Positions 1-64,000 of a stretch of DNA of 64,000 bases are shown here, one piece after another. Origin of the DNA: Flavonifractor sp. An10. GTDB lineage: Bacteria > Bacillota > Clostridia > Oscillospirales > Oscillospiraceae. Each line of letters begins with the position of its first letter. The first letter of the stretch is position 1. The notes beneath the pieces are model-generated. The model was given only the letters and a program-made list of their open reading frames with translations, had not been told where the DNA came from and ran no database searches. The position numbers and the translations under genes are program-made. Location: assembly GCF_002161215.1 (NCBI RefSeq), contig NZ_NFMB01000012.1, positions 54,352-118,351 on the forward strand. Direction: 5' to 3'.

Positions 1-59
1 CTCTGCACAGGGTTGGGGGCGGTACTCGTCCTCGTCACAGCGTTTGGCTGGATAAAATC

Positions 60-91
60 ACTCGGAGGCGCGGTTTTCCGCGTCTCCGAGT
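60..91 (-). terminator. Rho-independent terminator after divIVA
   Basis: A 12-bp stem (ACTCGGAG and its complement, continuing into a CGCG pair) is followed on the minus strand by GATTTTATCC. It lies just past the divIVA stop, so it probably ends the divIVA transcript. Confidence 0.6.
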
Positions 92-126
92 ATCTTACCT
101 GTAATTCCGCCTTCTGTCAAGAGGCT

Positions 127-876
127 TTACCGGATTTCGTAGTCCTTTCCGAACTGGAGGTGGTCGAAGTCGATGCGGCGGGTGGGCTCGGTGGGCTCCT
201 CGGCCTCCTCCTCCCCGCCGTGGGAGCGGCTCAGCTCCAGCAGCTCGGCGTACAGGCCGCCCTCCTTCTCCGGGGCGGGGCCGCCCAGATCCACCGTGTC
301 CTCCCGCTGGCCGGCCTCGGCCTCCGCGCTCTCCTCGGCCACCAGCTTCTCCACGTTGTGGGAGATGTCCTCCACCGCGGTATCCACCGGATCCGCCGCA
401 GGGGCGGGCTGGGCGGCGGCGGTGAGCTTGGACAGGCCGTTGAGATAGTCCATCTCGTGCTGGTACAGCTCCTTGAGCTTGGACACGTAGGCCGCCGTGG
501 CGTTCTGGGCCGCGGTGAGGCGCAGCTGCTCGTCCCGCAGGCCCTGCTGCAGCTCCGCCATGCGGGCCTTGGCCTGGGCCTCCGCGTCCTTGAGCATCTC
601 CGCCTTCTTGCTCTCCGCCTGGGCCACCATCTCGTCGGCCATCTTCTGGGCCGTCAGCAGGGCCTTGCGCATGGCGTCCTCGGTGGAGCGGTACTCCTCC
701 ACCTTGTCCACCAGCACCTTCATCTTGGCCTTGAGGGTGGCGTTCTCCTTGTAGAGGGTGGTGTAGTCCGCCGTCAGCACGTCCAGGAACTCGTCCACCA
801 TCGCCATGTTATAGCCCCCGAAGGACGCCTTGGCAAAGGCGTGCTCCGATACTTCCTGCGGTGTCAGCATACTCAA
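127..876 (-). CDS. divIVA: DivIVA domain-containing cell-division/polarity protein
   Basis: 249 aa. The N-terminus (residues 1-60, with FGGYNMAMVDEFLD) is the conserved DivIVA membrane-curvature-binding segment. A long Lys/Glu/Ala-rich coiled coil follows (about 35-140), then an acidic low-complexity tail. DivIVA proteins bind negatively curved membrane at the septum and poles and recruit division or wall-synthesis factors. sepF lies upstream on the same strand, the usual Firmicutes ylm/div arrangement. The ATG is preceded by GGAGG-like sequence (reverse of aaacctcc). Family assignment is firm; the exact role (division, sporulation or wall growth) cannot be read from sequence. Confidence 0.93.
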   Translation of the reverse strand: MSMLTPQEVSEHAFAKASFGGYNMAMVDEFLDVLTADYTTLYKENATLKAKMKVLVDKVEEYRSTEDAMRKALLTAQKMADEMVAQAESKKAEMLKDAEAQAKARMAELQQGLRDEQLRLTAAQNATAAYVSKLKELYQHEMDYLNGLSKLTAAAQPAPAADPVDTAVEDISHNVEKLVAEESAEAEAGQREDTVDLGGPAPEKEGGLYAELLELSRSHGGEEEAEEPTEPTRRIDFDHLQFGKDYEIR

Positions 877-883
877 ACCTCCG

Positions 884-1109
884 GTTTAATTGATAATTGA
901 CAATGGATAATGGATAATTAGGCGGTGGACGATACCGTGCAGCACAGGATCGTTCCCCCGGCAGTTGCCAATATCCACTTGCCAATCACAATTTTCAAGT
1001 CAATTGACCATTGACAATGGATCCTCGATAACCGGGATGGGACCGAGCCCATATGGCGGGTATCGTCTCCCTCCCAATTATCAATTTCCCATTCTCAATT
1101 ATCAATTGC
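884..1109. repeat. AT-rich AATTGACAATGGATAAT-type repeats
   Basis: The divIVA-sepF gap holds several copies and inverted copies of an AT-rich unit (ATTGACAATGGATAATGG and CAATTATCAATT), which stands out in this GC-rich sequence. Related short copies occur just before serS (34788-34819) and before hisS (41405-41432). They look like a dispersed short repeat; no gene is visible here. Confidence 0.6.
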
Positions 1110-1613
1110 TCAAAAGTACAGCCCGTTGTTCTCCAGCTCGTCGATCAGATCCCCGAGAATGTCCACGTTGTAGGGCGTGATGATGTAAGTAGAAATGGCC
1201 ACCTTCTTGATCTTGCCCTCGTTGGCGTAGGCCACGCCGGACAGGAAGTCCAGCAGGCGGCGGGCGATGTCCTTGTTGGTGGACTCCAGGTTGAGCACCA
1301 CGGTGCGCTTCTCCCGCAGGTGGTCGGCAATCTCGCTGGCGTTCTCAAACCGCTCGGGCTTGACCAGCACCACCTGCAGCTGGGTGGTGGTGTGGATGTT
1401 GACCACCTTGTTGCTGCGCCGCTCGTTCTCCACGGGGTAGAGGGTGCCGGTATTCTCCTGGCTGCTCTTGGCGGCGCGGCGCTCCAGCCGCTCGCCGCCG
1501 GTGCGGTCCATCCGCTCGCTGCGGGAGACGGGCTCGTAGTCGTCAAACTCCTCCTCGTCCTCCTCGTCCTCATAGGGGCGGGCCAGGCGCTTGATCTCGT
1601 CCAAAAATCCCAT
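1110..1613 (-). CDS. sepF: Cell division protein SepF
   Basis: 167 aa from the ATG at 1613, which has GGGAGG at a good distance; an upstream in-frame extension lacks homology. It starts MGFLDEIKRL, as SepF does, has an acidic/charged linker (about 15-75), and ends in the conserved SepF fold with VVLNLE, KDIARRLLDFLSG and the YIITP segment. SepF anchors FtsZ to the membrane through an N-terminal amphipathic helix and helps assemble the septum. It is flanked by yggS and divIVA as in many Firmicutes. Confidence 0.95.
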   Translation of the reverse strand: MGFLDEIKRLARPYEDEEDEEEFDDYEPVSRSERMDRTGGERLERRAAKSSQENTGTLYPVENERRSNKVVNIHTTTQLQVVLVKPERFENASEIADHLREKRTVVLNLESTNKDIARRLLDFLSGVAYANEGKIKKVAISTYIITPYNVDILGDLIDELENNGLYF

Positions 1614-1638
1614 GTCGGTAAACCTCCCGATGTGATTC

Positions 1639-2343
1639 CTATCCCTTGTGCATGGGGGGACGGGGGCCGAACAGGGCGGTGCCCACCCGCACCAGGGTGG
1701 CCCCTTCACGGACAGCGTTCTCATAGTCGCCGCTCATGCCCATGGAGAGGCAGGTAAAGCTAGTCTTATTATCATCCATCTGACTTCTTATGTCAACAAA
1801 AAGCTGACGCATTTTTGCAAAAAACGGGCGGTTTCCGTCGGGGCCGGCCACCGGAGGGATGGTCATGAGGCCCCGCAGGCGCACATGGGGGCAGGCGGCG
1901 GCCTGTTTCACCAGGGCGGGCAGCTCCTCCGGGGCGATGCCGCTCTTGGACTCCTCCCCGCCGATGTTCACCTCCAGCAGGATGTCCTGTACCAGATCCA
2001 GCTTGGCGGCCTGGGCCTCGATGGCATCCAGCAGGTGGGCCGAGCCCACCGACTCAATGAGCTCCACCCGGCCCACCACCTGCCTGACCTTGTTGGTCTG
2101 CAGGTGGCCGATGAAGTGGAGGGCCGCCCCGTCGTAGGCGTTATCCGCCAGGTGGGCGGTCATCTCCTGCACCCGGTTTTCGCCGCAGATGGTGACGCCG
2201 GCGGCGATGGCCTGGCGGATGGTGTCCGAGGTCTGCACCTTGGTGGCGGCCACCAGGGCGATCTCGGACGGGTCGCGGCCGGCCTCCCGGGCGGCGGCGG
2301 CAATGTTTGCGTTGACTTTGGCAATATTCTCTGCAAGGGACAT
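1639..2343 (-). CDS. yggS: YggS/PLPBP family pyridoxal-phosphate homeostasis protein
   Basis: 234 aa, full length for this single-domain TIM-barrel family. Lys35 in ALVAATK is the expected PLP Schiff-base lysine. Further landmarks are GENRVQE, HFIGHLQTNK, EVNIGGEESKSG and the C-terminal LSMGMSGDYE with RVGTALFG. The family binds PLP, is thought to buffer vitamin B6 and amino-acid pools, and has no known catalytic reaction. Position next to sepF is conserved in Firmicutes. Confidence 0.95.
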   Translation of the reverse strand: MSLAENIAKVNANIAAAAREAGRDPSEIALVAATKVQTSDTIRQAIAAGVTICGENRVQEMTAHLADNAYDGAALHFIGHLQTNKVRQVVGRVELIESVGSAHLLDAIEAQAAKLDLVQDILLEVNIGGEESKSGIAPEELPALVKQAAACPHVRLRGLMTIPPVAGPDGNRPFFAKMRQLFVDIRSQMDDNKTSFTCLSMGMSGDYENAVREGATLVRVGTALFGPRPPMHKG

Positions 2344-2360
2344 GTGAATAACCTCCCATA

Positions 2361-3653
2361 TTAAGAATCCAGAATCACGGCTCCGTCTGTGAGCTCCACC
2401 GAGGAGAGGATGATCTGATCTCCGGCCCGCAGGGCCTCGCTGTCGGACACCCCGTCGGCGGGCACCACCAGGGCGAATTCCTCCATCTGCTCCACCACGG
2501 TGACGGGCTTGAACTCCGCCTGCTGGCCCACCAGCACGAACACGCCGGTGGTGAGCACCTGGCTCTCCTCCTCCGTCTCCGGGTCGGTGACGGTCTGCTC
2601 CACCACCCGGATGGACTCGGTGGGAACCCGGATGCCCTCCCGGCTGTCAAAGACCAGCTCCACCGTCTGCCGGCGCAGCAGGGTGGTCTCGGACAGGTAG
2701 CGGTCGGTGGACAGCACCACGGCGCACTGCCCGTCCTCCTCCGGCTCCCCCACCCGCTCCACCGTCATGTCCACCTCGCCCGACCAGTCCCGGGAGAAGC
2801 GGACGGTGACGCTGCTCCCCTGGTGCAGGCGCTGGGCCTCCTCGCTGCCGGCGGCAAAGACGAAGTACCAGGTGGCGTCGGTGATCAGCTTGCCCACGGC
2901 GCCGGAGTCGGCGGCGGGCTGCTGCCGGGCGAGCTGGGTGAGCTCCGCGGCGGTGATGGTCTCCAGCTTGTCCGGTGTGAGCTGGCTCTCAAAGCCGTCG
3001 GTCTGGCCGGAGAACACCCCCGACTGGCCGGCGGTGACCGCGGTGGTGTCCTGGGCGGCCTGGGCGGTGAGGGCGGAGATCTGGGCCTCCACCTCGTCCA
3101 GGGATGCCTGGATGGCGGCGGAGGCGTCCCCCTCCCCCTCCCCTTCGCTGAAGGTGTACTCCCGCTTGTAGACCAGGCTCTTCAGCTTCTGGGCCTCCTC
3201 CTCCAGCCGGGTGAGATCCCCGGCGGCCACCGAGGCGTGGAGATCGGCGATGGCGTCCAGCACCTGCTGGCTCAGCTGGGAGGCGTCGCCGCCGGTCTGG
3301 GCCCGCTCCAGGGCGTACTCCAGCTGCTCCCGCTCCAGGGTCAGGCTCTCCAGCTCCTGCCGCCGCTCCAGGCCCTCCCCGCTCTGGTAGAGCAGGGCCA
3401 CCGTCTCCCCGCGGGCCACCTTCTCCCCCTCCTCGGGCAGCAGCTCCACCGTGCCGCCGCCGCCGGAGAGGACGGTCTCCTCCCGCACCAGGAAGCCGGT
3501 GGCCTCCAGGCTGTCGTCCACGGTGTAGGCGTAGGACATCACAAAGGCGTACGGATCCCGGAAGCTGCGCCAGGCGGAGGCGGCCAGATAGACCACCACC
3601 GCCGCCAGCAGCACCAGCATCATGATTCGGTTGATCAGCTTCCCTTGCTTCAT
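2361..3653 (-). CDS. HlyD-like periplasmic-adaptor/membrane-anchored protein
   Basis: 430 aa. One membrane anchor (about 9-27) is followed by a short barrel-sandwich half-motif (LEATGFLVREETVL, then GEKVARGETVALLY), a coiled-coil hairpin (about 95-190), the second lipoyl-like half and a C-terminal beta domain with VPTESIRVV. This layout matches HlyD/efflux-adaptor-like proteins that Clostridia often carry between yggS and hfq or sepF. No partner exporter is adjacent, so an efflux role is uncertain and an envelope-scaffold role is possible. It sits 17 bp upstream of yggS on the same strand, probably one transcript. Confidence 0.75.
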   Translation of the reverse strand: MKQGKLINRIMMLVLLAAVVVYLAASAWRSFRDPYAFVMSYAYTVDDSLEATGFLVREETVLSGGGGTVELLPEEGEKVARGETVALLYQSGEGLERRQELESLTLEREQLEYALERAQTGGDASQLSQQVLDAIADLHASVAAGDLTRLEEEAQKLKSLVYKREYTFSEGEGEGDASAAIQASLDEVEAQISALTAQAAQDTTAVTAGQSGVFSGQTDGFESQLTPDKLETITAAELTQLARQQPAADSGAVGKLITDATWYFVFAAGSEEAQRLHQGSSVTVRFSRDWSGEVDMTVERVGEPEEDGQCAVVLSTDRYLSETTLLRRQTVELVFDSREGIRVPTESIRVVEQTVTDPETEEESQVLTTGVFVLVGQQAEFKPVTVVEQMEEFALVVPADGVSDSEALRAGDQIILSSVELTDGAVILDS

Positions 3654-3662
3654 GGGCGCTCC

Positions 3663-3899
3663 TCAGTCCGCCGCCGCCTCCGCCTCCAGGGAGATGGCCC
3701 GCTCGGGCACGATGGTGGAGATGGCGTGCTTGTAGATGACCTGCTGCTTGTCCCCCGTCATAAGTACCACCACGAAGGCGTCGTATCCCGTGATCTGGCC
3801 CCGCAGCTGATAGCCGTTCATCAGAAACACGGTGACAGCGGCGCGGGTTCTCCGGGCCCGGAGCAGGAACAGGTCTTGCAGGTTGTTGGTCTTTTGCAT
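3663..3899 (-). CDS. hfq: RNA chaperone Hfq
   Basis: 78 aa from the ATG at 3899, eight bases after AAGGAG. The Sm1 motif (NGYQLRGQITGYDAF) and Sm2 motif (YKHAIST) are intact, and the start MQKTNNLQDLFL follows the family pattern. Hfq forms a hexameric ring that binds sRNAs and A/U-rich mRNA. The usual Clostridial position is close to mutL/mutS/miaB, as seen here. Confidence 0.96.
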   Translation of the reverse strand: MQKTNNLQDLFLLRARRTRAAVTVFLMNGYQLRGQITGYDAFVVVLMTGDKQQVIYKHAISTIVPERAISLEAEAAAD

Positions 3900-4032
3900 G
3901 TGGATGCACTCCTTCTTTCTGTAAGATGCATCCAATATATACCAATTATCAGGCGAATGGTGTCGCTTTTTGTTTGGAAACCGGGCTGAAATGCCCCCGG
4001 CGGTCAGGCCCGGGCCGGCCGGTGTCCGGCCC

Positions 4033-4111
4033 CTACGCCCTCCCGAACCGCTTCTCCAGCTGCTGGCGGGTCAGCTCTATCGCCACCGGCCTGCCATGGG
4101 GACAGTATTTG
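4033..4111 (-). repeat. Duplicated 3' end of mutL (downstream copy)
   Basis: This 79-bp segment repeats the last 79 bp of mutL (4363-4441), including a stop codon (TAG here, TAA in the gene). There are seven differences and all are synonymous, so both copies encode the same last 25 residues, ending EKRFGRA and containing the CPHGRP metal-site motif. It lies beyond the mutL stop and is not in an obvious translated frame of its own. Confidence 0.9.
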
Positions 4112-4362
4112 CTCCCCGGCGGTCAGGCCCGCCGGGGGCCCCAAATATTTTTGCATCCTCGGCCGGAGTGAATCCGGCCTGCGGCAAGGTTTTGCTCCGC
4201 AAAACGCTTGGACGCGCCAAAGGCGCGATGCGCGGTCAAATGCGGTCAGGCCCGCCGGGGCCCCAAATATTTCTGCATCCTCGGGGCAAATGAATTGCCC
4301 CTGCGGCAAGGTTTTGCTCCGCAAAACGCTTGGACGCGCCAAAGGCGCGATGCGCGGTCAAA
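4112..4362 (-). mobile_element. Gene-3'-end-associated multi-hairpin element at mutL (two units)
   Basis: Between the two mutL ends lie two tandem ~120-bp units. In the gene's direction each unit has a copy of TTTGACCGCGC (inverted copy of mutL 4437-4448), hairpin GCGCC-TTT-GGCGC, a GTCCAAGC spacer, hairpin GTTTTGC-GGA-GCAAAAC, then a stem with a TTCAN loop and a GC-rich terminal hairpin. The two units differ in the TTCAN stem (GGGGCAA/TTGCCCC versus GGCCGGA/TCCGGCC), a compensatory change. The same architecture occurs at xpt and aspS. Confidence 0.8.
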
Positions 4363-6420
4363 TTATGCTCTCCCGAACCGCTTCTCCAGCTGCTGCCGGG
4401 TCAATTCTATCGCCACCGGCCTGCCGTGGGGACAGTATTTGACCGCGCCGGACATGACGGCCTCGGCCACCTTGTACAGCTCGCCGGGGCTGTTCTTCTG
4501 TCCGCCCTTGATGGCCGCCTTGCAGGCCATGGTGTGGAGCAGGGCGTCCCGGGCGGCGTCCGGATCGGCGGAGCCGCCGGTGAGCAGCTTTCCCGCCAGC
4601 TCCCCCAGCACGTCGGGGATCTCCCCGGCGGCCACGTCGCTGGGGGCGGCCCGGACGATCAGCGTCCCGCCGCCGAAGTCCTCCGCCTCAAAGCCGAACC
4701 GCTCCAGCAGGGGCAGCTGGGCCAGCAGCGCCGCCCCCTCCTCCGCCGGCGGGGTGAACACCACCGGCTCCAGCAGGGCCTGCACCATGGGCTGGTAGCC
4801 CTCGGCCTTCAGGCGGTCGAAGTTGAGCCGCTCGTGGGCGGCGTGCTTGTCGATGAAGAGCACCTTGTCCCCCTGCTCCACGATGATGTAGGTGTTCAGC
4901 ACCTCCCCCGCCATGCGCCAAGGCTCGGGCTCGGCGGCGGGTTCCGGCTCAGGGGCGGGGGCGGGCACGCTCCCCTCGTCCGGGGCCGCGCTTTGGGCCG
5001 GGGCGGCCCCTGCCGGGGAATCGGGTGCATCCTCCTGCTGTAGGGGCCGGACATCTGGCCGGCCCGCCGCCGGGGGCGCCGGTTTCGCCGGGGGCGCGGT
5101 GAAGTCGCGGAGGGGCAGGGCCTCCTGAACGGGGGAACGGCGCGCCGGGGTCGTCGCGCCCCACGCCGGGCCGCCGAGGGCGGCGGCCCCGGACGGGGAA
5201 TCGGCCGCGTCCTCCCGCTGCAGGGGCCGGACACCCGGCCGGCCCGCCGCTTCGGCCGCCGGTTTCGCCGGGGGCGCGGTGAAATCGCGAAGGGGCAGGG
5301 CCTCCTGGACGGGGGAACGGCGCGCCGGGGTCGTCGCGCCCCACGCCGGGCCGCCGCCCTCCGCAGACAGGGTTGACACAGGGCGCGCCGGGGCCGGTTT
5401 CCCGTCGTCCAGGGTGAGGGCGGGCCGGGTGTGATCCCCCTCCAGGGTGGACTTGACGGCGTAGTACACCGCGTCAAAGACCTTCTTGTCGCTGCCGAAC
5501 TTGACCTCCTGCTTGGTGGGGTGGACGTTCACGTCCACGGCGTTGAGCTTGGTCTGCAAATGGAGCACGCAGCCGGGGAACCTGCCCACCATCTTCTGGT
5601 TGGCGTAGGCCTCCTCCAGGGCGGCCATCATGGTGCGGCTCTTGACGTAGCGGCCGTTGACAAAGAAGTGCTGGTACCCTCTCGTGCCCCGGCAGCAGGT
5701 GGGCAGGGTGACAAAGCCGGTGACCGCCATGTCCTCGCCGGAGCCCTTCACCGCCTTGTACCCCAGGGCCATGTCCCGGCCCAGCACGGCGTAGAGGGCG
5801 GACTGGAGCTGCCCGTCGCCGGGGGTGAGCAGCTCCTGCTTCCCGTCCCGGAGGAACTTGACGCTCACCTCCGGGTGGGACAGGGCCACCCGCTGCACCA
5901 TGGCGAAGCAGGCCGCCCCCTCGGCGGCGTCCTTCTTCATGAATTTCAGCCGGGCGGGGGTGTTGTAGAACAGATCCCGCACCACCAGGGTGGTGCCCCG
6001 GGGGCAGCCGGCCTCCTCCCGGCTCACCACCGTGCCCCCCTCCAGGGACAGGGCGGCGCCCAGCTCCTCCTCCGCCGTGCGGGTGAGCAGCTCGATGCGG
6101 GACACGGCGGAGATGGCCGCCAGGGCCTCCCCCCGGAAGCCCAGGGTGCCGATGGCCTCCAGATCGTACTCGGTGCTCAGCTTGCTGGTGGCGTGGCGGA
6201 GGAAGGCGGTGGGGGCCTCGTCATAGGCGATGCCGCAGCCGTTGTCGGTGACCCGGATCAGGCTCATGCCGCCGTGCTGGATCTCCACCGTCAGGGTGTC
6301 CGCCCCGGCGTCGATGGCGTTCTCCATGAGCTCCTTCACCACCGACGCGGGGCGCTCCACCACCTCGCCGGCGGCGATCAGATCCGCCACATGGGGGTCA
6401 AGTTGTTGGATGTGGGGCAT
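4363..6420 (-). CDS. mutL: DNA mismatch repair protein MutL (endonuclease type)
   Basis: 685 aa. The GHKL ATPase domain (1-330) has ELMENAIDAGA, DNGCGI and GFRGEAL. The C-terminal dimerisation/nuclease domain (about 490-685) has DKHAAHERLNFD, a variant of the DQHAxxExxxxE nuclease motif with Gln to Lys and final Glu to Asp, plus ACKAAIKGG and CPHGRP. MutL couples MutS mismatch recognition to strand nicking. The linker (about 345-480) is unusual: two 60-residue in-frame tandem repeats containing the window's intergenic palindromes, read as WGATTPARR and GRPxVRPLQ. The last 79 bp are duplicated downstream. The ATG at 6420 begins MPHIQQLDPHVADLIAAGEVVERP, the normal family start. Confidence 0.97.
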   Translation of the reverse strand: MPHIQQLDPHVADLIAAGEVVERPASVVKELMENAIDAGADTLTVEIQHGGMSLIRVTDNGCGIAYDEAPTAFLRHATSKLSTEYDLEAIGTLGFRGEALAAISAVSRIELLTRTAEEELGAALSLEGGTVVSREEAGCPRGTTLVVRDLFYNTPARLKFMKKDAAEGAACFAMVQRVALSHPEVSVKFLRDGKQELLTPGDGQLQSALYAVLGRDMALGYKAVKGSGEDMAVTGFVTLPTCCRGTRGYQHFFVNGRYVKSRTMMAALEEAYANQKMVGRFPGCVLHLQTKLNAVDVNVHPTKQEVKFGSDKKVFDAVYYAVKSTLEGDHTRPALTLDDGKPAPARPVSTLSAEGGGPAWGATTPARRSPVQEALPLRDFTAPPAKPAAEAAGRPGVRPLQREDAADSPSGAAALGGPAWGATTPARRSPVQEALPLRDFTAPPAKPAPPAAGRPDVRPLQQEDAPDSPAGAAPAQSAAPDEGSVPAPAPEPEPAAEPEPWRMAGEVLNTYIIVEQGDKVLFIDKHAAHERLNFDRLKAEGYQPMVQALLEPVVFTPPAEEGAALLAQLPLLERFGFEAEDFGGGTLIVRAAPSDVAAGEIPDVLGELAGKLLTGGSADPDAARDALLHTMACKAAIKGGQKNSPGELYKVAEAVMSGAVKYCPHGRPVAIELTRQQLEKRFGRA
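5005..5364 (-). repeat. 180-bp in-frame tandem duplication in the mutL linker, containing REP palindromes
   Basis: Positions about 5005-5184 and 5185-5364 are a direct repeat with a period of exactly 180 bp (60 codons). Each unit contains a GGGGCCGGACA...GGCCGGCCC palindrome and a GGCGCGCCGGGGTCGTCGCG-type palindrome identical in kind to the intergenic repeats elsewhere in the window. Reading frame is kept. Confidence 0.85.
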
Positions 6421-6469
6421 AGAAGTACCTGCTTTCTAAAATAGGAAAATGGGCGGTAGGATAGGGCAA

Positions 6470-6610
6470 ACGCCGGGCTTCCCCCTCAGGGGGGAAGCTG
6501 TCAGCCGTTAGGCTGACTGATGAGGGGGCGGTGGTTGCCAGACGCAGTTCCCCTCATCCGACACGGCGTTGCCGTGCCACCTTCCCCCCACCGGGCGGAA
6601 GGCTTTGGGT
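6470..6610. repeat. Composite palindromic repeat upstream of mutL
   Basis: The mutL-CPBP gap contains nested hairpins: CTTCCCCCTCAGGGGGGAAG, CAGCCGTTAGGCTG and GACACGGCGTTGCCGTG, with the words CCCTCATC and CCACCTTCCCCC around them. Relatives with different stems occur at 21650-21705, 36168-36225 and 53762-53825. No gene is seen in it. Confidence 0.6.
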
Positions 6611-6613
6611 ACC

Positions 6614-7315
6614 CTACGCCACCGCGAAGAACAGGGTGAAGGCGTTGATGACGGCGTGGAGGGCGATGGGGCTCCAGATGGAGCCGCCGTTGTCGTAGCA
6701 CCAGGTGAGGGCCAGGGACATGGGCAGATACTGGACAAACAGCAGCAGGTAGCGGAAGTCCACCTGGCCGTAGGTAAAGACAAACTGCCACACGCAGTAG
6801 ACGGCGTACACCAGGGTGGAGAGCACATAGCCCAGGGCCCGGCTGTACCGCCGGCTGGAGCCGAAGAGCAGGCCGCGGAACAGGGTCTCCTCCACCACGG
6901 GCATGAGCACCACCAGAATCACCACCGTGGCGGCGGGGGCCAGGGCGAACTGCTCCGGATAGCTGAGATTGTTGGGGTTTTCCACCGGCAGGGGGATGCG
7001 CATCACCAGGAAGTGGAGCACCCCGGCGGCAATCAGCCCGGTGACGAAGGCGAACAGGTTCTCCGGCAGCCAGTCCAGCAGCAGATGGAAGCCGTGCTTC
7101 AGGAACGTCCAGAACACCAGGAACACCAGCACGGCGGAGAGCAGGTAGTACACCACGTTGGCCTCCGCCACCGGCAGGGCCCCCTGAAAGGCCCGCTGCA
7201 CCCACCCCATCACCCAGGGGAACACCAGCACGTACAGGGCAAAAAACACCCATCCCCGGCCCATCTCGGCCTTCGTCATCTGGGGACGCCAGGGGCGGCG
7301 CTGTCTGGTTGGCAT
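6614..7315 (-). CDS. CPBP family intramembrane glutamic endopeptidase
   Basis: 233 aa with about six to seven hydrophobic segments. The CPBP/Abi motifs are present: EETLFRG (Glu-Glu and Arg) near residue 143 and a C-terminal HAVIN motif. Members are Rce1-like membrane proteases with roles in prenyl-protein processing, bacteriocin immunity or stress signalling; the substrate here is unknown. It lies between mutS and mutL on the same strand and may be co-transcribed with them. Confidence 0.88.
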   Translation of the reverse strand: MPTRQRRPWRPQMTKAEMGRGWVFFALYVLVFPWVMGWVQRAFQGALPVAEANVVYYLLSAVLVFLVFWTFLKHGFHLLLDWLPENLFAFVTGLIAAGVLHFLVMRIPLPVENPNNLSYPEQFALAPAATVVILVVLMPVVEETLFRGLLFGSSRRYSRALGYVLSTLVYAVYCVWQFVFTYGQVDFRYLLLFVQYLPMSLALTWCYDNGGSIWSPIALHAVINAFTLFFAVA

Positions 7316-7339
7316 GGTTTTCCTCTCTTTCTCTCGGGG

Positions 7340-7438
7340 ACAGTTGGGAACGGGGGCCGCAGGGGGGGGCGGCGCGTCAGGGATGCCGCGCCCTACAAGG
7401 GCATTGTAGGGGCGGATATCGTCCGCCCGCCGCGGCTG
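7340..7438. repeat. REP palindromes between mutS and CPBP gene
   Basis: Two short palindromic repeats lie side by side: GGCGCGTCAGGGATGCCGCG (CCCTAC tail) and GTAGGGGCGGATATCGTCCG. They belong to the dispersed GTAGGG-headed families of this window. Confidence 0.7.
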
Positions 7439-10039
7439 TCACAGCATCTGCTTGAGCTCATACACCAAATTCATGGCCTCGATGGGGGTGAGGACGTTCA
7501 CGTCCACCTGCCGCAGGCGGTCGGCCACCTGGGCGGCCCCCATGTCCAGCAGGGACACCTGCCCCTCCTCCGCCGCTCTGGCGGGGGCCGCGGGGGCTGG
7601 CGCGGGGGCGCCCCCCGCCTCCAGCTCGGAGAGGATCTTCCGGGCCCGTTTCAGCACCGGCTCGGGCACGCCGGCCAGCTGGGCCACCTCGATGCCGTAG
7701 CTCTGGTCGGCCCCGCCCCGGACGATCTTGCGCAGGAAGAGCACCGTGTCCCCCTTCTTCTTGGCGGCGATGTTGTAGTTCTTCACCCCGGGGATGAGCC
7801 CCTCCAGGGCGGTGAGCTCGTGGTAGTGGGTGGCGAACAGGGTCTTGGCCCCCAGCTTCTTCCGGTCGGCGCAGTACTCCAGCACCGAGCGGGCGATGGC
7901 CATGCCGTCGTAGGTGGAGGTGCCCCGGCCGATCTCGTCCAGGATCAGCAGGCTGTGGGCGGTGGCGTTTTTCAGCAGCTCGGCCACCTCGGTCATCTCC
8001 ACCATGAAGGTGGACTGCCCGGCGGACAGGTCGTCGCTGGCGCCGATGCGGGTGAACACCCGATCCACCACCCCGATGCGGGCGGCTTTGGCGGGCACGA
8101 AGGAGCCCATCTGGGCCATGAGGACGATGAGGGCCACCTGCCGCATGTAGGTGGACTTGCCCGCCATGTTGGGGCCGGTGATGATGGCCACCGTGTCGTC
8201 CTCCAGATCCATGTGGGCGTCGTTGGGCACAAAGGGGGCGCCAGTGAGCATCTTCTCCACCACCGGGTGCCAGCCCTCGGTGATGTCGATGCGGTCGGAC
8301 AGATCCACCTCCGGCCGGCAGTAGCGCCGCTCGGCCGCCACGGCAGCGAAGGAGCACAGCACGTCCACCTGGGCCACGGCGGCGGCGGAGCGCTGGATGC
8401 GCCCCACCTGGGCGGCAGCCGACTCCCGCAGCTCGCAGAAGAGCTGGAACTCCAGGGCGGTGAGGCGATCCTGGGAGGTGAGGATCTCGTGCTCCAGATC
8501 CTTCAATTCCTGGGTGATAAACCGCTCGCAGTTCACCAGGGTCTGCTTGCGGATGTAGTCCGCCGGCACCTGGTCGTAGTAGGACTTGGACACCTCGATG
8601 TAGTAGCCGAACACCTTGTTGAAGCCCACCTTCAGGCTCTTGATGCCGGTCTTCTCCTTCTCCCGGGCCTCGATGGCCAGCACCATGTCCTTCCCCCGAG
8701 TCTGGATGTCCCGGAGGCGGTCGACCTCGGCGTCGTAGCCCAGGCGGATGAAGCCCCCCTCCCGCACGGAGAAGGGCGGCTCGTCCACGATGGCCCGGCC
8801 GATCAGGTTCCGCAGCTCCTCCAGATCGTCCAGCTCCCCGGACAGGCTCTTCAGCAGGGCGGAGGGATAGGGGGCCAGCCGCTCCCGCAGCTGGGGCAGC
8901 TTCCCCAGCCCGGCACACAGGGACACCAGATCCCGCCCCCCGGCAGTGCCGTAGACGATGCGGCCGATGAGCCGCTCCAGATCGGTAATCTCCCGCAGGG
9001 TGTGGATGAGCTCCTCCCGGCCGATGGCGTCGTTGACCAGATCCTCCACCGCCCCCAGCCGGCGGGAGATTGCCGCCGGGGAGAGCAGGGGCCGCTCCAT
9101 CCAGGCGCGGATAAGCCGGTGGCCCATGGCGGTGCGGGTCTTGTCCAGCACCCACAGCAGGCTCCCCTTCTTCTCCTTGGTGCGCAGGGTCTCGGTGAGC
9201 TCCAGGTTGCGCCGGGCGGTGAGATCCAGCTCCATGAACTGCCCGGAGGTGTACCAGCTCAGGGCGGCGATGTGGGACAGGTCGGTCTTCTGGGTCTCAT
9301 AGAGATAGGCCAGCAGGCCCCCCACCGCCTGGACGGCGGCGTCGCAGGGCAGGGTCTCTGTCTGGCCGGGGAACTGCTTTTCCGCCGCCGTTTTCGCCGC
9401 GTCCAGCCGGAAGCGGCCCTCTCCCCCGTTTTCCACACGGCAGTTCAGCTTCTGGGTGAGAAACTCCACCAGGCCGGCGTCGCTGTACGCCCCGTCGGAC
9501 AGCATGGCCTCCCGGGGGGCGTAGCGGCCCAGCTCGTTATACAGGTGCTCGTCGGTGTCGGGGCCGTCAAAGGCGGTGACGGCGCACTCGCCGGTGGAGA
9601 TGTCGCAGAAGCACACGCCGGTGCCGGCGGAGTCCCGGTAGACGGCGCAGATGTAGTTGTTGCGCCCCTCCTCCAGCATGGAGGCGGTCATCACCGTGCC
9701 GGGGGTGACGATGCGGATGATGTCCCGATCCACCAGGCCCTTGGCGGTGGCCGGATCCTCCATCTGCTCGCAGATAGCCACCTTGTACCCCTTGGCGATC
9801 AGCCGGGCGATGTAGGCGTCGGCCGAGTGGTAGGGCACCCCGCACATGGGGGTGCGCTGATCCTCCGGCTTGCCCCTGTCCCGGCTGGTCAGGGTCAGCT
9901 CCAGCTCCCTGGACGCCAGCTTGGCGTCCTCGTTGAACATCTCGTAAAAATCACCCAGCCGGAAAAACAGAATGCAGTCCGGGTGCAGCTCCTTTATGCG
10001 GAGATATTGCTGCATCATGGGGGTGTTCACTGGCGGCAT
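7439..10039 (-). CDS. mutS: DNA mismatch repair protein MutS
   Basis: 866 aa, standard length for MutS1. The N-terminal mismatch-reading Phe-x-Glu is in RLGDFYEMF. The connector, lever and clamp domains follow, then the ATPase with Walker A GPNMAGKSTYMRQ, Walker B LILDEIGRGTSTYDG and the signature region DDLSAGQSTFMVEM. A short Ala/Pro-rich insertion precedes the C-terminal helix-turn-helix dimer segment. It recognises mismatches and recruits MutL encoded just downstream. The ATG at 10039 has GGAGAG upstream. Confidence 0.98.
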   Translation of the reverse strand: MPPVNTPMMQQYLRIKELHPDCILFFRLGDFYEMFNEDAKLASRELELTLTSRDRGKPEDQRTPMCGVPYHSADAYIARLIAKGYKVAICEQMEDPATAKGLVDRDIIRIVTPGTVMTASMLEEGRNNYICAVYRDSAGTGVCFCDISTGECAVTAFDGPDTDEHLYNELGRYAPREAMLSDGAYSDAGLVEFLTQKLNCRVENGGEGRFRLDAAKTAAEKQFPGQTETLPCDAAVQAVGGLLAYLYETQKTDLSHIAALSWYTSGQFMELDLTARRNLELTETLRTKEKKGSLLWVLDKTRTAMGHRLIRAWMERPLLSPAAISRRLGAVEDLVNDAIGREELIHTLREITDLERLIGRIVYGTAGGRDLVSLCAGLGKLPQLRERLAPYPSALLKSLSGELDDLEELRNLIGRAIVDEPPFSVREGGFIRLGYDAEVDRLRDIQTRGKDMVLAIEAREKEKTGIKSLKVGFNKVFGYYIEVSKSYYDQVPADYIRKQTLVNCERFITQELKDLEHEILTSQDRLTALEFQLFCELRESAAAQVGRIQRSAAAVAQVDVLCSFAAVAAERRYCRPEVDLSDRIDITEGWHPVVEKMLTGAPFVPNDAHMDLEDDTVAIITGPNMAGKSTYMRQVALIVLMAQMGSFVPAKAARIGVVDRVFTRIGASDDLSAGQSTFMVEMTEVAELLKNATAHSLLILDEIGRGTSTYDGMAIARSVLEYCADRKKLGAKTLFATHYHELTALEGLIPGVKNYNIAAKKKGDTVLFLRKIVRGGADQSYGIEVAQLAGVPEPVLKRARKILSELEAGGAPAPAPAAPARAAEEGQVSLLDMGAAQVADRLRQVDVNVLTPIEAMNLVYELKQML

Positions 10040-10071
10040 GGCTTCTCTCCTGTTCTGTCTCTATTGTGGTG

Positions 10072-10938
10072 AGGGTTCCTGATGGTGCGGGTATGTCAAC
10101 TGCCAGACTCGTAGGGGCGGATATCATCCGCCCGTTTTCCCCGGAACCGCCGATCCGTGGGGCGCGACGACTCGGCGCGCCGTACGTCTGGCGGGATACA
10201 AAAATTGTCCCGAATCAATCCGTAGGGCCGCCATACATGGCGGCCGTCTGTAGGGCGCGGCATCCCTGACGCGCCGCTCGATTACCGGGGGCTCCCCCGG
10301 GGAACGCGCCTACGCGGCGGGCGCCCCCATTTCTTCCCGAAGAAATGGGGGGAAAGAAGGGCCGGGGGGCTTCGCCCACCCTGGCCCCCCAATACGGGGG
10401 CTCATGGCGGCGGTGGGCTGTACGGACAGGGCAAAAACCAACCACGCATTGCCGCAAGTTTTCCCGGCAGTTTTGTCATAGGCGCTGCCGCGCCTTGGGT
10501 GGCACGCATCGGGATTACCTTGCAGGCCCTGACAACGGTTGCGTTGTACCGGCCTGGCCCGCCGGGCCGCCGTCGGTGCCTTGCCCCCGAAAAACCGGGG
10601 CGCTTGCGGTGGCGTTCGAGCGGCGGAGGCGTTACGAAGTAAGCCTTCGCCGCCGGTAAGCTACCTGTAGAACAGCTCCGGGGGGTACATCCAATAGGGG
10701 GGAGCCGCAGCTCCCCCCTGATTGGTCGTTTCAAGGGGTGGGTGCAGGGAGGGGGAAATCGAAATCCCCCTCCCTGCCCTTTCTTTCCCCCCACTTTCTT
10801 TGGAAAGAAAGTGGGGCCGCCGGAGGCCGGGCCTCCTTTGGCCGGGCGACCACAGGTCGCCCCTACGGACGGCGCGCCGGGGTCGTCGCGCCCCACGGAT
10901 TGGTGGTTCCGGGGAAAGCGGGCGGATGATATCCGCCC
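10072..10938. repeat. Repeat island: REP palindromes plus composite module
   Basis: No gene is supported in this 0.87-kb gap. It contains REP palindromes at about 10109 (GGCGGATATCATCCGCC), 10155 (GGCGCGACGACTCGGCGCGCC type), 10221 (GGCCGCCATACATGGCGGCC type), 10250, 10851, 10875 and 10919. It also holds one plus-oriented copy of the long composite module (10318-10620: a CCCCATTTCTT hairpin, GGCGGCGGTGGGCTGTAC, GCACGCATCGGGATTACC and TGGCCCGCCGGGCC). An extension at 10620-10820 (AAGCCTTCGCCGCC, AACGACCAATCAGGGG) recurs inverted at 40745-40915. Confidence 0.8.
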
Positions 10939-11148
10939 CTACGGGCTGTCTGTCCGGCCCACCAGGTAGTCGATGGACACGCCGAAGTAGTCGGCCATGC
11001 GGATGAGGGTGGAGACAGTGGCCTCCCGCTCGCCGTTTTCATAACGGTGATAGGTTCGGAGGTTAATGCCCACGGCGTCTGCGGCCACGGACTGGGAAAC
11101 ATGCTTTCCCTCCCGCAAGATTAAAAGACGTTCCGCAAAAGTTGCCAT
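10939..11148 (-). CDS. Small XRE-family helix-turn-helix repressor
   Basis: 69 aa from the ATG at 11148, which has AAGGAG at 7-8 bases; a longer upstream start would run through the operator. The protein is a stand-alone HTH_3 domain (FAERLLILREGKHVSQSVAADAVGINLRTYHRYENGER) with a C-terminal FGVSIDYLVGRTD, typical of Cro/C1-like regulators. It diverges from a small gene at 11234 across a 16-bp perfect palindrome, suggesting autoregulation and control of that gene. Confidence 0.88.
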   Translation of the reverse strand: MATFAERLLILREGKHVSQSVAADAVGINLRTYHRYENGEREATVSTLIRMADYFGVSIDYLVGRTDSP

Positions 11149-11163
11149 AAAAACTCCTTGACA

Positions 11164-11214
11164 TTGACCGAACGGGCAATATATAATAAAAGCATAAATT
11201 GACCGTACGGTCAA
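11164..11214. promoter_or_regulatory. Twin operator palindromes between XRE regulator and divergent gene
   Basis: TTGACCGTACGGTCAA (11199-11214) is a perfect 16-bp palindrome, and TTGACCGAACGGGCAA (11164-11179) is a near copy 35 bp away, centre to centre. A TATAAT-like element (11183-11188) lies between them. The arrangement fits an XRE dimer binding two sites that overlap divergent promoters. Confidence 0.7.
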
Positions 11215-11233
11215 ATTTTTGGAGGGTTATACG

Positions 11234-11506
11234 ATGCAGGATATCGTAGACTATCTCTTTGAATACGTCCAGGAGCACCGGCTGGCGTTCTACCTGAACG
11301 CCGACCCGGAGTATCAGAACGCGGGGCGGATGGCGGAGCGGGCGGCGGACTGGCTGGCGGCCAATCTTGGCCCGGAGGCCAGGGGCCAGCTGGAACGCCT
11401 GACGGACTGCAGTCTGGAGCAGGGAGATCTGACCGAGCGGACGCTGTTCCGCTGCGGCCTGTCTCTGGGGCTGGAGCTGGGGGCGTTAAGCCGGCTCCCC
11501 GGATAG
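11234..11506 (+). CDS. Hypothetical small acidic protein, divergent from XRE regulator
   Basis: 90 aa from the ATG at 11234 (GGAGG at 11221). It is alpha-helical and acidic, with no signal peptide or membrane segment. Recognisable words are QDIVDYLFEYVQEHR and FRCGLSLGLELGAL; I know no confident function, though small Clostridial proteins of similar C-terminal shape are common. Its 3' end overlaps the 3' end of convergent miaB by 21 bp. The shared operator region suggests control by the XRE protein. Confidence 0.65.
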   Translation: MQDIVDYLFEYVQEHRLAFYLNADPEYQNAGRMAERAADWLAANLGPEARGQLERLTDCSLEQGDLTERTLFRCGLSLGLELGALSRLPG

Positions 11507-12889
11507 AGACCACTTGTTGGCCCCGGTGATCTTCACGTCCACGAACTGCCCAATGAGGCGGTCGTCCCCGGTGAGGCGCACCAGCCGGTTGCCGGGGGTG
11601 CGGGCGGTCAGGCCCTTGTCGTCCTTCCCGTCCACCAGGCAGCGGACGGTCTTGCCGATGTAGGCCCTGTGCTTCTCCTCGGAGATCTGATCCTGCCGCT
11701 CCACCAGCCGCTGGAAGTGGGCGGCCTTCTCCGCCTTGGGGATGGGGTCGTCCATCTTGGCGGCGGGGGTGCCCTCCCGGGGGGAGAAGATGAAGGTGAA
11801 CAGGGCGTCGAAGCGCACCTGGTCGATGAGGGTCATGGTCTGCTCGAAGTCCTCCGCCGTCTCGCCGGGGAAGCCCACGATCACGTCGGAGGTGATCACC
11901 ACGTCGGGGATGGCCGCCCGCAGGCGGCGTACCTTGTCCAGGTAGCCCGCCCGGTCGTACACCCGGTTCATGGCCTTCAAAACCCGGTCACTGCCCGCCT
12001 GGAAGGGCAGGTGGAAGCAGGGGGCGATCTTGGGGGAGGAGGCCATGGTGTCGAACAGCTTCTGGGAGGCGTCCTTGGGGTGGCTGGTCATGAAGCGGAG
12101 CAGGAAGTCCCCCTCGATCTCAGAGGCGGCCTTCAGCAGATCCGCGAAGTCCATGGGCTCCTCCAGATCCTTGCCGTAGGAGTTGACGTTCTGGCCCAGG
12201 AGGGTGATGTCCCTGTACCCCTCGGCCACCAGGCCGCGGATCTCGTCCAGCACCACACCGGGCTCCCGGCTGCGCTCCCGCCCCCGGACGTAGGGCACGA
12301 TGCAGTAGGTGCAGAAGTTGTTGCAGCCGTACATGATGGACACCCAGGCCTTCACCCCCTCCTGGCGCACCAGGGGGATGCCCTCGGCGATGGAGCCGGG
12401 CTCGTCGGCGATGTCGAAGATGCGCCCACGGCGGGTCACCAGGCGGTAGAGCAGCTCCGGGAACCGCCACAGGGCGTGGGGGCCGAAGACCAGATCCACC
12501 TGGCGGTAGCTCTCCTTGATCTTTTGGGCCATGTGGGGCTCCTGGGCCATGCAGCCGCAGACGCAGATGAGCTGCCCCGGCTTGGCCCGCTTGGTGTGCA
12601 CCAGGGCGCCCACGTTGCCCAGCACCCGCATCTCCGCGTGCTCCCGGATGGCGCAGGTGTTGATGACGATCACGTCGGCCTCGGCCTCGCTGTCGGTGAA
12701 GTGGTAGCCCATCTCGCTGAGATAGCCCCGCAGCCGCTCCGAGTCGGCCTCGTTCTGCTGGCAGCCGTAGGTGTCCACGAAGGCCAGGGGGGGCGCGGGC
12801 CGGGCGGCGTTGCGCTCCAGAATTTTATGGCAGAAGTCCCGCTGGCGGGCGATCTCCTCGGGGGAAATCTTGGTGGTGGTTCGGTTCAA
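11486..12889 (-). CDS. miaB: tRNA-2-methylthio-N6-dimethylallyladenosine synthase MiaB
   Basis: 467 aa. The N-terminal UPF0004 domain supplies one Fe-S cluster (TYGCQQNEAD, NTCAIREHAE, CVCGCMAQE). The radical-SAM domain has CNNFCTYCIVPYVRGRERSR. A C-terminal TRAM domain (about 395-465) binds tRNA. The enzyme adds the methylthio group to i6A37 in tRNAs reading UNN codons. The motif set is MiaB rather than MtaB or RimO. An N-terminal extension of about 40 residues before the first cluster is typical of Clostridial members. Confidence 0.96.
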   Translation of the reverse strand: MNRTTTKISPEEIARQRDFCHKILERNAARPAPPLAFVDTYGCQQNEADSERLRGYLSEMGYHFTDSEAEADVIVINTCAIREHAEMRVLGNVGALVHTKRAKPGQLICVCGCMAQEPHMAQKIKESYRQVDLVFGPHALWRFPELLYRLVTRRGRIFDIADEPGSIAEGIPLVRQEGVKAWVSIMYGCNNFCTYCIVPYVRGRERSREPGVVLDEIRGLVAEGYRDITLLGQNVNSYGKDLEEPMDFADLLKAASEIEGDFLLRFMTSHPKDASQKLFDTMASSPKIAPCFHLPFQAGSDRVLKAMNRVYDRAGYLDKVRRLRAAIPDVVITSDVIVGFPGETAEDFEQTMTLIDQVRFDALFTFIFSPREGTPAAKMDDPIPKAEKAAHFQRLVERQDQISEEKHRAYIGKTVRCLVDGKDDKGLTARTPGNRLVRLTGDDRLIGQFVDVKITGANKWSLSGEPA

Positions 12890-12993
12890 ATCGTCTCCTC
12901 CAGTTTTGCAGGTTCAATCATTAAATTTTACCACTTTTCTTGTCGGAAAACAAGCGCCAACCCCCGCCAGGAGCGGGCGATTTTTCCTCTATC

Positions 12994-13024
12994 AAAAACA
13001 GCCGCGCGGTTGCCCGCGCGGCTG
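12994..13024 (-). terminator. Terminator after lepA
   Basis: The hairpin CAGCCGCGCGG-TTGC-CCGCGCGGCTG is followed on the minus strand by TTTTTGAT. It sits nine bases beyond the lepA stop and separates lepA from miaB. Confidence 0.85.
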
Positions 13025-13032
13025 CCCTCTTT

Positions 13033-14841
13033 TTATTCCTCGTCCAGTTTGAGGACGGCCATGAAGGCTTCGGTGGGAATCTGCACCGTCCCCAGAGAGC
13101 GCATCTTCTTTTTGCCCTCTTTCTGCTTCTCCAGCAGCTTCTTCTTTCGGGTGATGTCGCCGCCGTAGCACTTGGCCAGCACGTCCTTGCGCATGGCCTT
13201 GACGGTCTCCCGGGCGATGATCTTGCCGCCGATGGCGGCCTGGACGGGCACCTCAAACAGCTGGCGGGGGATGTTCTCCTTCAGCTTCTCGCACAGCCTT
13301 CTGGCCCGGGGGTAGGCCTTGTCCTTGTGGGCGATGAAGGACAGGGCGTCCACCTGGTCGCCGTTGAGGAGGAGATCCACCTTCACCAGCTCGGAGGGCT
13401 CATACTTGTCCAGCTCGTAGTCCAGGGAGGCGTAGCCCTTGGTGCGGGCCTTGAGGGTGTCGAAGAAGTCGTAGATGATCTCCCCCAGGGGCATGGAGTA
13501 GTGCAGCTCCACCAGGTTGGTGTCCAGGTACTGCATGTCCTTGTACTCCCCCCGGCGCTCCTGGCACATGGGCATAATGTTGCCCACGTAGTCCGGCGGG
13601 GTGACGATGGACACCTTGGCGTAGGGCTCCTCCGCCATCTGGATCTCCGCCGGGTCGGGGTAGTTGTGGGGATTGTCCACCAGCACCACCGACCCGTCGG
13701 TCTTGGTGATGCGGTAGATCACCGAGGGCAGGGTGGTGATCAGATCCAGATCGAACTCCCGCTCCAGCCGCTCCTGGATGATCTCCATGTGGAGCATGCC
13801 CAGAAAGCCGCAGCGGAAGCCGAAGCCCAGGGCGGCGGAGGACTCGGGCTCAAAGGACAGGGAGGCGTCGTTGAGCTGGAGCTTCTCCAGCGCGTCCCGC
13901 AGATCGGGGTACTTGGAGCCGTCCTCGGTGTAGATGCCGCAGTACACCATGGCCCGGGCGGGGCGGTAGCCGGGCAGGGCCTCCGCCGCCGGGCGGTCGG
14001 CCCCGGTGACGGTGTCGCCCACCTGGGTGTCCTTCACGTTCTTGATGGAGGCGGTGAAGTAGCCCACCTCCCCGGCGATCAGCTCCTGGCAGGGCTCCAT
14101 GCCCAGGGGGAGCAGGTGGCCGCACTCCAGCACCTGGTAAGAGGCGCCGGAGGCCATCATTTTCACCGTCATGCCGGTCTTGATCGTCCCCTCCATCACC
14201 CGGAAGTAGACGATCACCCCCCGGTAGGCGTCGTACTGGCTGTCGAAGATCAGGGCCTTCAGCGGCGCGGCCGGATCCCCCTTGGGGGCGGGCACGTTGG
14301 CCACAATGTCCTCCAGCACCGCGTCGATGTTCAGCCCCACCTTGGCGGAGATCTCGGGGGCGTCCTGGGCCGGAATGCCGATGATGTTCTCAATCTCGTC
14401 CTTCACCCGCTGGGGGTCGGCGGCGGGCAGGTCGATCTTGTTCACCACCGGCAGGATCTCCAGATCGTGCTCCATGGCCAGATAGGTGTTGGCCAGGGTC
14501 TGGGCCTCGATGCCCTGGGCCGCGTCCACCACCAGTACGGCGCCCTCGCAGGCCGCCAGGGAGCGGGATACCTCGTAGTTGAAGTCCACGTGGCCCGGCG
14601 TGTCGATCAGGTTGAGCTCATAGGTGGAGCCGTCGGCGGCGGGGTAGTTCAGCTTCACCGCCCGGGCCTTGATGGTGATGCCCCGCTCCTTCTCCAAGTC
14701 CATGTTGTCCAGCAGCTGGGACTCCATCTCCCGCTGGGATACGGCGTTGCACTTCTCAATCAGCCGGTCGGAAAGCGTGGACTTTCCGTGGTCAATGTGG
14801 GCGATAATGCTGAAATTGCGGATCTTGCTCTGGTCGGTCAA
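13033..14841 (-). CDS. lepA: Elongation factor 4 (LepA)
   Basis: 602 aa, the usual length. GTPase motifs: [14 protein letters not shown] (G1), the RGITIK switch, DTPGHVDF (G3) and NKIDLPAAD (G4). EF-G-like domains II, III and V follow, then the LepA-specific C-terminal domain ([20 protein letters not shown]). It acts on stalled or mistranslocated ribosomes. The start is read as TTG at 14841 with GAGGTG eight bases upstream; the translated start [20 protein letters not shown] matches the family. Confidence 0.97.
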
Positions 14842-14869
14842 AAAAATACACCTCCGAAAGATGGGGAAT

Positions 14870-15627
14870 GGTCAAGTAATATTGGGGTGTACCCCCAGGA
14901 GATCCCCGGCGGACAGGCGGCGGGGGCAAGCCCCCGCCCTACAGAACAGGGGAATGATAGGGGCCCCGGCAGGCGCACCGGCTCTCCGAGCCCTACGCAT
15001 ACCCGCGGCGACCGCCTTGGTATTTCAGGGGCATGGCACCGATGGCGGCCCGGCGGGCGCAGCCGGTACAGCGCAGCCGCTCTCAGGGCCTGCGGGGTAA
15101 CCGCGATGCGTGCCGCCCGAGGCGCGGCGTCGTCGGCCCAAGCTACGGATCGTTCGCTTTCGGGCAGGCCCGAAAGCTCATTCCCTCCGCTGGGCCTCCT
15201 CTCCCCACCGAACCCGCTGCGCAGCCGTTGGCGGCTTTGCCGCCTTACGGATGCGGCGTGCCCCTTGCGGGTACTTCGCTGGGCTTCGGCGGGGCCCCAG
15301 TTACCGCAAGCGCCAGCCAATGGGGCAGGCGGCAATGCGCGGTCGGTTTACGCCCTGTCCGTACAGCCCACCGCCGCCGTGAGCCCCGGGTCCAGGGCCC
15401 GCAGGTCCTGGTGGTTTTCCCACCGCTTTTGACAGCAAAAGCGGTGCCCCGGCCGGGCAGGCCCGCGCCCGCGCAGGCGCGTCCCCCGGGGGATATCCCG
15501 ATGGACATCGGGCGACCACAGGTCGCCCCTACAGGCGGTCAAAGTCTTACCCTGGCAAATCGCGGCAGATTACGGGCCTGGCGGTTGTCATACCGCCCCG
15601 CGGGCGGCGCGTCAGGGATGCCGCGCC
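14870..15627. repeat. Repeat island upstream of lepA
   Basis: No supported gene in about 0.76 kb. It includes a GGCGGGGGCAAGCCCCCGCC palindrome (14917-14942), a minus-oriented composite module (15025-15120 and 15305-15430) interrupted by the second module (AAGCTCATTCCCTCCGCTGG, 15130-15300), a GGCGACCACAGGTCGCC palindrome (15507-15527) and the GGCGCGTCAGGGATGCCGCG repeat at 15605. Confidence 0.75.
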
Positions 15628-16323
15628 CTACTTCTGGTTCTGGATCTCCATGCGGCGGTTGACCCGCTCGCCGGTGTTGTGGATGATCTGCAGCAGGGAC
15701 TGGTACAGGCCGGGGTAGCTCTCCATGAGGGCGTCGTTGTGCATGGGGGGGAAGCTCCCCTTCTCCTTGGCGTGGGCGGCCAGGGCGTCCACATACTGGG
15801 CCTCGGTGCAGATCATGTCGGCGGTGGGCACGCCGGACATAAACTGCCGGGCGGGGACGGAGAAGAAGTCCTCGTTCTTGGTGCCGTCGGCCCGGTAGAG
15901 GTGGCGGAACATCTTGTAGATGGCGGTGCCCAGGTAGTCGGCGGCGGCGGTGATGGCCTCCTTTTTGCCGGTCTTGCCCAGCAGGTCGAAGAGCACGCCG
16001 ATGGAGTTGACCAGCAGCTTCTTGTTCAGCGTGGCCATAATGGAGCCGTGGAGCACGTTGTCCTTCTCGGTGGAGTAGTCGTACAGCTCCCCGGCGGCGA
16101 TGGTGGTGCCGTCCCGGGAGAGGGTGCGGCCCAGCAGGAAGTCGGCGGACACGTTGTAGTAGTTGCAGGCCTTGATGACAAAGGCCAGGCCCGGCTCGCG
16201 CACGCCGTTCTCATAGTGGGAGAGCAGCGCCTGGCTGATGCCCAGCTCCTTGGCGGCCGCGCGCTGGGAGATGCCCTTCTCCTGGCGGAGCAGGGAGAGG
16301 CAGCGGGAGAAATCGGAACTCAT
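15628..16323 (-). CDS. XRE-family transcriptional regulator with C-terminal helical domain
   Basis: 231 aa from the ATG at 16323, which has GAGGT six bases upstream. The HTH domain (1-65: LSLLRQEKGISQRAAAKELGISQALLSHYENGVREPG) is followed by FLLGRT and a helical region (about 75-230) rich in aromatic and charged residues that I cannot assign to a named domain. The gene is divergent from pta across 190 bp, so it may act on that intergenic region; this is inference from position only. Confidence 0.85.
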   Translation of the reverse strand: MSSDFSRCLSLLRQEKGISQRAAAKELGISQALLSHYENGVREPGLAFVIKACNYYNVSADFLLGRTLSRDGTTIAAGELYDYSTEKDNVLHGSIMATLNKKLLVNSIGVLFDLLGKTGKKEAITAAADYLGTAIYKMFRHLYRADGTKNEDFFSVPARQFMSGVPTADMICTEAQYVDALAAHAKEKGSFPPMHNDALMESYPGLYQSLLQIIHNTGERVNRRMEIQNQK

Positions 16324-16428
16324 GAACACACCTCATTGCACAGTTGGTATCAAAACAGTAGGTATAGTATAAATTCATAAATACAAAAAGTAAAGTGTAT
16401 TTTTTCACAATCTTCTGCTGTTTTGGCA

Positions 16429-16458
16429 TTGAGAATCCCCGGGGTTCGGGTGTATAAT
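16429..16458 (+). promoter_or_regulatory. Putative sigma-A promoter of pta
   Basis: TTGAGA (16429-16434), an 18-bp spacer and a perfect TATAAT (16453-16458), about 60 bp upstream of the pta start. Confidence 0.6.
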
Positions 16459-16520
16459 ACCAGTACAGCCAAAATCTTTGGCAAATCGCAGCTCACGCGT
16501 AAATATGGAGGATGATACCA

Positions 16521-17504
16521 ATGGCCATTCACATGTTCCAGCAGCTCATCGACACCCTGAAGAAGAGCCCCAAGCGCATCGTCTTTACCGAGGGCACCGA
16601 CGCCCGCATCCTGGAGGCCAGCGCCCGCCTGCTGGCCGGCACCTTCCTGACCCCCATCCTCATCGGCAATGTGGATGCCGTCCACGCCGCCGCGGAGGAG
16701 GCCGGCTTCAACATCCGGGGCGCGGAGATCATCGACCCGGAGACCTACCCCGACATGGACAAGATGGTGGACACCATGGTGGAGCTCCGCAAGGGCAAGA
16801 TGACCGCCGACGAGTGCCGCGCCGCCCTGAAGAAGGGCAACTACTTCGGCACCATGCTGGTGAAGATGGGCGTGGCCGACTGCCTGCTGGGCGGCGCCAC
16901 CTACTCCACCGCCGACACCGTCCGCCCCGCCCTGCAGCTGGTCAAGACCAAGCCGGGCAACAAGATCGTCTCCTCCTGCTTCATCATGGTGCGCGAGGGC
17001 GTGGGCGACAACACCGTGCTGGCCATGGGCGACTGCGCCATCAACATCAAGCCCACCGAGGACGAGCTGGTGGAGATCACCACCGAGGTGGCCCACTGCG
17101 CCCGCATTTTCGGCATCGACCCCAAGGTGGCCATGCTGTCCTACTCCACCAAGGGCTCCGGCAAGGGCGAGGACGTGGACAAGATGCGCCACGCCTATGA
17201 GAAGGTTCTGGCCACCAACCCCGACTTCGACGTGGACGGCGAGCTCCAGTTCGACGCCGCCGTCTCTCCCGCCGTGGGCCAGCTCAAGAGCCCCGGCTCC
17301 CCCGTGGCCGGCTATGCCAACACTTTTATCTTCCCCGACATCAACGCCGGCAACATCGGCTACAAGATCGCCCAGCGCCTGGGCAACTTCGACGCCTACG
17401 GCCCCATCCTGCTGGGCCTCAACGCCCCCATCAACGACCTCTCCCGCGGCTGCAACGCCCAGGAGGTCTACTCCATGGCCATTATCACTGCGGCTCTGGC
17501 CTGA
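16521..17504 (+). CDS. pta: Phosphate acetyltransferase
   Basis: 327 aa from the ATG at 16521, with GGAGG at 16507. It is the short single-domain PTA type. Landmarks are VFTEGTDARILEAS, KMGVADCLLGGATYSTADTVRPAL, the DCAINIKPT segment, MLSYSTKGSG and the C-terminal SRGCNAQEVYSMAIITA. It interconverts acetyl-CoA and acetyl phosphate in acetate fermentation. ackA is not adjacent. It has a strong promoter and its own terminator. Confidence 0.95.
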   Translation: MAIHMFQQLIDTLKKSPKRIVFTEGTDARILEASARLLAGTFLTPILIGNVDAVHAAAEEAGFNIRGAEIIDPETYPDMDKMVDTMVELRKGKMTADECRAALKKGNYFGTMLVKMGVADCLLGGATYSTADTVRPALQLVKTKPGNKIVSSCFIMVREGVGDNTVLAMGDCAINIKPTEDELVEITTEVAHCARIFGIDPKVAMLSYSTKGSGKGEDVDKMRHAYEKVLATNPDFDVDGELQFDAAVSPAVGQLKSPGSPVAGYANTFIFPDINAGNIGYKIAQRLGNFDAYGPILLGLNAPINDLSRGCNAQEVYSMAIITAALA

Positions 17505-17519
17505 GCAAATGTTACATCA

Positions 17520-17555
17520 CCCCGGAGCGGTCTCAGGGCCGCTCCGGGGTTTCTT
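17520..17555 (+). terminator. Terminator after pta
   Basis: CCCCGGAGCGG-tctcaggg-CCGCTCCGGGG stem followed by TTTCTT. Confidence 0.85.
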
Positions 17556-17619
17556 ATGGCCATGGAGGAGACCTCCACCCCGCCAGCGGCGGGGGCGGTC
17601 TCTCCCCCGAGACGGCAGC

Positions 17620-17959
17620 GCGCCCCGGGCGGAAATTCCGCCCGGGGCGCGCAGGCTCTCGAAAAAAACTCCGTGTGGAAAAGCCTCGCAGAGTTTACCC
17701 GCAAGGGGTACGCCGCATCCGTAAGGCGGCAAAGTCGCCAACGGCTGCGCAGCCGCGCCCGCAGGCGCGAAAAAATGGAAATCTGTTTTCTCCGGCGACA
17801 TGTGCGTCGGAGAAAACACTTCTCAGGCCGCAAGTGTGGGATTTGTCCGCCTGAAGCGGACAAATCCTGCGCGCGGCGGACTGCATCCTGCTCAAAAAAG
17901 CGGCTTTGCCGCTTTTTTGACGGTCTCAGCGCCCCGGGCGGAAATTCCGCCCGGGGCGC
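17620..17959. repeat. Hairpin array bounded by two copies of a 31-bp perfect palindrome
   Basis: A perfect palindrome (half-site GCGCCCCGGGCGGAA) occurs at 17620-17650 and again, identical, at 17929-17959. Between them are further strong hairpins: GTTTTCTCCG/CGGAGAAAAC (17785-17817), GATTTGTCCGC/GCGGACAAATC (17840-17866) and AAAAAAGCGGC/GCCGCTTTTTT (17894-17918). The last could terminate the minus-strand HAD gene. No coding region is supported here. Confidence 0.8.
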
Positions 17960-17965
17960 GTATGT

Positions 17966-18772
17966 TCAGTAGAGCTCGTCCAGGATGCGGATGGCCTGGG
18001 CCACGCAGCTCTCCTCACAGGAGCCCAGGATGCGGGCCCCCCAGGCCCGCACCTCCGGGGCGCAGTTGGAGGGGGCGAAGGGGATGGCGGAGACGGCCAG
18101 CATGGGGATGTCGTTCTGGTTGTCGCCGATGCAGTAGATGTGGCCGGGCCGGATCCCCAGCCGGCGGGCCAGCAGCTCCACCATGCCGCCCTTGCTGCTC
18201 CCCTTCCGGGTCAGCTCCAGCAGCACCGGGTTGGAGAAGATCACCTCGTAGTGCTCGCTCCACCGCTCCAGCATGTACCGCTGGGTCTCCAGCAGCACCT
18301 CGCTGCGCTGCTGGAGGATGGCCTTGCTCCAGGGCAGGGGCATGTCCGCGATGGGGGCCTCGGTGGAGGGCAGGCCCGCCCGGCCCAGGTGGTGGCGGGT
18401 GACGGCGTTGGGCTGGTAGGTGTACACGTCGTCGTGGTGGTAGGCCTCAAAGCCGATGGAGGGGATCGCCCGGGCCACCTCCTCCATGTCCCCCCGCACC
18501 CGGTCGGGGAGGAAGGTCTCGTACACCATCTCCCCGGTGCGGAAGTCGTACAGGGCGGAGCCGTTGGACAGGATGACGGGGGCGTTGATGGGCACGCTGC
18601 GGGCGTGGGGCGCGAAGTTGGGCCGGGCCCGGCCGGTAGCCACGGTGAAGATGCCCCCCTGGCCGGTGAAGTAGGTCAGGGCCTCCACGTTTTCCCGGGT
18701 AATGCGCATATCCTCGCCATAGAGGGTGTCGTCAAAGTCGCTGGCGAACAGCACGCCGTCAAATTTTCCCAT
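17966..18772 (-). CDS. Cof-type HAD-IIB family phosphatase
   Basis: 268 aa. HAD motif I is SDFDDTLYGED near residue 11, motif II LSNGSALYD, the catalytic Lys lies in the KGSSKGGMVELL region, and motif IV is GDNQNDIPML. An alpha/beta cap sits in the middle (about 85-185). These enzymes dephosphorylate sugar phosphates or cofactors; the substrate cannot be inferred. The gene lies downstream of rluD-lspA on the same strand, about 60 bp away. Confidence 0.92.
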   Translation of the reverse strand: MGKFDGVLFASDFDDTLYGEDMRITRENVEALTYFTGQGGIFTVATGRARPNFAPHARSVPINAPVILSNGSALYDFRTGEMVYETFLPDRVRGDMEEVARAIPSIGFEAYHHDDVYTYQPNAVTRHHLGRAGLPSTEAPIADMPLPWSKAILQQRSEVLLETQRYMLERWSEHYEVIFSNPVLLELTRKGSSKGGMVELLARRLGIRPGHIYCIGDNQNDIPMLAVSAIPFAPSNCAPEVRAWGARILGSCEESCVAQAIRILDELY

Positions 18773-18832
18773 GGAGGCTCACCTGCTTTCCCGGGCGGAG
18801 TGCGCCCTGTGATTGTTTAGCTGCCGCCGGGG

Positions 18833-19747
18833 CTACGCCCGCCGGGCCAGCCGCGCCAGCACCTGCGTGAAATAGTCCGGCAGGGGGCACTCCACCGTCA
18901 CCCGCTCCCCGGTGCGGGGGTGGATGAAGGAGAGCCGCCTGGCGTGGAGGCACTGGCCCGCCAGGCCGGGCACCGGCTTTTTGGCCCCGTACACCGTGTC
19001 CCCCAGCAGGGGGTGGCCGATGGAGGCCATGTGCACCCGGATCTGGTGGGTGCGGCCGGTCTCCAGCCGGCAGCGGATGTGGGTATACCCCGGATAGCGC
19101 GCCAGCACCTGCCAGTGGGTCACGGCGGCGCGGCCGTTCTTCCGGTCTACCGCCATCTTCTTCCGCTCCACCGGGTGGCGGCCGATGGGGGCGTCCACGG
19201 TGCCCGCGTCCTCTCTCAGGGTGCCCACGCACACCGCCTCATACTCCCGGTAGAGGGAGTGATCCTGGAGCTGTTCGGCCAGGGCCTGGTGGGCGAAGTC
19301 GTTCTTCGCCGCGATGAGCAGGCCGGAGGTGTCCCGGTCGATGCGGTGGACAATGCCGGGGCGGAGGGCTCCGTTGATTCCGGAGAGTGATTCCCCGCAG
19401 TGATATAACAGTGCGTTGACCAATGTGCCGTCGGGATGGCCCGCCGCCGGGTGCACCACCATGCCCACCGGCTTGTTGACCACGATCACGTCCCCGTCCT
19501 CGTACACCACGTCCAGGGGGATGTCCTGGGGCACGGCGTCCACCGGCTCCGGCTCGGGCAGCGCCACCGCCAGCACGTCGCCGGGGGCGGTCTTGTAGTT
19601 CTTCTTCACCGGGCGGCCCGCCAGGGTCACCGCCCCCTCCTCCAGCAGGCGCTGGGCGGCGGAGCGGGTCAGCTCCGGCACCAGCCGGGCAATGAACTGG
19701 TCGGCCCGCTCCCCGTCCCGGTCAGCCCTCAGCAGAATCGGCTCCAT
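18833..19747 (-). CDS. rluD: RluA-family 23S rRNA pseudouridine synthase
   Basis: 304 aa. An N-terminal S4 RNA-binding domain (about 13-75) precedes the PseudoU_synth_2 domain with the catalytic motif HRIDRDTSGLL. Other landmarks are NKPVGMVVHPAAGH, HQIRVHMASIGHPLLGD and LHARRLSFIHP. It is most like RluD (23S 1911/1915/1917); the exact target site is inference. It overlaps lspA by 26 bp, the standard lspA-rluD pair. Confidence 0.93.
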   Translation of the reverse strand: MEPILLRADRDGERADQFIARLVPELTRSAAQRLLEEGAVTLAGRPVKKNYKTAPGDVLAVALPEPEPVDAVPQDIPLDVVYEDGDVIVVNKPVGMVVHPAAGHPDGTLVNALLYHCGESLSGINGALRPGIVHRIDRDTSGLLIAAKNDFAHQALAEQLQDHSLYREYEAVCVGTLREDAGTVDAPIGRHPVERKKMAVDRKNGRAAVTHWQVLARYPGYTHIRCRLETGRTHQIRVHMASIGHPLLGDTVYGAKKPVPGLAGQCLHARRLSFIHPRTGERVTVECPLPDYFTQVLARLARRA

Positions 19748-20198
19748 GGCCGTCCCCCCTGCCGTGGAAAAACAGATAGTAGACGCAGAAGCCGATGCCG
19801 CCGCACACCACGCAGATGTCCGCCACGTTGAACACCGCGAAGTGGATGAACAGGGTCTGGAACATGTCGGTGACGTACCCGAACAGCGCCCGGTCGATCA
19901 AGTTGCCCACCGCCCCGGCCAGCACCAGGGACAGGGTGAGCATGGCGAGGGGGTGGGGAAATACCTTTTTCAGCAGCAGCACAACCAGGGCCACCGACAC
20001 CACCAGGGACACCACGGTCAGAATCCAGGTGTGCTGGGAAAAGATGGAGAAGGCCGCGCCGGTGTTCTGCACATAGGTCAGCTGGAGGATGTGGGGCAGG
20101 AAGGGCACGTCCCCCCCCAGGGGAATGTAGGCCCGCACCAGGAACTTGACCAGCTGGTCAAGCCCCACCAGGGCCAGCACAAGTACCGCATACAGCAT
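19722..20198 (-). CDS. lspA: Lipoprotein signal peptidase (signal peptidase II)
   Basis: 158 aa with four membrane segments. Family motifs are intact: TGAAFSIF, AGAVGNLIDRALFGYVTDMF and FNVADICVVCG, the last two carrying the two catalytic Asp residues. It cleaves prolipoproteins such as the BMP and small lipoproteins encoded in this window. Confidence 0.95.
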   Translation of the reverse strand: MLYAVLVLALVGLDQLVKFLVRAYIPLGGDVPFLPHILQLTYVQNTGAAFSIFSQHTWILTVVSLVVSVALVVLLLKKVFPHPLAMLTLSLVLAGAVGNLIDRALFGYVTDMFQTLFIHFAVFNVADICVVCGGIGFCVYYLFFHGRGDGHGADSAEG

Positions 20199-20219
20199 GA
20201 AAGGGCTCCTTTTTCTCGT

Positions 20220-20441
20220 TCAGATTCCCTTTATTGTACCACGCCCCGGCCCCGGGCACAAGGGCTCTTCGTCCGGAATGGGGCCGCGCAGGGCCTCCGC
20301 CTCCCGGATGTGCGCCAGAATCAGGTGGCGCACATAGCCGGACAGCGTGCGGTACGAATCCCCGGCCAGCCGCCGCAGCTTGGCCTTGGTGCGGCCGTCC
20401 ACCAGGACGGTTATGGTCTCCTTCCGGTTGGGGTGGTTCAT
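20220..20441 (-). CDS. Small ribbon-helix-helix-like DNA-binding protein
   Basis: 73 aa. The pattern KETITVLVDGRTKAKLRRLAGDSYRTLSGYVRHLILAHIREAE (quoted in parts: TITVLVDGRTKAKLRRLA, then SGYVRHLILAHI) gives an N-terminal beta strand followed by two helices, as in CopG/Arc proteins. The C-terminus is short and Pro/Gly-rich. It is divergent from another small protein at 20584, with repeated TTTGTATCTAT boxes between them that could be its operator. Confidence 0.6.
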   Translation of the reverse strand: MNHPNRKETITVLVDGRTKAKLRRLAGDSYRTLSGYVRHLILAHIREAEALRGPIPDEEPLCPGPGRGTIKGI

Positions 20442-20453
20442 AGGGATCCCTCC

Positions 20454-20511
20454 TTTTGTATCTATATAATATCAAACAGATACAAATAGTCAATATCTTT
20501 TTGTATCTATT
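20454..20511. promoter_or_regulatory. Repeated TTTGTATCTAT boxes in a divergent promoter region
   Basis: TTTTGTATCTAT (20454-20465), its inverted partner AGATACAAA (20478-20486) and a third direct copy TTTTTGTATCTAT (20498-20510) occur within 60 bp of AT-rich sequence between two divergent RHH-like genes. The spacing suits cooperative binding by a small dimeric repressor. Binding is inference. Confidence 0.55.
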
Positions 20512-20583
20512 AGAACTATTGTGAGGAGACTGGTTGAGAGGATATCATGATAGCATCTAATAGAGTCAAAAGGAGTTGAAAGT

Positions 20584-20766
20584 ATGTCTGTGCAGGCCAA
20601 TCCCTATCCGCTTCGTCTGGAAAAAGTCTATATGGAAAAAATCCGCGCCCTGGCGAAGCAGGGGCGGAGATCCATCAATATGCAACTGTGCATTGCGGTG
20701 GAGAGCTATCTGAAGCAGTACGAGAAGGAGCACGGGGAGATCCCCGTGGAGCCGGAGAACCCGTAG
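20584..20766 (+). CDS. Small Arc/RHH-like protein
   Basis: 60 aa. MSVQANPYPLRLEKVYMEKI, then RALAKQGRRSINMQLCIAVE, suggests a beta strand followed by two helices, the Arc-type fold (NPYPLRLEKVYMEKIRALA is typical of small Clostridial Arc-like proteins). It starts at an ATG with AAGGAG 12 bases upstream. It shares the regulatory gap with the opposite RHH-like gene and is followed by a repeat island. Confidence 0.6.
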   Translation: MSVQANPYPLRLEKVYMEKIRALAKQGRRSINMQLCIAVESYLKQYEKEHGEIPVEPENP

Positions 20767-21779
20767 GGCGCCGGGGGTACCCCGGTAAACGAACGGCGCG
20801 CCGGGTCGTACCCCAGGGCACCTTCTCTTGCCCCGTTGGGGCAATTCACCTTGTCGCGCCCCACGGGGCCAGTGGTTGCGGGGGCAAACGGGCGGCGCGC
20901 CGGGTCGTACCCCAGGGCACCTTCTCTTGCCCCGTTGGGGCAATTCACCTTGTCGCGCCCCACGGGGCCAGCGGCTGCGGGGACAAGCGGGCGGATGATA
21001 TCCGCCCCTACATAGTGAGCAGTTACCCGCCGGTTGCGAGGGGCACCCCGGCCCTTCGGCGGCATGGCACCGACGGCGGCCCGGCGGGCCAGGCCGGTAC
21101 AGCGCAACCACTTCCAGGGCTTGCGGGGTAATCCCGATGCGGGCCACCCAAGGCGCGGCAGCGCCTGTAACGAAGCCAAAAAAGGAACCGGGCGTGGATG
21201 CACGCCCGGTTCTTGCTTTGTCTGTACAGCTTTCCGCCGCCATGAACCCCCGTATTGGGGGATCCAGGGTGGGCGGAGCCCCCCGGCCCTTCTTTCCCCC
21301 CATTTCTTCGGGAAGAAATGGGGGCGCCCGCCGCGCAGGCGTGCCACCCGGGGAGTACCCCGGCAAATAACGGCGGGGGCAAGCCCCCGCCCTACAGTGC
21401 ATGGCAATTTCCGCGCCAGCCGGGCTTTTACCAGACGGGCGACCACAGGTCGCCCCTACATCGTCGGCCCAAGCTGCGGATCATTCGCTTCCGCGTAAAC
21501 GCGAAAGCTCATTCCCTCCGCTGGGCCTCCTTCTCCCCACGCCGACCACTTCGTTGAGTCGCCGCGGGGGCCCCATTGGGTGCGCCGGGTCGTCGCGCCC
21601 CACAGATGGGGCGCCCGCCGCGCAGGCATCCGGGAACCCCTCATCCGCCCCAGTGCGCGCACTGGGGCACCTTCCCCCCAGCGGGGGGAAGGCTCCGGGC
21701 GCGCGATGCGCGCCCCCAAGGGACACGCTCGTTTCAGGACAAAAAAGTGCGCCGCCCGGGATACGGGCGGCGCTTGTGT
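20767..21779. repeat. Repeat island with a nested short insertion
   Basis: No supported gene in 1.0 kb. Two direct copies of a unit (about 20795-20885 and 20889-20980) contain the GGCGCGCCGGGTCG/TCGCGCCCC palindrome interrupted by the same ~45-bp insert. Then come GGCGGATGATATCCGCC (20991-21007), a minus-oriented composite module (21055-21340), GGCGGGGGCAAGCCCCCGCC (21371), GGCGACCACAGGTCGCC (21438), the AAGCTCATTCCC module (21460-21600) and a GGGGCACCTTCCCCCCAGCG-type unit (21650-21705). Confidence 0.75.
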
Positions 21780-22763
21780 TTACCGCTCTTCGCGGAAATA
21801 CGCCAAACCAAGGCTGGCAGGCGGCTGCTTGTCGCGGTTGTTGCGCAGGGAGGTGAAGATCAGCACCACCACGGTGACCACATAGGGCAGGATCTTGTAG
21901 ATCTGGTCGGGAATGAGGTCGATGGGCATGCGCAGGTAGAGGATGAGCAGGCCGCCGAAGAGGATGGAGCCCCAGATGGCCCGGTAGGGGCTCCACAGGC
22001 AGAAGATGACCAGGGCCACGGCCAGCCAGCCCTCGCCGGACAGGCCCTCGTGGTTCCACACGCCGCCCACCACGGTCATGATGTACACCATGCCGCCCAC
22101 GGCGGAGATGCCGCCGCCGATGACGGTAGCCAGGTACTTGTAGCGGGCCACGCTGATGCCGGCGGCGTCGGCGGTGGCGGGGGACTCGCCCACCGCCCGC
22201 AGGTACAGGCCGGAGCGGCTGCGCCGCAGGTACAGGCCCATAGCCACGGCCATGGCGATGCCCAGGTAGGTGAAGATGCTGTGGCCGAACAGGAGGCTGC
22301 CCACCACGGGCAGCTGCTGGAGGGCGGCCGGGAAGGGGGAGTTGTTGAAGGCGGCCTTCAGGGTGTTGCTGACGGCCACATAGGTGCCCTCCTGCACCCG
22401 CATGAACTCGCCCAGGTACTGGCCCACGCCGGTGCCGAAGATGGTGAGGGCCAGGCCGGTGACGTTCTGGTTGGCCCGGAGGGTGATGGTGAGGAAGCTG
22501 AAGATCAGCGCACCCGCCGCCCCGGCCAGGAAGGAGCCCGCGATGGCGATGACCACCGCCAGGGGGGCGGACACCGCCGCGCCGGTCAGCTTCTCATAGT
22601 AGAACGCCGCGCCCAGGCCCACGGCGCCGCCCATGAACATCATGCCCTCCACGCCCAGGTTCAGGTTGCCCGACTTCTCGGTGAGGATCTCGCCGGTGGT
22701 GCCGTAGAGCAGGGGGGTGCCGTAGAGGACGGCGGCGGTGATCAGGTTGAGCAGGAATGTCAT
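21780..22763 (-). CDS. ABC transporter permease, BMP/nucleoside type (NupQ-like)
   Basis: 327 aa, about eight to nine membrane segments, BPD_transp_2 family. GNLNLGVEGMMFMGG is the characteristic N-terminal motif, with an EAA-like segment around YLRAVGESPATADAAGISV. It pairs with the permease encoded immediately upstream (4-bp overlap), the ATPase and the lipoprotein to form a guanosine/nucleoside-type importer. The start MTFLLNLITAAV fits. Confidence 0.93.
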   Translation of the reverse strand: MTFLLNLITAAVLYGTPLLYGTTGEILTEKSGNLNLGVEGMMFMGGAVGLGAAFYYEKLTGAAVSAPLAVVIAIAGSFLAGAAGALIFSFLTITLRANQNVTGLALTIFGTGVGQYLGEFMRVQEGTYVAVSNTLKAAFNNSPFPAALQQLPVVGSLLFGHSIFTYLGIAMAVAMGLYLRRSRSGLYLRAVGESPATADAAGISVARYKYLATVIGGGISAVGGMVYIMTVVGGVWNHEGLSGEGWLAVALVIFCLWSPYRAIWGSILFGGLLILYLRMPIDLIPDQIYKILPYVVTVVVLIFTSLRNNRDKQPPASLGLAYFREER

Positions 22764-23869
22764 GATTTCGCCGCCTCCTTTCGGGCCTGCCGCTCCTCCG
22801 CGCCGCGGAAGATGAGCCGGTAGTTGATGAAGAACTCACACCCCAGCATGAAGAACAGCAGCACGCCGGTGATCACGTCGGACAGGGACACCGGGATGGA
22901 CATCTGGGTGTTGAGGGTGTCGGCGCCCTTCTGGAGCACGGCCAGCAGGGCGGATATGCCCACCATGGCGAAGGGGTTGAGCTGGGCCAGCCAGGCCACG
23001 GTGATGGCGGTGAAGCCGGCGTTGTTTGCCACGCCGGAGTAGAGGGTGTTGTTGGCGCCGGAGACCAGCAGGAAGCCCACGATGCCGGCGATGGCGCCGG
23101 AGAGGAACATGGTGCGCATGATGATCCAGCCCACGTTCATGCCGGCGTAGCGGGCGGTGTTCTCGCTCTCGCCGATGACGGCGATCTCGTAGCCGTGCTT
23201 GGTGTAGCGCATGTAGAGGAACATGAGCACCGTCAGCACCAGCACGATGATCCACCCGCAGTACACCCCGGCCACCCGGGGCAGGCAGGCGTTGGACGCG
23301 AACTGCTCGATCTGCTGGCTGCCCCGGGGGATCTTCTCCCATGGCCCGCCCTGGAGCCACTTGACCACGCCGATGATGATGTAGTTCATCATCAGGGTGA
23401 ACAGGGTCTCGTTGGTGCCCCACCGGGCCTTGAAGAAGGCGGGGATCAGGGCCCAGATGCCGCCGCCCACGGCGCCGGCGGCGCACATGATCAGCAGCAG
23501 GGGCACCTGGGGCAGCCGGTCGGCCCAGAACAGGGCGAAGTAGGTGGCGCACATGGCGCCGGCGGTGATCTGCCCCTCGGCGCCGATGTTCCAGAAGCGC
23601 ATCTTGAAGCAGGGGGCGATGGCCAGGGCGGCGCCCAGCAGGGGGATGAAGTTCTTCACCGTCTGCCGGATGCCGGAGGTCTTGCCCAGGGCGCCCTCCA
23701 CAATGGTGGCGTAGCCCTGGACGGGGTTGTTGCCCGAGATCAGGATCACCAGGCCGCCCACCACCAGGGCCAGCAGGATGGCCGCGATGCGGATGCCCCA
23801 CTGGGCCGCCGCCGGCATGCTCTCCCGCTTGGCCAGGCGGATCAGGGGGGTCTTTTCGCCGTTATGCAT
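22760..23869 (-). CDS. ABC transporter permease, BMP/nucleoside type (NupP-like)
   Basis: 369 aa with about nine to ten membrane segments, BPD_transp_2 family. Landmarks are FWNIGAEGQITAG, NETLFTLMMNYI and EIAVIGESENTARYAGMNV. It overlaps the ATPase gene by 8 bp and the second permease by 4 bp, so translation is likely coupled. Confidence 0.93.
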   Translation of the reverse strand: MHNGEKTPLIRLAKRESMPAAAQWGIRIAAILLALVVGGLVILISGNNPVQGYATIVEGALGKTSGIRQTVKNFIPLLGAALAIAPCFKMRFWNIGAEGQITAGAMCATYFALFWADRLPQVPLLLIMCAAGAVGGGIWALIPAFFKARWGTNETLFTLMMNYIIIGVVKWLQGGPWEKIPRGSQQIEQFASNACLPRVAGVYCGWIIVLVLTVLMFLYMRYTKHGYEIAVIGESENTARYAGMNVGWIIMRTMFLSGAIAGIVGFLLVSGANNTLYSGVANNAGFTAITVAWLAQLNPFAMVGISALLAVLQKGADTLNTQMSIPVSLSDVITGVLLFFMLGCEFFINYRLIFRGAEERQARKEAAKS

Positions 23870-25445
23870 CCTGTGCCGCCTCCTTTCCGCCGCCCACGTG
23901 GGTCATGTACAGGCCCACCTCTTCCTTGGTGGTGCCCCGGCCGTCCACGATGCCGGACACCTTGCCGCCGCAGAGCACCAGGATCCGGTCGCACAGCTCC
24001 AGCAGCACGTCCAGATCCTCGCCCACCAGGATCACGGCCACGCCCTTCAGCTTCTGCTGGTTGAGCAGGCCGTAGATGGTGTAGGAGGAGTTGATGTCCA
24101 GGCCCCGGACGGGATAGGCGGTCATGAGCACCGTGGGGGTGGAGTCGATCTCCCGGCCCACCAGCACCTTCTGCACGTTGCCGCCGGACAGCCGCCGCAC
24201 CGGCGTGGACACGCCGGGGGTGACGATCTCCAGCTCCTCAATGAGCCGCTCGGCCAGGGCCCGGGGGGCCTTCCGGTCTACAAAGGGGCCCTTGTGCTCC
24301 CGGTAGGTCTTGAGCATCATGTTGTCCACCATGTCCATGCCCGCCACCAGGCCCATGCCCAGCCGGTCTTCGGGCACGAAGGCCAGGGAGACGCCCACCT
24401 TGCGGATCTGGGTGGGGTTCTTGCCCACCAGCTCCTCCCCGTTTCTGTCCACCGGCACGTGGTAGCCGGCGATGTCGCTGTTGGGGTGGGGCGGGTAGTA
24501 GAGCACGCTGCCCGCCTCCACATGCTGCAGGCCGGCGATGGCCTCCAGCAGCTCCTTCTGCCCCGAGCCGGCGATGCCCGCGATGCCCAGGATCTCGCCG
24601 CCGAAGGCCTGGAAGGACACGTCGTCCAGGGTCTTGACCCCCTCGTGATCCCGGCAGGTCAGGCCCTTCACCTCCAGCCGGAGATCCTTATATTTGGCCT
24701 CCGGCCGGTCGATGTTCAGGCTCACCGCCCGGCCCACCATCATCTCGGTGAGGGCCTGGGGGTTTGTCTCGGCGGTGTTGACGGTGCCGATGTACCTGCC
24801 CTTGCGCAGCACCGCCACCTGGTCGGACAGGGCCATGACCTCGTGGAGCTTGTGGGTGATGATGACGATGGCCTTGCCGTCGGCGCGCATGTTGCGCAGC
24901 ACGGCGAAGAGCTTCTCCGTCTCCTGGGGGGTGAGGACGGCGGTGGGCTCGTCCAGGATCAGGATGTCCGCCCCCCGGTAGAGCACCTTGATGATCTCCA
25001 CCGTCTGCTTCTCCGACACGGACATGTCGTAGACCTTCTTGTCCGGGTCGATGTCGAAGCCGTACTTCTCGCTGATCTCCTTCACCCGGCGGCCGGCGGA
25101 GCGGATGTCAAACCTCCCCTTCCCCTCCAGGCCCAGGACGATGTTCTCCGCCGCGGTGAACACGTCCACCAGCTTGAAGTGCTGGTGGATCATGCCGATG
25201 CCCAGGGCGTAGGCGTCCTTGGGGGAACGGATGGTGACCTCCTTCCCCTCCACGAAGATGTGCCCCTCGTCGGGGAAGTAGATGCCGGAGATCATGTTCA
25301 TCAGGGTGGTCTTGCCGCTGCCGTTCTCCCCCAGCAGGGAGAGGATCTGCCCCCGCTTCACGTCCAGATCGATGTGGTCATTGGCAACCACGCTGCCGAA
25401 GCGCTTGGTGATCCCCTTGAGCTGGATTGCACTGGTACCTTCCAA
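23862..25445 (-). CDS. ABC transporter ATP-binding protein, double-domain (NupO-like)
   Basis: 527 aa with two ATPase halves. Half one has GENGSGKTTLMNMISG, a degenerate signature SVSEKQTVEII and LILDEPTAVLTPQE. Half two has a degenerate Walker A GIAGSGQKELLEAI and signature LSGGNVQKVLVGRE. This layout is typical of BMP/sugar-type importers. The start is assigned to TTG at 25445, six bases after AAAGGAGG; reading further upstream enters non-homologous sequence. Walker B of half two reads LMTAYPVRGLD, where most relatives have a Pro-Thr-rich version, so only one site may be fully active. Confidence 0.9.
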   Translation of the reverse strand: MEGTSAIQLKGITKRFGSVVANDHIDLDVKRGQILSLLGENGSGKTTLMNMISGIYFPDEGHIFVEGKEVTIRSPKDAYALGIGMIHQHFKLVDVFTAAENIVLGLEGKGRFDIRSAGRRVKEISEKYGFDIDPDKKVYDMSVSEKQTVEIIKVLYRGADILILDEPTAVLTPQETEKLFAVLRNMRADGKAIVIITHKLHEVMALSDQVAVLRKGRYIGTVNTAETNPQALTEMMVGRAVSLNIDRPEAKYKDLRLEVKGLTCRDHEGVKTLDDVSFQAFGGEILGIAGIAGSGQKELLEAIAGLQHVEAGSVLYYPPHPNSDIAGYHVPVDRNGEELVGKNPTQIRKVGVSLAFVPEDRLGMGLVAGMDMVDNMMLKTYREHKGPFVDRKAPRALAERLIEELEIVTPGVSTPVRRLSGGNVQKVLVGREIDSTPTVLMTAYPVRGLDINSSYTIYGLLNQQKLKGVAVILVGEDLDVLLELCDRILVLCGGKVSGIVDGRGTTKEEVGLYMTHVGGGKEAAQDA

Positions 25446-25554
25446 GCCCAGCCTCCTTTCCCGGCCCCGGGGGGCCGAAGTTCTCTCGTCTCTCTTACAA
25501 CTGCATGATAACAAATTTTTGGAAGTGTGTAAACCAAAAATCCCAAAAGCATGC

Positions 25555-25580
25555 GGGGGCCGGCCAGAAGGCCGGCCCCC
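25555..25580 (-). terminator. Hairpin between BMP lipoprotein and ABC ATPase genes
   Basis: GGGGGCCGGCC-TTCT-GGCCGGCCCCC on the minus strand is followed by a T-rich stretch (GCTTTTGGGATTTTTGG). Its position inside the operon suggests partial termination giving more binding protein than transporter, a common arrangement; inference. Confidence 0.55.
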
Positions 25581-25597
25581 ATGGGCGTCTGTTCCGA

Positions 25598-26839
25598 TTA
25601 CTCCTCGGTGATGCCGTCGATGATGTAGCAGAACTGGGGCGCGGACAGGCCGCCCTCCTGGCTCAGATCGGACTCGGCAAAGTACTCGCCCTCGCCGATG
25701 CTCCACACCTCGCCGTCGGGATCCTGGGCGGGATGGCCGGACAGGGGGCCGGCGAACACGTGCAGGCCGTCGGCCAGCTCGGCCTCGGCGGCCTCCAGGG
25801 CCTCCGCGGTGCCGGGGGCGGCGATGGCCTCGTTCAGGGTGGTGAGCTTGACGGAGCCGTCAGCGTAGCCGGCAGTCCAGTCCTGGGCGAACTCCTCGCC
25901 GTTGGCCACGGCGGAGATGGCGTAGACAAAGTAGGGGGCCCAGTCCACGCGGCAGGAGATGATGCTGGACTCGGGGGCCACGCCGGTCATGTCGTTGTTG
26001 TAGCCGCAGTGGAACACGCCGGCATCCTGGGCGGCGGTGGCGGGGGTGGTGTTGTCGGAGTGCTGGGAGATGAGCACGCAGCCCTCGTCGGCCAGGGCGG
26101 CGGCGGCGGCGGCCTCCTCAGAGGCGTTGGACCAGCTGTTCACGTACTTGACCTTCATGGTCACGCTGGGGCACACGCTCTTGGCGCCCAGATAGAAGGC
26201 GGTGTAGCCGGAGACCACCTCGGCGAAGGGGAAGGCGGCCACGTAGCCGATGACGGCCTCTTCGGCGGTGATGGTGCCCTCGTCGATGAGCTGCTGGAGC
26301 TTCATGCCGCCGGCCACGCCGGCCAGGTAGCGGCCCTCGTAGATGTTGGCGAAGGCGTTGTGGGTGTTGGCCAGATCGTCCACAGCGGAGGCCTGGTTGG
26401 TGCAGGAGATGAACTCAATCTCCGGATAGTCGGGGGCCACCTTGAGCATGTAGGACTCAAAGCCGTAGGAGTTGTTGATGATGATCTGGCAGCCGGCGTC
26501 GGCCAGCTCGATGTTGGCGTCCTCGCAGCCGGAGTCCTCCAGGATCTGGGTCTTGTAGACCCACTCCACGTTGATGCCCTGCTCGGCCAGCTGGGCGGTG
26601 GCCTCCTCCACGCCGCGCATGAAGTTGTAGGTGTAGCCCTGGTCGTTCTCGTCGCCGATGCACACCATGCCAACCTTGATGGTCTTGGCCTCATCGCCGG
26701 CGGGGGTGGTCTCCCCGGCGGGGGCGGTGCTCTCGGGGCTGGAAGGGGTCTCGGCAGAGCCCTGATCCCCGCCGCTGCAGGCCGCCAGGCCAAACACCAT
26801 GGCGCCCGCCAGGAGCATTGCAAGCAGTCTCTTCTTCAT
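25598..26839 (-). CDS. BMP family ABC transporter substrate-binding lipoprotein
   Basis: 413 aa from the ATG at 26839 (GGAGG nine bases upstream). A lipoprotein signal (MKKRLLAMLLAGAM, lipobox LAAC) is followed by a Ser/Glu/Pro linker and the PF02608 domain with IKVGMVCIGDENDQGYTYN, EGRYLAGVAGG, SQHSDNTTPA and GEYFAESD. Family members bind nucleosides (PnrA/BmpA type). The first gene of the importer operon, it lies close to xpt on the same strand, supporting purine nucleoside or base uptake. Confidence 0.93.
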   Translation of the reverse strand: MKKRLLAMLLAGAMVFGLAACSGGDQGSAETPSSPESTAPAGETTPAGDEAKTIKVGMVCIGDENDQGYTYNFMRGVEEATAQLAEQGINVEWVYKTQILEDSGCEDANIELADAGCQIIINNSYGFESYMLKVAPDYPEIEFISCTNQASAVDDLANTHNAFANIYEGRYLAGVAGGMKLQQLIDEGTITAEEAVIGYVAAFPFAEVVSGYTAFYLGAKSVCPSVTMKVKYVNSWSNASEEAAAAAALADEGCVLISQHSDNTTPATAAQDAGVFHCGYNNDMTGVAPESSIISCRVDWAPYFVYAISAVANGEEFAQDWTAGYADGSVKLTTLNEAIAAPGTAEALEAAEAELADGLHVFAGPLSGHPAQDPDGEVWSIGEGEYFAESDLSQEGGLSAPQFCYIIDGITEE

Positions 26840-26879
26840 AAACAGGTTCCTCCTTATCACATTCAGACAGTATCGGATC

Positions 26880-27723
26880 CTCTATTCCAAACGGCTGCCC
26901 GCGCGGGGGACGACTGTCCCCGCCCGTGGTGGACGCCAAATCATCCGCTCATCACGGAGGATGCCCTCCGCCTGCGGCAGCCGGTCTTGCTTATGTCAGT
27001 CAGTATATCCGTGCGGGAAACCATTGCCGGGCCCGTAGGGGCGGATATCATCCGCCCGTTCGCCTCTGCAACCGTCGGCTCCGTGGGGCGCGACGACTCG
27101 GCGCGCCGTCCGCAGGGGCGACCTGTGGTCGCCCGCTCATAGAGGATGCCCCCCTCACGGGGCGGGCCTGCCCGGCCGGGGCCCCCATTTCTTCCCGAAG
27201 AAATGGGGGGAAAGAAGGGTCAGGGGCTTCGCCCCCTGAACCCCCAAAACGGGGGCTCATGGCGGCGGTGGGCTGTGTCTGGCTTGCAAAGACCAGGCGT
27301 GCATTGCCGCCCGCCCCATTGGCTGGCGCTTGCGGTAACTGGGGCCCCCGCCGAAGCCCAGCGAAGCGGGTTCGGTGGGGAGAGGAGGCCCAGCGGAGGG
27401 AATGAGCTTTCGGGCCTGCCCGGAAGCGAACGATCCGTAGCTTGGGCCGACGACGCCGCGCCCCGGGCGGCACGCATCGGGGTTACCCTGCAAGCCCTGA
27501 AAGCTGCTGCGCTGTACCAACTTGGCCCGCCGGGCCGCCGTCGGTGCTGTGCCTCTGAAATATCAAGGAAGTCGTGGCAACTGTCCGTGGGGCGCGACGA
27601 CCCGGCGCGCCCTCGGGGGTTCCCCGGCAGACAGGCGATCAAAGCCTTACTCTGACAAATCGCGGGCGGATGATATCCGCCCCTACGGGCACGACGGTTA
27701 CGGCACCCGGCCGGGCAGGCCAC
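26880..27723. repeat. Repeat island between xpt and the BMP operon
   Basis: About 0.85 kb without a supported gene. It holds GGCGGATATCATCCGCC (27040), the GGCGCGACGACTCGGCGCGCC-type palindrome (27086), GGCGACCTGTGGTCGCC (27117), a plus-oriented composite module (27160-27570) with the AAGCTCATTCCC module inserted in inverted form (27330-27460), and further palindromes at 27590 and 27665. Confidence 0.75.
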
Positions 27724-27778
27724 TCAGCAGAACTCCACGCCGCCCTCCACGCTCATGGACTTGATGCGGGCCAGGGAC
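27724..27778 (-). repeat. Duplicated 3' end of xpt (downstream copy)
   Basis: This 55-bp segment repeats the last 55 bp of xpt (27957-28011) with three differences: TGA for TAA, TGC for TGT (silent) and one Asp-to-Gly change. It encodes the same ending ARIKSMSVExGVEFC plus stop. Confidence 0.9.
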
Positions 27779-27956
27779 GTCCCAAAGCGGCCCGCCGCTT
27801 TGGGAACCCAACTTCCTTTTCGCGCTGGGGCAACTGAATTGCCCCAGCGCCGAGGTTTTGGCCCAGGGGCCAAAACGCTCGTACGGCGCGGGCGCCGCCC
27901 CGCTTCGCGGGGCCCCGTGGAGTCCCTGGCCAATCAGCCGGGTGCAATGGGGCGCC
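27779..27956 (-). mobile_element. Gene-3'-end-associated multi-hairpin element at xpt
   Basis: In the direction of xpt the order is: 25 nt, GGCCAGGGACTCCAC (inverted copy of xpt 28002-28016), hairpin GCCCCGC-GAA-GCGGGGC, hairpin GGCGC-CC-GCGCC, spacer GTACGAGC, hairpin GTTTTGGCC-CCTG-GGCCAAAAC, CTCGGCGC, hairpin TGGGGCAA-TTCAG-TTGCCCCA, then a terminal palindrome TCCCAAAGCGGC/GCCGCTTTGGGA and the duplicated gene end. It is related to the elements at mutL and aspS by conserved spacers and loop with covarying stems. Confidence 0.8.
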
Positions 27957-28529
27957 TTAACAGAACTCCACGCCGTCCTCCACGCTCATGGACTTGATGC
28001 GGGCCAGGGACTCCACCCGCACGCCCATGCCGCGGATGAGGTCGCCGCCGGGCTGGAAGGCCTTCTCCACGGCAATGCCGGCCCCCACCAGGGTGGCGCC
28101 GGCGTCCCGCACCAGGTTGATCAGGCCCTGCAGGGCGCTGCCGTTGGCCAGGAAGTCGTCGATGAGGAGCACCCGGTCGGAGGGCAGCAGGAACTCCTTG
28201 GACACGATGATGTCGTACACCTTGCCGTGGGTGAAGGACTCCACCTTGGAGGTGTACACGTCCCCGGCGATGTTCTTGGTCTTGTTCTTCTTGGCGAAAA
28301 TCACCGGACAATCAAAAAACTGCGCAGTTACGCACGCGATCCCGATCCCCGATGCTTCGATGGTCAAAATCTTGGTAACTCCGCAGTCTCCGAACAGGCG
28401 CAGGAACTCTTTCCCCATCTCCTGAAACAGCTTCACATCCATCTGATGGTTCAGGAAGCTGTCCACCTTCAGCACGCCGCCCTCCCGGATCTTGCCATGG
28501 GTGCGGATGCGCTCCTCCAGCAGCTTCAT
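27957..28529 (-). CDS. xpt: Xanthine phosphoribosyltransferase
   Basis: 190 aa, the standard length. The PRPP-binding motif is VLLIDDFLANGSALQGL. Xpt-specific segments are MKLLEERIRTHGKI, FLNHQMD and PVIFAKKNKTKNI. It converts xanthine and PRPP to XMP, salvaging imported purines and matching the BMP importer next door. No purine-riboswitch core is visible in the leader; a promoter is. The 3' end is duplicated 230 bp downstream. Confidence 0.96.
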   Translation of the reverse strand: MKLLEERIRTHGKIREGGVLKVDSFLNHQMDVKLFQEMGKEFLRLFGDCGVTKILTIEASGIGIACVTAQFFDCPVIFAKKNKTKNIAGDVYTSKVESFTHGKVYDIIVSKEFLLPSDRVLLIDDFLANGSALQGLINLVRDAGATLVGAGIAVEKAFQPGGDLIRGMGVRVESLARIKSMSVEDGVEFC

Positions 28530-28566
28530 ATAGTCCTCTCCTTACTCCACAGAAAAAGATAGTTTT

Positions 28567-28595
28567 ATTGTATCGAATTTTGGAAGTCCCTGCAA
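28567..28595 (-). promoter_or_regulatory. Putative sigma-A promoter of xpt
   Basis: On the minus strand TTGCAG (28595-28590), a 17-bp spacer and TACAAT (28572-28567), about 38 bp upstream of the xpt start. Confidence 0.6.
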
Positions 28596-28704
28596 CTGAC
28601 TATATTCTATCAAAAATCCCCGGGCCCGTCACGTGTTTTTAGAAAAATTATACGGAAGAAATGCCCAAACTCCGGCCCCCGCTTTTGTGCATCCTGTTTT
28701 TTGG

Positions 28705-28733
28705 TTGTACTCCGTGTCGGTTTTTGGTACAAT
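28705..28733 (+). promoter_or_regulatory. Putative promoter of the SLH-GH18 gene
   Basis: TTGTAC (28705-28710), a 17-bp spacer and TACAAT (28728-28733), followed by AAAGGAG and an ATG at 28772. Confidence 0.6.
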
Positions 28734-28771
28734 GCTGGTGGTTCCATATTACTGAGCAAAGGAGATCGCAT

Positions 28772-30435
28772 ATGATGCGTGACGCGCCGGTTCTGCGCGG
28801 CGGCCCTGGCCGCCGTGCTGCTGCTCGCCGCCGCCCCTCTCCCCGCCGCCGACGCCGCCTTTGCCGACGCCGGGCAGCTGGGCCGCGGACGTGATCCAGA
28901 AGGTGGAGGAATACGGACTGATGGAGGGCTACCCCGACGGCACCTTCGGCGTGGGCAGGGAGCTCACCCGGGTGGAGTTCGTCACCGTGCTGTGCCGGAT
29001 GTTCTCCTGGGACACGGTGACGCCGGAGAGCCCCTCCTTCTCCGACTGCCCCGCCTCCCACTGGGCCTACTCCTATGTGGAGACCGCCCTGGCCCACGGC
29101 GTCATGGACGCCGGCGGCGCCTTCCGGCCGGAGGACTACATCAGCCGGGAGGAGATGGCCGTCATGCTGGTGCGGGCCCTGGGGTACAACGAGCTGGCCG
29201 GCCAGCTCACCGACCTGTCCCTCCCCTTTGACGACGTGACGGAGAACCAGGGGTACATCGCCATCGCCTACGACATCGGCATGATCACCGGCGTGGAGGG
29301 GGCGGGCGGCCAGCTCAAGTTCCTCCCCTGCGACTCCGCCACCCGGGAGGAGGCCGCCGCCATGCTGGTGCGGGTGTATGAGCGGTACACCAGCCGCGTG
29401 GACTGGCTCCACGGGTTCTACGCCTTCTCCTCCTACTCCCAGATCGACCTGACCGCCTCCATGGACGCCGTCAGCGTGGGCTGGGCCCGGATGGAGCTGG
29501 ATCCGGCCAGCGGGCCGTGGCTCAACTCCACCAATTCCAACAGCAACGACTGGGTGATGCCCGCCGATCCCACCCCCGCCACCGGCTATTGGGAGGGCCG
29601 GAGCATCCCCTGCAACCTCAATGTATACGCCTCCGACGGGGATTCCATCACCCTCTCCGACGGCAGCACGGTCTCCACCGTGGACGGGGTGGTGGGCGAT
29701 CCGGCCCGGCGGGCACAGGCCGTCTCCGCCCTGGTGTCCGCCGCGGCGGACTACGCGGGGATCACCATCGACTTTGAGGCCCTGAAGGGGGCGGACACCC
29801 GCGCCAGCTTCGTCACCTTCCTCACCGAGCTGCGCGCCGCCCTGCCGGCGGACAAGAGCCTCTATGTGTGCGTCCAGCCCGACACCTGGTACGACGGCTG
29901 GGACTACCGGGGCATCGGGGAGGCCGCCGACAAGGTGATCCTCATGGCCCACGACTACCAGTGGCCCTCGGTGCCCGAGTCCTATGTGGGCACCACCAAC
30001 ACCTACTCCCCCGTCACCCCCTTCGACAGCGTGTACGAGGCCCTGCGGGATCTCACCGATCCGGACACCGGCGTGGCCGACCGGAGCAAGCTGGCCCTGG
30101 CCATCTCCTTCGGCACCGCCGGGTTCCGCGTGGATGAGAACGGCGTGCTGCTGGAGACCACCATCTACCACCCGGCCATGTCCACCCTGGCCGCCCGGCT
30201 GAACCAGAGCGACACCGTGGTGACCTACGACACCGCCTCCCGCAACCCCTGTGCCCTCTACACCACCGAGGACGGCAGCCGCTACAAGATCTGGTATGAG
30301 AACGAGCAGAGCGTGACGGACAAGATCCAGCTGGCCCGGATGTTCGGCATCACCGGCGTGTCCCTGTGGCGCGTCGGCAACATCCCCAACACCGCCGGCT
30401 ACGACGTGTGGAGCGCCGTCCTGTCCCAGCGCTGA
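28772..30435 (+). CDS. Secreted SLH-domain glycoside hydrolase 18-like protein (frame changes near the N-terminus)
   Basis: About 550 aa if joined. The ATG pair at 28772/28775 with AAAGGAG is one frame; a signal peptide (FCAAALAAVLLLAAAPLPAADA) reads in a second frame from about 28779; the mature protein reads in a third frame from 28861. Each change is one extra base near G or C runs (GTGACGC near 28781; GGG at 28872-28874). The mature part has two to three SLH repeats (about 1-180: WAADVIQKVEEYGLMEGYPDG) for cell-wall anchoring. A GH18/SleL-like barrel follows with ITIDFEALKG carrying the catalytic Glu. Either sequencing indels or a real disruption. Confidence 0.75.
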
Positions 30436-30460
30436 ACGAACATACTTAGGAGGCAGACCG

Positions 30461-31312
30461 ATGAACCGAAAACAGGTGATCCAGGAGTTCCTGCTGATGA
30501 CCTTCGGCACCCTGCTGGTGAGCGTAGGGGTGTACTTCTTCAAGTTCCCCAACAACTTCTCCATGGGGGGCGTGGCCGGCCTGGCGGTGCTGCTGGGGGA
30601 GCTGTTCCCCCAGATCTCCGCCTCCACCTACAACTCCGTCATCAACGTGCTCTTCCTGGTGGTGGGGTTCCTGGTGCTGGACAAGGGCTTCGGCTTCCGG
30701 ACGGTGTACTGCTCCCTGCTGTCCGCCGGCATGATCCAGGTGTTCTCCTGGGTGTTCCCCATGAGCGGCCCCCTCACCGACCAGCTGGTGCTGGAGCTCT
30801 TCTTCGCCGTGATCCTCCCCGCCCTGGGCTCGGCCATCCTGTTCAACATCGACGCCTCCTCCGGCGGCACCGACATCGCGGCCATGATCCTGAAAAAGTA
30901 CACCGGCATGGACGTGGGCCGGGCCCTGCTGATCTCCGACGTGGTGATCGCCGCGGCGGCCCTGTTCGTGTTCGACATGACCGCCGGGCTGTGCTCCCTG
31001 CTGGGCCTGGCCCTCAAGTCGGTGCTGGTGGACAGCGCCATCGAGTCCCTCAACCGCCGGAAGGCCTTCTTCGTCATCACCTCCGACCCCGTCCACGTGT
31101 GCGACTACGTGACCCACACCCTGGGCCGGGGGGCCACCGTGTGGCAGGCCAAGGGGGCCTACACCGACCAGACCCACCACGTGGTGCTCACCGTCCTGTC
31201 CCGGGGGCAGGCGGTGGCCATGCGCCGCCACCTGAGGCAGGTGGATCCCCACGCCTTCCTCATCGTGGCCAACTCCAGCGAGATCTTCGGCAAGGGCTTT
31301 CTCCAGCCCTGA
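30461..31312 (+). CDS. YitT family membrane protein
   Basis: 283 aa. Five membrane segments make the YitT domain (MGGVAGLAVLLGELF, SSGGTDIAAMIL), followed by a cytoplasmic DUF2179 domain (about 215-280: FFVITSDPVHVCDYVTHTLGRG). Function is unknown in the family. ATG with AGGAGG upstream; a terminator follows. Confidence 0.92.
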   Translation: MNRKQVIQEFLLMTFGTLLVSVGVYFFKFPNNFSMGGVAGLAVLLGELFPQISASTYNSVINVLFLVVGFLVLDKGFGFRTVYCSLLSAGMIQVFSWVFPMSGPLTDQLVLELFFAVILPALGSAILFNIDASSGGTDIAAMILKKYTGMDVGRALLISDVVIAAAALFVFDMTAGLCSLLGLALKSVLVDSAIESLNRRKAFFVITSDPVHVCDYVTHTLGRGATVWQAKGAYTDQTHHVVLTVLSRGQAVAMRRHLRQVDPHAFLIVANSSEIFGKGFLQP

Positions 31313-31330
31313 CGCATCCAGCACCCCGCC

Positions 31331-31361
31331 GCCCCACCGGGCCTCCGGCGGGGCCTTTTTT
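31331..31361 (+). terminator. Terminator after yitT-like gene
   Basis: GCCCC-a-CCGG-gcct-CCGG-c-GGGGC stem followed by CTTTTTT. Confidence 0.85.
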
Positions 31362-31467
31362 GCCCCGGTTTGGAAAATATTTCCCGATCGACGGCGTCCG
31401 CCTCCCTTCGCGGCAGAATCTGGTAATATATGGTTATCCAAGGTTCTGCCACAAAGGAGGAATTCCG

Positions 31468-32265
31468 ATGCCGCTGCTGCGTCGAAAAGGTCTGTTTGAG
31501 AGCAACAAGGTGGTTTTTCTGCCGATCGCCGCCATTTCCCCCAACCCGGGCCAGCCCCGGCGCCACTTTTCCCGGGCGGGGCTGGAGGAGCTGGCCGCCT
31601 CCATCGGGGAGCACGGGGTGCTCCAGCCCCTGTCGGTGCGGCGGGTGCCGGGGGGCTATGAGCTCATCTCCGGGGAGCGGCGGCTGCGTGCCTCCCGCAT
31701 GGCGGGGCTGGAGGAGGTGCCTTGCATCCTGGTCAGCGTGGACGGGCAGGAGTCCTCCCTGCTGGCCCTGGTGGAGAACCTCCAGCGGCGGGATCTGGAC
31801 TTCGTGGAGGAGGCCCTGGCCCTGTCCCGGCTGATCCAGACCTACCACCTGTCCCAGGAGGAGGCCGCCAAAAAGCTGGGCAAGTCCCAGTCCGCCATTG
31901 CCAACAAGCTGCGGCTGCTCAAGCTGCCGCCGGAGGTGCTGGCCCTGCTGCGGGAGAAGGGCTTCACTGAGCGCCACGCCCGGGCCCTGCTGCGGCTGGA
32001 GACGGCGGAGCAGCAGGCCGCCGCCGCCAGGGCGGTGGTGGAGGGCGGCCTGACGGTAGCCAGGACGGAGGAGTATGTGGAGCGCCTCCTCCACCCCGCG
32101 CCGCCGGCCCGGCGGAAGCCCACCATCGTGCTCAAGGATGTGCGGCTCTTCCTCAACACGGTGAGCCGGGGCCTGTCCCTGATGAAGCAGGCCGGTGTAA
32201 AGGCAAACTGCCTGCGCGAGGAAACCGCCGACGCCATCCAGCTCACCATCACCATTCCCAAGTAG
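31468..32265 (+). CDS. noc: ParB-family nucleoid occlusion/partition protein (Noc-like)
   Basis: 265 aa from the ATG at 31468 (AAAGGAGG upstream). The ParB N-terminal CTPase-type domain (about 17-110: ISPNPGQPRRHFSRAGLEELAASI, quoted in halves PNPGQPRRHF and LEELAASIGEHG) includes GERRLRASR. It is followed by the DNA-binding HTH (LSQEEAAKKLGKSQSAIANKL) and a short C-terminal dimer region. As the first of two parB paralogs upstream of parA, it fits Noc, which blocks septation over the nucleoid. Whether it binds parS or separate NBS sites cannot be told. Confidence 0.85.
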   Translation: MPLLRRKGLFESNKVVFLPIAAISPNPGQPRRHFSRAGLEELAASIGEHGVLQPLSVRRVPGGYELISGERRLRASRMAGLEEVPCILVSVDGQESSLLALVENLQRRDLDFVEEALALSRLIQTYHLSQEEAAKKLGKSQSAIANKLRLLKLPPEVLALLREKGFTERHARALLRLETAEQQAAAARAVVEGGLTVARTEEYVERLLHPAPPARRKPTIVLKDVRLFLNTVSRGLSLMKQAGVKANCLREETADAIQLTITIPK

Positions 32266-32290
32266 GGGCGCACCTGTGCGCGCCCGCCTG
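32266..32290. repeat. REP palindrome after noc
   Basis: GTAGGGGCGCACCTGTGCGC followed by GCCC: another stem variant of the GTAGGG-headed palindromes. Confidence 0.6.
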
Positions 32291-32310
32291 TCTGGTACGC
32301 CTCTCCTGTT

Positions 32311-32347
32311 GGGCCCGTGTTTCACGTGAAACATGGGCCCGTATTTT
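32311..32347 (+). promoter_or_regulatory. parS-like site embedded in a terminator-like palindrome
   Basis: TGTTTCACGTGAAACA (32318-32333) matches the Firmicutes parS consensus with one change. It lies in the middle of a longer palindrome flanked by GGGCCC on both sides (32311-32340) and followed by GTATTTTTTAGG, so the same DNA looks like a noc terminator and a ParB site. Confidence 0.85.
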
Positions 32348-32361
32348 TTAGGATTTTATGA

Positions 32362-32393
32362 ATTTTCCGACGTTTCACGTGAAACAGCGGAAA
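32362..32393 (+). promoter_or_regulatory. Second parS-like site in an extended palindrome
   Basis: GTTTCACGTGAAAC (32372-32385) is flanked by TTTTCCG and CGGAAAA, giving an imperfect 32-bp palindrome about 50 bp after the first parS and 80 bp before parA. Confidence 0.8.
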
Positions 32394-32470
32394 ATCAGTT
32401 GAATTGCGCCATCTGCCGCTATATAATAGAACCTGACCCTTTGCAGCGAAGCAAAAAAGGCAGGTGTGCT

Positions 32471-33256
32471 ATGGCTAAGACCATCGCGATTGTGAATCAA
32501 AAGGGCGGGGTGGGAAAGACTACCACCTGTGTCAATCTGGCCGCCGCCCTGAAAAATCTGGGCTGCCGGGTGCTGGTGTGCGACTTCGATCCTCAGGCCA
32601 ACACCACCTCCGGCTTCGGGGTGGACAAGACCGTCTCCCCCAACATCTACGACGTGCTGCTCAACGGCTCGGAGACCCCCAAGGCCGTCCAGTCCACCCC
32701 CTACGGGGACGTGATCCCCTCCAACAAGGCCCTGGCCGGGGCCACGGTGGAGATGATCGCCCTGGAGCACCGGGAGTACCGGCTGAAGGACGCCCTGGAC
32801 ACGGTGTCGGACAACTACGACTACGTGTTCATCGACTGCCCCCCCTCCCTGGAGCTGCTCACCCTCAACGCCCTGTGCGCCGCGGACACGGTGCTGGTGC
32901 CCGTCCAGTGTGAGTACTACGCCCTGGAGGGCCTCAGCGATCTGCTCTCCACCATCCGCATCGTCAAGCGCTCCCTCAACCCCAGGATCGCCCTGGAGGG
33001 GGTGGTGCTCACCATGTATGACGGCCGCACCAACCTGTCCATGCAGGTGGCGGAGGAGGTCAAGCGCCACTTTCCCGGCCAGGTGTACGCCACGGTGATC
33101 CCCCGCAACGTGCGGCTCTCCGAGGCCCCCAGCTACGGCAAGCCGGTGAGCGCCTATGACAGCCTCTCCCGGGGCGCGGAGGCCTACGACGCCCTGGCCC
33201 ACGAGCTGCTGGAGCACAACCAATTCGCGGTGACCCGCGTGGAAAGGAAGGAATGA
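32471..33256 (+). CDS. parA: ParA/Soj chromosome partition ATPase
   Basis: 261 aa from the ATG at 32471; a longer in-frame upstream start would run through parS. The deviant Walker A is KGGVGKTTTCVNLA, Walker A' VLVCDFDPQANTT and Walker B YVFIDCPPSLELLTLNA. It works with ParB in origin segregation and in DnaA control. It is 4 bp from parB. Confidence 0.96.
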   Translation: MAKTIAIVNQKGGVGKTTTCVNLAAALKNLGCRVLVCDFDPQANTTSGFGVDKTVSPNIYDVLLNGSETPKAVQSTPYGDVIPSNKALAGATVEMIALEHREYRLKDALDTVSDNYDYVFIDCPPSLELLTLNALCAADTVLVPVQCEYYALEGLSDLLSTIRIVKRSLNPRIALEGVVLTMYDGRTNLSMQVAEEVKRHFPGQVYATVIPRNVRLSEAPSYGKPVSAYDSLSRGAEAYDALAHELLEHNQFAVTRVERKE

Positions 33257-33260
33257 AGCA

Positions 33261-34151
33261 ATGGCAATGGAACGGGGCCTGGGCCGCGGCCTGGGCGCAC
33301 TGCTGGGGGACGCCGCCCTCCAGTCCCAGGAGGGGGGCTCCCTCTCCCTCCCCATCTCCCAGGTGGAGCCGGGGCTGAAGCAGCCCCGCAAGCGGTTTGA
33401 CGAGGAGTCCCTCCAGGATCTGGCCGACTCCATCCGCATCCACGGGGTGATTCAGCCCCTGACGGTGCGGCGGCTAGCCTCCGGCTACTACCAGATCATC
33501 GCCGGGGAGCGGCGGTGGCGGGCGGCCAAGCTGGCCGGCCTCACCGAGGTGCCCGCTGTCATCATCGAGGCCGACGACCGGAAGGTGATGGAGCTGGGCC
33601 TGATCGAGAACCTCCAGCGGGAGGACTTGAACCCCATTGAAGAGGCCAACGGCTACAAGGTGCTGCTGGACGAGTACGGCCTCACCCAGGAGGAGGTGGC
33701 CCAGCGGGTGGGCAAGTCCCGCCCGGCGGTGGCCAACGCCCTGCGGCTGCTGGCTCTGCCCGACCCGGTGCATCTCCTATTGGAGGAGGGCAAGCTGTCC
33801 GCCGGCCACGCCCGGGCCATCCTGGCGGTGCCCTCCGGGGAGCTGCAGAAGAAGCTGGCCCAGAAGGTGGTGGCGGAGGAGCTGTCCGTCCGCCAGACCG
33901 AGGCCCTGGCCAAGCGCCTGGCCGCCGGGGAGAAGGAGCCCTCCGCCCCCAAAACCGCCGCCGGGCCGGATCTCTCCCTCTATATTAAGGAGGCGGAGAA
34001 GTCCCTGGCCAGCCGCTTCGGCCGGAAAGTCCACATTGTCAACGGCCGGAAGAAGGGCAAAATCGAGCTGGAGTACTACAACCCGGAGGATCTGAACGCC
34101 CTGCTGGAGCTGCTGGAGCAGCTGCCCGGGAAAGGGGGTTCCTCCCTGTGA
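33261..34151 (+). CDS. parB: ParB/Spo0J chromosome partition protein
   Basis: 296 aa. It begins ERGLGRGLGALLGD, the ParA-stimulating N-terminus. The CTP-binding fold has GERRWRAAKLAGL and ENLQREDLNPIEEA; the HTH is LTQEEVAQRVGKSRPAVANAL; the C-terminal dimerisation segment ends EDLNALLELLEQLPG. It loads on parS sites, three of which are visible within 1.5 kb. The next gene's GTG overlaps its stop. Confidence 0.96.
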   Translation: MAMERGLGRGLGALLGDAALQSQEGGSLSLPISQVEPGLKQPRKRFDEESLQDLADSIRIHGVIQPLTVRRLASGYYQIIAGERRWRAAKLAGLTEVPAVIIEADDRKVMELGLIENLQREDLNPIEEANGYKVLLDEYGLTQEEVAQRVGKSRPAVANALRLLALPDPVHLLLEEGKLSAGHARAILAVPSGELQKKLAQKVVAEELSVRQTEALAKRLAAGEKEPSAPKTAAGPDLSLYIKEAEKSLASRFGRKVHIVNGRKKGKIELEYYNPEDLNALLELLEQLPGKGGSSL

Positions 34152-34714
34152 GCCAGGAGACCGAGAAGCAGGAGCGGGGCCGCCTCCAGCACGCCGCGGA
34201 GCACGAGCGGCCCAACAAGCGCAATTCCGTGCTGTTCTATCTGGTGATCCTCTTTGCCGCCGCCTTTGTGCTGCTGCTCATGTCCTTCCTCATGCAGCAG
34301 CGGGCCAACCAGGCCGCCCTGGACGATCTCCAGCAGACCTCCGACTCCACCGTCCAGTCCCTGGAGAACATGCTCCAGGAGAATGAGAGCCTCAAGGAGC
34401 AGAACGCGGAGCTCCAGGCCCAGGTGGACGCCCTGGAGGAGCAGGTGAACAGCGCCCAGACCGACACCGGCGAGACGGACGCCCTCCAGAGGCAGCTGGA
34501 CGCCCTCACCTACCTGAACCAGATCCGCGCCCTGTACAACGAGGGGCGCTATGCCGACGCCCGGGATGTGGCCGCCGCCGCCGAGTCCGCTCTGGCCGGG
34601 AACGGCGGCATGGAGGGCGTGCTGGGGGAGGTCTCCGCCGCCCTCACCGACCAGGAGCGGGAGAACTACGACCCCCTGGAGGCCTACCACTCCCTCACCG
34701 AGTGGCTGAATTAA
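34148..34714 (+). CDS. Membrane-anchored coiled-coil protein downstream of parB
   Basis: 188 aa, GTG start overlapping the parB stop by 4 bp. A basic N-terminus is followed by one membrane helix (about 27-47: LFYLVILFAAAFVLLLMSFL), a long coiled coil (about 55-115) and a small helical domain with RALYNEGRYADARDVAAAAE, resembling a TPR-like hairpin. Function unknown; the tight coupling to parB suggests a role linked to segregation or division (inference). Confidence 0.75.
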   Translation: MSQETEKQERGRLQHAAEHERPNKRNSVLFYLVILFAAAFVLLLMSFLMQQRANQAALDDLQQTSDSTVQSLENMLQENESLKEQNAELQAQVDALEEQVNSAQTDTGETDALQRQLDALTYLNQIRALYNEGRYADARDVAAAAESALAGNGGMEGVLGEVSAALTDQERENYDPLEAYHSLTEWLN

Positions 34715-34735
34715 CTCCCGCAACTCCGGGGCCGC

Positions 34736-34751
34736 TGTTTCACGTGAAACA
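34736..34751 (+). promoter_or_regulatory. Third parS-like site
   Basis: TGTTTCACGTGAAACA, identical to the 32318 site, lies 21 bp after the coiled-coil gene and about 85 bp before serS. Confidence 0.85.
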
Positions 34752-34837
34752 TCGTCGGGGCAAAGTCCGTTCCGTTCCGTCCTTAACAATTTTCAATTAT
34801 CCATTCTCAATTATCAATTCATCTGAGGTGAACAACC

Positions 34838-36142
34838 ATGCTGGATATCAAATTCATCCGGGAGAACCCCGATGCCGTCAAGGAGAACATCAAGAAGAAG
34901 TTCCAGGAGGAGAAGCTGCCCCTGGTAGACCAGGTGATCGCCCTGGACGCGGAGAACCGCAAGACCATCCAGGAGGCCCAGGAGCTGCGCACCGCCCGCA
35001 ACGCCAAGAGCAAGCAGGTGGGCATGCTGATGGGCCAGGCCAAGAAGGATCCCTCCAAGCTGGCCGAGGCCGAGGCCCTGAAGGCCGAGGTGAAGGCGGA
35101 CGCCGACCGGCTGGCCTGGCTGGAGGGCCGGGAGGACGAGCTGGCCCAGGAGATTCACAAGATCATGCTGGTGATCCCCCAGATGATCGACCCCTCGGTG
35201 CCCCTGGGCCCCGACGACAGCTGCAACGTGGAGGTGCAGCGCTTCGGTGAGCCGGTGGTGCCCGACTTCCCCGTCCCCTACCACACCGACATCATGGAGT
35301 CCTTCGACGGCATCGATCTGGACGCCGCCGGCCGGGTGTCCGGCTCCGGCTTCTACTACCTGCTGGGCGACATCGCCCGCCTCCACGAGGCGGTGCTGGC
35401 CTGCGGCCGGGACTTCATGATCGACAAGGGCTTCACCTACGTCATCCCCCCCTTCATGATCCACGGCAACGTGGTGGAGGGCGTCATGAGCCAGACCGAC
35501 ATGGACGGCATGATGTACAAGATCGAGGGGGAGGATCTCTACCTCATCGGCACCTCCGAGCACTCCATGATCGGCCGCTTCATCGACCAGATCCTCCCCG
35601 AGGACAAGCTGCCCCAGACCCTCACCTCCTACTCCCCCTGCTTCCGCAAGGAGAAGGGCGCCCACGGCATCGAGGAGCGGGGCGTCTACCGCATCCACCA
35701 GTTTGAGAAGCAGGAGATGATCGTGGTCTGCAAGCCTGAGGACTCCATGAAGTGGTACGAGCAGATGTGGCAGTACTCCGTGGAGCTCTTCCGCGCCTTC
35801 GACATCCCCGTGCGGCAGCTGGAGTGCTGCTCCGGCGATCTGGCCGATCTGAAGGTCAAGTCCTGCGACATCGAGGCCTGGAGCCCCCGCCAGCAGAAGT
35901 ACTTCGAGGTGTGCTCCTGCTCCAACCTGGGCGACGCCCAGGCCCGCCGCCTGAAAATCCGCGTCAAGGGCGCCGACGGCAAGACCTACCTGCCCCACAC
36001 CCTCAACAACACCTGCGTGGCGCCCCCCCGCATGCTCATCGCCCTGCTGGAGAACAACCTCCAGGCCGACGGCAGCGTGAAAATCCCCAAGATCCTCCAG
36101 CCCTACATGGGCGGCAAGGAAGTCCTGGTGCCCAAAAAGTAA
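34838..36142 (+). CDS. serS: Serine--tRNA ligase
   Basis: 434 aa. The N-terminal tRNA-binding coiled coil (about 1-105) is followed by the class II core: motif 2 in FRKEKGAHGIEERGVYRIHQFEKQE (quoted words FRKEKGAHG, RGVYRIHQF) and motif 3 in LNNTCVAPPRMLIALLEN. The TSEH-like serine site reads GTSEHSMIG. No T-box motif is visible in its short leader, which holds a parS-like site and AT-rich repeats. Typical neighbour of parB in Clostridia. Confidence 0.97.
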   Translation: MLDIKFIRENPDAVKENIKKKFQEEKLPLVDQVIALDAENRKTIQEAQELRTARNAKSKQVGMLMGQAKKDPSKLAEAEALKAEVKADADRLAWLEGREDELAQEIHKIMLVIPQMIDPSVPLGPDDSCNVEVQRFGEPVVPDFPVPYHTDIMESFDGIDLDAAGRVSGSGFYYLLGDIARLHEAVLACGRDFMIDKGFTYVIPPFMIHGNVVEGVMSQTDMDGMMYKIEGEDLYLIGTSEHSMIGRFIDQILPEDKLPQTLTSYSPCFRKEKGAHGIEERGVYRIHQFEKQEMIVVCKPEDSMKWYEQMWQYSVELFRAFDIPVRQLECCSGDLADLKVKSCDIEAWSPRQQKYFEVCSCSNLGDAQARRLKIRVKGADGKTYLPHTLNNTCVAPPRMLIALLENNLQADGSVKIPKILQPYMGGKEVLVPKK

Positions 36143-36434
36143 GGGCGGATATCATCCGCCCGAAGCCTTCCCCCCTGTGGGGGAAAGGTGCCCCAGTGCG
36201 CACTGGGGCGGATGAGGGGTGCCCTGTTTTCACGCCGGGGGTGCCCCCTCGCAGGGCACGCATCGCGGTTACCCTGCAAACCCTGATAACTGTTGCGCTG
36301 TACCGGCCTGGCCCGCCGGGCCGCCGCCGGCGTACAATGTTTTGAATCCCCTCTCAGCCCGTAGGGCGGGGGCTTGCCCCCGCCGCCTTGTCTCCCGCAA
36401 GCCGGGGCCGGGCGGGGAAAAAGGAGAATGAAGT
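36143..36434. repeat. Repeat cluster between serS and a small lipoprotein gene
   Basis: GGCGGATATCATCCGCC right after the serS stop, a CCTTCCCCCCTGTGGGGG and GCCCCAGTGCGCACTGGGGC unit (36168-36225), a partial plus-oriented composite module (36255-36335) and GGCGGGGGCTTGCCCCCGCC (36364-36383). No gene seen. Confidence 0.7.
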
Positions 36435-36671
36435 ATGAGACCCATGCTTTCCGCGCTGCTCCTCGCCTGCGCCCTCCTCCCTGCTGCGCTGCTGGGCGGC
36501 TGCGCCGCTCAGCCGGAGGAGACCCCCCCGGCGGAGGAAACCCTGACCCAGGAGCAGATCGACGCCATCTCCGATAAATACGGCCTGGAGAGCCCGGCCC
36601 AGCAGACGGAGGCGCTCACCGGCGCGGACTGGGGCGTCAGCATCAAGGAGTCCCCCGCCGCCCAGCCGTAA
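36435..36671 (+). CDS. Small putative lipoprotein
   Basis: 78 aa. A signal peptide with lipobox LGGC (MLSALLLACALLPAALLGGC) is followed by a short acidic segment. GGAG lies about 11 bases before the ATG. No known domain. It lies 24 bp upstream of mscL on the same strand. Confidence 0.7.
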   Translation: MRPMLSALLLACALLPAALLGGCAAQPEETPPAEETLTQEQIDAISDKYGLESPAQQTEALTGADWGVSIKESPAAQP

Positions 36672-36695
36672 CCAGAATCCCATAAGGAGCAGTTT

Positions 36696-37112
36696 ATGTC
36701 CGCAAAAGAGAAAACCACCGGCTTCTTTGCCGAGTTCCGCAAGTTCATCGCCCGGGGCAGCGTGATGGATCTGGCGGTGGGCGTCATCATCGGCGGCGCC
36801 TTCTCCGCCATCACCAACTCCCTGGTCAACGACATCCTCAACCCCATCCTGGGCATTTTCGCCGGCAGCAATGAGGCCCTGGCCGCCATGGCCGTGCAGC
36901 TGCCCGGCGGCGGCGCGCTCATGATCGGGAATTTCATCAACGCCGTCCTCAACTTCTTCATCATGGCCTTCGTGGTGTTCTGCATCGTGAAGGTGCTCAA
37001 CCGCCTCCACAGAAAGGAGGAGGCGCCCCCTCCCCCGCCCCCCGGCCCCTCGGCGGAGGAGATCCTGCTCACCGAAATCCGCGATCTGTTGAAGGAGCAA
37101 AAGCATGTCTGA
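36696..37112 (+). CDS. mscL: Large-conductance mechanosensitive channel MscL
   Basis: 138 aa. The N-terminal helix plus TM1 (EFRKFIARGSVMDLAVGVIIGGAFSAI; key words FIARGSVMDLAVG) is intact, followed by a periplasmic loop, TM2 (GNFINAVLNFFIMAFVVF) and a C-terminal bundle after a poly-proline stretch (AEEILLTEIRDLLKE). It opens on membrane stretch to relieve hypo-osmotic pressure. It overlaps the next gene by 8 bp. Confidence 0.96.
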   Translation: MSAKEKTTGFFAEFRKFIARGSVMDLAVGVIIGGAFSAITNSLVNDILNPILGIFAGSNEALAAMAVQLPGGGALMIGNFINAVLNFFIMAFVVFCIVKVLNRLHRKEEAPPPPPPGPSAEEILLTEIRDLLKEQKHV

Positions 37113-37461
37113 TCAACCCAACCAAAACAACGAGAACCAGGAGCAGCAGCCCTCCTACACCCCCGCCTCCCCGCTGAAGCGCACCCTGGCGTGGGTGGGG
37201 CTGGTGTATATGCTGGCCTTTGTGGGGCTCAACCTCTACCCCTTTTTCAGCGGCGGGCAGTACCTGCGGGGCATCTATCCCCTGCTGGCCTGCCCCGCCG
37301 CCGCCGGGCTGGCGGTGATTGCCCTGCTGCGGCTGCGGCAGAAGGACTGCCTGCCCTCCCAGAGGGCGGTGATGGGCCTGGTGGCCGCCGGCTGCGCGGT
37401 GGTGTTTGTCGTGGGCCTGGTGCAGGGGATTCCGCCCCTGCTGGCCGGACTGGGGGTGTGA
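37105..37461 (+). CDS. Small membrane protein of unknown function
   Basis: 118 aa. A polar Gln/Asn/Glu-rich N-terminus (1-30) is followed by three hydrophobic segments. No recognisable domain. It is packed between mscL (8-bp overlap) and rsmG (3-bp gap), so it is probably co-transcribed. Confidence 0.65.
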   Translation: MSDQPNQNNENQEQQPSYTPASPLKRTLAWVGLVYMLAFVGLNLYPFFSGGQYLRGIYPLLACPAAAGLAVIALLRLRQKDCLPSQRAVMGLVAAGCAVVFVVGLVQGIPPLLAGLGV

Positions 37462-37464
37462 GCC

Positions 37465-38175
37465 GTGGAGGAGCGCATTGCCAGAGGCCTGGCCGCCCTG
37501 GGGCTCACCCCGCCGCCCGACGCCGCCCCAAAGCTGGCGGAGTACGGCCGCCTGCTGCTGGAGCAGAACCAGGTCATGAACCTGACCGCCATCACCGACC
37601 CCGACCAGGTGGTGGATCTCCACTTCCTGGACTGCGCCGCCCTGCTCACCCTGGGGGTGGACTTCCGGGACAAATCCCTCATCGACGTGGGCACCGGGGC
37701 GGGCTTCCCCGGCCTGCCCCTGAAAATCCTGGAGCCCTCCCTCCGCCTCACCCTGCTGGACAGCCTGGGCAAGCGCGTCCGTTGGCTGGAGAGCGTCTGT
37801 GAAGCTCTTTCCCTTGACAGCGTTGCCTGTCTCCACGCCCGGGCGGAGGAACAGGCCCTGGCGGAGGGCTTCCGCGACGGCTTTGACCTGGTGACCTCCC
37901 GGGCGGTGGCCGCCCTCCCCCTCCTGTGCGAGCTGTGCCTGCCCTACGTGAAGGTGGGCGGCCTCTTCCTTGCCATGAAGAGCGTGGACAGCGGCGAGGA
38001 GCTGAACCAGGCCGGCCGGGCCATCGCCAAGCTGGGGGGCCGCCTGCTGCCCCCGGTGGACTACGAGATCCCCGGCTGCGGCGTGCGCCACCGGGTGGTG
38101 CGGGTGGAGAAGCTCTCCCCCACCCCCAAGGGCTACCCCCGGCGCTGGGCAAAAATCCAGAAAGCCCCCCTTTAA
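37465..38175 (+). CDS. rsmG: 16S rRNA (guanine-527-N7)-methyltransferase RsmG
   Basis: 236 aa, GTG start. The SAM site is DVGTGAGFPGLPLKI, with MNLTAITDPDQVVDLHFLDC upstream and TSRAVAALPLLCEL downstream. It makes m7G527 in 16S rRNA, a modification linked to streptomycin sensitivity. It commonly lies near oriC beside parA/parB. Confidence 0.96.
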   Translation: MEERIARGLAALGLTPPPDAAPKLAEYGRLLLEQNQVMNLTAITDPDQVVDLHFLDCAALLTLGVDFRDKSLIDVGTGAGFPGLPLKILEPSLRLTLLDSLGKRVRWLESVCEALSLDSVACLHARAEEQALAEGFRDGFDLVTSRAVAALPLLCELCLPYVKVGGLFLAMKSVDSGEELNQAGRAIAKLGGRLLPPVDYEIPGCGVRHRVVRVEKLSPTPKGYPRRWAKIQKAPL

Positions 38176-38257
38176 CGCGGAATTTTCTTACCAATTTGCA
38201 CAAATAGCCATTGATTCCCAACCCGAAGTATGATAAGGTATTGACGGGAGTGAGCCT

Positions 38258-38998
38258 ATGTCCACTGCAATCGTAATCACATCGGGAAAGGGCGGCACCG
38301 GAAAAACCTCCCTCACCGGCGGCGTGGCCTCCTGCCTGGCCGCCCTGGGGCACCGGGTGCTGTGCATCGACATGGACATCGGCCTGCGCAACCTGGATCT
38401 CACCCTGGGGCTCAGTGACCGGGCGCTGATGGACTTCACCGACGTGCTGTCGGGCCGCTGCACCCTGGAGCGGGCCGCCGTCCCCCACCCGGAAATCCAG
38501 GGCCTGTTCCTGCTCACCGCGCCGGTGAACCTGCCCGGCACGCCCCTGGACGAGGCCGCCATGAAGGCGCTCCTCCGCCAGGCCAGGGAGCAGTACGACT
38601 ACATCCTCATGGACTCCCCCGCCGGACTGGGGGAGGGCTTCCGCCTGGCCTGCTGCGGGGCTGACCGGGCCGTGGTGGTGTCCACCACCGACGCCTCCGC
38701 CCTGCGGGACGCCCAGCGCACCGTGGCCGTCCTCCGGGGGCGCATCCCGCGCATCCATCTTGTGGTCAACCGGGTGCAGCCCAAGCTGCTGCGCCGGCTC
38801 CACACCACCATTGACGACGCCATGGACACCGCCGGCCTGCCCCTGCTGGGCATCGTGCCGGAGGATCCCCAAGTCCTGCTGTGCGCCAACCAGGGCACGC
38901 CCCTGATCCTCCGGGCCAGCCGGGGGGCCGCCATCGCCTATCTGAACATCGCCAGGCGCCTGCTGGGGCAGCGCGTCCCCCTCATGAAGCTCCACTAA
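38258..38998 (+). CDS. MinD/ParA-like P-loop ATPase
   Basis: 246 aa. The deviant Walker A is GKGGTGKTSLTGGV, switch I region DMDIGLRNLDLTLGL and Walker B YDYILMDSPAGLGEG: the pattern of MinD. However, the C-terminal amphipathic membrane-targeting helix of MinD is not obvious (it ends RRLLGQRVPLMKLH), and no minC or minE is adjacent. It may be a MinD paralog; the gene is followed 30 bp later by mgsA. Confidence 0.85.
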   Translation: MSTAIVITSGKGGTGKTSLTGGVASCLAALGHRVLCIDMDIGLRNLDLTLGLSDRALMDFTDVLSGRCTLERAAVPHPEIQGLFLLTAPVNLPGTPLDEAAMKALLRQAREQYDYILMDSPAGLGEGFRLACCGADRAVVVSTTDASALRDAQRTVAVLRGRIPRIHLVVNRVQPKLLRRLHTTIDDAMDTAGLPLLGIVPEDPQVLLCANQGTPLILRASRGAAIAYLNIARRLLGQRVPLMKLH

Positions 38999-39027
38999 CT
39001 TGTAAATTGGAAAGAAGGTTGTCCACT

Positions 39028-39444
39028 ATGAACATCGCCCTGATGAGCCACGACCGGAAGAAGGAGCTCATGGTACAGTTCTGCATCGCCTACTGCGGAA
39101 TTTTGTCCAAGCACACCATCTGCGCCACCAACACCACCGGCCGCCTGGTGAGCGAGGCCACCGGCCTGCCCGTGCAGCTCTTCCTCTCCCACGAGCACGG
39201 CGGCAGCCAGCAGATCGGCGCCCGCATCGCCTACAACGAGATCGACATGGTGCTCTTCTTCAACGACCCCCAGTCCGGCGATCTGGACGCGGATTTGAAG
39301 TATATCACCAACCTGTGCGACCAGTACAACGTGCCCTACGCCACCAACCTGGCTACCGCCGAGGTGCTCATCCACGGCCTGGAGCGGGGCGACCTGGACT
39401 GGCGCGACATCATCAATCCCAAGACCAAGCCCTTTACCGCATAA
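39028..39444 (+). CDS. mgsA: Methylglyoxal synthase
   Basis: 138 aa from the ATG at 39028. Landmarks are ALMSHDRKKELMV, ATNTTGRLVSEATGL, the phosphate site SHEHGGSQQIGARI, FFNDP and TNLATAEVLI. It converts dihydroxyacetone phosphate to methylglyoxal, relieving sugar-phosphate stress. Length is slightly shorter than E. coli MgsA, as usual in Firmicutes. Confidence 0.95.
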   Translation: MNIALMSHDRKKELMVQFCIAYCGILSKHTICATNTTGRLVSEATGLPVQLFLSHEHGGSQQIGARIAYNEIDMVLFFNDPQSGDLDADLKYITNLCDQYNVPYATNLATAEVLIHGLERGDLDWRDIINPKTKPFTA

Positions 39445-39520
39445 CACGCACCCCTACCGATCAGGCAAGACGGGCAGGCCACCACCGGCTGTCCGCCTTT
39501 TTGCTGGAAAGGAGCCCGTC

Positions 39521-40412
39521 ATGAAACGGAGCCAGATCCTCGCCGCCGCCGGGGCCGCTGCCGCCCTCATTCTGCTGGTGCTCACCCTCCGGCAGGTCTC
39601 CGCCCTCCGGGAGGAGGTGGACGGCCTCCGGGATCGCCTGCTTCAAATGGAGCAGAGCCTCACCGATGAGATCAGCGGCATTGACAACGCCGTCCGCCGG
39701 GAGCTGGAGACCCAGGGCAGCCTGTTCTCCTCCGCCGAGGCCAGCTTGGACTATCGGGACGGGGCTCTGGTGCTCACCGCGTCTGTACTGCCCAAAGAGG
39801 TGAGGGCGGACGAGACCCTCACCCTCTCCGCGGGCGGGGTGAGCGCCCCCATGGCCGCCGGGGCGGACGGAGTCTATACCGCAGAACTCACCCTCCCCCT
39901 GGTGCGGGAGCTCACCCCAGCGGTGGCCTTTTCCTCCCCCGCCGGCACCCGGCAGGAGGCGCTGGATTCCCTGTGGACAGACGACGTGCTCACCGTGGAC
40001 GGGGAGAGCACCTACAACACCGGGGACGGCGGGGTCACCACCGTGTACGTGGGCCTCAGCCCCGACCCCAGCGGCCCGGTGGCAGACCGGGCGGACGCGG
40101 CCTCCCTCACCCTGGAGGTGGTGGACGCCCCCACCGGCATCCCCCTGGGCACCGTGGACATGGAACCCGCCCAGTCGCCGGGACAGGGGGGTTTCCACCG
40201 GCTCCACCACACAGGCCGTCAACGCCAACGCCCTGTGGTATGCCGCCGACGTGAGCGAGTACGTCCAGGGGGAGGACTACGACCTGGAGTTCCGGGCCGT
40301 CCTCACCACCGCCGGCGGGCTGGAGCTCACCGATCCGAATCCGGTGGTCACCCTCCAACAGAACAGCGGCAGCTCCGGCGATGTGGACTTCTCCCCCGCC
40401 TGGGAGGAATAA
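39521..40412 (+). CDS. Hypothetical membrane-anchored extracytoplasmic protein (one frame change)
   Basis: About 297 aa if repaired. One N-terminal membrane helix (about 7-25) and a short coiled coil (about 28-60) precede beta-rich repeats. At a run of six G (40187-40192) the frame must change by one base to continue through VSTGSTTQAVNANALWYAAD to FSPAWEE and the TAA at 40410; unrepaired, the frame runs on into the T-box leader. Family unknown. Confidence 0.6.
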
Positions 40413-40415
40413 GGA

Positions 40416-40444
40416 TTGACTTTTTTCCCGGTTTGGGATACTAT
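40416..40444 (+). promoter_or_regulatory. Promoter of the T-box leader
   Basis: TTGACT (40416-40421), a 17-bp spacer and TACTAT (40439-40444), immediately after the preceding gene's stop. Confidence 0.7.
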
Positions 40445-40454
40445 AGTCAGGCAA

Positions 40455-40687
40455 AACCGCCCTGACGGGGCAAGTACCGCGACATCCACCGCCACAGAGA
40501 GGACGCCATCGGCTGAAAGCGTCCGCGGCAGGGGCGCGGGAGACGGCCCTACCAGCGGGCCCGGAGACGGGCGCGGTTCCCTTCCCGCAACAGAAGGACA
40601 GAGGGAGCGGAGTTCCGCTCTGAACATGGGTGGCACCACGAAAGCAGGGCGCTTTCGTCCCGTGACTGGGGACGAGAGCGCCTTTTT
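40455..40687 (+). promoter_or_regulatory. T-box leader (tRNA-sensing riboswitch) with terminator
   Basis: The T-box core GGGTGGCACCACG is at 40628-40640. Stem I features are upstream: GACGGGGCAAGTA (about 40462), the K-turn-like AGAGAGGACGCC and GCTGAAAGCGTCC (about 40496-40525). The terminator stem GGCGCTTTCGTCCC/GGGGACGAGAGCGCC with TTTTT ends at 40687. I could not place the specifier codon with confidence. The first gene downstream is hisS, 764 bp away, so a His or Asp specifier is expected. The gap between is filled by repeats. Confidence 0.85.
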
Positions 40688-40699
40688 GCGTCTGGAGAG

Positions 40700-41440
40700 C
40701 GGGCCTGCCCGGCCGGGGCCCCGCTTTTGATGTCAAAAGCGGGGGGAAAACCAGCAGGGAGGGGGATTTCGATTTCCCCCTCCCTGCACCCTCCCCTTAA
40801 AACGACCAATCAGGGGGGCCTCGGCCCCCCTATTGGATGTACCCCCCAGAGCTGTCCTACAGGTAACTTTCTGGCGGCGAAGGCTTACTTCGTAACGCCT
40901 CCGCCGCTCGAACACTACCGCAAGTGCCCCGGTATTTCAGAGGCATGGCACCGACGGCGGCCCGGCGGGCCAAGCCGGTACAGCGAAACCACTCCCAGGG
41001 CTTGCAGGGTAACCCCGATGCGTGCCGCCCGAGGCGCGGCAGCGCCTGTGACATAAATGCCAAGGGCACGGGCGGCAATGCACGGCCGGTCTCTGCTCTG
41101 TCCGTACAGCCCACCGCCGCCATTAGCCCCCGTTTGGGGGGGCGCCGGGGGCACACCCCCGGCCCCTTCTTTCCCCCCATTTCTTTGGGAAGAAATGGGG
41201 GCGCCCGCCGCGTCGGAGGCGCCGGGGGCGCTTCCGATAGAAATCCAGCGAAGCCACCTTCAAAAAAGCGGCGCGTCCCTCGGGGGGAGCCCCCGGTAAT
41301 CGAGCGGCGCGCCGAGTCGTCGCGCCCCACGAAGAAGGAGATCCCCAATGTCCAGCGGGCGACCACAGGTCGCCCCTACAGAATATAGCGTTAGCGGCAG
41401 TCACCCAATTATCAATTATCAATTATCAATTCTATAAGAG
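40700..41440. repeat. Repeat island between the T-box terminator and hisS
   Basis: A minus-oriented composite module (40920-41210) with its extension (40740-40915: TCAAAAGCGGGG hairpin, CAGGGAGGGGGATTTCGATT region, AACGACCAATCAGGGG), then the GGCGCGCCGAGTCGTCGCGC palindrome (41303), GGCGACCACAGGTCGCC (41358) and CAATTATCAATT repeats next to the hisS ribosome site. No gene is supported. Confidence 0.8.
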
Positions 41441-41450
41441 GAGCACGATT

Positions 41451-42803
41451 ATGGCACACATCAAACCCAGAACCCTGTCCGGCTTCATGGAGCTGCTGCC
41501 CGCGCGGCAGGTACAGTTCGACCGGATGGTGGAGATCCTGCGCAAGAGCTACTCCCTGTACGGCTTCACCCCCCTGGACACCCCGGCCATCGAGGCGGCC
41601 GAGGTGCTGCTGGCCAAGGGCGGCGGCGAGACGGAGAAGCAGATCTACCGCTTCACCAAGGGGGACACCGACCTGGCCCTCCGCTTCGATCTGACGGTGC
41701 CCCTGGCCAAGTATGTGGCCCTGCACCAGAACGAGCTGACCTTCCCCTTCCGCCGCTTCCAGATCTCCAAGGTCTACCGGGGAGAGCGGGCCCAGAAGGG
41801 CCGCTACCGGGAATTCTATCAGGCCGACATCGACGTCATCGGCGACGGCGCCCTGGACATCACCAACGAGGCGGAGATCCCCTCCATCATCTACAAGACC
41901 TTCACCGCCCTGGGCCTGCACCGGTTCAAAATCCGGGTGAACAACCGGAAGGTCTTAAACGGCCTGTTCGCCATCCTGGGCCTGGAGGAGCAGGCCGGCG
42001 ACGTGATGCGCACCATCGACAAGCTGGAGAAGATCGGGCCGGAGAAGGTGAAGGCCATCCTGGCCGACGACTTCGCCGTGCCGGCCCAGGCCGCCGACCA
42101 GCTGCTGGAGCTGCTCTCCGCCGCCGACCCCATGGCCGCGCTGGAGCCCTTTAAGGGCCGGAACGAGCTCTTCGACCAGGGCGTGGCCGAGCTGTCCACC
42201 GTGGTCAAGTATATGTCCGCCTTCGGCGTGCCGGAGGATCACTTTATGGTGGATCTCACCATCGCCCGGGGCCTGGACTACTACACCGGCACCGTCTACG
42301 AGACCGTCATGCTGGATCACCCGGAGGTGGGCTCCATCTGCTCCGGCGGCCGGTATGATAACTTAGCGGAATATTATACCGATAAACAACTCCCCGGCGT
42401 GGGCATTTCCATCGGCCTGACCCGCCTGTTCTCCGTGCTGGAGGCCCAGGGCTATCTGAACGACCAGCTGATCACCGCCCCGGCGGACGTGCTGGTGCTC
42501 CCCATGACCGAGGAGCTCACCGCCGCCATCTCCTTCGCCACCGCCCTGCGGGAGGCGGGCATCCGGGCCCAGATCCACACCGAGAAGAAGAAGTTCAAGC
42601 AGAAGCTGTCCTATGCGGACAAGCTGTCCATCCCCTACGCCGCCCTGCTGGGTGAGGACGAGATTGCCCAGGGCAAGGTGACGGTAAAGGATCTGTCCAC
42701 CGGCGTGCAGGAGACCCTGACCCCGGCGGAGGCGGTGGAGCTGGTGCGCTCCGCCCTGGCCGCCCGGGCGGGCGGCGCGCCCATCCGGGAGCCGGAGGCG
42801 TAA
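41451..42803 (+). CDS. hisS: Histidine--tRNA ligase
   Basis: 450 aa. Class II motif 2 region YRGERAQKGRYREFYQADID, histidine A motif LTIARGLDYYTGTVYE and ICSGGRYDNLAEYY; a C-terminal anticodon-binding domain (about 345-435). ATG with GAGGAG upstream. It heads hisS-SLH-aspS on the plus strand and is probably controlled by the T-box at 40.5 kb. Confidence 0.97.
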   Translation: MAHIKPRTLSGFMELLPARQVQFDRMVEILRKSYSLYGFTPLDTPAIEAAEVLLAKGGGETEKQIYRFTKGDTDLALRFDLTVPLAKYVALHQNELTFPFRRFQISKVYRGERAQKGRYREFYQADIDVIGDGALDITNEAEIPSIIYKTFTALGLHRFKIRVNNRKVLNGLFAILGLEEQAGDVMRTIDKLEKIGPEKVKAILADDFAVPAQAADQLLELLSAADPMAALEPFKGRNELFDQGVAELSTVVKYMSAFGVPEDHFMVDLTIARGLDYYTGTVYETVMLDHPEVGSICSGGRYDNLAEYYTDKQLPGVGISIGLTRLFSVLEAQGYLNDQLITAPADVLVLPMTEELTAAISFATALREAGIRAQIHTEKKKFKQKLSYADKLSIPYAALLGEDEIAQGKVTVKDLSTGVQETLTPAEAVELVRSALAARAGGAPIREPEA

Positions 42804-42870
42804 CGGAACTTTTCCCCTTCCCCGCCGTCTAAAGGTGGAAACTCAGACCATCGTAAGGAGGAAACCTTCC

Positions 42871-43803
42871 ATGAAAAAACTCGCCGCCCTCGTGCTCTCC
42901 GCCGCCCTGCTGGCCGGCTCCGCCGCCGCCGTCACCCCGGAGGAGGCCTTCCCCGCCGTCCACACCTACCCCGGCTTCATCGACGTGGAGGAGGGCGCCT
43001 GGTACGCCGACGCCGCCCGGGTGTGCTGTGAGGTGGGGCTGATGCAGGGCACCGGCCACGCCTTCGCCCCCGATGAGCTGCTCACCGTGGGAGAGGTGGC
43101 CGCCATCGCCGCCCGCATGAACGAGGCCATCACCGGGGAGCCTATCCCCATGGCCACCCCCAAGCCCGGCGAGACCCTGCCCTGGTATTTCTCCTATGTG
43201 GAGTACCTTGAGAGCCTGGGCATCGACGTGCCCGACCCCACCAAGCAGGCCACCCGGCAGGAGTTTGTCACCCTGCTGTCCGCCGTGGTGCCTGAGGACA
43301 TGCTCGCCCCCATCAACACCATCACCGCCCTGCCCGACACGGAGGACGCCGACGTGCTGGCCTTCTACAACGCCGGCATCCTCACCGGCGTGGACGACTG
43401 GGGCACCTTTGCCGGGGACAAGACCCTCACCCGGGCGGAGTGCGCCGCCATGGTGGCCCGGGTGGCCCGGCCAGAGCTGCGGCAGACCTTCACCCCCGCC
43501 GACTACGATATATTCACCGCCGCCGGGATGAAGCCCTCTGATGTGCTGTTCACAGGCGGCACCACCGCCGGGCAGTTCCTCCCTGTGGTGCAGGAGCTCA
43601 TCGACGGCCTGGAGGCGGACTGCGCCGCCGCGGGTATGGAGTTCAACTGGTTCAACACCGTGGACGGCGTGGAGTTCCTGGACTACGTCACCAACACCGC
43701 CCTGGCCCGCTTCGGCGTCACCGAGGACGACGGCACGGAATTGTACCAGAACTTCGACGTGCAGGTCTACTACTCCCGCCTGCTGGATCTCCGGGGTGCA
43801 TAA
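42871..43803 (+). CDS. SLH-domain secreted protein
   Basis: 310 aa from the ATG at 42871 (AAGGAGG). A signal peptide (MKKLAALVLSAALLAGSAAA) is followed by three degenerate SLH repeats (about 35-215: FIDVEEGAWYADAARVCCEV, then ALPDTEDADVLAFYNAGILTG) and a C-terminal region (215-310) without recognised domain. SLH repeats usually hold proteins on pyruvylated wall polymer. Its place between hisS and aspS is unusual and may simply reflect insertion. Confidence 0.8.
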   Translation: MKKLAALVLSAALLAGSAAAVTPEEAFPAVHTYPGFIDVEEGAWYADAARVCCEVGLMQGTGHAFAPDELLTVGEVAAIAARMNEAITGEPIPMATPKPGETLPWYFSYVEYLESLGIDVPDPTKQATRQEFVTLLSAVVPEDMLAPINTITALPDTEDADVLAFYNAGILTGVDDWGTFAGDKTLTRAECAAMVARVARPELRQTFTPADYDIFTAAGMKPSDVLFTGGTTAGQFLPVVQELIDGLEADCAAAGMEFNWFNTVDGVEFLDYVTNTALARFGVTEDDGTELYQNFDVQVYYSRLLDLRGA

Positions 43804-44175
43804 GGGTACCCCCAGAGCGTGCGCCCGCGCGGCGGTGAGCCCGTTATCGAACCGTAGGGCCGCCATACATGGCGGCCGCCCAGTGGAGGCGCGGCCTCCG
43901 GCGGCCCGCCCCCGGGGGTTCCCCGGCAGGTGGATGGCGCGCCGAGGTCGTCGCGCCCCACGTCGTCGACGCAAGTTACGGATCGCTCGCTTCGCCGCAA
44001 GCGGCAAAGCTCGTTCCCTCCACTGTGCCTCCTCTCCCCACGACGACCACTCCGTTGGGTCGCCGCGGGGCCCCATTAGACGGGCGGATGATATCCGCCC
44101 CTACGGGCATGGCGGCTGCCGGTTCCAGCTCTGGAGAACCCCCATATCTGTTATCATTTTATAAAATAATACTAT
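43804..44175. repeat. Repeat cluster upstream of aspS
   Basis: GGCCGCCATACATGGCGGCC (43858), GGCGCGCCGAGGTCGTCGCG (43937), the AAGCTCGTTCCCTCCACTG module (44008-44075) and GGCGGATGATATCCGCC (44084). The last 60 bp are AT-rich and probably hold the aspS promoter. Confidence 0.7.
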
Positions 44176-44190
44176 TTGGAGTTGATTTTG

Positions 44191-45990
44191 ATGGAAAACA
44201 TGCGCACACACTACCGCACCCACACCTGCGGGGAGCTCCGCATGGAGCACGTGGGCCAGACCGTCACCCTGGCGGGCTTTTTGGAGAACGTCCGGGAGGT
44301 GGGCCAGAACTTCGCCTTCGCGGTGCTGCGGGACTTCTACGGCGTGACCCAGGTGGTGATTGAGACCGAGGACATGTGGAAGGCCTTCAAGGGCCTGAAC
44401 AAGGAGTCCACGGTGCAGATCACCGGCGTGGTGCGGGAGCGGGACAGCAAGAACCCCAAGCTGCCCACCGGCGACATCGAGGTGGTGCCCCAGGCGGTGG
44501 AGGTGCTGGGCCGCTGCCGCCACAACGAGCTGCCCTTCCAGGTGAACCGCAGCCGGGAGGCCGACGAGTCCGCCCGGCTGAAGTACCGCTATCTGGATCT
44601 CCGCAACCCGGCGGTGAAGAACAACATTATCCTGCGCTGCCAGGTGGTGGCCGCCCTGCGCAAGGCCATGATCGACCACGGCTTCCTGGAGATCACCACC
44701 CCCATCCTCACCGCCTCCTCCCCCGAGGGCGCCCGGGACTACCTGGTGCCCAGCCGCAAGCACCCCGGCAAGTTCTACGCCCTGCCCCAGGCCCCCCAGC
44801 AGTTCAAGCAGCTGCTGATGGCCTCCGGCTTCGACAAGTACTTCCAGATTGCCCCCTGCTTCCGGGACGAGGACGCCCGGGGCGACCGCTCCCCCGGCGA
44901 GTTCTACCAGCTGGACATGGAGATGGCCTTCGCCGACCAGGAGGACGTGTTCGCCGTCCTGGAGGACGTGCTGCCCCCCATCTTCGCCCAGTACGGCACC
45001 TACAACGTGGCCTCTGAGGCCCCCTTCAAGCGCATCTCCTACCTGGAGGCCATGGACAAGTACGGCTCCGACAAGCCCGACCTGCGCATCGACCTGGTGG
45101 TGCGGGACGCCACCGATGTGCTGGGCGGCTGCGGCTTCGGGCCCTTTGAGGGCAACACCGTCAAGGCCGTGGTGGTCACCGGCTTCGAGGGCACCCGCAA
45201 GCAGATCGACAAGCTGTGCGCCGACGTGGAGGTGCAGGCCGGCGAGAAGGCCTACTGGTTCCGCTATGACGAGAACGGCGAGATCGTGGGCGGCATCGCC
45301 AAGTTTGTCCAGCCCGTCAAAGACCAGGTGGTGGCCGCCCTGGGGCTGGAGAAGGGCTGCTTCGTGGGACTGACCGCCGGCAAGCTGCTTGCCGCCCAGA
45401 AGACCGCCGGCGTGCTGCGCAATAAGCTGGGCGCCTTCTGCCCCGCCCACATGGACAGGGAGCGGTACGAGTTCTGCTGGATCGTGGACTTCCCCATGTA
45501 CGAGATCGGCGAGGAGTCCGGCGAGCTGGAGTTCTGCCACAACCCCTTCTCCATGCCCAACGGCGGGCTGGAGATCCTGAAAAAGGCCGCCGCCGGCGAG
45601 GTGGATCCCCTGACCATCACCGCCTACCAGTACGACCTGGTGTGCAACGGCGTGGAGCTGTCCTCCGGCGCGGTGCGGAACCACGACCCGGAGATCATGA
45701 TCGAGGCCTTCCAGCTGGTGCGGCTGGGCGAGGACGACGTGAAGGCCAAGTTCCCCGCCATGTACAATGCCTTCACCTACGGCGCACCCCCCCACGCGGG
45801 CATCGCCCCCGGCGTGGATCGGATGGTGATGCTGCTGGCCGGCGAGGAGTCCATCCGGGAGATCATCCCCTTCCCCATGAACAAGAACGCCCAGGATCTC
45901 ATGATGGGTGCCCCCTCCTTCGTGGATCCCAAGCAGCTGGACGAGTTGAACATTGTCTGTACCAAGAAGGAGGAGGACGAGGCGGAGTAA
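44191..45990 (+). CDS. aspS: Aspartate--tRNA ligase (bacterial type)
   Basis: 599 aa from the ATG at 44191 with GGAG upstream. OB-fold anticodon domain (1-105), class II core with FRDEDARGDRSPGEFYQLD, the bacterial GAD insertion (about 290-415) and motif 3 GIAPGVDRMVMLLAGEESI. The acidic C-terminal tail ends EEDEAE. Its last 60 bp occur again 178 bp downstream. Confidence 0.97.
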   Translation: MENMRTHYRTHTCGELRMEHVGQTVTLAGFLENVREVGQNFAFAVLRDFYGVTQVVIETEDMWKAFKGLNKESTVQITGVVRERDSKNPKLPTGDIEVVPQAVEVLGRCRHNELPFQVNRSREADESARLKYRYLDLRNPAVKNNIILRCQVVAALRKAMIDHGFLEITTPILTASSPEGARDYLVPSRKHPGKFYALPQAPQQFKQLLMASGFDKYFQIAPCFRDEDARGDRSPGEFYQLDMEMAFADQEDVFAVLEDVLPPIFAQYGTYNVASEAPFKRISYLEAMDKYGSDKPDLRIDLVVRDATDVLGGCGFGPFEGNTVKAVVVTGFEGTRKQIDKLCADVEVQAGEKAYWFRYDENGEIVGGIAKFVQPVKDQVVAALGLEKGCFVGLTAGKLLAAQKTAGVLRNKLGAFCPAHMDRERYEFCWIVDFPMYEIGEESGELEFCHNPFSMPNGGLEILKKAAAGEVDPLTITAYQYDLVCNGVELSSGAVRNHDPEIMIEAFQLVRLGEDDVKAKFPAMYNAFTYGAPPHAGIAPGVDRMVMLLAGEESIREIIPFPMNKNAQDLMMGAPSFVDPKQLDELNIVCTKKEEDEAE

Positions 45991-46168
45991 GCACCCCTCT
46001 CCCCCTGCTTGGGATCCACGGGCCCCATCGCAGATGGGGCGGCGCTTGCGCCGTTCGAGCGTTTTGCCGCAGGCAAAACCTCGGCGCAGGGGCAATTCAC
46101 TTGCCCCGAGCATGCGAAATCATCTCCCGGGGCCCCCCGCGAAATCCAGGATTTCGCGGGGGGCTCAC
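45991..46168 (+). mobile_element. Gene-3'-end-associated multi-hairpin element at aspS
   Basis: Order after the aspS stop: 14 nt, CTGCTTGGGATCCACG (46005-46020, a perfect inverted copy of aspS 45921-45936), hairpin GCCCCATC-GCA-GATGGGGC, hairpin GGCGC-TT-GCGCC, GTTCGAGC, hairpin GTTTTGCC-GCA-GGCAAAAC, CTCGGCGC, hairpin GGGGCAA-TTCAC-TTGCCCC, GAGCATGCG, a 14-bp terminal stem (CCCCCCGCGAAATC/GATTTCGCGGGGGG), then the repeated gene end. Same family as the xpt and mutL elements. Confidence 0.85.
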
Positions 46169-46228
46169 AAGCAGCTGGACGAGCTCAATATTGTGTGCAC
46201 CAAGAAGGAGGAGGACGAGGCGGAGTAA
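46169..46228 (+). repeat. Duplicated 3' end of aspS (downstream copy)
   Basis: 60 bp repeating 45931-45990 with five differences, all synonymous (TTG/CTC, AAC/AAT, GTC/GTG, TGT/TGC), and the same TAA stop. It encodes the same 19 residues KQLDELNIVCTKKEEDEAE. Confidence 0.95.
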
Positions 46229-46261
46229 CCGTCTTTTCCCCAGACCGGCAAAAGAATGTGG

Positions 46262-46298
46262 AAAACCCGGCGGAGTCGTCAAGACTCCGCCGGGTTTT
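46262..46298. terminator. Bidirectional terminator between aspS and a small minus-strand gene
   Basis: AAAACCCGGCGGAGTC-gtcaa-GACTCCGCCGGGTTTTT, a 16-bp perfect stem with A and T tracts on either side. It serves the aspS element transcript and the convergent small gene, whose stop codon lies inside it. Confidence 0.85.
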
Positions 46299-46485
46299 TC
46301 TTTCGCTCCCGCTCCGGGACAATCAGCTCGAAAATCCGCTCTGCCTGCGGCGGTGCGCCCCCCGCCGCCTGCCACCCCGCCGCAAAGGCCAGACGCACCA
46401 TGGAAAACAGGTAGCTCTCCGCCTCATCATACTCGTGGCGGTCCAAAAAGTTGGAAAAGGCCTCTTCAAATTCATTGGTGTACAT
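46279..46485 (-). CDS. Small hypothetical protein
   Basis: 68 aa from the ATG at 46485 with GAGGTG eight bases upstream. Sequence is helical (FEEAFSNFLDRHEYDEAESY, then LAFAAGWQAAGG) and ends in a basic tail. Small Clostridial proteins with this pattern are frequent but functionally unknown. It is divergent from an RHH-like gene at 46574. Confidence 0.6.
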   Translation of the reverse strand: MYTNEFEEAFSNFLDRHEYDEAESYLFSMVRLAFAAGWQAAGGAPPQAERIFELIVPERERKKNPAES

Positions 46486-46573
46486 AGCTTTCACCTCAAG
46501 GCGATTGTAGGCGATTAAGTAGGATTCGTCAATATTTTATCCTCCTAAATGGTATATTCGTCCTGGTGATAAT

Positions 46574-46732
46574 ATGAAGCCGCTAAAAGCAAAGGTCAGC
46601 CTGACTCTAGACATTCCAGTTCTGGAGCAAGTCCAAAAGCTGGCGGAGCAGGAGGACCGCTCCCTGTCCAGCTATATCAACCTGGTGCTGAAGGCCCACC
46701 TGGCCAGCCTGAAGCAGGGCGAGGAAGCATAA
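46574..46732 (+). CDS. Small Arc/RHH-like protein (52 aa)
   Basis: Reads MKPLKAKVSLTLDIPVLEQV, then QKLAEQEDRSLSSYINLVLK, ending KQGEEA. A beta strand (KVSLTLD) followed by two helices with the SLSSYINLVLKAHL motif is a good ribbon-helix-helix pattern, probably DNA-binding. ATG follows GGTGAT seven bases upstream. It resembles the small proteins at 20.2-20.8 kb. Confidence 0.65.
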   Translation: MKPLKAKVSLTLDIPVLEQVQKLAEQEDRSLSSYINLVLKAHLASLKQGEEA

Positions 46733-46740
46733 GGGGAGCG

Positions 46741-47441
46741 CGCCGCAGCTGCGGTGCGCTCCCCGGGCTTTTTGGGAAAAGAAGGGGCGGGAGACGGGCG
46801 GAGTAAGCCGCGTTCCCCCGCCCCACAAACCGCCGCCGCAAATACCATGGTATTTCGGCGGCATGACACCAGCGGCGGCCCGGCGGGCCAGGCCGGTACA
46901 GCGCAGCGGCCATCAGGGCTTGCAGGGTAATCCCGATGCGTGCCGCCCGAGGCGCGGCAGCGCCTGTGACATGAGTGCCAGGAAAACAAGCGGCAATGCG
47001 CGGCTGGTCTTTGCCCTGTCTGTACAGCCCACCGCCGCCATGAGCCCCCGTACTGGGGGGTCCAGGGTGGGCGAAGCCCCCCGGCCCTTCTTTCCCCCCA
47101 TTTCTTCGGGAAGAAATGGGGGCGCCCGCCGCGTAGGCGCGTCCCACGGGGGGAGACCCCGATGAATGGTCAAAAGATGATAGGGCGCGCCGAGTCGTCG
47201 CGCCCCACGAAAGAAGCCCCCGACGTCCAGCGGGCGACCACAGGTCGCCCCTACATCGTCGGCCCAAGCTGCGGATCGTTCGCTTCCGCGTAAACGCGAA
47301 AGCTCATTCCCTCCGCTGTGCCTCCTTCTCCCCACGCCGACCACTTCGTTGGGTCGCCGCGGGGGCCCCATTGGGTGCGCCGAGTCGTCGCGCCCCACGG
47401 GCCAGTGGTTCCGGGGGCAAACGGGCGGATACGATCCGCCC
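46741..47441. repeat. Repeat island upstream (3') of aroK
   Basis: About 0.7 kb with no supported gene: a minus-oriented composite module (46845-47135), the GGCGCGCCGAGTCGTCGCGC palindrome (47186 and 47376), GGCGACCACAGGTCGCC (47235), the AAGCTCATTCCC module (47260-47370) and GGCGGATACGATCCGCC (47424). Confidence 0.75.
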
Positions 47442-47966
47442 TTACGGGCTTGTCGGTTGACGTACCGCGCCGCGCAGGCCGGCCAGAACGGCGGCCACGG
47501 TGTCCTCCAGGCTGCGGCCCGCCTCCACCTCCACGGTGAGATCGGCGTATTTCCGGTAGAGGGGCTCCCGCTGGGCGAACACGTGGGAGAGGGTCTCCCC
47601 GGGAGCCATGGCGATGCCCCGTGTGGTGATGTTGTCCACCCGCCGCTCCAGCTCCGCCAGGGGCACGTGGAGGTAGACCACCCTCCCCAGCTCCTTCAGC
47701 CGCTTCATGCCCCTCTCCCGGCAGACGGCGGAGCCGCCGGGGGCGATGACGGTGCCGGTGCAGGCCAGGCCGGACAGCACCTCCCCCTCCAGATCCAGGA
47801 AGGCCTCCACCCCCAGAGCGTCCAGGACGTCCTGGAGCAGGGCCCCCTCCCGCTGCTGGATGAGCAGGTCGGTGTCCACAAACTGATAGCCCAAAGCCTT
47901 GGCAAGCAGCACCCCCACGGTGCTCTTGCCCGAGCCGGGCATACCGATGAGCGTCACATTGTCCAC
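47442..47966 (-). CDS. aroK: Shikimate kinase
   Basis: 174 aa. Walker A GMPGSGKST, the shikimate-binding DTD (FVDTDLLIQ), IAPGGSAVCRERGM (GGS motif) and the LID Arg in TTRGIAM. It phosphorylates shikimate in aromatic amino-acid synthesis. Standing alone without other aro genes here. Confidence 0.92.
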   Translation of the reverse strand: MDNVTLIGMPGSGKSTVGVLLAKALGYQFVDTDLLIQQREGALLQDVLDALGVEAFLDLEGEVLSGLACTGTVIAPGGSAVCRERGMKRLKELGRVVYLHVPLAELERRVDNITTRGIAMAPGETLSHVFAQREPLYRKYADLTVEVEAGRSLEDTVAAVLAGLRGAVRQPTSP

Positions 47967-47990
47967 AAAAAATCACCTCACATGGGATAA

Positions 47991-48028
47991 AAAGGCGGAG
48001 GGACGCCCGGTGGCGTCCCTCCGCCTTT
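47991..48028. terminator. Bidirectional terminator between stalk-domain gene and aroK
   Basis: AAAGGCGGAGGGACGCC-cggt-GGCGTCCCTCCGCCTTT, a 17-bp perfect stem. It lies 25 bp after the stalk-domain gene, so aroK needs its own promoter. Confidence 0.8.
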
Positions 48029-48053
48029 GGTATGTCCGGTTATGGCAGAGCCC

Positions 48054-49502
48054 TTACTCCGCGGGCTGCGCCTCGGGGACGGCGGTGCCCATCTCCAGCA
48101 GATCCACCACCGCGGCCCCCTCGGGGGGCTGGGTCTCGGGGGCGGCGGTGCCCTGGGTGTAGGCGCCGGTCATGTCCATGGTCATGGACAGGATGTCCCC
48201 CATGCCCATGGACAGGTTGGCCGTCATGTTCCCGTCGGCGTCCATGGCCTCCGCCACGGTCAGGCTCACGGCCATGCCGCTGTCCGGGTCGGTGGCGGTG
48301 ATCTCCGCCGCCAGATCGTAGGCGGTCACGTCCTCCCCGTCCAGGGTGAGGGTGAAGGTGAGATCGGCGGCCGCGCCGCCCTGCTCCAGGCTGTAGTGGA
48401 GGATGCGGTCATTGCCGCTGGCCGTCCAGGCGTCGTCCCGCAGCAGCTGGGCCGCCAGATCCACCGCGGCGGACAGGTCGGAATAGGCGGTGTCCTTGTC
48501 GGTGGGCTCGGTGACGGCCAGGGCCAGCAGGGTGGACAGCAGGCCGGAGTAGTCCACGTCGCCGGCGGCCATGGACAGCAGGCCGCTGTAGTCCATGCCC
48601 ATGGCCTCATACATGGCGGCCATGTCCATGGAGAACCAGGTGTTCTCGTCCACGCCCAGGGCGGTGGTCATGAAGTCGCCGCCGAAGCGGAAGTAGAGCT
48701 GCCCGCGCTCCAGATCGCCCCGGATGTCCATGGCGATACCCTCGTCGGCCAGGCTGTCCAGCAGGGCGGTGTCGGTGTCGCTCATGCCGCCCCCGGCGCC
48801 CTCCGTCAGGCTGCCCAGCAGCTCCTGCAGATCCATCCGCAGGGCCATGGCCGCGTCCATCTGCATGCCGTCGGCCACGGTGCCGGTGAGCTCGCCGTCC
48901 ATGGTGATGGGGGCCACGCCCAGGGCCAGCTCCGCGTCAAAGGCCGCCTCCATGTCCCAGATGCCGGTGGAGTAGGTCTGGCCGTAGGCCAGGTACTTCT
49001 CCAGCAGGGTGTAGTCGTATTTGGCGATGGTGTCCTCCACCAGCTTCTCGGTGTCGATGAGGATCACAGTCCGGTCGTCGGCGTCCCACCCCACGATGCA
49101 GCCGAAGGCCTGGGCGGCGAAGCGGACGGGTACGTAGGTGCGGTTGTCGTGGGCGTAGGGGGCCACATCCATCACCACGGGGGTGGTGATGCCGTCCATG
49201 GTGACGGAGGCCTCGGTGGAGCCCAGGGTCATGGTGACGGTGGTGCCGTCCCGGACGGCGGTGACCGCGCCGGAGGCGGCGTCATAGCTCACCTGGGCGC
49301 CCATGGCCTCAAACACCGCCCGGACGGGCAGGAAGGTGCGGCCGTCCCGCGCCTCGGGGGCGGCGTCGGAGAAGGTCAGGGTCTGGCCGTCCAGCTGGAC
49401 GGAGATGCCGGCGTCCCCTTCCGCCGCCAGGGCGGAGGAGCCGGCGCTCAGCATGGCCGCGGCGGTGACCACGGCCAGGGCGCGCTTGCAGAAACGTCTC
49501 AT
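48054..49502 (-). CDS. Secreted copper-amine-oxidase-N-terminal-like (stalk domain) protein
   Basis: 482 aa from the ATG at 49502 with GGAGG. A signal peptide (CKRALAVVTAAAMLSAGSSALA) is followed by a stalk/Cu-amine-oxidase_N domain (about 25-140: ARDGRTFLPVRAVFEAMGAQ, then HDNRTYVPVRFAAQAFG) and a long Met/Asp/Ala-rich region (150-480) of unknown fold. Such proteins are extracytoplasmic in Clostridia. No copper oxidase domain is present. Confidence 0.85.
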   Translation of the reverse strand: MRRFCKRALAVVTAAAMLSAGSSALAAEGDAGISVQLDGQTLTFSDAAPEARDGRTFLPVRAVFEAMGAQVSYDAASGAVTAVRDGTTVTMTLGSTEASVTMDGITTPVVMDVAPYAHDNRTYVPVRFAAQAFGCIVGWDADDRTVILIDTEKLVEDTIAKYDYTLLEKYLAYGQTYSTGIWDMEAAFDAELALGVAPITMDGELTGTVADGMQMDAAMALRMDLQELLGSLTEGAGGGMSDTDTALLDSLADEGIAMDIRGDLERGQLYFRFGGDFMTTALGVDENTWFSMDMAAMYEAMGMDYSGLLSMAAGDVDYSGLLSTLLALAVTEPTDKDTAYSDLSAAVDLAAQLLRDDAWTASGNDRILHYSLEQGGAAADLTFTLTLDGEDVTAYDLAAEITATDPDSGMAVSLTVAEAMDADGNMTANLSMGMGDILSMTMDMTGAYTQGTAAPETQPPEGAAVVDLLEMGTAVPEAQPAE

Positions 49503-49582
49503 GGTTGGGATTCCTCCTGTTCTTCTCAAAGTGGTACATCAACTATAGCACCATATCCCCTGTCCCGCAAGAGGAAAGGCCG

Positions 49583-50986
49583 CTATTGGGGGTTAATCTG
49601 GGCCAGCTCCTGCCGCCGGTGCTCCAGAATCTTGGGGAAGCGCCAGAAAAACAGGGCGCCCGTGGTGGCGGAGGCCAGCACGTCGGCCACCGGCTCGGCC
49701 AGGAACACGCCCAGCACCTTGTCGGCAAAGAACCGGGGCAGGAGGAAGATCAGCGGGATGAGGAGGATCACCTTGCGCAGCAGGGCCAGGAACAGGGAGA
49801 TGCGGGTCTGGCCCAGGGCCACGAAGGCCTGCTGGCAGGAGAACTGGACACCCAGCATGAACAGGCCGGCGGCATAGACGTGCAGGGCCCAGACGGAGAT
49901 CTCCACCAGCTCCGGCTTGTCGTTGAACAGGGAGACAAACAGCCCGGGGAAGAGCTGCAGCGCCGCGAAGGTGGCGCAGCTGTAGATCACCGAGGTGATG
50001 AAGAGCAGGCGGAAGGTCTTTTTCACCCGCTCCAGCTGGCCGGAGCCGTAGTTGAAGCCGATGATGGGCTGGGCCCCCTGGGACAGGCCCTGGGACAGCA
50101 GGGAGAACACCTGCATGATGCTGGAGCAGATGGTCATGGCCCCCACCGCCGGGTTGCCGCCGTAGGCCTTCAGGGAGGAGTTGAAGGCGATGTTGATGAG
50201 GCTCTCGGTGGACTGCATGATGAAGGGGGACACGCCCAGAGCCAGCACGGGGGCGAGCACCCTCCAGCTGGGCCGCAGGTACTGCCGCTGGAGGCGGAGC
50301 CTGGTGCGCTTCCCCAGCAGGAACCACACCACCCACACCGCCGAGACGCCCTGGGCGGTGATGGTGGCCAGGGCCGCGCCCTTCACCCCCATGCCGAAGC
50401 CGAAGATGAACACCGGATCCAGCACGATGTTGATCACCGCGCCGATGAGCACCGTGGCCATGCCCATGGTGGAGAAGCCCTGGGCGGTGATGAAGTAGTT
50501 CAGCCCCAGGGAGATCTCCACAAAGATGGAGCCGTACAGGTAGATGGTCAGGTAGTCCATGGCATAGCCGATGGTCTCCTCCGTGGCGCCGAAGAGGTAG
50601 AGCATGGGCTCCTGAAACACCAGGAAGGCCGCCATGGCCGCCGCGCCCAGCACCACCAGCAGGGTGGTGCAGCTGCCCAGGATGGAGTTGGCCAGCTCCA
50701 TCTTCCCCTCCCCCATGTGCACCACCGCCCGGGAGGAGCCGCCCATGCCCACCAGGGCGGAGATGGCGGAGACAAAGAGAATCACCGGGAAGCAGACGCC
50801 CAGGCCGGTGAGGGCCAGATCCCCCACCTCCGGAATGTGGCCGATGTAGATGCGGTCTACGATGTTGTACAGGGCGTTGACCAGCTGGGCGGTCACCGTG
50901 GGGATGGCCAGGCGGAGCAGCAGCTTGCCCACCGGATCCCGGCCCAGGTCGTTTTCGCGCTTAGCCAAGGGGTTTCGCCTCCTCAT
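49583..50986 (-). CDS. MATE family efflux transporter
   Basis: 467 aa, 12 membrane segments. MatE signatures: ALYNIVDRIYIGHI, NALYN, GAVINIVLDPVFIFGFGMGVKGAALAT (words NIVLDPVFIF, VKGAAL) and QGAQPIIGFNYGSG. Probably an Na+/H+-coupled exporter of cationic compounds or drugs; the substrate is unknown. Its start overlaps the end of the HD-domain gene by 26 bp. Confidence 0.93.
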   Translation of the reverse strand: MRRRNPLAKRENDLGRDPVGKLLLRLAIPTVTAQLVNALYNIVDRIYIGHIPEVGDLALTGLGVCFPVILFVSAISALVGMGGSSRAVVHMGEGKMELANSILGSCTTLLVVLGAAAMAAFLVFQEPMLYLFGATEETIGYAMDYLTIYLYGSIFVEISLGLNYFITAQGFSTMGMATVLIGAVINIVLDPVFIFGFGMGVKGAALATITAQGVSAVWVVWFLLGKRTRLRLQRQYLRPSWRVLAPVLALGVSPFIMQSTESLINIAFNSSLKAYGGNPAVGAMTICSSIMQVFSLLSQGLSQGAQPIIGFNYGSGQLERVKKTFRLLFITSVIYSCATFAALQLFPGLFVSLFNDKPELVEISVWALHVYAAGLFMLGVQFSCQQAFVALGQTRISLFLALLRKVILLIPLIFLLPRFFADKVLGVFLAEPVADVLASATTGALFFWRFPKILEHRRQELAQINPQ

Positions 50987-51557
50987 TCTCCAGGAAATAG
51001 GTGGCCTCCATGTCCGCCACGCTGAGGGCGAAGGCCAGCGGATACTGCTGGAGGGCCTGGCCCACCAGGCGCTTGTCCTCGTCCCCCGAGAAGCCCATGT
51101 GCCAGCGGATGGCCATGGCCTCCTCCCGGGTGAGGCGGAGAAAGCCGGAGAGGATGTACACGCTCTTCTCCCCGTGGCCGTAGGGCAGGCTGTCCTCGTA
51201 GTAGAAGGTGGGCACCGCCTGCCACCTGCCGTCGGGGCCCTTCACGTTGCGGGTACCCGCCTTGTAGCAGCCGGTCTTGCACACGTCGTGGAGCAGGGCC
51301 ACCAGGGCGATGCTCTCAGCCGAGTACTCCAGGCCGTAGAGTTCCTTCACCCGCTCCCGCTCCAGGTAGGCCGCCAGGCACCGGTAGACGTTGACGCTGT
51401 GCTCGCACAGGCCGCCGGGCCAGGCCCCGTGGTACCGGGCCGAGGCCGGGGCGGTGAAAAAGTCGCTCTTGTGCTCCAGATAGTCCAGCAGGGCGTCCGC
51501 CCCCTCCCGGCGGATGCTGTCCCGGTAGATCTGGATAAATTCTTCCTTGGCGCTCAT
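50961..51557 (-). CDS. HD-domain hydrolase
   Basis: 198 aa from the ATG at 51557 with GGAG. Metal ligands of the HD superfamily are visible: GGLCEHSVNVYR (His), ALLHDVCK (HD pair) and YGHGEKSVYILS, IRWHMGF, with a last Asp in SVADMEA. These enzymes hydrolyse phosphoesters or dNTPs; the substrate is not known. Confidence 0.88.
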   Translation of the reverse strand: MSAKEEFIQIYRDSIRREGADALLDYLEHKSDFFTAPASARYHGAWPGGLCEHSVNVYRCLAAYLERERVKELYGLEYSAESIALVALLHDVCKTGCYKAGTRNVKGPDGRWQAVPTFYYEDSLPYGHGEKSVYILSGFLRLTREEAMAIRWHMGFSGDEDKRLVGQALQQYPLAFALSVADMEATYFLENEEAKPLG

Positions 51558-51676
51558 GGGCTGTCTCCTTTTCCCTGATCTCGTAAAGCTCAGTATACCA
51601 CACCCCGCCGCCAAAAACCACCCTGTCACCCCCTCTTTTTCCGCCGCATAGGATGGGCGGAAACCGGAGGGATTGG

Positions 51677-52264
51677 ATGAACTGGCTTTCCGCGCTGACC
51701 GCCGCGGCCCTCTTCGCCGCGGCCTGCAATCTGGACACTGTGCTGCTCTCCGCCGGCTTTGCCGCCCGGGGAGTGGTTCTGAGACGGGGGTACGGCCTGG
51801 TGATCGCCGCCCTCACCACCCTCATCACCTGGCTCTCCCTGGCCCTGGGGGCCGGGGCCGCCGCCCTGCTGGGCGGGCGCACCGCCCAGGTGCTGGGCGG
51901 CCTGGTGCTGGCGGGCATGGGGGCCTGGTTCCTGCTGGACTGGCTCCGCCGGCCCGGCCCGCCGCCGGAGGGTGCCGAGGAGGCGGAGGCCGCCGCCGGC
52001 CTGCGGGGGTGCGTGGCCCTGGCCGCCGCCCTGGCGGTGAACAACGCCGGGGCCGGGGCGGCCGCCGGGGTGTCGGGCATCTCCCCCGGCCTGGCGGCGG
52101 CGGCCAACCTGCTGGCCACCCTGGGGGCCCTCCCCCTGGGCCGGATGCTGGGCAGCCGCCTGGCCGGGCGGCTGCTGGGAAAATACGCTCTCCCCCTCAC
52201 CGGGGGGCTGCTGATCCTCCTGGGCCTGTGGGAGGCCGCCCCCCTCCTGCCCTGGGGCCGGTGA
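51677..52264 (+). CDS. ytaF: YtaF/MntP-like membrane protein
   Basis: 195 aa from the ATG at 51677 (GGAGG at 51666). Six membrane segments in two similar halves, each with an acidic/polar signature (ACNLDTVLLSAGFAARGV; AVNNAGAGAAAGVSGI). This resembles the YtaF sporulation-associated family related to MntP manganese exporters. The second-half Asp usual in MntP is replaced by Asn, so transport is uncertain. Confidence 0.75.
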   Translation: MNWLSALTAAALFAAACNLDTVLLSAGFAARGVVLRRGYGLVIAALTTLITWLSLALGAGAAALLGGRTAQVLGGLVLAGMGAWFLLDWLRRPGPPPEGAEEAEAAAGLRGCVALAAALAVNNAGAGAAAGVSGISPGLAAAANLLATLGALPLGRMLGSRLAGRLLGKYALPLTGGLLILLGLWEAAPLLPWGR

Positions 52265-52318
52265 CCCTTGCGGGCCGGGGGCGGGTGTGGTATCCTGATC
52301 CCAAAGGAGAGGATTGCC

Positions 52319-53741
52319 ATGACACTGCTGGAGCGCCTGGGGGGCCGGGAGACGGTCACCCGGGGCATTGTGGACACCTTCCGCGCCATCAGCCGCCCGC
52401 CCCACCCCTCGGGACAGGAGGGGGCGGCGGCCGACGCCGTGGCCGCCCTGCTGTCCGGCCTGGGCCTGGGGACGGAGCGGGACGGGGCGGGCAACCTGCT
52501 CTGCCGCGTCCCCGCCGCCCCCGGGCGGGAGGGCGCGCCGGAGCTGGTGCTCCAGGGCCACCTGGACATGGTGTGCGCCGCCGCCCCCGGCAGCGGCTGG
52601 AACCCCCAAACCGACCCGGTGACGGTGGTGGAGGCCGACGGCTTCCTCCGCTCCGACGGCCGCTCCTCCCTGGGGGCGGACAACAACCTGGGCAACGCGG
52701 CGGTGCTGTGGCTGCTGGCCTCCGGGGCGGTGCGCCACGGGCCCCTGCGGCTGCTCTTCACCACGGCGGAGGAGGTGGGCCTGGAGGGGGCCAAGCAGGT
52801 CTCCCCCGCCTGGCTGGCCGGGGCCGGCTATCTGCTCAACACCGACGGGTTCCACCTGGGCCGGGCCATTGTGGGTTCCGCCGGCGGGCGGCGGGAGCGC
52901 TGGCGGGCCCCCCTGGACACCGTCCCCGCCCCGGATGCGCCCGCCTGGCGCATCACCCTGTCCGGCGGCCTGGGGGGCCACTCGGGGGACGACATCAACA
53001 GGGGCCGGGCCAACCCCATCAAGCTGCTGGCCGCCCTCCTGGCCGGCCTGCCCGGCGGGCGGACGGCGTCGCTGGAGGGGGGCGCCGCCTTCAACGTCAT
53101 CCCCGCCTGGGCCCAGGCGGTGGTGCTGTGCAGGGACACACCCGATCTCTCCCCCCTGGAGGGGGCCCTGGCGGACTACCGGGCCGCCGACCCCAATCTG
53201 CGGCTGGCCTGCGCCCCGGCGGAGAGGCCGGAGACGGTGTGGAGCCCCGCCTTCCAGGCCCACACCCTGGCCTTCCTCAACGGGCTCTACCACGGCGTGT
53301 ACGCCATGGAGCCCGCCTTCCCGGGGTGGTGGGGCCTCCGCCAACCTGGGAGGCCGGGGCGGAGGGACGGCTATGAGGATCTGCACCTTTCTCCGCGCCG
53401 GGCGGGGAGCTGGAGGAGCTGGCCGCCCGCCACGCCGCCCTGGGGGCGGAGCACGGCTTCACCGCCCGGATCAGCGGCTACCCCGGCTGGCCCGCCGACC
53501 GGGACAACCCCCTGGCCTCCCTGCTGGAGCGGGTGTGGCGGGAGCAGACTGGCCGCACCCTGGAGCTCACCGCCGTCCACGTGGGCCTGGAGCCGTCGGT
53601 GCTCCGGGCCAAGGCCCCGGGGCTGGTCATGGCCTCCACCGGGCCGGACATCCTGGACGCCCACTCCGTGGATGAGCGGGCACCCCTGGCCGGGCTGGCC
53701 GATTACGCCCTCCTCCTGGCCGGCGCCATGGAGGCCCTGTA
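52319..53741 (+). pseudogene. pepD: Aminoacyl-histidine dipeptidase PepD, frame-disrupted
   Basis: M20 metallopeptidase of about 475 aa if repaired; ATG at 52319 (AAAGGAGAGG). Metal ligands are visible: LQGHLDMVCA, SLGADNNLGNAAVL, FTTAEEVGLEG, LLNTDG and GGHSGDDI. The frame is open to about 53325; homology then continues in a second frame (ASANLG near 53340) and a third (GELEELAARH to LAGAMEAL, stop at 53739-53741, with AVHVGLE as last ligand region). All changes are at G runs. Either real decay or homopolymer errors. PepD cleaves Xaa-His dipeptides. Confidence 0.8.
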
Positions 53742-54480
53742 GGGGCGGATATCATCCGCCCGAAGCCTTCCCCCCACAGGGGGGAAGGTGCCCCAGTGCG
53801 CGCACTGGGGCGGATGAGGGGTTCCACGTTCTCACGCCGTGGTGCCCCCCCTCGCAGGGCGGGCCTGCCCGGCCGGGGCACCGCTTTCTTTCCAAAAGAA
53901 AGCGGTGGGAAAGAAAGGCCGGGGGGCTTCGCCCGCCCTGGCCCCCCCAGTACGGGGGTTCATGGCGGCGGTGGGCTGTACAAACAGGGCAGAGACCAGA
54001 CGTGCTTTGCCGCCCGTTTTCCTGGCGGTCTCGTTACAGGCGCTGCCGCGCCTTGGGCGGCACGCATCGGGGTTGTCCTGCAAGCCCTGAAAGTAGTTGC
54101 GCTGTACCAAGTGCGCCCGCCGGGCTGCCGCCGGTGCCATGCCGCCGAAATACCGGGGCAGTCACCGCAGCCATCCGTAGGGGCGACCTGTGGTCGCCCG
54201 CCCCGAGCCGAGGGGGCGTTACGGCGTCGGCCCAAGCTGCGGATCGTTCGCTTTGCCGCAAGCGGCAAAGCTCATTCCCGCCGCGTAGGCGCCCGTCGGA
54301 GGCCGGGCATCTTTCGGGCGGCCGCCATGTATGGCGGCCCTACGGCCTCGGGCAGAGGATATCCGCCCCCGGGGGATACCCGGTAGATGGCGAGTCGGCC
54401 AGGGAAGCCGGAGGTAGGGGCCGCCGCCCTCGGCGGCCCGTTCCGCCCCGAAAGGAGTCGCGCGGCTGTGGGGACAGGCG
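53742..54480. repeat. Repeat island between pepD and the helicase gene
   Basis: GGCGGATATCATCCGCC (53745), a CCTTCCCCCCACAGGGGGGA and GCCCCAGTGCGCGCACTGGGGC-type unit (53764-53815), a plus-oriented composite module (53875-54160), GGCGACCTGTGGTCGCC (54183), part of the AAGCTCATTCCC module (54225-54285) and GGCCGCCATGTATGGCGGCC (54320). No gene supported. Confidence 0.75.
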
Positions 54481-54489
54481 GACGGCCAC

Positions 54490-54518
54490 TTGTATTTTGC
54501 ACCTATTTGTGGTATACT
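54490..54518 (+). promoter_or_regulatory. Putative promoter of the DEAD-box helicase gene
   Basis: TTGTAT (54490-54495), a 17-bp spacer and TATACT (54513-54518), leaving a ~140-nt leader, a feature common to cold-inducible helicase genes. Confidence 0.55.
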
Positions 54519-54659
54519 CTAACAAAGTGAATTCCACGTGCAGTCCGCCCGCTGGCAGTCCGGCGGGCTTTGCCGTGTCTTCCCTGCCTCCGCGCGGCAG
54601 GTATATGACCCACGGCCCCCCGGCGCGGGAGGGGTCAAACTGAAAAAAGGAAGAATGCT

Positions 54660-56447
54660 ATGACCTTTGCACAACTCGGCCTCTGCCCGCCCATCCTGAA
54701 GGCGCTGGCGGAGGAGGGCTATGAGAGCCCGTCCCCCATTCAGGAAAAGGCCATCCCCCCCGCCCTGGACGGGCGGGACGTGCTGGGCTGCGCCCAGACG
54801 GGCACGGGCAAGACCTGCGCCTTCGCCGCTCCCATTCTCCAGCGGTTGGACGGGGAGAAGATCTCCGGCCGGCCCATCCGGGCCCTGGTGCTCACCCCCA
54901 CCCGGGAGCTGGCCCTTCAGATCCAGGAGAGCTTCGCCGCCTACGGCCGCCACCTGCCCCTGCGCTCCGCCGTGATCTTCGGCGGGGTTGGCCAGGCCCC
55001 CCAGGTGGAGCAGCTGAAGAAGGGCGTGGACATCCTGGTGGCCACCCCCGGCCGGCTGGGGGATCTGTACGGCCAGAAGCTCATCGACCTGTCCAAGCTG
55101 GAGATCTTCGTGCTGGACGAGGCCGACCGCATGCTGGACATGGGCTTCATCCACGACGTGCGCCGCATCCTGGGCTGGCTGCCCAGGCAGAAGCAGACCC
55201 TCTTCTTCTCCGCCACCATGCCCCCCGAGGTGCGTGGCCTGGTGGACGGCCTGCTGGTCAACCCCGTCAAGGTGGCGGTGAACCCGGTGTCCTCCCCGGT
55301 GGAGATCATCGACCAGAAGCTCTACTTCGTGGATCGGGGCAACAAGACCCGCCTGCTGGCCCACCTGATCCGGGAGCTGGACGTGAAAAACGCCCTGGTG
55401 TTCACCCGCACCAAGCACGGGGCCAACAAGGTGGCCGGCGACCTGGCCAAGGCGGGCATCTCCGCCGCCGCCATCCACGGCAACAAGAGCCAGACCGCCC
55501 GGCAGCAGGCCCTGGCCGACTTCAAGGCCGGCAAGGTGCAGGCCCTGGTGGCCACCGACATCGCCGCCCGGGGCTTGGACATTGAGGAGCTCTCCCACGT
55601 GTTCAACTACAACCTGCCCGACGTGCCCGAGACCTACGTCCACCGCATCGGCCGCACCGGCCGGGCGGGCCACGGCGGCACCGCCATCTCCTTCTGCGAC
55701 ATCAACGAGAAGGAGGAGCTGAAGGCCATCGAGAAGCTCATCGGCAAGGCCGTGCCGGTGGTGGAGAACCACCCCTGGCCCATGGAGATTCTGGAGCCCG
55801 CCCCCAAGGACAAGAAGGGCCGGGCGGTGAACCCGGAGGACGCGGAGGCCCGGGCCGCCGCGAAAGAGCGCCGCCGCCAGCGGGACGCGGCCAACAAGGC
55901 CGCCGCTGAGGCGCGCAAGGCCGCGGCCAACCAGAAGCTCATGGAGGCGGAGGCGCCGAAGAAGGCCGAGCCTCTGGCGGAGACCCCTGCCAAGAAGCGG
56001 CGGAACCGGGGCAAGCGCAGCAGCGCCACCCTGGAGGAGGCCCTGACCGCCACCAACCCCGTCCGGCCCAGCGCGCCGGAGCCGGACTTTGCCGACTTCC
56101 GCAAGCCCGACCCCCTGGCCAGCGACGTGATCATGGACGCCACCGCCCGGCTGCTGGCCCCCCGGCCCCGCACCCAGGCCCCCAAAAAGCCCAAGGCGCC
56201 CAAGCAGGCGGCCAAGGCCCCCAAAGCGGAGGCCGTCCAGCCCCAGGGCCAGTCCAAGAAGGCCAACAAGAAGAAGGCCGCCCCCGCCGCCGAGCCCCTC
56301 CACAAAGAGGAGCCCCGCCGGAAGAAAAACCGGGGCTCCAAGGGCCGCCGGCCCGGCCGGCCCCCCGAGGTGGTGCTCCGCTCCAACGGGCAGAAGGACT
56401 CCACCGAGCAGCCCAGCCTGATGAAGCCCTACTACCTCAGCGATTAA
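54660..56447 (+). CDS. cshA: DEAD-box ATP-dependent RNA helicase
   Basis: 595 aa. Q motif ([14 protein letters not shown] with [10 protein letters not shown]), motif [12 protein letters not shown], Ia [45 protein letters not shown]. The helicase core ends near 375. A ~200-residue Ala/Lys/Pro-rich basic low-complexity tail follows, resembling RNA-binding tails of CshA/DeaD. It unwinds RNA in ribosome assembly or decay. The symbol is by similarity of type. Confidence 0.92.
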
Positions 56448-56451
56448 ACAA

Positions 56452-56496
56452 AACGCCCCCGCGCCGGATGGTAAACCATCCCGGCGCGGGGGCGTT
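56452..56496. terminator. Bidirectional terminator between helicase gene and exoA
   Basis: AACGCCCCCGCGCCGG ... CCGGCGCGGGGGCGTT long stem with inner ATGG/CCAT pairs, followed by ATAT and preceded by A-rich sequence. Confidence 0.8.
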
Positions 56497-56578
56497 ATAT
56501 TTCATTGGGCGGTGCAGCGCAGGCCCGCCCCGCGAGGGGCCCCCCGGCAGACAGTGGGCCGGCCAGGTGTCCGGCCCC

Positions 56579-57340
56579 CTACGGGGTATCCCGCAGCACC
56601 AGCTCCACGGGGCAGTGGTCGCTGCCGGTGACCTCGCTGTGGATGATCTGATCCTCCACCCGGGGCATGAGCCGGTCGGAGACGATGAAGTAGTCGATGC
56701 GCCACCCGGCGTTGTTTTTCCGGGCGTTGAAGCGGTAGCTCCACCAGGTGTAGGCCCCGGTCTTGTCCGGGTAGAGGGCGCGGAAGGTGTCGGTAAAGCC
56801 GCTGCTCAGCAGGGCGGTCATCTTCCCCCGCTCCTGGTCGGAGAAGCCGGCGCTGCCCCGGTTGGTCTTGGGGTTTTTCAGGTCGATCTCCTCATGGGCC
56901 ACGTTGAGATCACCGCACAAAATCACCGGCTTGACCCTGTCCAGCTCCATGAGATAGTCCCGGAAGTCGTCCTCCCACTCCATGCGGTAGTCGATGCGGG
57001 CCAGCCCCTCCTGGGCGTTGGGGGTGTAACAGCACACCAGGTAGAAATCGGAAAACTCCGCGGTGATCACCCGGCCCTCGTGGTCGTGCCGGTCGATGCC
57101 CAGGCCGCAGGTGACCTCCAGCGGCTCCACCCGGGTGAACACCGCCGTGCCCGAGTAGCCCTTCTTCTCCGCGCTGTTCCAGTAGAGGGTATAGCCGGGC
57201 AGCTCCAGCTCGATCTGGTGGGGCTGGAGCTTGGTCTCCTGCAGGCAGATCACGTCGGCGTCCGCCCGGGCGGCGAAGTCCAGAAAGCCCTTGCCCAGGC
57301 ATGAGCGCAGGCCGTTGACGTTCCAGGTGACCAGCCTCAT
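56579..57340 (-). CDS. exoA: Exodeoxyribonuclease III (AP endonuclease)
   Basis: 253 aa from the ATG at 57340 (MRLVTWNVNGLRS); the further-upstream in-frame Met lacks homology. Catalytic motifs: CLQETKLQ (Glu), CGDLNVAHEEIDL (Asp-Asn), RIDYFIVSDRL and the terminal GSDHCPVEL (Asp-His). It cuts 5' of abasic sites in base excision repair. It overlaps the DUF6440 gene by 4 bp and ends an apparent lexA operon. A GGCCGGCCAGGTGTCCGGCC palindrome sits at its 3' end. Confidence 0.96.
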   Translation of the reverse strand: MRLVTWNVNGLRSCLGKGFLDFAARADADVICLQETKLQPHQIELELPGYTLYWNSAEKKGYSGTAVFTRVEPLEVTCGLGIDRHDHEGRVITAEFSDFYLVCCYTPNAQEGLARIDYRMEWEDDFRDYLMELDRVKPVILCGDLNVAHEEIDLKNPKTNRGSAGFSDQERGKMTALLSSGFTDTFRALYPDKTGAYTWWSYRFNARKNNAGWRIDYFIVSDRLMPRVEDQIIHSEVTGSDHCPVELVLRDTP

Positions 57341-57525
57341 GCCTGGCCCTCCCTGGGGGCCCACTTCATGGGCTTCCCGTCGGCGTCCAGCAGGGGGGTG
57401 ATGCCCCCGGCGTAGCCGCTGGCCATCTCCAGGTAGAGCACCCCCGTCTCGGTGTCCAGCAGGATGCGGGTGATGTCGGCCACCCCCTGGGTGTAGATGA
57501 TCTGAAAACGGTCATTTTTTGCCAT
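57337..57525 (-). CDS. DUF6440 family small protein
   Basis: 62 aa. The pattern RFQIIYTQGVADITRILLDT and TGVLYLEMASGYAGGITPLLD matches small proteins with TGV-YL-GG-TPLLD-GKP spacing (DUF6440). Function unknown. It overlaps exoA by 4 bp and ogt by 14 bp. Confidence 0.8.
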   Translation of the reverse strand: MAKNDRFQIIYTQGVADITRILLDTETGVLYLEMASGYAGGITPLLDADGKPMKWAPREGQA

Positions 57526-57979
57526 ACGCGGCTCCCTCCAGCTCCAGTAAAAATCGTTTCATGTCCAGGCCGCCGGCATAGCCCGTCAGCGACCCGTCCG
57601 CCCCCACCACCCGGTGGCAGGGCAGAAAGATGGGCAGGGGATTGCGGTGGTTGGCCTGCCCCACCGCCCGGACGGCCCCGGGGCTGCCGATTTGCCGGGC
57701 CAGCGCCCCGTAGGTGACGGTCTCCCCATAAGGCACCGCCGCCAGGGCGTCCCACACCCGCCTCTGAAAGGGCGTGCCCCGGGGCTCCAGGGGCACGGTG
57801 AAGGCCCGCCGCTCCCCCCGGAAGTATTCCAGCAGCTCCGCCCGGCCCCGGACGAGCACCGGGGTCTCCTCCCCCGCCGGCTCCGCCGGCTGGTTGGGGA
57901 GGTACAGGCGCCTCAGCGCCCCGCCCTCCTCCTCCAGGCCCAGGGGGCCCACAGGGGCGTCAAATACGATGCGGTTCAT
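57512..57979 (-). CDS. ogt: Methylated-DNA--protein-cysteine methyltransferase
   Basis: 155 aa from the ATG at 57979 (MNRIVFDAPVGPLGL). The active-site PCHRVVG, the helix-turn-helix region YGALARQIGSPGAVRAVGQAN and the downstream LTGYAGGLDMKRFLLELE are intact. It removes O6-alkyl groups from guanine in a suicide reaction. Part of the apparent lexA operon. Confidence 0.95.
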   Translation of the reverse strand: MNRIVFDAPVGPLGLEEEGGALRRLYLPNQPAEPAGEETPVLVRGRAELLEYFRGERRAFTVPLEPRGTPFQRRVWDALAAVPYGETVTYGALARQIGSPGAVRAVGQANHRNPLPIFLPCHRVVGADGSLTGYAGGLDMKRFLLELEGAAYGKK

Positions 57980-57983
57980 GGCG

Positions 57984-58430
57984 TCACCTCGCAAAGCAGG
58001 CTGTCCGGTCAAAGGAGACGATCTCCAGCTCAATTCCCTCGGTATCGTAAAAGAAAAAGGCATAGTAATCCGGCGCGTACTCCGGATAGAGCCGGGGCGG
58101 TATGCGGATGCGCGCGCCGGGGATGGCCCGCACCGCCCCGCAGAGCCGATCCACCTCCGCCGGGCTGTCCGCGCCGAAGGCGATGTGGTGGAGGGCGCCG
58201 GGCCTGCGGCGGCACACCGCCTCCCCGGCGTAGGCATCCCGGGGGGAGATCAGGGCCAGATTGAAGGCGGCGCTCCCGTAGTCCACACAGCGGAACTGGT
58301 GGGCCGGGATGTCCGACCGGCTCTTGTGGGCCAGGTCGAAGCCCAGCAGGGGCAGCAGGAGGTCGTAGAACCTCTCCGCCCGATCCAGATCCCGAACGGT
58401 CAGCTCCACATGGTCGATGCGGGGGGTCAC
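57984..58430 (-). CDS. VOC-family (glyoxalase/dioxygenase-like) protein
   Basis: 148 aa, one VOC domain: RIDHVELTVRDLDRAERFYD at the N-terminus, HHIAFGADSPAEVDRL in the middle and YAFFFYDTEGIELEIV at the C-terminus, giving the His/His/Glu metal positions. Substrate unknown. It sits 2 bp from lexA and 4 bp from ogt. Confidence 0.88.
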   Translation of the reverse strand: MTPRIDHVELTVRDLDRAERFYDLLLPLLGFDLAHKSRSDIPAHQFRCVDYGSAAFNLALISPRDAYAGEAVCRRRPGALHHIAFGADSPAEVDRLCGAVRAIPGARIRIPPRLYPEYAPDYYAFFFYDTEGIELEIVSFDRTACFAR

Positions 58431-58432
58431 CC

Positions 58433-59035
58433 TCAGTACCTCCGCACCACGGCCACCACCTTGCCCAGGATGGAGCAGCCGTCGCCGTCGATGGGCTCAT
58501 ACTCCGGGTTTTCCGGCATGAGCCAGATGTGGCCGTCCTTCCGGCGCAGGGTCTTGACCGTGGCCTCGTCCTCAAAGAGGGCCACCACGATCTCCCCGCT
58601 GTGGGCGTCCGGCTGCTGGTGCACCACCACCAGGTCGTCGGGCAGGATGCCCGCGTCCCTCATGGACTCCCCCCGCACCCGCAGGGCGAAGTGCTCCCCG
58701 GTGCGGCCGCCGGTGTCGAAGGTCAGGTAGTCCTCAATGCACTCCTGGGCCAGGATGGGGGCGCCGGCGGCCACATTGCCCACAATGGGCACCTGCCCCG
58801 GCCCGGGAACGGCCTCCCCCTGCTCGGGGCAGACGGTGATGGCCCGGGTCTTCCCCTTGTCCTTGGTGATCAGCCCCGCCGCCTCCAGCCCCTTCAGGTG
58901 GAAGTGGACGGTGGAGGGGGACTTGAGCCCCACGTGCTCCCCGATCTCCCGCACCGACGGGGGATAGCCGTGGCGGCCGGAGAAGGAGAGAATAAAGTCG
59001 TAGATCTGCTGCTGCTTGGGGGTGAGCGCGCTCAT
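58433..59035 (-). CDS. lexA: LexA repressor
   Basis: 200 aa. The winged HTH (1-65: PKQQQIYDFILSFSGRHGYP and SPSTVHFHLKGLE) is followed by the S24 autoprotease: cleavage Ala-Gly in VGNVAAGAP, nucleophile Ser in RGESMRDAGI and Lys in DEATVKTLRR. It represses SOS genes until RecA-stimulated cleavage. A LexA box lies 66 bp upstream, and it leads a five-gene string of repair-related genes. Confidence 0.97.
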   Translation of the reverse strand: MSALTPKQQQIYDFILSFSGRHGYPPSVREIGEHVGLKSPSTVHFHLKGLEAAGLITKDKGKTRAITVCPEQGEAVPGPGQVPIVGNVAAGAPILAQECIEDYLTFDTGGRTGEHFALRVRGESMRDAGILPDDLVVVHQQPDAHSGEIVVALFEDEATVKTLRRKDGHIWLMPENPEYEPIDGDGCSILGKVVAVVRRY

Positions 59036-59101
59036 GGCAGACCCTCCTCATGTCAGTTTGCGTCAATCTACCGTGAGTATAGCACAGAAGGGGCCCGATT
59101 G

Positions 59102-59115
59102 CAAACATTTGTTCT
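59102..59115 (-). promoter_or_regulatory. LexA (SOS) box upstream of lexA
   Basis: On the minus strand AGAACAAATGTTTG, which fits the Firmicutes consensus CGAACRNRYGTTYG except at its first base. It sits in an AT-rich stretch upstream of lexA, as expected for autoregulation. Confidence 0.75.
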
Positions 59116-59186
59116 ATATCTTGCCCGAAAAATGCCGGCATGTCCAGTCGGCGGGCCTTCCGCCCCCTGGACGGCGCAAATTCCCC

Positions 59187-59215
59187 TTGCCCGCCGGCCC
59201 GGCCCGTGCTATAAT
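59187..59215 (+). promoter_or_regulatory. Putative promoter of the SDR gene
   Basis: TTGCCC (59187-59192), a 17-bp spacer and TATAAT (59210-59215), 50 bp upstream of the SDR start. Confidence 0.65.
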
Positions 59216-59265
59216 CGGATTAACCCGGAAAATAAACTCTAAAGTATAAAGGATGAACTTTCGGT

Positions 59266-60033
59266 ATGGGTAAATTTGACGGCAAAGTGGCCATCATCAC
59301 CGGCGGCGGCAAGGGCGGCGGCATCGGCTACGGCCTGTCCACCGCCTTCGCCAAGGAGGGCTGCAGCCTGGTGCTCACCGGCCGAAACACCAAAAAGCTG
59401 GACGGCGCCAAGGAGGAGCTGGAGCGGCTGTACGGCATCAGGGTGCTCCCCTGCCAGGCCGACGGCGGCGTGGAGGAGCAGGTGGCCGCCGTGGTGCAGC
59501 AGGCCGTGGACACCTTCGGCCGCATTGACTTCCTCATCAACAACGCCCAGAACTCCGCCTCCGGCGTGCCCCTGGCCCAGCACACCAGGGAGGACTTCGA
59601 CAAGGCCATCTACTCCGGCCTGTACGCGGCCTTCTTCTATATGAAGCACTGCTACCCCTATCTGAAGGAGAGCCGGGGCTCGGTGGTGAACCTGGCCTCC
59701 GGCGCCGGCCTGTTCGGCAAGCCGGGCCAGTCCTCCTACGCCGCGGCCAAGGAGGGCATCCGGGGCATGACCCGGGTGGCGGCCACCGAGTGGGGCCCCG
59801 ACGGCATCAACTGCAACATCATCTGCCCCCTGGTCATGACCGACGCCCTGAAGAAGTGGAAGGAGGAGTACCCCGAGGTCTATGAGCAGACCATCAAGGG
59901 CATCCCCGCCGGCCGCTTCGGCGATCCGGAGAAGGACATCGGCCGCACCGCCGTGTTCCTGTGCTCGGAGGACGCCAAGTATATCTCCGGCGAGACCATC
60001 ACCATGCAGGGGGGCAGCGGCCTGCGGCCCTGA
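59266..60033 (+). CDS. Short-chain dehydrogenase/reductase
   Basis: 255 aa. The cofactor motif is TGGGKGGGIGYGL (extended by a KGG insert relative to TGxxxGxG), with NNAQNSASG, the catalytic SGAGLFGKPGQSSYAAAKEG (Ser, Tyr-x-x-x-Lys) and the C-terminal GETITMQGGSGLRP. An NAD(P)-dependent oxidoreductase; substrate unknown. Confidence 0.93.
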   Translation: MGKFDGKVAIITGGGKGGGIGYGLSTAFAKEGCSLVLTGRNTKKLDGAKEELERLYGIRVLPCQADGGVEEQVAAVVQQAVDTFGRIDFLINNAQNSASGVPLAQHTREDFDKAIYSGLYAAFFYMKHCYPYLKESRGSVVNLASGAGLFGKPGQSSYAAAKEGIRGMTRVAATEWGPDGINCNIICPLVMTDALKKWKEEYPEVYEQTIKGIPAGRFGDPEKDIGRTAVFLCSEDAKYISGETITMQGGSGLRP

Positions 60034-60049
60034 CAGTATCCTGCCGGAA

Positions 60050-60086
60050 AAAACAGCGGCGGAGCGTTCAGCTCCGCCGCTGTTTT
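60050..60086. terminator. Bidirectional terminator after the SDR gene
   Basis: AAAACAGCGGCGGAGC-gttca-GCTCCGCCGCTGTTTT. It serves the SDR gene and the convergent DUF5655 gene, whose stop lies in its loop region. Confidence 0.85.
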
Positions 60087-60448
60087 GCCTGTGCGAATTG
60101 GTAGGCCTCCGCCAGCCAGGCCCGCAGCTGGCCGTCCGCCTCCTCCGGCCGGGAGAGCAGCAGGTGGTGCGTCCACCGGCCGGGGTAGGGCTCCACGGCC
60201 TGGAGGATGCGGGGGCTGTCCAGCCGGCGGTTGAGGCCGATGGTGGCCAGCAGGGCGCCGGCCTTCCGGTCGGCGGCCCGCCGGGGGTGGGACAGCATGG
60301 CGAACAGATACGGGTTTCCCCAGGAAATCTGGGTTTTGGTCACCTTCCTGGTGCTCTCCCCGCAGGCCAGCACCGTCGCCTCATAGGCCTCAAAGAGGGC
60401 AATCTTCCCCGGCTCGCCCCCCAGGAAGGCCAGCACCTCGGCGGTCAT
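60068..60448 (-). CDS. DUF5655-like protein
   Basis: 126 aa from the ATG at 60448. Landmarks are EVLAFLGGEPGKIALFEAYE, KVTKTQISWGNPYLFAML and the end RAWLAEAYQFAQ, matching DUF5655-type proteins of unknown function. Its ATG overlaps the stop of the upstream MATE gene by 4 bp, so the pair is probably translationally coupled. Confidence 0.75.
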   Translation of the reverse strand: MTAEVLAFLGGEPGKIALFEAYEATVLACGESTRKVTKTQISWGNPYLFAMLSHPRRAADRKAGALLATIGLNRRLDSPRILQAVEPYPGRWTHHLLLSRPEEADGQLRAWLAEAYQFAQAKQRRS

Positions 60449-61800
60449 GGCCTCCCCTCCCCCAGGACGGAGCGGTTCCACCGCCCGGTGCGCAGGTAGA
60501 GCAGCTGGAGCAGCACCTGCACCGCCGAGGCCGCCGGGGCGGCGATGCCGATCTGGAGCAGGGTCACCCCGGCGATGCGGCTCATGAAGAACACCACCGG
60601 CACCCGCACCAGGAAGGTGGCGGTGAGGTCGTTGAACAGGGTGAAGCCGGTGCGGCCGCAGCCGGCGTAGAAGCCGTTGAGGGTGAACACAAAGGTGACC
60701 AGGATGCAGTCGATGCTGTAGGTGCGCAGGTAGAGCACCCCGTGGCGGATCACCTCGGCGTCGGGGGTGAAGAGCCGCAGGGCCTGGCCGGGGAAGGCCT
60801 GGATCAGGGCGAACATGACCAGATCGGCGGCGAGGCACAGGAGGATGCCGACTTTCAGGGCCTGCCGCGCCCGGTCGGGCCGGCCGGCGCCCATGTTCTG
60901 GGCGGTCATGGCGGAGATGGCGGACATGAAGGCGGAGGGGAAGAGCATGATGAAGCCGGTGACCCGCTCCACCACCCCCACGGCGGCGGACTGGGCCAGC
61001 ACGTCCATGTGGTTGACGATGGCGGTGATGATCAGGAAGGACAGGGTGACCAGCACGTTCTGCACCGCCACCGGCAGACCCAGCCGCAGCAGCTTGGACG
61101 CCTTCTCCCCCTGGGGCCGGAAGGAGGGCAGCCTGAAGTCAAAGGGGAAGTCCCGGTGCCGCAGCACCGCCAGGGCCAGAAAGAGGCTCACCCCCTGGGC
61201 GGCCACGGTGGCGACGGCGGCCCCGGCGGCCCCCAGGCCGAACACCCCCACCAGCAGCAGATCCCCCACGATGTTGATGACGCAGGCCACCAGCACAAAG
61301 TACATGGGCCGCCGGGAGTCCCCCAGGCCCCGGAGCACGGCGCTGACCATGTTGTACCCGGTGATGAACACCAGGCCGCAGGCGCAGATGAACAGGTACT
61401 GCCGGGCGGGGGCCACCGCCTCCGCCGGCACCTGCATCAGGGCCACGATGGCGTTGGCGGACAGGGCGAACACCAGGGCCAGGGCCACGGCGATGGCGGC
61501 GAAGAGGGTGAACAGGGTGCCGATGGAGCGGCTCACGTCCCCCCTCCGCCCGGCGCCCAGGTACTGGCCCACCAGCACCGTGCCGCCGGTGGACAGGCCG
61601 ATGATGAAGTTGGTCACCGCCTGCATCACCTGGCTGCCGGTGGACACGGCGGTGATGCCCGCCTGGTCGTCAAACTGGCCCACCACGATGAGATCCACCG
61701 CGCCGTAGAGAAACTGCAGCAGCGAGGCCCCCAGGAAGGGCAGGGCGAAGCGGATCAGGGCCCCCTTCACGTCCCCCTGGGTCAGGGAGGTCTGGGACAT
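60445..61800 (-). CDS. MATE family efflux transporter
   Basis: 451 aa from the ATG at 61800 (GGAGG nine bases upstream). Twelve membrane segments; motifs LYGAVDLIVVGQFDD, GQYLGAGRRGDVSRS and AQNMGAGRPDRARQAL. A second MATE paralog, distinct from the one at 50 kb. Probable drug or metabolite exporter. Confidence 0.93.
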   Translation of the reverse strand: MSQTSLTQGDVKGALIRFALPFLGASLLQFLYGAVDLIVVGQFDDQAGITAVSTGSQVMQAVTNFIIGLSTGGTVLVGQYLGAGRRGDVSRSIGTLFTLFAAIAVALALVFALSANAIVALMQVPAEAVAPARQYLFICACGLVFITGYNMVSAVLRGLGDSRRPMYFVLVACVINIVGDLLLVGVFGLGAAGAAVATVAAQGVSLFLALAVLRHRDFPFDFRLPSFRPQGEKASKLLRLGLPVAVQNVLVTLSFLIITAIVNHMDVLAQSAAVGVVERVTGFIMLFPSAFMSAISAMTAQNMGAGRPDRARQALKVGILLCLAADLVMFALIQAFPGQALRLFTPDAEVIRHGVLYLRTYSIDCILVTFVFTLNGFYAGCGRTGFTLFNDLTATFLVRVPVVFFMSRIAGVTLLQIGIAAPAASAVQVLLQLLYLRTGRWNRSVLGEGRP

Positions 61801-61867
61801 GGGATGATTCCTCCTTTTTTCCTTCGTACCCGGACAGTATAGCACCCCCCGGAGGGAAAGGCAACCT

Positions 61868-61896
61868 TTGACGGGAGGGGCCGCGGGTGCTATACT
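61868..61896 (+). promoter_or_regulatory. Putative sigma-A promoter of the C39-like gene
   Basis: TTGACG (61868-61873), a 17-bp spacer and TATACT (61891-61896). Confidence 0.7.
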
Positions 61897-61929
61897 GGGT
61901 ATAATTTCTCAGGAAAGGCAGCGGTTGCT

Positions 61930-62556
61930 TTGCGCGTATCTGTCTCCCATCCGGAGTGGATGGACATCACCGGCCCGGATGGGGCCGTCACCCACGGGGC
62001 CGACCAGGACTGGTTCCCCGACCCGTGGCAGCAGCGGGCGGGCTGCGGCCCCACCGCCGCCGCCCTGATCTTCGCCTACCTGTCCCGGCAGCGGCCGGAG
62101 TGGGCCCCCCTCTACCCCGAGGGGGTCATGGAGCGGGCGGCCTTCACCGCCCACATGGTGCGGGTGTGGGACTACGTCACCCCCCGGTTCCACGGCCTCA
62201 ACCAGCCGGAGCTGATGGTGGAGGGCATGGCGGCCTACGCCGCCAGCCGGGGGGTTCCCCTCTCCCCCGCCCTGCTGGCCTTCCCGGCGGCCAGAACCAA
62301 GCGGCCCCCCTGGGAGGAGGTGGCGGACTTTGTCCGCCGGAGCCTGGAGCAGGACTGCCCCGTGGCCTTCCTCAACCTCCACAACGGCAGGGTAAAGGAG
62401 CTGGACTGGTGGCACTGGGTCACCATCACCGCCCTGGAGGACGGCCGGGCCGAGATTCTGGACAGCGGAAACCGCCTCACCATCGACTTTCATCTGTGGT
62501 ATGAGACCACCCGCCGGCGGGGCGGCTTCGTCTCCGCCCTGGGGGAGCGCCCATGA
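61930..62556 (+). CDS. Papain-like (C39-like) cysteine peptidase family protein
   Basis: 208 aa, TTG start with AGGAAAGG upstream. The likely catalytic Cys is in QQRAGCGPTAAALIFAYL (about residue 38), His in WWHWVTITAL and Asp/Asn in EILDSGN. No signal peptide. Peptidase or transglutaminase-like activity is inferred. It overlaps the DUF1294 gene by 4 bp. Confidence 0.75.
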   Translation: MRVSVSHPEWMDITGPDGAVTHGADQDWFPDPWQQRAGCGPTAAALIFAYLSRQRPEWAPLYPEGVMERAAFTAHMVRVWDYVTPRFHGLNQPELMVEGMAAYAASRGVPLSPALLAFPAARTKRPPWEEVADFVRRSLEQDCPVAFLNLHNGRVKELDWWHWVTITALEDGRAEILDSGNRLTIDFHLWYETTRRRGGFVSALGERP

Positions 62557-62819
62557 AGTGGCTGCTTATCTGGGTGCTGGCCCTCAGCATGCTGGACTTT
62601 GTCCTCATGGGTGTGGACAAGCGTCGGGCCAGGCAGAACCGCCGCCGCGTCCCGGAAAAGACCTTCTTCGCCGTGGCCCTGCTGGGGGGCTCCCCCGGCG
62701 CCATCGCGGGCATGTGGCTCTTCCGCCACAAGACCCGCCACTGGTACTTCCAATACGGCCTGCCCGCCATCCTGATTGCCCAGCTGGCCCTGGGCCTCTG
62801 GCTGGCCCGGTTGCTGTGA
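62553..62819 (+). CDS. DUF1294 membrane protein
   Basis: 88 aa with two to three membrane segments. MGVDKRRARQNRRRVPEKTF and LLGGSPGAIAGMWLFRHKTRH are DUF1294 landmarks. Function unknown. Confidence 0.88.
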   Translation: MKWLLIWVLALSMLDFVLMGVDKRRARQNRRRVPEKTFFAVALLGGSPGAIAGMWLFRHKTRHWYFQYGLPAILIAQLALGLWLARLL

Positions 62820-62845
62820 GAGTTTCCACATCCGGAGGTGAGACC

Positions 62846-64000
62846 GTGGAAAACACCCCTGTACGACGCCCTGCGGGCCTGCCGCCGCCCGCCCCTGCGC
62901 ATGCACATGCCCGGCCAAGGGGCCGCTCCCCGCCCGAGCTGGCGGGCCTGTCCGCCCTGGACTTCACCGAGCTGCCCCCACCGGCGACCTCTTCTCGGCG
63001 GGGACGCCATCGAGGCGGCGGAGGCGCTGTGGGCAAGGCGTTCCACATGGCCCACTGCCTCTTCCTCACCGGCGGCGCCACCCAGGGGTGCAGGCCGCCC
63101 TGGCCCTGGCCTGCCGGCGGGGACGCGGTGCTGCTGGATCGGGGGAGCCACCGCTCCGCCTATAACGCCCTGGCCCTGCTGGATCTCCGCCCCGTGTACC
63201 TGGAGCGGCCCTGGCTGCCCCAGGCGGGGGTCACCGGGCCGGTCTCGCCCCAATCGGTGGAGCAGGCCCTGAAAACCCGCCCGGATATCAAGACGGTCTG
63301 TATTACCTCACCTACATATTACGGCGTGTTGTCAGATCTGCCCGCCCTGGCGGCGGTGTGCCGGGCCCACGGGGCCGTCCTGGTGGTGGACGGGGCCCAC
63401 GGGGCCCACCTGCCCTTCCTGGGCAATTTTGACCTGGCCGCCGCCGATCTGGCGGTGGTGTCCGCCCACAAGACCCTCCCCGCCCCGGGGCAGAGCGCCC
63501 TGCTGCTGGCGGGGGGATCCAGAACGGCGGGGGCAAGCCCCCGCCCTACCGCAGATGCGCTGGCCTCCCGCCGCTTCACCCAGGCGGAGCTGCGGTGGGC
63601 CGCCTCCCTCACCGGCTCCTCCAGCCCGTCCTATGTGCTCATGGCCGCCCTGGACGTGTGCCGGGCTTATATGGAGGCGGATGGGGCGGCGGCCTACCGG
63701 GAGACGGCGGAGGCGGTGGCCGCCCTGCGGCGTCACTACCCGTCCCTGACGGAGGGGGACGCCCCTCTCGACCCGGCTCGGTTTGTCCTGCGCTGCCCCG
63801 GCGGCTTCGCCGCCCAGGAGAAGCTGGAGGCGCTGGGGGTGTGGCCGGAGATGGCCGACGCCGGCCACGTGGTGTTTATCCCCACCTGCGCCGACGGCCC
63901 GGAGCAGTTCGCCCGGCTCCGCGCCGCCCTGGACACCCTGACACCGGGGGACTGCCCCCCCTTCCCGCCGCCGCCCCCCCTGCCGGAGGCCGTCCTCACC
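62846..64000 (+). pseudogene. Orn/Lys/Arg decarboxylase-family PLP enzyme, frame-disrupted and cut by the window end
   Basis: GTG start after GGAGGTG. The first 250 bp need about five single-base repairs, all at G or C runs, to read TPLYDALRACRR, RMHMPG, SALDFTELP, GDLFS, DAIEAAEALW, FHMAHCLFLTGGATQ. From about 63105 one frame is open: ALACRRGDAVLLDRGSHRSA, VCITSPTYYGVLSDL, VVDGAHGAHLPFLG and SAHKTLPAPGQSALL with the PLP Lys. Homologues sit in dnaX/tmk regions as aminotransferase class I/II-like decarboxylases. A palindromic repeat is inserted in frame near 63530. The C-terminus continues outside the window. Confidence 0.8.
63527..63552 (+). repeat. REP palindrome inside a coding sequence
   Basis: GGCGGGGGCAAGCCCCCGCC followed by CTAC, identical in kind to the intergenic copies at 14917, 21371 and 36364, lies in frame in the decarboxylase-family gene and reads TAGASPRPT. 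Confidence 0.85.

Follow-up and report, generated by a model that had tools for sequence, protein, structure and literature searches.

A likely new kind of mobile DNA: hairpin-rich non-coding elements in the ends of conserved genes of Flavonifractor sp. An10 and its relatives

Introduction

In a 64,000-nucleotide stretch of DNA from Flavonifractor sp. An10, referred to throughout as the window, the gene aspS (aspartate--tRNA ligase by NCBIfam match) has two ends that are spelled differently and that stand on either side of a 178-bp insert. The locus raises the question of what this insert is, how a conserved gene came to have a second, reworded end, and what role is played by a short segment of the insert that is complementary to the gene itself. 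A first-pass annotation made from the letters of the window had likened this segment to a splint bridging a join in the RNA, as the internal guide of a group I intron does. Loci and genomes are designated here by L and G numbers, with G000 the genome of the window.

Anatomy of the aspS insertion

All parts of the aspS locus lie on the forward strand. The open frame (44194–45990, listed from 44176) has its working end in the first of two copies of a 61-nt sequence that includes the stop codon (copy 1, 45930–45990; copy 2, 46168–46228); a repeat-finding run on the window returned the same repeat as 67 nt with 90% identity and a spacing of 238. The copies have 5 nucleotide differences in 4 codons (TTG/CTC, AAC/AAT, GTC/GTG and TGT/TGC), all of which are synonymous, and both keep the stop TAA, as the first-pass annotation had claimed. 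Copy 1 is followed by a tail that runs from the stop to the next part (45991–46004, read from the sequence), and the tails at related loci are unlike the sequence 3′ of copy 2. Sequence comparison also bore out the 16-nt segment (46005–46020), here termed the guide, as an exact complement of a target within aspS (45921–45936). The target does straddle the repeat start, but with that start set at 45930 it divides into 9 nt upstream and 7 nt inside, in place of the 10 and 6 nt given earlier. The guide/target pairing is perfect in the window copy and has no U-G at the junction.

The remainder of the insert is, as previously described, a series of hairpins. H1 (46023–46039; CCCCATC/GATGGGG) is preceded by a G run and is variable among copies and absent in some, and H2 (46040–46053; CGGCGC/GCGCCG) is seen both in the sequence and in the alignment of copies. 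Compensatory changes are present in H3 (46056–46083), which has one bulged C, and in H4 (46089–46107), which has an apical loop A[TTCAY]T. A second G run and the terminal hairpin H5 (46129–46164; inverted repeat 46132–46147/46149–46164) precede copy 2. From guide to copy 2 the aspS element measures 163 nt.

Two further elements had been claimed for the window and both are present on the reverse strand. The element behind xpt (27728–28011) consists of copy 1 (27961–28011), a core (27825–27902) and copy 2 (27728–27778), and the site behind mutL (4034–4462) holds two tandem cores (4264–4354 and 4142–4232) between copy 1 (4364–4462) and copy 2 (4034–4133). Two other kinds of repeat were observed in the window. 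The mutL frame holds a tandem pair of 175 nt with 91% identity (5002–5356), and a second family, made up of large dispersed repeats (100–320 nt, several copies, both orientations), occupies intergenic parts at 10282–10702, 15006–15237, 21037–21353, 27149–27619, 40918–41216, 46821–47153 and 53904–54182. No Rfam family matched the window at gathering scores, and a permissive search of the stretch gave weak hits that were taken for chance.

A dispersed family with a shared layout

When used as a query, the 178-bp aspS insert found 46 places in its own genome (E ≤ 10). An alignment of 29 element copies supports 18 base pairs, 10 of them with changes on both sides; 99.4% of the alignment cells are paired and the covariation score of 0.359 compares with 0.119 in shuffles (0/500 reached 0.359). 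The covariance-model search that had been proposed for the element was run with a model built from this alignment and returned 88 matches in G000 at E ≤ 10, of which 58 remained at E ≤ 1e-5. The first-pass annotation had held that absence of the element from other genomes would speak against its reading; at E ≤ 0.01 the model matched all 20 genomes of the genus (likely Flavonifractor) and 26/60 relatives, and an order-wide search matched 26/295 genomes at E ≤ 1e-6.

Individual reading covered 143 distinct copies, 49 from G000 and 94 among the best matches listed for other genomes. In 119 of the 143 the element stands between repeats of one sequence, in most cases a gene end and sometimes a gene start, an arrangement shown by 3/494 windows shifted along the same loci. 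These flanking repeats have a median length of 71 nt (range 28–212) and a median identity of 93%, and in most loci the repeats that define the family lie ~170–300 nt apart. An automatic frame call divided the 119 loci into 89 gene ends (element sense), 21 gene starts (element antisense) and 9 unassigned, a division that errs in both directions: 10 of the 21 start-type rows are starts of truB, uvrC or lepA, but at least L150 was called start-type though it is a response-regulator end, and L073 and L169 were called end-type though they are uvrC starts. The gene body lies upstream of the element in 106/111 loci, an approximate count because of the open frames in GC-rich DNA.

The order of parts is gene body, copy 1, tail, guide, a GGGGCCCC-like H1, H2, H3, H4, G run, H5, copy 2 and native downstream sequence. 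Across the family H3 has one bulged base and H4 the loop A[TTCAY]T, and H1 or H2 is changed or absent in some copies. The unit of gene-end copy, guide and element is also found in tandem arrays. One array in G000 (L018, C11:217061–217626) has three elements and four gene ends, and its third element has a 5′ half in common with the others and a different 3′ half, as if halves had been exchanged.

By NCBIfam names the hosts include aspS, gdhA, mutL, pyruvate:ferredoxin oxidoreductase, eno, infB, gpmI, the end and also the start of lepA, the acetolactate synthase small subunit, uvrA, 3,5-diaminohexanoate dehydrogenase, xpt, uvrC, argH, formate--tetrahydrofolate ligase, truB and ssnA. Two response-regulator hosts scored below the cut-offs of the NCBIfam models shown, and among ten proteins of one host set, 2/10 had no NCBIfam match and 1/10 belonged to an unnamed family. 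The hosts are conserved genes, which would fit a homing strategy.

The gene-end form extends to other genera of the family (L336, L338, L343 and L085) and, with a diverged core, to another family, f7 (L347, L348 and L349), where the gene ends at L347 and L349 resemble what we take to be rpsI and rplL. A 1.9-Mb genome of another family, G042, carries 91 core matches, often in tandem (L084, L225 and the even-numbered loci within L225–L250); no gene-end repeat was found in the 14 G042 loci read, where the copies are core-only, and three genomes of the same genus (G066, G085 and G128) carry the gene-end form. Distant genera have one or two high-scoring copies each (L334 in G156, L335 in G304, L337 in G311, L340 in G165 and L341 in G072), which suggests transfer or contamination. 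A repeat-free form was also seen, by eye, beside tRNA-like sequences (L023, L075, L154, L163, L160, L187, L194 and L202); in these copies H1 is often GGCCTTCTGGCC-like and the last hairpin is AT-rich and terminator-like.

Guide and target

A segment on the 5′ side of the element that is complementary to the gene across the repeat start occurs in 86 of 109 repeat-bearing loci, and when targets were swapped between loci, 11/109 scored as high. Together with the 3/494 shifted windows, this rejects a chance origin of the layout and of the guide. The segment is 12–16 nt long and its pairing mostly spans −6 to +6..+10 around the junction, which is itself ambiguous by a few nucleotides; a GA|G preference in the target is only weak (35 representatives). 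Over 1001 positions of guide duplex there are 30 GU and 16 AC oppositions.

The guide changes with its gene. Among 16 sets of orthologous insertions, in each of which the guide window was fixed on one member, guides form Watson-Crick pairs with their own gene at 726/795 positions, compared to 709.6 ± 4.2 when permuted within sets (0/5000 permutations reached the observed value). Covarying guide/gene columns number 11 and occur in 9 of the 16 sets, with 5 of the 11 contributed by the three gene-start sets (truB, uvrC and lepA). At truB a T-A pair in L158 occupies the column of a C-G pair in L049, at the lepA start two compensated pairs distinguish L166 from L170, and at gdhA the L149 copy (G008) has A-T in place of G-C. 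Constraint is likewise evident at gdhA, where in the 11 genomes with both copies present and no gaps the per-site difference is 0.036 for the guide (located by a pattern written from the sequences), 0.397 for the tail, 0.181 for the element and 0.076 for the gene body.

Differences between copy 1 and copy 2 inside the target amount to 32 positions in 77 loci. Of these, 13 exchange a pair for a wobble or the reverse, 2 create A-C and 17 involve other mismatches. The predominance of wobble-type changes over A-C makes a splint-like pairing of the guide with copy 2 compatible with the data. The splint proposal thus survives in part: a guide that straddles the junction is general in the family and covaries with the gene, while splicing of the mRNA in the manner of a group I intron is disfavoured by antisense loci with the same features. 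The guide covariation, the family and its anatomy are well supported.

Coding character of the two copies

It had been reasoned that a copy 2 that freely gathered nonsynonymous changes in relatives would suggest a one-off duplication. Across 100 loci, with frames called automatically and some of them wrong (L150, L073 and L169), the two copies have 246 synonymous and 77 nonsynonymous codon differences, where random change would be expected to be 25.7% synonymous, and neutral drift of a dead copy 2 is rejected on this basis. The same loci contain 3 nonsense codons, 7 lost stops, 3 exchanged stops and 15 codons with gaps, and the nucleotide differences fall 50/54/253 on the three codon positions. 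The pattern holds at nine loci in the starts of truB, uvrC and lepA, where 28 codon differences are synonymous and 6 are nonsynonymous. Between species, third-position differences at gdhA account for 157/177 in copy 1 and 102/170 in the less biased copy 2, to which exchanges of serine codons between TCN and AGY contribute. Such switches occur between copies and between species at lepA and gdhA, and suit diverged alleles. One copy 2, at L065, has an in-frame stop.

At five loci (L064, L201, L148, L171 and L015) the aligned parts of the two coding copies show no difference, and divergence begins at or soon after the gene end. The stretch running from copy 1 through H5 is thus distinct from the native sequence downstream of it. 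A recent-looking locus, L116, is a clean long repeat (83/84 identical) with the complement beside it. Gene conversion alone is rejected as the source of the copies, as L072, L028, L176, L166 and L078 have 9–11 synonymous and 0–1 nonsynonymous differences.

Filled, empty and hybrid alleles

Comparison with relatives that lack the insert had been suggested for the aspS locus, and among 16 genomes readable there the site of the window is filled only in G000. A second aspS site carries an element in G002, G004 and G007, whereas G016, G017 and G018, which are related to them, are empty there; 12 of the 16 genomes have neither insertion. In G004 and G007 the terminal 24 nt of copy 1 are the same as in the empty G017, and copy 2 and the sequence that follows resemble G018 and G016. 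Judging from these matches, the aspS of G004 and G007 is a hybrid, like the fungal mitochondrial genes with a carried C-terminus. In G014 an antisense stretch resembling the 5′ part of the element was observed ~300 nt behind an empty aspS end (L107).

At gdhA the 20 genomes of the genus comprise 12 filled alleles, 1 cut by a contig end (G013), 2 remnants consisting of the guide and the 5′ element (G007 and G010) and 5 empty alleles. Downstream sequence is common to the filled G004 and G016 and the empty G002 and G018. In the 11-genome set, distances between elements correlate with those between downstream sequences (Mantel r = 0.36, P = 0.006), but those between gene bodies show no such correlation (r = 0.07, P = 0.34); element and gene body share their nearest relative in 6 of 11 genomes, an agreement that fits partly vertical descent. 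The two gdhA copies evolve in concert in G009 and in G015, which gene conversion would also yield. In the aspS of G002 and the gdhA of G009, a few nucleotides at the 5′ end of the complement also occur in the native junction sequence, as in end joining.

Partner enzymes and the nature of the nucleic acid

Four protein families were considered as partners of the element. Reverse transcriptase (RVT_1, PF00078) is present in only 7/20 genus genomes and is lacking in G006, which is 99% complete and has 29 element hits. The Y1 transposase (PF01797) is found in 26/60 genomes, with 12 matches in G000, and was not found in the element-rich G014, G019 and G042. IscB (PF14239) passed the cut-off in 0/60 genomes; TnpB (PF07282) did so in 12/60 and had no match in G000. 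As the presence of these genes does not track the element, all four are rejected and no partner enzyme was found among them.

The paired regions were compared for signs of RNA or of DNA. H3 and H4 contain 6 GT and 5 AC among 1875 pairs, such that wobble is hardly commoner than A-C, which is odd and unlike what is expected of an RNA. Of the 85 H5 hairpins compared, 30 have a G-T, which is confined to a single position and always has its G on the 5′ side.

Discussion

Most of the elements split a gene end from a second, often reworded copy of it and carry a segment matching their own insertion point, so that the dozens of hairpin-rich, non-coding insertions in conserved gene ends likely represent a new kind of mobile DNA. 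This view is built on an anatomy that recurs over many genes, many genomes and both orientations, on guide/target covariation, on compensatory changes in the hairpins, on the coding character of both copies, and on a site that is empty in some genomes, filled in others and reduced to a remnant in a few. The best reading, to which we assign a probability of roughly one half, is that of a non-coding mobile element that homes by complementarity and rescues the end of the gene it enters. The element would home, in alleles that lack it, to the point where the repeat begins, with the complementary segment predicted as its guide; this guide, as RNA or as single-stranded DNA, would pick the junction. 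The block of gene-end copy, tail, guide and hairpins would move as a unit, and homologous recombination with a diverged allele would place a reworded end of foreign origin upstream, with the native end remaining downstream. Sites in conserved gene ends may persist because the gene stays intact through the end brought along and because the target is alike across species. That the reworded end arose by exchange between diverged alleles is likely.

A more specific version of homing with rescue is put forward tentatively, and we would sooner bet against it than for it: an element without a protein gene, whose guided hairpin RNA or single-stranded DNA would insert into a conserved codon run near core-gene ends, bring a recoded end that saves the gene from ever being lost, and be served by a not yet recognised enzyme. 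Several observations count against homing in general. No partner enzyme was found, and the filled allele retains its own target, which any guided nuclease would need to leave uncut. Also weighing against it are the correlation of the gdhA element with its downstream sequence and not with the gene body, the shared nearest relatives there that fit partly vertical descent, the concerted copies of G009 and G015, the weaker third-position bias of copy 2, the scarcity of wobble in H3 and H4, and the fixing of guide windows on one member of each set.

The main rival, which we regard as possible but rather unlikely, is transposition by some other mechanism with a long target duplication, in which the complement is a by-product (e.g., of a template switch) without guide function, and the synonymous differences between the copies arise afterwards through interspecies recombination and gene conversion. 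Such duplication agrees with the clean repeat and adjacent complement of recent-looking copies such as L116, with the few nucleotides shared between complement and native junction in the aspS of G002 and the gdhA of G009, and with the searches for IscB and TnpB, which found no guided enzyme; it leaves unexplained both the covariation of guide and gene between orthologues and the ~11 times slower change of the guide compared to the tail at gdhA. Target-primed reverse transcription, in which a reverse transcriptase acting in trans would copy the hairpin RNA at a target opened by the guide, would produce the observed succession of parts (a target copy, the 5′ segment, the element and a second target copy) and repeats of about 60–80 nt, but the patchy occurrence of RVT_1 and its absence from G006, with its 29 element hits, make this very improbable.

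Self-splicing, in which the RNA between the junction and copy 2 is excised like an intron while the guide bridges the exons, would account for a guide that spans both sides of the junction and for a copy 2 that stays coding-like and keeps its pairing (13 wobble-type changes to 2 A-C). We nonetheless consider it quite improbable: at the truB, uvrC and lepA starts it is the gene start that is duplicated and the element is antisense, yet the geometry, the covariation and the synonymous divergence are the same. Further, in 19/89 of the automatically called gene-end loci the first stop is followed, ahead of the element, by a hairpin resembling a terminator (a count without a control), Rfam has no group I match and the copy 2 of L065 is interrupted by a stop. 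It is conceivable, though, that the sense RNA of the element itself is spliced as a step in mobility. A 3′ structure of benefit to the host (a terminator, or one serving RNA stability or regulation), held by selection with its mobility long past, would be in keeping with compensatory hairpin changes at one site, the repeat-free copies with a terminator-like last hairpin beside tRNA genes and the core-only copies of G042. As it leaves the guide covariation, the coding-like copy 2 and the empty alleles of close relatives without explanation, we give it as little credence as target-primed insertion.

Homing by complementarity invites comparison with several known systems. In group I introns and IStrons a guide pairs with the sequence on either side of a junction, and the guide described here similarly pairs across both sides, also with copy 2; unlike group I introns, the elements have no catalytic core recognisable by Rfam covariance models, have no U-G at the 5′ junction in the window copy and also lie antisense to genes. 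The OMEGA (IscB, TnpB) and bridge/seek RNA systems link mobile DNA to a guide that matches the site, whereas here an IscB or TnpB protein neither adjoins nor consistently accompanies the element, and the guide, which is an inverted copy, follows a copy of the gene end. Non-autonomous relatives of IS200/IS605, REP and MITE-like repeats are short, hairpin-rich, dispersed and non-coding, as are these elements; to our knowledge none has a site-specific complementary segment or gene-end copies, and, unlike in IS200/IS605, Y1 genes do not track the elements. The annotation had known of no family with this layout, and none was found in Rfam or in a literature search. The nearest case is that of fungal mitochondrial mobile ORFs that carry the C-terminus of a gene (Allomyces atp6; Glomus atp6, atp9, cox2 and nad3), which encode a homing endonuclease and are inferred to have been transferred from a diverged donor (PMC3630166). 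The likeness extends to a carried gene end ahead of the displaced native end, with DNA differences that are largely synonymous (PMC3630166). The elements described here, in contrast, lack a protein gene and possess a structured core and a complement of the insertion point. With 163 nt from guide to copy 2 at aspS and repeats ~170–300 nt apart, they are too short to encode a homing endonuclease.

Even if the guide should prove passive, the elements form a large repeat family that is not represented in Rfam, provides conserved genes with second ends and can mislead analyses of gene ends, synteny and recombination. If homing with gene-end rescue is true, the family would add a class of mobile DNA without a protein gene, in which complementarity determines the insertion site and the accompanying gene end protects the host gene. 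It would offer many natural pairs of target and guide with empty, filled and remnant alleles, and would predict an unrecognised guided enzyme in common gut bacteria.
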